20,047 bases of DNA from a virus. This document shows positions 1-20,047 of the stretch, in pieces. A program made the translations under genes and the position numbers. The stretch covers positions 1 to 20,047 of the IMG/VR virus record IMGVR_UViG_3300043449_001569, one strand, 5' to 3'. Positions within the stretch are counted from its first letter, which is position 1. Every line of letters begins with the position of its first letter. The notes under the pieces are model-generated. The model saw nothing but the letters and a program-made list of their open reading frames with translations, was not told where the DNA came from and did no database searches.

Positions 1-3000
1 CCGACAATGACGCCGTCGGCACCCCGTGGCTGGATGTCGAGCGGGCGGAAGTCGTGTTTGTCGCCGTTCACAACCTTGTAGTGCTTCCCAGTCTCTTCGT
101 CGTGAACCATCTCGGGTAGATGTTCGCGGTCGCTGAATGCCATGGCGACATTTGACCCAGTATCAAGACGCTTGCGCATCTGCTTCCAGTTGCTGTGCGG
201 GTTATCGACACCGTCTTGCGACACGCCGGTCGACGAGTAGGTGTAATGATGGTTTGGCGCAATCGGGTTCGTGTTGTTCTTGGTGTAGTCGTAGAACGTC
301 ACGTCGGGGTGGTTCTCGATGATCGCCTTGTGAATGCGCGGATTGAGATCCGACAGCACATTGAGGCGGATGCCGAGGTGGTTGCCGTTCATTGCCGCCT
401 CACGCTTGGCAGACTCGATCTCGTCGTTGAGGCGCACAGCGAAGTTCTCGGGGTCACGCAGCATGCCTATCGTCTTCTTCAGGCTGTTGAGGCGCGGCCC
501 CTTGAAGGCGCTGAGATCCTTGCCACCGCCGACCTTAAAGTAGTTACCCGACGTCTTGCCGAGGCACTCTGCCTTGCACGACGCGGAATTCGGACAGGTG
601 GTAAACTTACCTTCCTCGTAAGCAGGAGCCAACGCCAGACCCACAGTCTCAACGCCGCGCCCATCAGGCAGCTGCACCGGCTCTTCATCGCCGTAGCCTG
701 TCTCCGACTTCAGCAATTTGGCGTTCTTGGAAAGCAGCGGCACCGGGCGACCCGTCTGCAGACGCCCGATGTGCGCCCCCAGCGAATCGGCGGCACGCTT
801 GCTGTTAGCGATGCGGTCCGCAGGCTTCAATGCCAAATGCTCGGAGATGCCTTTGTCGAAAGCGTCTGACAGAGACTTGACGCTGGTCTTGCCGACTTCG
901 GTCGGCTGCGTCGTGATGTTGCGCAGCGCCGACTGTGCCTGCGCTATGGGGCTGCGCGGCTGGGCCAGCGACGTAAGGTCGAGGGCGCGAGATACAACCG
1001 GATTATCAGCCCCTCCACCGTCAGCGTAACGCTGGCGCATCCCTACATCTCCTCCGCGCTTGAACGAGCTGAAGCCGTTGCCCTTGATGCTGTCGCGCAT
1101 CTGCGGCGTGACGTCGAGGCTGTGCAGCTGCTTGTTGTTGTCCGTGTAGCCCGTGGCCGGCGCGTAGTCCTTCGATTCGATAGTGTAGCCGCCCAGCTGC
1201 ACCTTCGCCTGCGGGTCGTGCTGCTGCGCGAGGGCCTGCAGGCGCTTCGGAAGGATGTTGTCGTAGTAGCCGCGCATGCCCGCGCCGCCCATCTTGAGGT
1301 CGTCACCCTCAAGCTCGTGGTAGAATTCGCCGCCCAGCCGGCCGCGGCCGTCGTAGCGTTGCGGGTTCTGCTTCAGGATCCGGTCGGCGGCCTCCTTGCC
1401 GATGTGCTTGGCCAGATCGCCCGGCTTCACGTCGTGCTCGTCAATGCCCCTGCCGTCGTGTGTCTCCGCGTTCAGGTAGCCGATGTCGGGGAAGTACGTG
1501 ATGTTCTTGACCTGACTGCTCAGGTCGTACCGCTTGTTCTGCTCGTCGCCCGGCGTGACGACGATCTTGTCGTAGCCGCCGTGCGCGGCCTCGTGCAGCA
1601 CGCGCTTCAGCGCGAGGTCGGTCCACTTCTGGGTGTTGTCGACGTAGGGGCCCACCGGCAGTGCGCCTTGATTTTCGAGATGCGCTTTCCAGAGCGCATC
1701 GGCGTGTTCTTTCTCGCCTACGTATTTCGCCAACGCATCGTGCCCGACTTGTCGGTTGCCCATCCCCATAGCCGTCAGGAAATTTTCCGCAGTCTCTGCA
1801 GGGATTTGCTGCGCCGCCAGCTTCTGCTTGGCGCGCTCCAGCGCGCCGTTGCGCCACTCTTCATACCGCTGGGTTGCATCAGTCTTGAACCCCTGATCGC
1901 GCCCCTGTTGGCCCCAGTCGCTCTGGGCCTCCTCAAGGTGGAGGATCTTCTCGCCCTTCGGCCCCACGCGGTCAGACATGCGGACGTGCGCGAGGACGTT
2001 GGGCTGCTCCCAGTGCCCCGCTGTGAAATGATCGGGGGCTTCGCGCAACGCGTCCATGGCCGCGTAATACTCTTTTTGCGCCGGCGTCAGACGCGACATG
2101 ATCTCTTTCGCCGCTTCAGGATCGCTATTATCCCCATATTCAGCGACCAGACGGTCTTTCTCTGCGCGCGCGGTTTTCGCTCTTGCCGCCAACGACGTGC
2201 GCTCACTCGGCGTGTGCAGCAGCACCTCGCGGTAGTTCTCCCCGCCGGGGAGGGTCAGAGTGGGGTCGCCGCCGAACTTGGTATCCTCGCCGCCAAGCTG
2301 CGTCTCCTCAAGGGGAACCGCATTGTCCTCAAGGTGCTTGATCACCTCCTCTCGGGGAAGGGCCTTCGTGCCCAGCGTGTCGAACTTGGAGTGCTTCAGC
2401 TCGTCGGGCTTGATGCCCGGCATCGCCGCGTACTGCTGCGGCGTGGCCTTCTTCTGGCCTTTGGCGCCGATGATCTTGGCCGCGCCGCTGTGCAGCTTGA
2501 AGGGCGGCACTTCATCGAGCGCCGGCCCACCGTTGTGGCCCGTGCGGCCGCCGGTAGCCAGTCGCGAGGGGCCGATATACTTGCCGCCGCCCGGCCCGGC
2601 GTAGCCCCCGCCGCCCGGCGACGGGTCCATGCCCCCGCCGGGGCCCGGATAGATGTTGGCGATGCGCCGCAGCAGGGCGCGCTGGTCGCGCGCGATCATC
2701 AAGGCGCGCTTGGCCCCGACGTCGCCGCCGCGGGCGTAGTTCACGTGCGTGTCTTCGGGGTCATACTGCCCCCGGTTGCCGATAGCCGATTTGATCTGCG
2801 CGCGCCCCGGAGGGTGCAGCGCGATGATCTCCTCGTCCTTGCTGGGGTGCTCGCCGATGCCGTGGTCGTCGTAGAACGCCTCGTCCTTCGCCGTGGCGTC
2901 GAACCCGGCCCAGAGGATCCCGTCATAGCCGTCTTCCAAAAGCATCTTGCGCGACTCTGGCGAGATCAGCAGCGGGAACTCTCCGCTGCCTTTGGCGTAG

Positions 3001-3473
3001 CTCTGTCGAGCCCAGTCGCGCATGCTCTTGTTGTCGATCACGAGCGGGTTGCGGATGTCGGCATGCACCGGCATCACGTTGGCGCCGCTCTTGAACTTGT
3101 CCTCGAACCCGCCGACGTGATGCCCCGCCGGCTGCTTGTCGGGGTACGGCGACAGCCACGTCGCGGGGCCGCTCGGCATCTCGTTCGCGGGGTTCGGCCC
3201 GCCGGGGATGAACGTGTCGAAGCTCTTGGGCGTGGCGTGGTAGAGCCGCAGGGGGTTGCCCTCGCCGTCGCGGATCTTGCTGTTGCCGTGCCAGCGGTTG
3301 AAGTTCTCCTCGCGCTCGGGCGTGCCGGGAGGAGAGAAGCTGCCGTGGCCCTCGCGCGCCATCTGGTCGGTCTTCCACGCCGCGCGCGCGTCGGGGTCCA
3401 TCGAGGCGTAGGTCGACGGAACCTTGAGCGGCTCCGACGCAATCATCAAGGCGCGGCGGACGTCCTTAGCCAT
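1..3473 (-). CDS. Polyvalent phage protein: ART-like domain, LPD-type middle region, Gp88-like Cys domain (partial, C-terminus beyond the left edge)
   Basis: The reading frame is open from the ATG at 3473 to position 1, so about 1157 residues are visible and the C-terminus is missing. Residues 60-240 look like the ADP-ribosyltransferase domain of phage polyvalent proteins: RLYHATPKSFDTF (76-88), TWLSP (105-109), DGYDGILW (181-188), EEIIALHPPGRAQIKSA (214-230). Residues 413-765 match the large polyvalent protein-associated type: NYREVLLH, PNVLAHVRMSDR, LHLEEAQSDWGQQGRD, then KMGGAGMRGYYDNILPK. Residues about 905-1157 resemble the mycobacteriophage Gp88 family, with C960-x5-C966-x3-C970. Gly-rich linkers carrying RGGDVG occur at 248-253 and 806-811, and RALMIA at 7-12 and 256-261. 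The start overlaps the portal stop by 8 bp, so it is probably co-translated and late. Such proteins are often virion-associated and injected; this role is inferred. Domain calls are from motif memory. Confidence 0.85.
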   Translation of the reverse strand, partial: MAKDVRRALMIASEPLKVPSTYASMDPDARAAWKTDQMAREGHGSFSPPGTPEREENFNRWHGNSKIRDGEGNPLRLYHATPKSFDTFIPGGPNPANEMPSGPATWLSPYPDKQPAGHHVGGFEDKFKSGANVMPVHADIRNPLVIDNKSMRDWARQSYAKGSGEFPLLISPESRKMLLEDGYDGILWAGFDATAKDEAFYDDHGIGEHPSKDEEIIALHPPGRAQIKSAIGNRGQYDPEDTHVNYARGGDVGAKRALMIARDQRALLRRIANIYPGPGGGMDPSPGGGGYAGPGGGKYIGPSRLATGGRTGHNGGPALDEVPPFKLHSGAAKIIGAKGQKKATPQQYAAMPGIKPDELKHSKFDTLGTKALPREEVIKHLEDNAVPLEETQLGGEDTKFGGDPTLTLPGGENYREVLLHTPSERTSLAARAKTARAEKDRLVAEYGDNSDPEAAKEIMSRLTPAQKEYYAAMDALREAPDHFTAGHWEQPNVLAHVRMSDRVGPKGEKILHLEEAQSDWGQQGRDQGFKTDATQRYEEWRNGALERAKQKLAAQQIPAETAENFLTAMGMGNRQVGHDALAKYVGEKEHADALWKAHLENQGALPVGPYVDNTQKWTDLALKRVLHEAAHGGYDKIVVTPGDEQNKRYDLSSQVKNITYFPDIGYLNAETHDGRGIDEHDVKPGDLAKHIGKEAADRILKQNPQRYDGRGRLGGEFYHELEGDDLKMGGAGMRGYYDNILPKRLQALAQQHDPQAKVQLGGYTIESKDYAPATGYTDNNKQLHSLDVTPQMRDSIKGNGFSSFKRGGDVGMRQRYADGGGADNPVVSRALDLTSLAQPRSPIAQAQSALRNITTQPTEVGKTSVKSLSDAFDKGISEHLALKPADRIANSKRAADSLGAHIGRLQTGRPVPLLSKNAKLLKSETGYGDEEPVQLPDGRGVETVGLALAPAYEEGKFTTCPNSASCKAECLGKTSGNYFKVGGGKDLSAFKGPRLNSLKKTIGMLRDPENFAVRLNDEIESAKREAAMNGNHLGIRLNVLSDLNPRIHKAIIENHPDVTFYDYTKNNTNPIAPNHHYTYSSTGVSQDGVDNPHSNWKQMRKRLDTGSNVAMAFSDREHLPEMVHDEETGKHYKVVNGDKHDFRPLDIQPRGADGVIV

Positions 3474-5856
3474 CCGACTTCACCTTCGGCTTCATGCGCG
3501 CGATTTCTTTCTCGTGGGCGTGCTGCGCCTCGCGCTCGGTCGTCGCATGCGCCTGCGCCGTCTTGGTCTTCATCAGGTCGCCCACCAGACGCAGGTTGGC
3601 CTCCTGCAGCTCTGCCTGCCGTTCAAGGTCGCGGTTCTCGTCTTCCTTGAGCGCCCGCTCCTGCTTGAACTGCACGTCCTTCGCCTTCGAGGCGATGTCG
3701 GCGGCCTTCAGGGCCAGCTCTTGGCTCTTGTCCTCGGGCGGCGCCAGCCCCGTCGCGGGCTTGCTCGCCTCGATCTGCAGCTTGGCCTGCCCGAGCTGCC
3801 CGTCCTGCTGCAGCTTCGCCTGATCGAGCTGCATCTTGGCGGCGTCGGCCTGCCCCTTCATCTGCATCGCTTCGCGCTTGATCTGCTGGTCGCCGTGCTT
3901 GAGCTTCAGCTCCTCGATGCCCTTCAGGATTTCGGGCGGGGGCTGGTTCATGGCCGCCGGCGGCACGAAGAACTGCTCCGGGTTGTTCCACCCCAGCGCC
4001 TGCAGCGCCGCCGTGTCGACGGCCTTGGCGTCGTACAGCTGCGGGCTCATGCCCTGCAGCTGCTTCAGCGCCATGACCTTGATGATGCGCTGCGTGTGGC
4101 TCGCCGTGTTCGGGTCCGCCTGCGGCACCAGCGACTGCGCGTACATGTCAAGCGCGTCGCGGAAGGTCTTCTCGTCCCACGCATACGCGGGCGAACGATT
4201 ACGCTGCCAGAAGCTTTCCGGGTGTTCCTTGAAGCACTTGACGAGGAGCTGGAACTCCTCGGCCTGCGCCGCGTGCATGCGCTTGTGGACGCTGTTCAGG
4301 ATTTTCTGCGACTGTTCGATCAGGGCCAGCGTCGTGCCCACCGGCGCGTCCGCGCGACCTTCGCCAACCTGCTGTTCGCTCGTGCCGCCCAAGCGGGCGC
4401 CGGTCGTGGCGATGTTGTCGACGAGCGTCATCAGCGCGCCGCTCGGCTCCTTGTACGGGAGCGGCATGATCGCCTGATTGAGCGGCATGCCGCCCGTCTT
4501 CACGAGCGCGCCGCCGCCCGGCGGGACGCGGAAGATGTTCGTGTTCTGGCGGCCGCCGGCGTCGCTGAACAGGAAGCCCGGGAAGTTCGCGTACATGCCC
4601 GCGTCGAGTAGCTCGCGCCACGCGGCCGTGATGGCGTTCGTCGTGTTACCGAGGATGTGCAGCAGGCCGATGGGATAGAAGCCGAAGCCGGGCACGAACG
4701 TGTACGGCACGAACACGGGCCGCGCCTCGGGCAGCTCGGCGGTGTCCTCGTCGTAGTTACGGACGATGGACAGGACCTGCTTGCTGCTCACGTCGATGGT
4801 CACGCGCCACGGGATTTCGAGGCCGCTCTCCTTGCCCTTCCACTTGTGCTCGTAGCCCTTGATGTTCAGCTCGCAGTAGCACTCGTAGATTTCGCGGTCG
4901 CGGTCCTCGGGGTTCAGCGCCTCGGGCTCAACGCCCTGCTGCGCCTTCTTCTCACGCTGCGCGCTGTCCAGTTCCTGCGGCATCGGCGTCGAGAGCGTCA
5001 CGTCGCGATAGACGCCCAGAATCTGCAGGCGTTTCACGGTGCTGGGCCGCATCTGGACGCGATGCGTCACGCGCTTGGCGCTGCGGATGTCGGTCGCGGC
5101 CGCGTTGACGATCAGGTCTTCGGCGTCAATCGATTCGCTGACCGGCCGGTTGCGCAGCGGGCAGAAATACACCTTCTTGAACGAGAGGCCGCCGAAGCCG
5201 AGCATCAGCAGCATGCGGTCGGTGTCGGGGTAGTACTCGGTCGCGATGGCCGTCAGGTAGTGGTTGAGGTCCTTTTCCAGCGCATCAGCCATCTGGTTGG
5301 TCTGGTGCGTGCCGTTGTTGTCGTCGATCCTGATCTTGACCGGGCCGTCAGTCGGCAGCAGCTCGGAGCGCGCGTTCGCCTGAAAGCGCAGCACGGCTTC
5401 GAGCAGCAGCGGGTGGCGGACGCGGTTCATACCCTCGACAGGCGCGCCCTCGGCGGAACCGCCGATGCCCGGCACCTCAATCTTCAGGCCCAGCAGCTTG
5501 ATGCCCTGCGCGCGGTCTTCGATCCAGTCCTTGCGACTGTCGTTGTCGTCGCCGATGCCACGGATCAGCTCGTCGGCGATGCGCGACAGCTCGCCCTCGT
5601 CGATCTTGTCGACGATGTTGCCAAACCACTCGGCGTTGTCTTCGTCGGCGCTCTCCTCGACCGGCTTGCCGTCGAGGCTGATCGTGATGCTACCGTCGTC
5701 GTGTTCGATCTGGATGACGTTGCCCTTGTCGTCGAGGTGCTCGACGTCGGCGCCCTCGGGCGCGTCCTCAACAACGACATCCTCGCCCGGCGGCAGGGCG
5801 TCGGGGTCAGGCTCGACCAAGCGGATGTTGGGGCTCAACCCCGGCACTAGCGCCAT
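3466..5856 (-). CDS. Phage portal protein
   Basis: The 796-residue product fits the length and pattern of large podovirus-type (P22-like) portals. These form the dodecameric ring at the capsid vertex through which DNA is packaged and ejected. An acidic N-terminal stretch (residues 1-110) precedes the conserved core: GMNRVRHPLLLEAVLRFQANARSELLPTDGP, then LLMLGFGGLSFKKVYFCPLRNRP and a VPYTFVPGFGFYPIGLLHILGNTTNAITAAWRELLD segment typical of portals. From about residue 640 to the end the chain is rich in Q, K, E and A (KLKHGDQQIKREAMQMKGQADAAKMQLDQAKLQQDG), a likely coiled coil forming the barrel or crown. It follows the large terminase gene after 73 bp. A GAGG ribosome-binding site lies 8 nt before the ATG. 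The call rests on sequence pattern plus the terS-terL-portal order. The exact portal subfamily is less certain. Confidence 0.88.
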   Translation of the reverse strand: MALVPGLSPNIRLVEPDPDALPPGEDVVVEDAPEGADVEHLDDKGNVIQIEHDDGSITISLDGKPVEESADEDNAEWFGNIVDKIDEGELSRIADELIRGIGDDNDSRKDWIEDRAQGIKLLGLKIEVPGIGGSAEGAPVEGMNRVRHPLLLEAVLRFQANARSELLPTDGPVKIRIDDNNGTHQTNQMADALEKDLNHYLTAIATEYYPDTDRMLLMLGFGGLSFKKVYFCPLRNRPVSESIDAEDLIVNAAATDIRSAKRVTHRVQMRPSTVKRLQILGVYRDVTLSTPMPQELDSAQREKKAQQGVEPEALNPEDRDREIYECYCELNIKGYEHKWKGKESGLEIPWRVTIDVSSKQVLSIVRNYDEDTAELPEARPVFVPYTFVPGFGFYPIGLLHILGNTTNAITAAWRELLDAGMYANFPGFLFSDAGGRQNTNIFRVPPGGGALVKTGGMPLNQAIMPLPYKEPSGALMTLVDNIATTGARLGGTSEQQVGEGRADAPVGTTLALIEQSQKILNSVHKRMHAAQAEEFQLLVKCFKEHPESFWQRNRSPAYAWDEKTFRDALDMYAQSLVPQADPNTASHTQRIIKVMALKQLQGMSPQLYDAKAVDTAALQALGWNNPEQFFVPPAAMNQPPPEILKGIEELKLKHGDQQIKREAMQMKGQADAAKMQLDQAKLQQDGQLGQAKLQIEASKPATGLAPPEDKSQELALKAADIASKAKDVQFKQERALKEDENRDLERQAELQEANLRLVGDLMKTKTAQAHATTEREAQHAHEKEIARMKPKVKSDG

Positions 5857-5909
5857 TCAGAAACCTCGTGGGAATGCAAGGATACCACACCGGATGCCGT
5901 TCAGAATAG

Positions 5910-5922
5910 TGACAGGATGTCA
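5910..5922. promoter_or_regulatory. TGACA-GGA-TGTCA palindrome in the terL-portal gap
   Basis: This 13-bp perfect inverted repeat (5-bp arms, 3-bp centre) sits in the 73-bp gap between the terL stop and the portal start. On the minus strand it contains TTGACA (5918-5923), a consensus -35 hexamer. No convincing -10 lies 16-18 bp downstream. The same GACA-N3-TGTC core recurs in the control region at 10454-10464 and in the divergent gap at 17166-17176. It may be an operator; this is inference. Confidence 0.35.
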
Positions 5923-5929
5923 ACGCTTT

Positions 5930-7540
5930 TCAGATGCCATACAGGCTCTGAGGCGGCGCGCCTCTGTGCCGTAAACTTTCGCCCACCTCGGCAATGTGTT
6001 CGCTGCTGCGCGTCAGCATCGACGCCTGCCGTAGGTGCGTCAGAGCCTGCGATACGGTGTCGACGAGGTCGTCGTGCTTGCCGCGAGGGAACGTCGAGGT
6101 TTGGCCGATCACCATCTCGGCCCACTGGCGGTCGGGCGCGAAGATCATACCCTCCGCGAACAGGTGCTGCACGGCATAGACGCGCGCGACTTTGTCAAGC
6201 GCGCCGGGATTGACGAGCTGGACGGCGAAGCCGTCGTAGCCGAAGAGGCGCCGCAGCTCCTGCGCAACGCTGTGGCCTGCGGCCTTGTCCTCGATCAGCA
6301 GGCGATCAACCTTCATTTCCTTGCACGTCTTCTGGACGCGCAGCACGAGGTCGTGCAGCTCCAGCCGTTCCTGCCATGCGTTCACGAGCATGACCTTGGG
6401 GGCCTGATTGCCGTACTCGCGCGAATCGACGTTGGTCAGGCGCTCGCCTCGGATGACCTGCTTTGACGGCTGCGCGACGGTGTCGCTCGTGAAGATGCCC
6501 CACACGGTCAGTGCGCTGAAGTCGTTTTCCTGTTTCGTCGTGAAGGCGGTGTCGAGGCTCGCGACGACGTAATCGAACTGCGGGAAGTACGGCGCGTCGT
6601 GTAGCTGCCACCAGTCGCGCTTGATGATGCCGCCGCCCTTCGGCTCGGGGCGCTGCTGTAGCTGCCCCGCAGCCTTCCACGGGCCTAGGCGCTTCTTCAG
6701 CACCTCCACCTGCTCGGCCGCGAACCGTTCCTCCCACAGCAGCTCGCCTGCCTCAGTGCGCGGGTCTTCCCAGCCGATGCTGGTCACGAAGGCGCGCTCG
6801 GGTTCGTACTCCATCGGCAGCATGAGATGCGTCCACCCATCGTCGGTGTCGAGGATGTGACCCGTCAGGTCCTCCTCGCCCAGCCGCTGCTGGATGACGA
6901 TGTAGGCGCCGGTGCGCGCATCGTTGAGGCGGGTCGACATCGTGCCGTCCCACCACTCGTTGGTCGTTTCGATCAACGCCTCGGAGAGGGCCTCGTTCGC
7001 GGCATTAGGGTCGTCCACCACGATGATGTTGCCGCCCTCGCCAGTCACGCGAGCATCTACTGCGGTTATCAACCGCTCGCCGCGTTGGCTGTTCTGGAAG
7101 CGGCCCTTGGTGTTCTGGTCGCCCACGAGGTGGAAGCGAGAGCCCCACAGTCTCTGATACCACGGGCTCTCGATCAGGCGGCGCGTCTTGACACTGTCGC
7201 GCATCGCCAGCGACATCGCGTAGGACGCATGCAGCAGCGGCACCTGCGGGCCCGAGACGGCGCTGATCTCGCGCTGCGTCCAGACCCACGCAGGGAAGCA
7301 GACGCTGACGATGCTCGACTTGCCGCAGCGCGGAGGGATGTTGATCAGCAGCTTGCGGATGTCGCCGTCGACGACCGCTTCGAGGTGCTCGCACATGGCC
7401 TCAAGGGGCCAGCCGTGTGTGAACGGCGACGGATCGACGTACTTCCACGCTTTCTGCGTGAACGTGTACAACGACGTCTCACACTCGACCCGCTCGATCT
7501 CGCGCAGCGTCTCGAACGGGTTGAGGTCCGCTAGGTCCAT
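5930..7540 (-). CDS. terL: Terminase large subunit (packaging ATPase/nuclease)
   Basis: This is the DNA-packaging motor, joining an N-terminal ATPase to a C-terminal RNase H-fold nuclease. I chose the ATG at 7540 (536 residues), because the next 50 upstream codons overlap two other genes and the MDLADLNPFETLREIERVECE start fits the family. Walker A is PPRCGKSS (residues 69-76) and Walker B is NIIVVDDP (171-178), followed by EALSEALIETTNEWWDGTMSTRL. The coupling region holds IVIQQRLGEEDLTG. Nuclease acidic motifs are ASLDTAFTTKQENDFSAL, LLIEDKAAG and the C-terminal GKHDDLVDTVSQAL. It overlaps the upstream 39-residue ORF by 10 bp and precedes the portal, the usual packaging order. The Walker A variant with Arg-Cys before GKS is common among such terminases. 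Confidence 0.95.
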   Translation of the reverse strand: MDLADLNPFETLREIERVECETSLYTFTQKAWKYVDPSPFTHGWPLEAMCEHLEAVVDGDIRKLLINIPPRCGKSSIVSVCFPAWVWTQREISAVSGPQVPLLHASYAMSLAMRDSVKTRRLIESPWYQRLWGSRFHLVGDQNTKGRFQNSQRGERLITAVDARVTGEGGNIIVVDDPNAANEALSEALIETTNEWWDGTMSTRLNDARTGAYIVIQQRLGEEDLTGHILDTDDGWTHLMLPMEYEPERAFVTSIGWEDPRTEAGELLWEERFAAEQVEVLKKRLGPWKAAGQLQQRPEPKGGGIIKRDWWQLHDAPYFPQFDYVVASLDTAFTTKQENDFSALTVWGIFTSDTVAQPSKQVIRGERLTNVDSREYGNQAPKVMLVNAWQERLELHDLVLRVQKTCKEMKVDRLLIEDKAAGHSVAQELRRLFGYDGFAVQLVNPGALDKVARVYAVQHLFAEGMIFAPDRQWAEMVIGQTSTFPRGKHDDLVDTVSQALTHLRQASMLTRSSEHIAEVGESLRHRGAPPQSLYGI

Positions 7541-7650
7541 GCGCGCCAGTAACGCGTGCGCGTCGGCGCGTTGAGCCGAATGCGCTGCCGGTTCTCCTCG
7601 CGCAGGTGCCAGTGATCGTAGAACGCCTGCAGGATTTGAGCGTCGGTCAC
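7531..7650 (-). CDS. Very small phage protein (39 aa), unknown function
   Basis: This GTG-started ORF overlaps the stop of the preceding Cys-rich gene in a GTGA junction and ends within the first codons of terL (10-bp overlap). It therefore bridges two genes with no spare bases. The product (starting VTDAQILQAFYDHWHLREENRQR) is amphipathic and basic towards the C-terminus. No family is recognised. The coupled junctions support real translation, but the short length keeps confidence modest. Confidence 0.5.
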   Translation of the reverse strand: MTDAQILQAFYDHWHLREENRQRIRLNAPTRTRYWRAWT

Positions 7651-7826
7651 GGCTTGGGCTCGAAATACTGGGCGCGAGGTCCGCAGACATCGCGGCCGGG
7701 GTCAGGCGGGTTCGCGCGCTCGCTGAAACAGTATTTTGGCCCCGGCGTCTCAGTGGGGCGCCCGCACATGTTCAGGCCGTCGCCGTTGAGCCACCGATGG
7801 ATACAGTCGACGCAGTAGGGGGTCAT
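7647..7826 (-). CDS. Small Cys-rich, probably zinc-binding phage protein (59 aa)
   Basis: The ATG at 7826 overlaps the stop of the upstream gene (ATGA) and its own stop overlaps the next GTG. The product begins MTPYCVDCIHRW and has cysteines in CVDC (5, 8), MCGRP (21), YCFSERA (33) and VCGPRAQYFEPKP (48). The spacing C-x2-C … C … C … CGP-x3-F resembles small phage zinc-ribbon-like proteins ending in a C-G-P/x-aromatic motif. That resemblance is from memory and gives no molecular function. The position in the packaging operon, just ahead of terL, is the only context clue. Confidence 0.65.
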   Translation of the reverse strand: MTPYCVDCIHRWLNGDGLNMCGRPTETPGPKYCFSERANPPDPGRDVCGPRAQYFEPKP

Positions 7827-8059
7827 TGCAGCCTCGAATAGTCGCCGGCGTAGTAGCTGCCGTACATGATGTCGGGGGCGTAGACGTTGGACATCAGCGC
7901 CTCGAAGGCGGCGCGCTGCCGGGTGCTGCGCTCGTCGGTGATCTGGGCGTAACAGGCGCCGGTATGCGCCTCCCAGCCCACCTCGACGCCCGCGCGCATG
8001 GCGGTGCGCAGCAAGTCGGGGGCGGGAAGAACAGGCGCCTTCATGGCCTCAGCGTACAT
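7823..8059 (-). CDS. Hypothetical phage protein (78 aa)
   Basis: The ATG at 8059 follows the preceding gene's stop in a TGATG junction. A TTG one codon upstream is possible, but ATG is preferred. The protein begins MYAEAMKAPVLPAPDLLRTAMRAG and ends in a Tyr-rich tail (MYGSYYAGDYSRLQ). The middle, ITDERSTRQRAAFEALMSN, looks helical. No signal peptide, membrane segment or known motif is seen. Overlapping start and stop codons on both sides argue for a genuine member of the operon. Confidence 0.65.
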   Translation of the reverse strand: MYAEAMKAPVLPAPDLLRTAMRAGVEVGWEAHTGACYAQITDERSTRQRAAFEALMSNVYAPDIMYGSYYAGDYSRLQ

Positions 8060-8253
8060 CAATCGACCTCCGGGAAACAGTACCAGAGGTCGTGCTTGGT
8101 AAGGTAGCCCTCGACGTCGAAGGCACTGCGGGGCTGCGTCAAGGCCATCAGCAGCAGCATCAGATACGGCAGGTCGCTGGCCAAGGCCGCCTTGGGCGCG
8201 AACCTGTGGACCGTGTCGCCGATGTGAAAGTGCAGGTCGCTAACGGCTCTCAT
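8059..8253 (-). CDS. Hypothetical phage protein (64 aa)
   Basis: Starts with ATG at 8253 inside the last codons of terS (14-bp overlap) and ends in a TGATG junction with the next gene. The sequence MRAVSDLHFHIGDTVHRFAPKAAL is followed by a short hydrophobic stretch, LPYLMLLLMAL (residues 29-39), then an acidic/aromatic C-terminus. The hydrophobic stretch is short for a membrane helix and may be a buried helix. No family is recognised. Its place directly after terS suggests a packaging-related or accessory role, which is inference. Confidence 0.6.
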   Translation of the reverse strand: MRAVSDLHFHIGDTVHRFAPKAALASDLPYLMLLLMALTQPRSAFDVEGYLTKHDLWYCFPEVD

Positions 8254-8857
8254 CTTCGGTCTTTCCCTTCGTTGCCTGCAGCAGGATGTTTTTTAACTGA
8301 TCTCTCTGCTCGGGTGCCAGCGCCAGCACGTCGATCCTCGTCGCCTGCGTCTCGATGGGCCCGCCGTCCTTGCCGGTGATTTCGGTGATCACCTTCTCGC
8401 CGTAGACCTTGGGCAACACCTTCGACAGCAGCCACTTGCGCGTGTCAATGCGCAGCCGCGAGCGCGCGACAGCCTCCATGTCGAGGACCATCTTACCCTC
8501 CTCGTTCATCACGTAGTCGTCGCGCTTGTGGTCCGCGATGTCGCTGATTTCGTCAGCCCATCTCAAGGCAACGATGTGCTTCGCTCTCGCGTATTTCTGC
8601 CCGAAGCCTTCGTAATCGTCGATGATCCAAGCGTAGATCGTCGACTCGCTTATCTTCAGTTGCGCTGCAATCTTAGGTGACGATATCCCGTCGGCCATCA
8701 TCTGCAGGATCTGGTCCGCGATTTCGGGCGTGTACGTGCCCGTCCGCCGAAACCCTTGATTACGAGGGCGCCCCACACGCCGAGCCACACCGGCCACGCC
8801 ATTGGCAGGCTCAGGATCAGCACCAGCGTCGGCAGGGCGAGCATCACGGCGAGCCAT
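8240..8857 (-). CDS. terS: Terminase small subunit, Sf6 gp1-like family
   Basis: The small subunit recognises viral DNA and loads the TerL motor. The 205-residue ORF has a Gly/Arg/Pro-rich N-terminus and then a helix-turn-helix at about 42-75 (TYTPEIADQILQMMADGISSPKIAAQLKISESTIYAWI). Next comes the family's oligomerisation segment with RAKHIVALRWADEISDIAD and SRLRIDTRKWLLSKVLPKVYGEKV, a hallmark of Sf6-like small subunits. The start is uncertain. ATG 8857 overlaps a membrane-protein ORF by 160 bp. A GTG at 8776, giving VGRPRNQGFRRTGTYTPEIADQ, matches the usual short 'GRP…YTPE' beginning. It is followed by four small genes, then terL and the portal, the normal packaging order. Confidence 0.9.
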   Translation of the reverse strand: MARRDARPADAGADPEPANGVAGVARRVGRPRNQGFRRTGTYTPEIADQILQMMADGISSPKIAAQLKISESTIYAWIIDDYEGFGQKYARAKHIVALRWADEISDIADHKRDDYVMNEEGKMVLDMEAVARSRLRIDTRKWLLSKVLPKVYGEKVITEITGKDGGPIETQATRIDVLALAPEQRDQLKNILLQATKGKTEDESR

Positions 8858-8868
8858 CGCCAGATCAC
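8698..8868 (-). CDS. Small two-helix membrane protein overlapping the 5' end of terS (56 aa)
   Basis: This GTG-started ORF joins the stop of the upstream HTH gene in a GTGA overlap. It encodes two strongly hydrophobic segments: residues 3-22 (WRWLAVMLALPTLVLILSLP) and 24-40 (AWPVWLGVWGALVIKGF). A basic tail rich in Arg, Lys and Thr follows. Such a pattern is rarely produced by chance in a frame shadowing another gene and is typical of small phage membrane proteins, including holin-like ones. The function is not determined. The last 100 or more bases lie inside terS in a different frame. If terS starts at GTG 8776, the shared region shrinks to its cytoplasmic tail. Confidence 0.55.
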   Translation of the reverse strand: MIWRWLAVMLALPTLVLILSLPMAWPVWLGVWGALVIKGFGGRARTRPKSRTRSCR

Positions 8869-9056
8869 GCCCTTGCCTTGAGCAGTTCCAGCATGGCGAC
8901 GACCGACCGGGGGACAGGCGTCGTCCCGGCCAGCCAGCGGTACACCGTGCGCCCGCTGACGCCAGACAGAACCGCCAGTTCGCTGTTCAAAATGTCCATC
9001 TCATCGAGTAGCCGGGCCAATCGCTGGTGAGATAGATCAGTTGCAAGATCGGTCAT
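8865..9056 (-). CDS. Small helix-turn-helix DNA-binding protein (63 aa)
   Basis: The product is one helix-turn-helix domain: MTDLATDLSHQRLARLLDEM, then ELAVLSGVSGRTVYRWLAGTTPVP (residues 26-49) and a closing hydrophobic helix. The 'TVYRW-x2-GTTPVP' recognition segment is shared with the rightward protein at 13746-13979, so the two are paralogues. The likely role is regulation or DNA binding. The fold is clear; targets are unknown. It lies downstream of a strong hairpin and overlaps the start of the next gene (GTGA). That places it at the head of the packaging operon, where it could control read-through or late expression. Confidence 0.8.
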   Translation of the reverse strand: MTDLATDLSHQRLARLLDEMDILNSELAVLSGVSGRTVYRWLAGTTPVPRSVVAMLELLKARA

Positions 9057-9093
9057 ATCGTCTTCTACGCCAAAACGGCAAAAAAGACCAGCG

Positions 9094-9136
9094 GGGGTGT
9101 ACTAAGCGAAGCCAAACGCGTCGCTTAGCACACCCC
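9094..9136 (-). terminator. Long hairpin with T-tract, probable leftward terminator or attenuator
   Basis: The arms 9094-9109 and 9121-9136 are complementary over 16 bp. The single mismatch on the plus strand (A·C) becomes a G·U pair in leftward RNA, so that transcript forms a continuous stem with an 11-nt loop. A run of six T (minus strand, plus positions 9080-9085) follows about 8 nt after the stem, further than ideal for intrinsic termination. It lies between the stop of the 94-aa gene and the HTH gene, so it can separate early from late leftward transcription. It could also be an operator. Confidence 0.6.
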
Positions 9137-9142
9137 TGCGGG

Positions 9143-9427
9143 CTACGCGGTGAGGCGCTGGTTGGCGCGGGCGGCGACCGTGATGCGGTTCGCGGTCGAG
9201 GTCTTGGTCGCCTCGGCAATCTGGGCCTCAGTCAGCCAGCCCTTCACCATCGCGGTGTCGAGGCGGGACATCTCGTAAGTCGTGACCTTGAGGGCGAACT
9301 TGTCGCCCGCGATCTCGTCAGCGCCGAGGGCGAGGATCTTCGCCTTGAGGGCATCCACGGTCTTCTGCGCGGCCTTGAGCTGGGCGGCGGCAACGGCGTA
9401 CTGGTCTACAAACTTGCTGGTCGTCAT
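9143..9427 (-). CDS. Conserved small phage protein (94 aa), helical, function unknown
   Basis: Two ATGs are possible (9433 and 9427). I chose 9427 because the AGGAG of the leader is 6 nt before it, while 9433 is part of the ribosome-binding site. The N-terminal 35 residues (QYAVAAAQLKAAQKTVDALKAKILALG) form a likely amphipathic helix or coiled coil. The rest (GDKFALKVTTYEMSRLDTAMVKGWLTEAQIAEATKTSTANRITVA) follows a pattern I recall from many small phage proteins ('EGD-x-F-ALxV … LDT … Lx-x-x-I-x-x-x-TK-T'). No activity is known to me. It has its own consensus promoter and is followed by a strong hairpin, so it may be a separately and highly expressed early gene. Confidence 0.75.
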   Translation of the reverse strand: MTTSKFVDQYAVAAAQLKAAQKTVDALKAKILALGADEIAGDKFALKVTTYEMSRLDTAMVKGWLTEAQIAEATKTSTANRITVAARANQRLTA

Positions 9428-9430
9428 TTC

Positions 9431-9479
9431 CATCTCCTATTCGATGAGCCTTTATACGGCTGACTTATCCACATGTCAA
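9431..9479 (-). promoter_or_regulatory. Consensus sigma-70 promoter and leader for the 94-aa gene
   Basis: On the minus strand TTGACA (9474-9479) is separated by exactly 17 nt from TATAAA (9451-9456). The leader CATCGAATAGGAGATG (9431-9446) follows and is shared with the rightward cassettes at 11708, 12685 and 12929. The -35 overlaps the stop codon of the upstream 68-aa gene. This is the best promoter match in the window. Confidence 0.8.
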
Positions 9480-9682
9480 ATCGTCAATCGGCTTTTCTTT
9501 CGTGGGGGGTGGCGCACGATCACGCCGTCGAACGCAACGTGCCTGTAGGTTCGCCGCCACTTGATCGCGGCAACGACATGCTTCCACGTACCGTGGGCGG
9601 CGGCGATTTCCCTGTACGGTCGCGCGTCAGCCAGAATTGAGCGCACTTCGTCAGGCGTGAAAACGCGGCGCTTGACGCTCAT
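9476..9682 (-). CDS. Small HTH-module protein (68 aa)
   Basis: The ATG at 9682 overlaps the stop of the preceding gene (ATGA). The sequence MSVKRRVFTPDEVRSILADARPYREIAAAHGTWKHVVAAIKWRRTYRHVAFDG is a single helix-turn-helix of the kind often attached to phage HNH endonucleases ('xPEEVRxIxxx…xREIAxxxGVSxxxVxxIKxxxxxxHV'). No nuclease motif accompanies it. It is closely similar to residues 31-80 of its upstream neighbour (PPEVVQAVLADARPYGEIAAACN…VAAIKARRLYAHVPFAG), so the pair probably arose by duplication. The basic tail (RHPPRKKSRLTI) supports DNA binding. Regulator or homing-endonuclease remnant are both possible. Confidence 0.7.
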   Translation of the reverse strand: MSVKRRVFTPDEVRSILADARPYREIAAAHGTWKHVVAAIKWRRTYRHVAFDGVIVRHPPRKKSRLTI

Positions 9683-10176
9683 GCGGCCCCCAGATCGGCA
9701 CGCTCGCGCGCATGCCGGGCATCCAGATCGTCACGCTCGCGCGCATGCCGGGCGTCCAGCGCCCGCCGCGCCGCGCTCGGAGACGTCAGGCCGTGTGTGA
9801 TGTCGACACCTATGCGGCCTTGTCTGATCTGCCGCGCCCTTGAGAGGCTCACGCCGTGGCGCTGGGCGGCCTCGCGCGTCGCGGCCGGGTCGAGGTACAC
9901 CGCCCGCACCGTCTCCGCGCTGAGCGCGCTGCGCGAGCCGCGAGGCACCTCCCCAGCAAACGGCACGTGCGCGTACAGACGCCGCGCCTTGATCGCGGCG
10001 ACCGTCTGATACCCTACATTGCACGCCGCCGCGATCTCCCCATACGGTCGCGCGTCGGCCAATACCGCCTGCACGACTTCCGGGGGCATCTTGCGCCGCC
10101 GCCAATCCGCAATCTCGGCGGCCTCAAGAAAATCTCGCGCATTCGGGGCGCGTGACACGATCCATGGATGCAGCAC
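9679..10176 (-). CDS. Double HTH-module protein (165 aa) with tandem 11-residue C-terminal repeat
   Basis: I chose the GTG at 10176 because GGAGGG lies 7-8 nt upstream. The longer open frame (to 10422) runs through the AT-rich control region and is unlikely to be coding. ATG 10089 is an alternative. Two helix-turn-helix modules are visible: residues 31-72 (PPEVVQAVLADARPYGEIAAACNVGYQTVAAIKARRLYAHV) and about 92-130 (LSAETVRAVYLDPAATREAAQRHGVSLSRARQIRQGR). The C-terminus carries two copies of LDARHARERxD encoded by a 33-bp repeat. As the first leftward gene beside CCAGACTG operators it is a good candidate autoregulator. This is inferred from position and fold. Confidence 0.7.
   Translation of the reverse strand: MLHPWIVSRAPNARDFLEAAEIADWRRRKMPPEVVQAVLADARPYGEIAAACNVGYQTVAAIKARRLYAHVPFAGEVPRGSRSALSAETVRAVYLDPAATREAAQRHGVSLSRARQIRQGRIGVDITHGLTSPSAARRALDARHARERDDLDARHARERADLGAA
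9693..9758. repeat. 33-bp tandem repeat, two copies, inside the double-HTH gene
   Basis: Units 9693-9725 and 9726-9758 match at 31 of 33 positions. Being a multiple of three, they keep the frame and encode two 11-residue blocks, LDARHARERDD and LDARHARERAD. These probably extend a charged helix at the C-terminus of the 165-aa protein. Copy number may vary between relatives. Confidence 0.85.
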
Positions 10177-10187
10177 CTGATAACCCT

Positions 10188-10400
10188 CCAGACTGTCTGG
10201 TCTTTTCCAGACTGAGCTTTTAGCGACTTTTCTTCTATTGGAAACGAATAACACGCGCAATAGCGCGGTTCCTATACCTACTATTATATTATATTTTCTC
10301 TCGCGATATTTATAGAATAAATATAGGAAAGAGGACGACAAAAGGTCAACGCCCCCGGTTTTATTGGGTTTCAGACAGGGGGTCATAGTTCCAGACTGTC
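10188..10400. repeat. Three CCAGACTG sites (10188, 10207, 10391), candidate operators
   Basis: CCAGACTGTCTGG at 10188-10200 is a 13-bp palindrome directly upstream of the ribosome-binding site of the leftward 165-aa gene. CCAGACTG recurs at 10207-10214, 19 bp away, and CCAGACTGTC at 10391-10400 on the far side of the AT-rich core. The sites bracket the divergent promoters as repressor sites do. The binding protein is unknown; the adjacent HTH proteins are candidates. Confidence 0.5.
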
Positions 10401-10450
10401 GCGCACCCCGGCATCGCCACACCGCGCTGCGGAATAAGTGCGGATCAATG

Positions 10451-10481
10451 TTTGACAGAATGTCAAAATATCAGGTACAAG
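10451..10481 (+). promoter_or_regulatory. Rightward early promoter with palindromic -35 region
   Basis: TTGACA (10452-10457) and TACAAG (10476-10481) are 18 bp apart, followed by a GGAGA ribosome-binding site near 10496 and the first rightward ATG at 10508. The -35 lies within a perfect 17-bp palindrome TTTGACA-GAA-TGTCAAA (10451-10467), suggesting a repressor could bind on top of it. Confidence 0.6.
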
Positions 10482-10507
10482 GAGGCATCAACAACGGAGA
10501 CTTTCCA

Positions 10508-10732
10508 ATGGCCACCCAGCCCGCCAAGGTCAACCGAGCCCTCGCCAAAGCCGACCTCAAGGTCGAAATCGTGCGCGGCAACGGCTACTACTGGTTCTGC
10601 GGCCTGCCCGGCTCGCCGTACGTTGGCGACGAGATTCGGTCGCTGTACCAGTGCCACCTGCACCAGACCACGGCCGGAATCGTCCAGTACGTGCGCGACG
10701 AGCTGGCGCGTCTTGAAGCCGCGAGGATTTGA
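10508..10732 (+). CDS. Small early phage protein (74 aa), unknown function
   Basis: First gene of the rightward series. The ATG at 10508 is used because GGAGA is 8 nt upstream and a promoter precedes it; longer in-frame starts lie within the promoter. The protein (MATQPAKVNRALAKADLKVEIVRGNGYYWFCGLPGSPYVGDEIRSLYQCHL…) has a basic N-terminus, an aromatic β-rich centre and a C-terminal helix (TTAGIVQYVRDELARLEAARI). No family is recognised. Such first-expressed small phage genes often act on host functions, but nothing in the sequence specifies a target. Confidence 0.75.
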   Translation: MATQPAKVNRALAKADLKVEIVRGNGYYWFCGLPGSPYVGDEIRSLYQCHLHQTTAGIVQYVRDELARLEAARI

Positions 10733-10734
10733 GC

Positions 10735-10875
10735 ATGGTGTTCCGTTGCAGCAACCAGCCGCAGGCCCTTGAGCTGCAGAAGCAGCTCAGGGACATGCAC
10801 AAGGGCACCGACTGGGTCGTGTCGATCCAGAAGCCCTACTACGAAGGTGACGACTGGCGCGTGGTGGTAGCATGA
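10735..10875 (+). CDS. Very small phage protein (46 aa), unknown function
   Basis: Starts 2 nt after the preceding stop and ends in an ATGA overlap with the next gene, indicating translational coupling. The sequence MVFRCSNQPQALELQKQLRDMHKGTDWVVSIQKPYYEGDDWRVVVA reads as a helix followed by two β-strands, a compact α/β mini-domain. No motif is recognised. The coupling on both sides is the main evidence. Confidence 0.6.
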   Translation: MVFRCSNQPQALELQKQLRDMHKGTDWVVSIQKPYYEGDDWRVVVA

Positions 10876-11171
10876 TTCAGACCCTGAAAGTGACCCGCCG
10901 CGATTTCGTGACCTTCAAGGAAGACCGTCGTACCGACGGCTTCGTCGAGATCGGCGTTTTCGTCGATCCTGTCCTGCCTAAGGCCGGGCTGATCCTGACG
11001 GCGGTGATCAGCAGGCAGGCCGGCAAGGGCAACAAGTGGTGCGTCTACCCGTACAACGGCCTCACCCGGCGTTTCACGCGCAAGGGCGCCGCCTACGACT
11101 ACGCCGTCGAGGCCGCCCGCGCCTCCGACGCAGGCAAAATTCATTTGACACGCTTCTCGGTAAAGCCCTAA
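10872..11171 (+). CDS. Hypothetical phage protein (99 aa)
   Basis: The ATG overlaps the upstream stop (ATGA). The product begins MIQTLKVTRRDFVTFKEDRRTDGFVEIGVFVD and continues with alternating β-type segments (LILTAVISRQAGKGNKWCVYPYNG) and a basic C-terminal third (RRFTRKGAAYDYAVEAARASDAGKIHLTRF). It is soluble with no signal or membrane segment. The last 27 bp contain the -35 of the next promoter. Function not recognised. Confidence 0.7.
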   Translation: MIQTLKVTRRDFVTFKEDRRTDGFVEIGVFVDPVLPKAGLILTAVISRQAGKGNKWCVYPYNGLTRRFTRKGAAYDYAVEAARASDAGKIHLTRFSVKP

Positions 11172-11194
11172 TATCAGGACATAGACAACGGAGA
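11145..11194 (+). promoter_or_regulatory. Internal rightward promoter with GGAGATAG leader
   Basis: TTGACA (11145-11150) is followed after 18 nt by TAATAT (11169-11174). The leader then reads GGACATAGACAACGGAGATAG, resembling the leaders of the repeated cassettes at 11708 and 12685. It feeds the gene starting at 11200. Confidence 0.6.
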
Positions 11195-11199
11195 TAGTA

Positions 11200-11487
11200 A
11201 TGGCATTCATCAACCGCACCACTTTCAAAATCGACCGCATCGAGCACATCGTCGGCAAGACGGGCTACTGCATCGTCTACGCCTGCGGCACGGTCGAAGT
11301 GACCTACGGGGGCCGCACGGAGCGCGTGCGCGCCACCCGCTGGCAGGACAACGACATCCTCTGCGGAGACGCCCTGCTGCACCGTTTTCAGCCCGGCGCG
11401 GAGCCCTCAAAGCTGGTGATCACCAGCACATCCGACGGCCGCGAGTTCACCAACTGCAGCGGGCGCAACCTCGAATGGAGCATCTGA
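11200..11487 (+). CDS. Hypothetical phage protein (95 aa)
   Basis: Preceded by its own promoter and a GGAGATAG ribosome-binding site. The protein MAFINRTTFKIDRIEHIVGKTGYCIVYACGTVEVTYGGRTERVRATRWQDNDILCGDALLHRF… is predicted mostly β, with four scattered cysteines (GYCIVYAC, ILCGD, TNCSG). The spacing is not a standard zinc motif. The stop overlaps the next ATG by one base (TGATG). No family recognised. Confidence 0.7.
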   Translation: MAFINRTTFKIDRIEHIVGKTGYCIVYACGTVEVTYGGRTERVRATRWQDNDILCGDALLHRFQPGAEPSKLVITSTSDGREFTNCSGRNLEWSI

Positions 11488-11717
11488 TGCACACGATCCT
11501 CTGGAGCCGAGGCGGCAGCCACGACGGTGTGGACTGGGAAGACGAGCAGACGGTCACGTTCGGAGCCGACATGCAGGTCATCGCGCTCCACCCCGGCGCC
11601 GGCAATCACGGCGTGTTCAGCGACCTCGCTGACCGCATCCTGCTGGACGAGGCGCAGGACTGGCTCGACAACGAGGGCCACGACGAGGCCGCGAAAATAC
11701 TGCAGCAGGCCGCTTGA
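11487..11717 (+). CDS. Hypothetical acidic phage protein (76 aa)
   Basis: I chose the ATG at 11487 (TGATG junction with the preceding gene) over an in-frame ATG at 11475 that overlaps it further. The sequence MHTILWSRGGSHDGVDWEDEQTVTFGADMQVIALHPGAGNHGVFSDLADRILLDEAQDWLDNEGHDEAAKILQQAA is strongly acidic, with a C-terminal helix. Small acidic phage proteins sometimes mimic DNA, but this is only a composition remark. Its last codons lie in the 57-bp repeat cassette. Confidence 0.65.
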   Translation: MHTILWSRGGSHDGVDWEDEQTVTFGADMQVIALHPGAGNHGVFSDLADRILLDEAQDWLDNEGHDEAAKILQQAA

Positions 11718-11764
11718 CGGCGGCCCCTGACTGCCTCATAGTCGGGACATCGAATAGGAGATAG
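11708..11764 (+). promoter_or_regulatory. 57-bp promoter/leader cassette, copy A
   Basis: TTGACG (11714-11719) and CATAGT (11737-11742) are 17 bp apart. The leader GGGACATCGAATAGGAGATAG contains the ribosome-binding site of the gene at 11767. The -35 hexamer is exactly the loop between GGCCGC and GCGGCC arms. Copy B at 12685-12741 differs at one position only. Confidence 0.65.
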
Positions 11765-11766
11765 CA

Positions 11767-12672
11767 ATGCCCGACCTCAACGACCGCCTCGCCGACATCT
11801 TCGGCGACGACCTCGCCAACGTGCCCTTTGGCAAGCCCAAGGCCCTCCCGCAGGACACCTCCAGCGTCCGCATCCGCGAGACGACCCCGGAATTCGCCGA
11901 GACGTGCCCCAAGTGCCGCGGCACCGGCCGCTTCATCAGCTACAGCGGCCGCGCGCTGGGCGAGTGCTTCACCTGCAAGGGCGCCGGCAAGCGGTCTTTC
12001 AAGACCAGCCCCGAGACGCGCGCCGCCGCCCGCCAGCGCACAGCCGTCGCCAAGGCTGGCGTCGTCGCCGACCATCAGGCCGAGCTGAAGTGGCTCTCCG
12101 ACACCCTCGCCCGCCGCGACCGGCTTCCCGAGGGCTACGCCACGATGCTGGCCGACTTCCAGACGCGCCTGCTGGGCGGCCACGCGCTGTCGGACAACCA
12201 GATGGCGGTGATCGCCAAGGGCATGGCCCGCAGCGCCCAGTGGGCTGCGGAGCGCGTCCAGAAGCAAGCTGAGCAGGCGGTGGCCCTCGACGTCACGGCG
12301 ATCCGCGCCGTGCTCCAGAGCCGCAAAAAGGTCATGGTGGCCCTGTTCACGTTCAGCCTCGCCCCGGCGCACGGCAACAACCCGGGCGCGATCTACGTCA
12401 AGGACAACGGCCAGTACGTCGGCAAGATCCCGGCTGGCGCCTCCACCTTCGCCCCCGGCCGCGACTTCGACCGGAGCCGCCTGCCGGCCCTCGTCGAGGC
12501 GATGGCGAACCCGGCCGAGGCCGTGAAGGCCGACGCCGCCCGCCGCGCCAAGGCCCTGCTGGAGGATCCGACGATGACGATCCCCTGCGGCTGCTGCGGC
12601 CTGACCCTCTCGAACCCCGAAAGCATCGCCCGCGGCATAGGCCCGATCTGCGCCGGAAAGTGGGGGTTCTGA
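11767..12672 (+). CDS. Zinc-finger protein: DnaJ-type CxxC pair plus DUF6011-like C-terminus (301 aa)
   Basis: An N-terminal tail is followed by two CxxC knuckles with the DnaJ-type CxxCxGxG signature: CPKCRGTGRF (C47, C50) and CFTCKGAGK (C67, C70). Residues 85-200 are helical and charged (AELKWLSDTLARRDRLPEGYATMLADFQTRLL), then a β-rich domain (VMVALFTFSLAPAHGNNPGAIYVKDNGQYVGKI). The last 30 residues, PCGCCGLTLSNPESIARGIGPICAGKWGF, match the DUF6011 pattern 'C-x2-CGxxLxxPxSxxxGxGPxC', a small zinc site. Together they suggest nucleic-acid or protein binding. The enzymatic role, if any, is unknown. It has its own 57-bp cassette promoter and is the largest gene of this accessory series. Confidence 0.8.
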   Translation: MPDLNDRLADIFGDDLANVPFGKPKALPQDTSSVRIRETTPEFAETCPKCRGTGRFISYSGRALGECFTCKGAGKRSFKTSPETRAAARQRTAVAKAGVVADHQAELKWLSDTLARRDRLPEGYATMLADFQTRLLGGHALSDNQMAVIAKGMARSAQWAAERVQKQAEQAVALDVTAIRAVLQSRKKVMVALFTFSLAPAHGNNPGAIYVKDNGQYVGKIPAGASTFAPGRDFDRSRLPALVEAMANPAEAVKADAARRAKALLEDPTMTIPCGCCGLTLSNPESIARGIGPICAGKWGF

Positions 12673-12684
12673 CAATTGCGCGGG

Positions 12685-12741
12685 GGCCGCTTGACGGCGG
12701 CCCCTGACTGCCGCATAGTCGGGACATCGAATAGGAGATAG
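12685..12741 (+). promoter_or_regulatory. 57-bp promoter/leader cassette, copy B
   Basis: Matches 11708-11764 at 56 of 57 positions. It has TTGACG (12691-12696) in the GGCCGC/GCGGCC loop, a 17-bp spacer, CATAGT (12714-12719) and AGGAGATAG before the ATG at 12744. It supplies a second start point between the zinc-finger gene and the downstream small genes. The inverted repeat has no T-tract, so it is unlikely to be a terminator. Confidence 0.65.
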
Positions 12742-12743
12742 TG

Positions 12744-12938
12744 ATGATCATCGAAACGTCCGACAACCGCCTCTTCCTCGTCGTCGACTTCGCGACCCCC
12801 GGCCTTGCGCACGTCTGGTGCGGGCACCCCGTCCGCCGCCTGAAGGCGGGCTACAAGGTCACCAAGCACCGCGTCGCGGCGATGATCCGCAAGGCGGGCA
12901 GCAAGGTCGTCGACCGCGCGCCCACCGTCATCGAATAG
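12744..12938 (+). CDS. Small basic phage protein (64 aa), unknown function
   Basis: Starts at ATG 12744, 9 nt after AGGAG of cassette B. An in-frame GTG one codon upstream is less likely. The product MIIETSDNRLFLVVDFATPGLAHVWCGHPVRRLKAGYKVTKHRVAAMIRKAGSKVVDRAPTVIE has a β-rich N-terminal half and a basic helical C-terminal half. Nucleic-acid binding is possible but not shown. Its final codons and stop (ATC GAA TAG) are embedded in the CATCGAATAGGAGATAG leader of the next gene, a notable double use. Confidence 0.7.
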   Translation: MIIETSDNRLFLVVDFATPGLAHVWCGHPVRRLKAGYKVTKHRVAAMIRKAGSKVVDRAPTVIE

Positions 12939-12945
12939 GAGATAG
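12929..12945 (+). promoter_or_regulatory. CATCGAATAGGAGATAG leader doubling as stop codon and RBS
   Basis: These 17 bases are identical to the leader part of the 57-bp cassettes. They end one gene (TAG) and supply AGGAG 9-10 nt before the ATG at 12950. No -35/-10 pair accompanies this copy, so it acts only in translation or as a remnant. Confidence 0.6.
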
Positions 12946-12949
12946 CATC

Positions 12950-13330
12950 ATGGCAAATCAATCACAACGCGGCGGCGGCACTTGGGCCCGGTACATGAGC
13001 AACCCCATCTTCCGCTACGGATGGCAGTCCGCCGTCAACGGCGCGCCCTTCCTCGACGACGTCGCCCGCAAGGTCTGGCCCACGGTCGCCGACATCGGTG
13101 GCGTGCAGCGTCTGTACGAGGCCGGGCGCCTGATGGCGCTGGAGACACGCCTGCCGCTGCCGCCGAAGGCGCAGCGCATGACCAAGACCATCCTCGCCAC
13201 CGTGGCCGCCGCCCCCGCGATGCGCAAGCAATTCCTGATCGAGCAGCAGCTGGCCGCCGTGGAGGCCAAGCGCATCGCCGCCCTGCGCCTGCGGGTCATG
13301 CACTACGAGCGCCGGCTGAAGGCGGCGTGA
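12950..13330 (+). CDS. Hypothetical basic phage protein (126 aa)
   Basis: ATG 12950 is selected from the AGGAGATAG leader; the frame is open further upstream but overlaps the previous gene. The protein MANQSQRGGGTWARYMSNPIFRYGWQSAVNGAPFLDDVARKVWPTVADIGGVQRLYEAGRLMALE… is helical and strongly basic at the C-terminus (EQQLAAVEAKRIAALRLRVMHYERRLKAA), a probable coiled coil. No signal peptide or known domain is recognised. Confidence 0.7.
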   Translation: MANQSQRGGGTWARYMSNPIFRYGWQSAVNGAPFLDDVARKVWPTVADIGGVQRLYEAGRLMALETRLPLPPKAQRMTKTILATVAAAPAMRKQFLIEQQLAAVEAKRIAALRLRVMHYERRLKAA

Positions 13331-13356
13331 TTTCAACCTCAGACAGGAGAATGACA

Positions 13357-13488
13357 ATGGCTGCGCTCAGACTGAATGCTTCCCACCGTGACTGGCTGAA
13401 TGCCCTCGCCCGCGAGGTCACGTCGTGCCCCGCCGACGTGCTGTCCAAGCACGGCATCGACGCAACCTCATACAGCAGGATCGACTGA
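13357..13488 (+). CDS. Very small phage protein (43 aa)
   Basis: ATG 13357 is 6 nt after AGGAGA (an ATG at 13351 overlaps that site). The product MAALRLNASHRDWLNALAREVTSCPADVLSKHGIDATSYSRID looks like a short helical domain. It ends 3 nt before the next start. Function not recognised. Confidence 0.55.
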   Translation: MAALRLNASHRDWLNALAREVTSCPADVLSKHGIDATSYSRID

Positions 13489-13491
13489 ACC

Positions 13492-13749
13492 ATGCTGACC
13501 ATCCACGACTGCACCTTTCAGGTGAGCTGGAGCGGCTGGGGGCCCTCCACGGGTTACGCGGAACGCGTCGCGTTGGGCGTCATGCTCGACCTGCTGGAAA
13601 TGAGCCCCGACAGCGTCCGGCGCATTGCCCGGTCGCCTGCCGAGTTGGAGCTGACGGCGCGCGTCGCGCGGGCGCGCGTCGCGTCCATCATTGCGCACAG
13701 GGGCCGCGCCGTGCCCCTGAAGGCCGAGATCGTTCTGGAGGCCTTGTGA
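13492..13749 (+). CDS. Hypothetical phage protein (85 aa)
   Basis: Starts 3 nt after the previous stop and ends in a GTGA overlap with the next HTH gene. The sequence begins MLTIHDCTFQVSWSGWGPSTGYAERVALGVMLDLLEMSPDSV and ends with a helical, Arg/Ala-rich region (LTARVARARVASIIAHRGRAVPLKAEIVLEAL). No clear ribosome-binding site is seen, so coupling to the upstream gene is likely. No family recognised. Confidence 0.65.
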   Translation: MLTIHDCTFQVSWSGWGPSTGYAERVALGVMLDLLEMSPDSVRRIARSPAELELTARVARARVASIIAHRGRAVPLKAEIVLEAL

Positions 13750-13979
13750 CCACCGTCCCGGCCCCCGGCGCGCCCCGCAGGCTCGCCCGCCTCGGATATC
13801 TGCTGCACGGCGCGCAGCACGTTGACTACCTCGCGCGCTTGCTCGGGGTGGACCGCAAGACCGTGTACCGCTGGCGTCGCGGCACGACGCCCGTTCCCGG
13901 CTACGTCTGGGAGCCGCTCAAGGTCGCGCTGCTGAAGCGCCGCAACGACATCGAAACCGCATTGAAAGGGCTTGACTGA
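13746..13979 (+). CDS. Small helix-turn-helix protein (77 aa), paralogue of the leftward 63-aa HTH
   Basis: The GTG at 13746 overlaps the previous stop; no ATG occurs before the conserved domain. Residues 11-58 (RRLARLGYLLHGAQHVDYLARLLGVDRKTVYRWRRGTTPVP) align with RLARLLDEM…ELAVLSGVSGRTVYRWLAGTTPVP of the protein at 8865-9056. The helix-turn-helix is at about 27-48. A basic tail follows (ALLKRRNDIETALKGLD). It likely binds DNA as a regulator. Together the two may control opposite transcription directions, which is inference. Confidence 0.75.
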   Translation: MTTVPAPGAPRRLARLGYLLHGAQHVDYLARLLGVDRKTVYRWRRGTTPVPGYVWEPLKVALLKRRNDIETALKGLD

Positions 13980-14188
13980 TGGTTAGTGAAGAGACGGCCA
14001 AGCGTATCGCCGCCGCGCTGGAGCGGTTGGCGACGGTCTACGAGCAGGAGACGAAGGCCTACGAGCAGGAAGTCCACGATTATGCGGACGGCACGGGGAA
14101 GAGCGCGTGGGTGTCGCAGGCCATGTGCTTCCGCTGCTACCCGCCACATCCGATGGACTGGCACAACCCCTGTGAGAAGTATAAATGA
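13979..14188 (+). CDS. Small Cys/His-containing phage protein (69 aa)
   Basis: Begins in a TGATG junction and ends in ATGA. Residues 1-40 form a charged helix (AKRIAAALERLATVYEQETKAYEQEVHDY). The C-terminus MCFRCYPPHPMDWHNPCEKYK has C-x2-C followed by two His and a Cys, enough ligands for one zinc ion. No family is recognised. It is the only Cys-cluster small protein close upstream of the mom-family gene. Confidence 0.65.
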   Translation: MVSEETAKRIAAALERLATVYEQETKAYEQEVHDYADGTGKSAWVSQAMCFRCYPPHPMDWHNPCEKYK

Positions 14189-14442
14189 GACCCCTCACGG
14201 ATCCTGCGCTGCCTCTGGGTGAACGCCTGCGAAGGCTCGCGGCGGCGCAAGGCAAGAAGCCGAAGGACATCGCCGCCGAACTGGACGTGTCGGTGCAGCA
14301 CATCAGCCGCCTCTACACCGGCAAGAAGACCATGCGCCCGGCGATGCTCGACGGCTTCATCATGGCGCTGGACCTTGAGTACATGGCCTCGGCACTGCAC
14401 GCCGCCGCCGCGCGCGAGTATGGTTTCAGAGTAGGAGGATAG
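14185..14442 (+). CDS. XRE-type helix-turn-helix protein (85 aa)
   Basis: ATGA overlap with the preceding gene. Residues 12-55 (GERLRRLAAAQGKKPKDIAAELDVSVQHISRLYTGKKTM) form a typical Cro/C1-type helix-turn-helix, with the recognition helix VSVQHISRLYTG at about 34-45. A hydrophobic C-terminal helix pair (AMLDGFIMALDLEYMASALHAAAA) may dimerise. The length fits a Cro-like repressor. It is not closely similar to the other two small HTH proteins. The target is unknown. Confidence 0.85.
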   Translation: MRPLTDPALPLGERLRRLAAAQGKKPKDIAAELDVSVQHISRLYTGKKTMRPAMLDGFIMALDLEYMASALHAAAAREYGFRVGG

Positions 14443-14445
14443 GAC

Positions 14446-14715
14446 ATGATCGACGCGAAAGAACTGGAGGAGGCGCTTGACGTTTTCGAGCAGATGCCGC
14501 GAAACGAGTATGAGGACCTGATCCTGTCCGCCGCCCGCGCGCACCTCGCAACGCTGCCGCGCTGGAAGGACGTCGAGGTAAAGAGGTGGGCCTTTTTCAA
14601 CTCTACAGGGCAGAGCGGCACGATGCTCTACGACAATGAAGGGCAGGCGCGGACCGCGTGCCCTTATGGGTGGAGTGTCGTGAAACTCACCGGCACCGCG
14701 ATGGTCGAGGTATGA
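14446..14715 (+). CDS. Hypothetical phage protein (89 aa)
   Basis: Preceded by a strong TAGGAGGAT ribosome-binding site. The protein MIDAKELEEALDVFEQMPRNEYEDLILSAARAHLATLPRWKDVEVKRWAFFNSTGQSGTMLYDNEGQARTACPYGWSVVKLTGTAMVEV has a helical first half and a β-rich second half, with strands of the type '…VKRWAFF…/…WSVVKLTGTAMVEV'. The second half resembles small β-domain phage proteins in general pattern only. Ends in an ATGA overlap with the exported protein. Confidence 0.75.
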   Translation: MIDAKELEEALDVFEQMPRNEYEDLILSAARAHLATLPRWKDVEVKRWAFFNSTGQSGTMLYDNEGQARTACPYGWSVVKLTGTAMVEV

Positions 14716-14951
14716 AGGACGCAATCACCATCCTCCTCATCGCTGCGGGATTTCTGCTGCTCACCCACGGCCTCGCAAAGGCCGACTGGCAGGTGCAGGA
14801 GTGGGACGGCACGGCGTGGGCGCCGGCGACGACGCCCAAGGGCAACACCGCCGCCGTCAACGCCGAGAAGACGGCCTGCGAGCTGGACCTCGCGAGCCTC
14901 TCGACGGTTAAGCCATCAGGAACTAGACTGCGATGTTCGAAGATACGATAG
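14712..14951 (+). CDS. Small secreted or membrane-anchored phage protein (79 aa)
   Basis: Residues 1-24 (MKDAITILLIAAGFLLLTHGLAKA) have a charged start, a hydrophobic core and an A-K-A site before DWQVQEWDG, a textbook signal peptide or N-terminal anchor. The exported part contains WQVQEWDGTAWAPATTPKGNTAAVNAEKTACELDLASLSTVKPSGTRLRCSKIR. Its two cysteines could form a disulphide in the periplasm. Superinfection exclusion or envelope modification are possible roles, with nothing specific to choose between them. The stop lies 6 bp before the tRNA-like element. Confidence 0.7.
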   Translation: MKDAITILLIAAGFLLLTHGLAKADWQVQEWDGTAWAPATTPKGNTAAVNAEKTACELDLASLSTVKPSGTRLRCSKIR

Positions 14952-14957
14952 CGATAC

Positions 14958-15032
14958 GCGGAGATAGCATAATGGTAATGCGCGCGCGGACCACCCGCGA
15001 GAAGACGGTTCGATCCCGATCTCTCCGCTCCA
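14958..15032 (+). tRNA. tRNA-Gly-like element (non-canonical), overlapping the mom-family start
   Basis: Seen directly: acceptor stem GCGGAGA/TCTCCGC (7/7 pairs), TA linker, D stem GCAT/ATGC (4/4) with loop AATGGTA containing GG, T loop TTCGATC, discriminator T and encoded CCA. The T stem pairs 5/5 with one bulged A (15019). The anticodon arm is odd. The standard fold gives CGCGC/CCGCG with a C·C mismatch and loop GGACCAC (anticodon ACC, Gly), with G instead of U at position 33. A 5-bp stem with a 5-nt loop is the alternative. G1-C72, C2-G71, U73, C35 and C36 are known glycine identity elements. Decoding looks impaired, so it may be a pseudo-tRNA, a glycyl donor, or an mRNA element. Confidence 0.55.
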
Positions 15033-15580
15033 CCGACCTCTTCGTGGCTCCTTGCGAGCTGGAGGACATCAAGGCGTTCATCGAGACGCACCACTACTCG
15101 CATTCAGTCTTTGGCGTTACGGCGTCGCGCTGCTTCAAGGTTGAGTATCAAGGAGAGTTGGCAGGCGGCGCGATTTTCGGGCTGCCCGCGGGCGTTGGCG
15201 TAGCCGCGAAATACGCCGACGGCGGGAACCTGTTGGAATTGCGCCGCTTTGTCCTGCACGACGAGGCGCCGCGTAACAGCGAGAGCCGCGCCCTCAGCGT
15301 CATGTTCCGCGCGTTGCGCCGCGAAGGGTACACCCGGATCCTGAGCTACGCCGACCCGATGCACGGACACTCAGGCGTCATCTACAAGGCCACTGGCTTT
15401 GAGTATCGGGGGCGCACAGCTGCCCGCAAGCACATTATGTGGAAAGGCAAGAAGTATCCTGACCGCAACGTGCATCAGGTCAATTTCCCGTACCACCTTG
15501 AGCTTCGAGCGGCGCTCGCGTCAGGTGAAGCCACGCGGGTTTGCATCGAGCCCAAGCACATCTACGTCAAGAAGCTGTAG
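14972..15580 (+). CDS. mom: Mom-family DNA adenine hypermodification protein (GNAT-like)
   Basis: Mom of phage Mu adds a carbamoylmethyl (glycinamide) group to adenine N6, protecting DNA from restriction. The match is by pattern: IKAFIETHHYSHSVFG, GGAIFGLPAG, LLELRRFVLHDEAPRNSESRALSVMFRALRREGYTRILSYADPMHGHSGVIYKATGFEYRGRTA, the conserved 'ELxR…D…P.N.ESR…SYADpxxGHxGxIYxAxxFxYxG' core. ATG 14972 (202 aa) has GGAGA 7 nt upstream. ATG 14978 and GTG 15044 are alternatives; the latter begins just before the conserved domain and after the tRNA-like element, but lacks a ribosome-binding site. With ATG 14972 the first 20 residues are encoded by the tRNA-like sequence. The 3' end overlaps the convergent helicase gene by 14 bp. 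The exact modification here is unknown. Confidence 0.82.
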   Translation: MVMRARTTREKTVRSRSLRSTDLFVAPCELEDIKAFIETHHYSHSVFGVTASRCFKVEYQGELAGGAIFGLPAGVGVAAKYADGGNLLELRRFVLHDEAPRNSESRALSVMFRALRREGYTRILSYADPMHGHSGVIYKATGFEYRGRTAARKHIMWKGKKYPDRNVHQVNFPYHLELRAALASGEATRVCIEPKHIYVKKL

Positions 15581-16889
15581 CGAACACCGCGTCCTGCACC
15601 TCGGCTTTGAGCGTCAGGCGCGGATAGACGGTATCCTCCTCGACAGTGTCGACGGCGACGGTCGCGTAGCTGATCGTCTCCGGGGCCTTCTGGCCCTCAC
15701 GCGCAAGGCGCATGATGGTCTGTTCGAACTGATCCAAACTCCACGGCAGCGAACACCAGCACACGATGTGGCCCCCGAACTGCAGGTTGAGCCCGTGACT
15801 GAACGCCGCCGGGTGCGCGATCAGCACGCGCAGACGGCCGGCGTTCCAGTCCTCGACGGCCTTCGCCGCGTCCTTGCGCTTCGTGCCGCTCCCCAGCACC
15901 GGCGCATCAGGATACCGGCGCTTCAGCTCGTCGAGCTGCTCGCGATAGTCGTAGACCAGCAGGACGGGCGACGTCTGCACGTCGACGACATCGCAGATGG
16001 CATCGACGCGAAACATATCGAGGCGCTTGCCGGCGCCCGTCTCGTCGTAGACGAAGCCGGCGCAGACCTGCCGCATCTTGTTGACGACCTGCGCCCGCCC
16101 GCCGGGCATCATGACCTCGCCCTCGATGTCGGCGACGCTCGTCTTGTCGAGTTCCTCGTAGACGCGCCTGATGTCGGGGGGCAGGTCGACGGGAACCTTG
16201 ACGTGGCGCACGGGGGGCGGCGCCCAGTTCTCGGGCGACAGGATGAACGTCATGTCGGAGATCTTCGCGAGCGTCTTCTCCAGCGTACCCTTGCGGCACT
16301 TCCAGACGTTCTCCGTCTGCTCCCACATGTTCGCCGCGCGCCACTTGACCCAGTCGCGGCCGAGCCTGCGGCCGTGGTCGATGATGCGCGTCTGGGCGAA
16401 CAGGTCTTCGGGCCCGTTCGGCACGGGCGATCCCGTGAGGCCGATGCGGACTTTCATGTGATCCGTATGCTTCAGCGTCGGCCGCCACTTGGCCGACGTG
16501 GGCCCCTTGAATTTCGACAGCTCGTCGATCACGAAGCAGTCGAAGGCCTTGCTGTGCTTCTCAAGAAAGTCGACGAGGTTCTCATGGTTCACGACGACGA
16601 TATCGCCTTCGGCTGCATCACGTTCGGCGGGCGATCCCGTCGCCACGGCGATCCGCAGGTGCCGCAGGTGTTCCCACTTCTCACCCTCCTGCTGCCACAC
16701 CAGCTCCGCGACGCGCAGAGGAGCCGTCACCAGCACGCGGCGCACGGTGCCGTCGGCCAACATCTCGCTCAACGCCGTCAACGTGACCACGGTCTTTCCG
16801 GCACCCGGGCGAGCAAAAATCATGCTCTCGTTGCGTTCGTAAATATGTGTGATTGCCTGCTCTTGGACAGGCCGCAGCTTCACGGACAT
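15567..16889 (-). CDS. SNF2-like superfamily 2 helicase/translocase
   Basis: 440-residue phage-type SF2 ATPase. Motif I is ARPGAGKT (residues 26-33), Ia TAPLRVAELVWQQE, II VIDELSKFK (D122, E123), III LTGSP (151-155). In the C-terminal lobe VLLVYDYREQLDELKRRYP, the motif V region HPAAFSHGLNLQFGG and motif VI QFEQTIMRLAREGQ are typical of SNF2-type proteins of phages. Such proteins remodel DNA during replication or recombination. It is translated from a 10-bp overlap after the VRR-NUC gene, so the two probably cooperate. It runs against the flanking genes and overlaps the mom-family 3' end by 14 bp. Confidence 0.92.
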   Translation of the reverse strand: MSVKLRPVQEQAITHIYERNESMIFARPGAGKTVVTLTALSEMLADGTVRRVLVTAPLRVAELVWQQEGEKWEHLRHLRIAVATGSPAERDAAEGDIVVVNHENLVDFLEKHSKAFDCFVIDELSKFKGPTSAKWRPTLKHTDHMKVRIGLTGSPVPNGPEDLFAQTRIIDHGRRLGRDWVKWRAANMWEQTENVWKCRKGTLEKTLAKISDMTFILSPENWAPPPVRHVKVPVDLPPDIRRVYEELDKTSVADIEGEVMMPGGRAQVVNKMRQVCAGFVYDETGAGKRLDMFRVDAICDVVDVQTSPVLLVYDYREQLDELKRRYPDAPVLGSGTKRKDAAKAVEDWNAGRLRVLIAHPAAFSHGLNLQFGGHIVCWCSLPWSLDQFEQTIMRLAREGQKAPETISYATVAVDTVEEDTVYPRLTLKAEVQDAVFATAS

Positions 16890-17143
16890 AGGGCCTCGAA
16901 ATCCGATACGTTGTCGATCACGTGTACTTCAAATCCTAATGCACGCAACCTCGAATGCCAAGCCGCCTGCAGCGGCGTCGGCTTCTTGCCGGGTGCCTTG
17001 AATTCGATGAACACGACGCGGCCGCCGGCGGACAACATGAGACGGTCTGGGACACCCGGATACCCGGCCACGACGAGCTTCCAGAACACATGCCCTCGGG
17101 CTTTGGCGATCTTCCGGCACTTCGTTTCTATATGTTTTTCCAT
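16880..17143 (-). CDS. VRR-NUC domain nuclease
   Basis: An 87-residue stand-alone VRR-NUC domain (PD-(D/E)XK fold), the size common in phages. Key residues are GVPDRL (D33), VVFIEFKAPG (E47, K49) and TPLQ (Q59), followed by a helix and VHVIDNVSDFEAL. Stand-alone viral members are structure-selective nucleases acting on branched DNA. Its stop overlaps the helicase start by 10 bp, so this is a nuclease-helicase operon. The ATG at 17143 is the first in frame. Confidence 0.92.
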   Translation of the reverse strand: MEKHIETKCRKIAKARGHVFWKLVVAGYPGVPDRLMLSAGGRVVFIEFKAPGKKPTPLQAAWHSRLRALGFEVHVIDNVSDFEALCP

Positions 17144-17214
17144 GCTTTAACGTATCAGGCTTGACGACAGCTTGTCATCAGGCATAGCTTCCCGCCAACA
17201 AACAGGAGTTAGGA
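17144..17214. promoter_or_regulatory. Divergent promoter region between VRR-NUC and DUF2800 genes
   Basis: Rightward TTGACG (17161-17166) and CATAGC (17183-17188) are 16 bp apart, using the same hexamers as the 57-bp cassettes with one change in the -10. A GACA-GCT-TGTC palindrome (17166-17176) sits in the spacer. AGGAG at 17204-17208 is the ribosome-binding site for the TTG at 17215. A leftward promoter must overlap it; no strong match was seen. Confidence 0.5.
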
Positions 17215-18333
17215 TTGCAACACGCACCATTCGGATCGTCGACCGCCGAGCGCGTCATCAACTGCCCCGGCTCCGTCGCCCTCAACGCCAAGTCCCCCGA
17301 ACAGCCCGCGAGCGAGTACGCCGCGAAGGGCAGCGCGCAGCACGCCCTGATCGAGCACCTGCTCCTTGAAGGAGGCAAGCCCGACGAATACGTCGGCGCC
17401 GTGTTCGCCGGCGTCGAGATTGACGCGGAGCTGGCTGAAGGCGTGCGCGTTGCTTTCGACGCAGCCGAGGACTTGCTCGAAGGTTACAGCGGCGACCAGC
17501 TCGTCGAGCAGCGGCTCGTCATCGTCGAGAACGAGATCTTCGGAACCGGCGACGTCATCGGCATTTCCGAGGACGGCACACGCGCCCTGATCGCGGACCA
17601 CAAGTTTGGTTACGTCGAAGTCTCCCCCAACAGCATGCAGCTGAAGTTTCTTGCCGCGGCGCTGCTTGCGGACCCTGCGTTTGGTGTTATCTCGAAGGAC
17701 ATCGAGGAGTTCGAGTTGGCGATCATCCAGCCCGCCTTCGATCCGCCCGTCACGAAGGCGACGATAACGCGCGCTGAGGCCGAGGTCTTCCTGCGCACGA
17801 TCAAGCTGGCGCACTCAGCCAGCAAGGCTCCTGCTGCCGACGTGCGGATTGGCGACTGGTGCAAATGGTGCCGCGCCAAGGCGATCTGCCCCGCGCAGCG
17901 TCAGATGTTCGCGGACCTGATCGACGTGAAGATCCACCCCGACTGGTCGCCGCAGGAGCTGGGCGATATCCTGCTCAAGGCCAAGGAAGTCGAGAAGCTG
18001 ATCGAGCACGTGCAGGACCGCGTGAAGCACGAGCTGGCGAACGGCCGCACCGTGCCGGGCTGGCGCCTCAAGGCGGGCTCGACGCGCATGGCGTGGGCTC
18101 AGGGCGTCAAGGACACGGTCGCAGCCCTGCGCGGCCTCGGGCTCAAGGGCGACAAGGCCATTCAACCCATCACCCCGGCAGCCGCCAAGAAGGCGCTGGG
18201 AGAGCTTCCCGACGATCTCGTCGTGAAGACCACGAGCGCGCCGTCGCTCGCTCGTGACACCGACACCGCAGACGCTGTCCTGCCGGTGGCGGCCTTTGCA
18301 AAGGCAGCAGCACTGTTGAAAGGAAACAGGTAA
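17215..18333 (+). CDS. DUF2800 family protein, Cas4/RecB-like PD-(D/E)XK nuclease
   Basis: Starts with TTG at 17215, 6 nt after AGGAG; no ATG exists before residue 141, so this rare start is well supported. The N-terminus SSTAERVINCPGSVAL (C17) and GSAQHALIEHLL (H44) match the family. The active-site pattern is FGTGDVIG (D113) then ALIADHKFGYVEV (D128, K130). C216, C219 and C225 (DWCKWCRAKAICPA), with C17, form the four-Cys set that holds an Fe-S cluster in Cas4/AddB-type nucleases. The C-terminus (290-372) is an accessory helical tail. In phages this gene precedes a small partner and DNA polymerase I, exactly as here, so a recombination or replication role is likely. Confidence 0.88.
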   Translation: MQHAPFGSSTAERVINCPGSVALNAKSPEQPASEYAAKGSAQHALIEHLLLEGGKPDEYVGAVFAGVEIDAELAEGVRVAFDAAEDLLEGYSGDQLVEQRLVIVENEIFGTGDVIGISEDGTRALIADHKFGYVEVSPNSMQLKFLAAALLADPAFGVISKDIEEFELAIIQPAFDPPVTKATITRAEAEVFLRTIKLAHSASKAPAADVRIGDWCKWCRAKAICPAQRQMFADLIDVKIHPDWSPQELGDILLKAKEVEKLIEHVQDRVKHELANGRTVPGWRLKAGSTRMAWAQGVKDTVAALRGLGLKGDKAIQPITPAAAKKALGELPDDLVVKTTSAPSLARDTDTADAVLPVAAFAKAAALLKGNR

Positions 18334-19032
18334 ATGAGCAACGAACTGAGCCTCTTCTCGAAGGGCGGCCTCCCGCCGGCCGACGTCAACGCCTTCAAGC
18401 AGTCGCTGAAGGCGATGTCCTCGGCGGCGAAGTCGTCGCTGGGCGGCCTCCCGTTCCTGCGCATGGGCAAGGACGGCGAGTGGGTCTACGGGGCCGACAA
18501 CACCGAGGTCGAGGAGAACAGCCTGTGGGCCGTGAACCCGTTCTCGATGTCGCTCGGCTTCATCGCGTGGGGCACCGGCGGGCAGGAAGGCACCGTCCTC
18601 GGCGAGCAGATGGCCCGCGTCGGCGAGGTGCCGGTGCAGCGGGGCAACCTGCAGGATGTCGGAGCTGAGTGGACGCCGTGCTGCTCGTTCGAGATGGTCT
18701 GCCTCAACGGCGAGGATAAGGGGACGCACGTCCTCTACAAGACCAACTCGGTCGGCGGCCGCCGCGCGTTCGCCGACATGATGCAGCTGATCGCGGCCGC
18801 GATGGACGACGCCGAGGGCAAGTGCGTCCCCATCCTGAACCTCGACTGCGACAGCTACCCGCACAAGAAGTACGGCAAGATCTACACGCCGATCTTCGAC
18901 ATCAAGAAGTGGGTCATGCCGGACGCGCAGGAGCTTGGCGGCGCGCCCGCCGAAGCGGAGCAGCCGAAGGTGGAGGCGAAGGCCTCGACGCAGCCTGCCG
19001 AGGAGGGCACGGTTCGTCGTCGTCGTCGCTGA
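18334..19032 (+). CDS. Conserved replication-cassette protein (232 aa), possible ssDNA-binding partner
   Basis: Begins immediately after the DUF2800 stop with an AGGAAACAGG ribosome-binding site. The core (LGGLPFLRMGKDGEWVYGADNTEVEENSLWAVNPFSMSLGFIAWG … LGEQMARVGEVPVQRGNL … YGKIYTPIFDIKKWV) is β-rich with many aromatic residues, as in oligonucleotide-binding folds. The tail is Pro/Ala/Glu-rich and ends in TVRRRRR. Between DUF2800 and DNA polymerase the usual gene is a DUF2815-type ssDNA-binding protein. I infer a similar role from position, but I do not recognise the sequence as that family. Confidence 0.75.
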   Translation: MSNELSLFSKGGLPPADVNAFKQSLKAMSSAAKSSLGGLPFLRMGKDGEWVYGADNTEVEENSLWAVNPFSMSLGFIAWGTGGQEGTVLGEQMARVGEVPVQRGNLQDVGAEWTPCCSFEMVCLNGEDKGTHVLYKTNSVGGRRAFADMMQLIAAAMDDAEGKCVPILNLDCDSYPHKKYGKIYTPIFDIKKWVMPDAQELGGAPAEAEQPKVEAKASTQPAEEGTVRRRRR

Positions 19033-19041
19033 AGCCTGACT

Positions 19042-19072
19042 GGGGGCGGCCGCAAGCCGCCCCCATTTCTTT
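19042..19072 (+). terminator. Rho-independent-type terminator before the DNA polymerase gene
   Basis: GGGGGCGGC (19042-19050), loop CGCAA, GCCGCCCCC (19056-19064) gives a 9-bp GC-only stem followed by ATTTCTTT. It lies 10 bp after the preceding stop and 18 bp before the polymerase start. Partial termination would lower polymerase expression relative to the upstream gene. Confidence 0.75.
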
Positions 19073-19082
19073 GGAGAATAGA

Positions 19083-20047
19083 ATGGCATTGATCCTGTCC
19101 CTTGATTACGAGACCTCCGCGCCCCTCGACCTGACCGTGGTCGGAGCCTACCGCTACGCGCAGAGCGCCAAGATCATGTGCGCCGGCTACGCGATCTACG
19201 AAGAGAACACGTTCAAGCCCGAGATGGTGAAGCCGTGGCGCGCTTGGAAGGGCGAACCGATGCCGGCTGACCTGCTCGCGGCGCTGTCCGACGAGCGCGT
19301 CAGGAAGTTCGCGTGGAACGCCCAGTTCGAGCGCCTGATCACGCTGCACGCCGCGGGCCTTGCGGTGCCGCAGGAGCAGTGGTTCTGCACCGCCGCCCGC
19401 GCCCGCGCCTCGGCCTACCCCGGCAAGCTCGACCTGTGCGCGAAGGCGTTGGCGATCCCGCAGAAGAAGGACCTCGCGGGCGGCAAGCTGATGAAGAAGC
19501 TGTCGACCGAGGGCACCGGCACCGAGGAGGAGTACGAGCGCGTCCTCGAATACTGCCTGCAGGATGTCGTCGTCGAGGCGACCATCGGCATGGTCATCCG
19601 CGACATGACTGCCGAGGAGTGGGAGGATTACCACGTTTGCGAGCGCATGAACGACAGGGGCATTCCCATCGACGTCGAGCTGGCGCGCGCCGCGCAGAAG
19701 TACGCCGAGGTCGAGGCGGCTGAAATCGCCAAGGAATTGGAGGCGGTGACCAAGGGTGTCGTGACTGGGGCGAAGCAGTTCGCCCGCATCAAGAAGTGGG
19801 TCGGCGAGAGGGCCCCCGAGGTTGTCGAGATGCTGACGGGCGAAGACGGCAAAGTTTCGTTCGACAGGTCGGCGCGCACCGCTATTTTTGAGAGCGACTT
19901 GTCGCTGCCGTCAGAAGTCGACGAATTGCTGCACCTGATCGATGACGCCGGGCGCGCGAGCACCGCCAAGTACGCCGCCATCGAGAACCGCACCGACACC
20001 GACGGCCGCCTGCGCGGAGCGTATTTGTTCAACGGCGCGGGCCAGAC
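19083..20047 (+). CDS. DNA polymerase, family A with 3'-5' exonuclease domain (partial, runs off the right edge)
   Basis: ATG 19083 follows a GGAGAAT site. The visible 321 residues cover the exonuclease and the start of the polymerase part. Exo I is LDYETSAPLD (D8, E10), Exo II FAWNAQFERL (N79, E83 where Asp is more usual), Exo III YCLQDVVVE (Y157, D161). Then WEDYHVCERMNDRGIPIDVELA leads into the thumb-like region, as in phage polymerases of this group. The fingers and palm motifs lie beyond the window. It replicates the phage genome. The cassette DUF2800 - small protein - polymerase is widespread in phages. Confidence 0.92.
   Translation, partial: MALILSLDYETSAPLDLTVVGAYRYAQSAKIMCAGYAIYEENTFKPEMVKPWRAWKGEPMPADLLAALSDERVRKFAWNAQFERLITLHAAGLAVPQEQWFCTAARARASAYPGKLDLCAKALAIPQKKDLAGGKLMKKLSTEGTGTEEEYERVLEYCLQDVVVEATIGMVIRDMTAEEWEDYHVCERMNDRGIPIDVELARAAQKYAEVEAAEIAKELEAVTKGVVTGAKQFARIKKWVGERAPEVVEMLTGEDGKVSFDRSARTAIFESDLSLPSEVDELLHLIDDAGRASTAKYAAIENRTDTDGRLRGAYLFNGAGQ

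Follow-up and report, generated by a model that had tools for sequence, protein, structure and literature searches.

A tRNA-Gly-like element inside the 5' end of a mom gene

The DNA analyzed here, which we call the window, was the whole 20,047-nucleotide stretch of IMG/VR virus record IMGVR_UViG_3300043449_001569 (positions 1 to 20,047). On its plus strand, a 75-nt element resembling a tRNA-Gly overlaps the start of a gene of the Mom family. The features of this locus are as follows:

14924..14952, + strand: weak promoter-like TAGACT-17-GATAGC (p = 0.04), from which RNA would begin near nucleotide 1 of the tRNA
14958..15032, + strand: tRNA-Gly-like element, 75 nt, with encoded CCA (Rfam RF00005, ARAGORN, family model CM R1, covariation)
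14958..14964, + strand: 5' strand of the acceptor stem, GCGGAGA, pairing with 15022-15028 (TCTCCGC) at 7/7 positions (sequence)
14960..14964, + strand: Shine-Dalgarno GGAGA within the acceptor stem, 7 nt upstream of the D-loop ATG; same spacing in relatives with GGAG
14967..14981, + strand: D arm GCAT-AATGGTA-ATGC, with D stem GCAT/ATGC (Rfam match, family alignment, covariation)
14972..14974, + strand: most likely start codon of mom, the D-loop ATG (in frame, Shine-Dalgarno at 7 nt)
14972..15580, + strand: mom gene, 202 aa (PF25680 at 97.2 bits, PHROG_1384, AF2 pLDDT 87, top Foldseek match Mu Mom 8bv8)
14985..14999, + strand: anticodon arm CGCGG[ACCAC]CCGCG, loop not of 7 nt (RNA fold prediction; NCC kept in 18/18 relatives)
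15004..15021, + strand: T arm GACGG-TTCGATC-CCG[A]TC, bulged A at 15019 (Rfam, fold, alignment; one extra 3'-strand nucleotide in 18/18)
15029..15032, + strand: discriminator U73 and encoded CCA (TCCA; sequence; U73 in 18/18, CCA in 17/18)

The assignment of the gene to the Mom family, made in a preliminary description of this locus, was well supported. The predicted protein scored far above the curated cut-off of PF25680 (27.1 bits) and gave 153 bits with PHROG_1384, and a Foldseek search with its predicted structure returned Mu Mom as the best match (E-value 8e-12, probability 1.0), the closest folds after Mu Mom itself being those of acetyl-CoA GNATs. The Mu structure, PDB 8bv8 (release December 2023), is that of the inactive S124A mutant; at the position corresponding to Mu Ser124, 41/41 aligned Moms had S or T. 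The CoA motif A loop of GNATs (Q/R-x-x-G-x-G/A) was absent from its usual position in all 41 Moms examined, including that of Mu, and a P[RK]N[ST]ES-like stretch stood in its place in the aligned Moms. Residues 1-19 of the window protein, which lie inside the part encoded by the tRNA-like, were predicted by AF2 to be disordered, with the GNAT fold from there on. An ATG at 14933 is also in frame with mom but has no Shine-Dalgarno, leaving 14972 as the best start; in one relative (L025), in-frame stops directly before the tRNA-like make a start further upstream impossible.

The tRNA-like had been placed correctly at 14958-15032, with its encoded CCA at 15029-15032. Positions 14958-15028 matched the Rfam tRNA model (RF00005) with 28.6 bits and an E-value of 0.025, slightly missing the gathering score of 29, and ARAGORN found a match at the same place (14957-15028), its call of tRNA-Val(gac) being one we rejected as an artefact of the odd anticodon arm. 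Our home-made family covariance model, CM R1, gave the element about 75 bits (75.2), a score to be read with the window as a training member and with the E-values of the model as rough. Since the folding energy of single sequences was not significant, the case for a tRNA-like rests on comparison.

The acceptor, D, anticodon, and T stems of the window element all pair as in a cloverleaf (Rfam, covariation, CM R1), and it has the complete tRNA-Gly identity set of G1-C72, C2-G71, G3-C70, U73, C35, and C36, as do all 18 members of the family described below, in keeping with the tRNA-Gly ancestry proposed earlier. Its glycine anticodon ACC (14990-14992) sits in a predicted 5-nt loop. A C·C mismatch reported for the anticodon stem gave way to a predicted perfect 5-bp stem, while the other features thought to spoil decoding were recovered: the loop has 5 nt, or 7 nt without U33, where a decoding-competent form has 7 nt with U33, and the T stem is not a regular 5-bp stem, having the bulged A as one extra nucleotide in its 3' strand. 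The preliminary description had the element touching mom; the two are indeed linked, but the element lies inside the gene and carries its Shine-Dalgarno and start codon, which had been missed.

A family of mom-linked tRNA-likes

A search for tRNA-like elements beside other phage mom genes, by IMG/VR pattern scans and protein similarity, recovered 18 distinct elements at mom loci in approximately 17 phage lineages, plus the deviating forms at L011 and G020 described below. All carriers are metagenomic contigs. Seventeen of the 18 overlap the start of a Mom gene, and the remaining one, at L135, overlaps a gene for a 63-residue Cys-rich protein that in turn overlaps mom. The linked Mom proteins differ widely from one another. 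In three close relatives of the window (Mom 94-95% identical) all 75 nt were unchanged while the flanks had diverged, and L004, with a Mom only 36% identical to that of the window, has its own element of the same kind with compensatory changes. Because of these comparisons and the covariation across the 18 members, the window element is not a chance resemblance.

Conservation of the pairing in related phages had been set beforehand as a refutation test, and it held in the 18 distinct RNAs. In their acceptor, D, and T stems 98.6% of the alignment cells were paired, a proportion reached in 0/500 shuffles, with double changes in 8/16 pairs and 23 double-sided changes overall. The anticodon stems were almost all different, yet paired, and enclosed loops of mostly 6 nt. 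An NCC anticodon was found in 18/18 elements (ACC, UCC, or CCC, never GCC), U73 in 18/18, and the encoded CCA in all except L050; every element had one extra T-arm nucleotide, mostly an A between 63 and 64. Some of these features were built into the scans, whose patterns imposed GGAG, U8, RTGG, and GTTCRA, and in some scans the extra T-arm nucleotide as well. No pattern imposed NCC, the open reading frame, or the identity of its product as Mom; CCA was free in several scans, and acceptor positions 1, 2, and 71-73 were free in one. Moreover, protein similarity led to L001-L004 and L039, and Rfam to L143b, so these are free of pattern bias. Judged from sequence, the 18 elements look chargeable yet non-decoding, the latter because of the extra T-arm nucleotide in all of them and the 6-nt anticodon loops in most.

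We considered whether the RNA is kept merely as the coding sequence of the Mom N-terminus and rejected this: the window reads through the tRNA in another frame than its relatives, the resulting peptide is unconserved and predicted to be disordered, and the L135 element encodes a different small protein. Frame-fitting was likewise rejected as the cause of the extra T-arm nucleotide, which is kept in the window in another frame and also in L011, where the element lies at the 3' end of mom.

The 5' copies have both Shine-Dalgarno and start codon inside the fold, with one exception. L143 carries two tRNA-mom units in tandem, the stop codon of the first mom being formed by nucleotides 8-10 of the second tRNA; one of these copies, L143b, lacks GGAG and retains the start codon alone inside the fold, and the second mom of this pair is the closest to that of the window. 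Sigma70-like promoters better than that of the window (p 0.0003-0.004 each versus 0.04) were found in six lineages (L058, L052, L094, L060, L025, and L118), where they would start RNA at tRNA nucleotide 1 or within 1-2 nt of it; little or no RNase P processing would therefore be needed for the 5' end.

Among ten fused proteins examined closely, nine scored above the Pfam Mom cut-off, the exception (L094) being weak, and PHROG_1384 matched 10/10; for later lineages, Mom matches were added by whole-record searches. The L094 protein (8954-9727) scored 38 bits with Druantia DruA versus 17.8 bits with Mom, and this better match suggests that DruA/DUF4338 and Mom may be related. In a tree of Mom proteins the fused and unfused members were intermixed, with 9 changes, at least 3 of them forced, although deep support was low and the number of gains is uncertain.

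Several neighbouring features are recorded here as observations. The L135 tRNA-like opens its Cys-rich frame (11368-11556) over the mom start in the com-mom layout of Mu, the product being a possible Com analogue. At L004 (4736-4918), a 60-residue Cys-rich frame (HRCPNCGQWWEHEDFKCPHYG), possibly a Com-like zinc protein, ends just upstream of the tRNA-mom gene. In the L052 protein (7866-8777, minus strand), the tRNA-coded peptide is separated from the Mom domain by a C2H2 zinc-finger-like stretch. Several carrier phages also possess ordinary tRNA arrays, and G003 (IMGVR_UViG_3300035698_035346) has two distant Moms (26416-26874 and 39853-40440) with a tRNA-like at one only.

Ordinary tRNA-Gly genes and Moms without the element

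In a length-neutral scan, which accepted T arms whether or not the extra nucleotide was present, fusion to a Mom-like gene was seen in 10/10 lineages having that nucleotide, versus 0/30 normal tRNA-Gly (p 1e-9). The normal phage set, retrieved with the same pattern, comprised 30 distinct sequences at 52 loci, with no Mom in the stored DNA surrounding them. A 7-nt loop with U33 was present in 25/30 of the normal tRNA-Gly; the loops of the fused ones are mostly of 6 nt.

One scan of 84,980 species genomes, representing host genomes, gave a single match (L111), by chance. About 250 INPHARED records carry Mom, and no phage with the element was found among the hits examined in INPHARED isolates: in family-model searches of entire Mom phages, the hits that were inspected closely looked like ordinary or non-fused tRNAs, and a reading of 16 INPHARED mom loci and that of Mu found a tRNA-like in none. 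As most phage Moms are without it, the tRNA-like is not essential for Mom. Klebsiella phage RaK2 (NC_019526.1) has at 176941-177016 a tRNA-Gly(UCC) whose T-loop apparently has 8 nt, absent from the annotation of the record, and an unfused mom 41 kb from it, making this tRNA a possible stand-alone counterpart. In Synechococcus phage S-SSM7 (L017) an unfused mom (1104-1453) directly follows a four-tRNA array (Ile, Thr, Arg, and Leu).

Copies outside the start-site position

Unfused Mom loci were also searched with the family covariance model. In L011 this located a version without a D arm, placed at the 3' end of mom, in which acceptor pairs 4, 6, and 7 have changed while G1-C72, C2-G71, G3-C70, U73, CCA, ACC, and the bulged A are kept. 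In G020 (the L046 phage), an odd tRNA-Gly(UCC) without the bulge precedes a second mom (110.7 bits) by 7 nt. The ribosome site is inside the fold at the gene 5' end in the window and most 5' copies, and in neither the 3' copy of L011 nor the separate copy of G020. Linkage to mom without a start-codon role of the usual kind is seen in L011, G020, L143b, which lacks GGAG, and L135, with its small Cys-rich gene. Because of the L011 and G020 copies and the intermixing of fused and unfused Moms on the tree, we favour, on sequence grounds, an RNA working with Mom over a pure ribosome-site operator.

Possible functions of the element

In our proposal, to which we give a probability of roughly 0.62, a tRNA-Gly unfit for decoding is dedicated to supplying Mom with glycine, its gene overlapping that of the enzyme it serves. 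It also seems fairly probable that Moms in general are aminoacyl-tRNA-dependent DNA modifiers that transfer glycine from Gly-tRNA to adenine, that many phages carry a translation-unfit tRNA-Gly in or beside mom, and that such a locus yields either tRNA or mRNA. Under this proposal the 5' end of the mom transcript, which in some phages would begin at tRNA nucleotide 1 as judged from promoter placement in the six lineages, folds into the tRNA demonstrated by covariation, and a cut after the encoded CCA would release it. Bacterial GlyRS recognises U73, the first acceptor pairs, and C35/C36, and the host enzyme would charge the RNA through U73, its first three acceptor pairs, and C35/C36. In the T stem, EF-Tu contacts the region of pairs 49-51/63-65; with its additional T-arm nucleotide on the EF-Tu-binding face and its wrong-sized anticodon loop, the RNA would be barred from translation. 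Mom, as a GNAT without the usual CoA loop, would move the glycine onto adenine N6. The known product of Mom is glycinamide (N6-carbamoylmethyl) adenine, which is glycine-derived in form. N6-glycyl adenine is an isomer of this product, and an intramolecular shift through a five-membered ring, in which the glycyl amine attacks C6, would convert one to the other; the chemistry suggested in the preliminary description, glycine first and glycinamide second, is thus plausible. Because the Shine-Dalgarno and start codon are inside the tRNA, each transcript would be either processed as tRNA or translated as Mom, perhaps also limiting the amount of Mom. Moms without their own tRNA, Mu Mom included, would draw on host Gly-tRNA.

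Several points count against the donor proposal: a translational switch would equally have its Shine-Dalgarno and start codon within the tRNA, an endonuclease cut of the mRNA is needed for the 3' end, most phage Moms lack the element, and L050 lacks the encoded CCA. In addition, the Mom fold is nearest to acetyl-CoA GNATs after Mu Mom, and a review assumes an acyl-CoA donor for Mom such as glycyl-CoA (PMC7824862). In the open-licence PMC literature (without preprints) we found no paper demonstrating the donor of Mom.

Since the tRNA carries the ribosome site and start codon of mom, regulation, either as its sole function or as a second one, is a serious rival explanation. The element could be a tRNA mimic acting in cis that hides the mom Shine-Dalgarno and start, bound by Mom, GlyRS, or a tRNA enzyme and never free or charged, comparable to the E. 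coli thrS operator; in an autoregulatory form, Mom would still use Gly-tRNA and the mom mRNA would mimic that substrate. The position of the ribosome site in the 5' copies (start codon only in L143b) would suit such an operator, the fold is stable enough for blocking initiation, and mom of Mu is itself tightly controlled, Com opening structured mRNA at the start of mom (PMC6483171). However, the copies at the 3' end of mom in L011 and 7 nt upstream in G020 cannot work in this way, the start codon within the L135 tRNA belongs to another small gene, L143b has no GGAG, and the combination of CCA, U73, NCC, and an extra nucleotide in the T arm is not something an operator would need; we therefore consider the operator unlikely.

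A role in mRNA stability or processing, with the tRNA-like as a cap that protects the end of the mom transcript or guides RNase P, Z, or E and with glycine identity as mere ancestry, would fit the position of the element at the transcript start in six lineages, and tRNA nucleases readily act on tRNA elbows and acceptor stems. It would leave unexplained why NCC and CCA persisted through complete divergence of the anticodon stems, and the exclusive linkage to Mom genes of the tRNA-shaped hits with the extra nucleotide, making it distinctly improbable. We regard as more improbable still that the element has no tie to Mom catalysis, being either a tRNA-Gly remnant caught by mom cassettes recombining at tRNA genes or a bait for anticodon nucleases: phages often carry tRNAs and recombine there, and several carriers have ordinary arrays, but the strong covariation, invariant glycine elements, and shared extra nucleotide exclude decay of a relic, and a decoy would not be linked to mom every time.

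Comparison with known systems

If the donor proposal is correct, it would identify the donor used in Mu momification, a modification of DNA that has long lacked an explanation, extend tRNA-dependent chemistry to DNA, and provide a case of a tRNA gene that also contributes the ribosome site and start codon for the enzyme it supplies; it would also suggest that every Mom phage, Mu included, taps host charged tRNA-Gly. Our search of the open-licence PMC literature, which here covers no preprints and few subscription journals, turned up no tRNA-dependent DNA modification; a Mom mechanism may already exist in print or as a preprint.

Among the closest known systems is Mu Mom (methylcarbamoylase, 8bv8), which belongs with the window protein to PF25680 / PHROG_1384 and shares the S/T at the Ser124 position. 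Whereas the window has a tRNA-Gly-like over the gene start, mom of Mu has no tRNA-like, its start being controlled by the overlapping com gene (PMC6483171), an arrangement that the small gene overlapping mom in L135 resembles. Glycine is also added in the phage cytosine modification of CmoX/CmoY (PMC12783734), which is similar as a DNA hypermodification but different in using carboxy-SAM and the ATP-dependent ligation of free glycine, with no tRNA. For the use of Gly-tRNA by a GNAT-fold transferase outside translation there is a precedent in FemXAB (PMC4307249).

The operator of E. coli thrS is a mimic of tRNA-Thr in mRNA, with a tRNA-like fold over the ribosome site and start region. It does not form a complete cloverleaf with a CCA end and occurs solely at its own gene, whereas the mom-linked element is a whole tRNA and is found also at the gene's 3' end or apart from it. 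Staphylococci have dedicated non-proteinogenic tRNA-Gly isoacceptors that bind EF-Tu weakly and supply the glycine bridges of the cell wall. The likeness to these Fem tRNAs would lie in a Gly-tRNA donor to a GNAT fold, and the window element too is predicted to bind EF-Tu poorly and not to decode; the staphylococcal tRNAs, however, are separate bacterial genes with normal arms that serve peptidoglycan, while the window element is embedded in a DNA-modification gene of a phage, with one additional nucleotide in its T arm and an abnormal anticodon loop.
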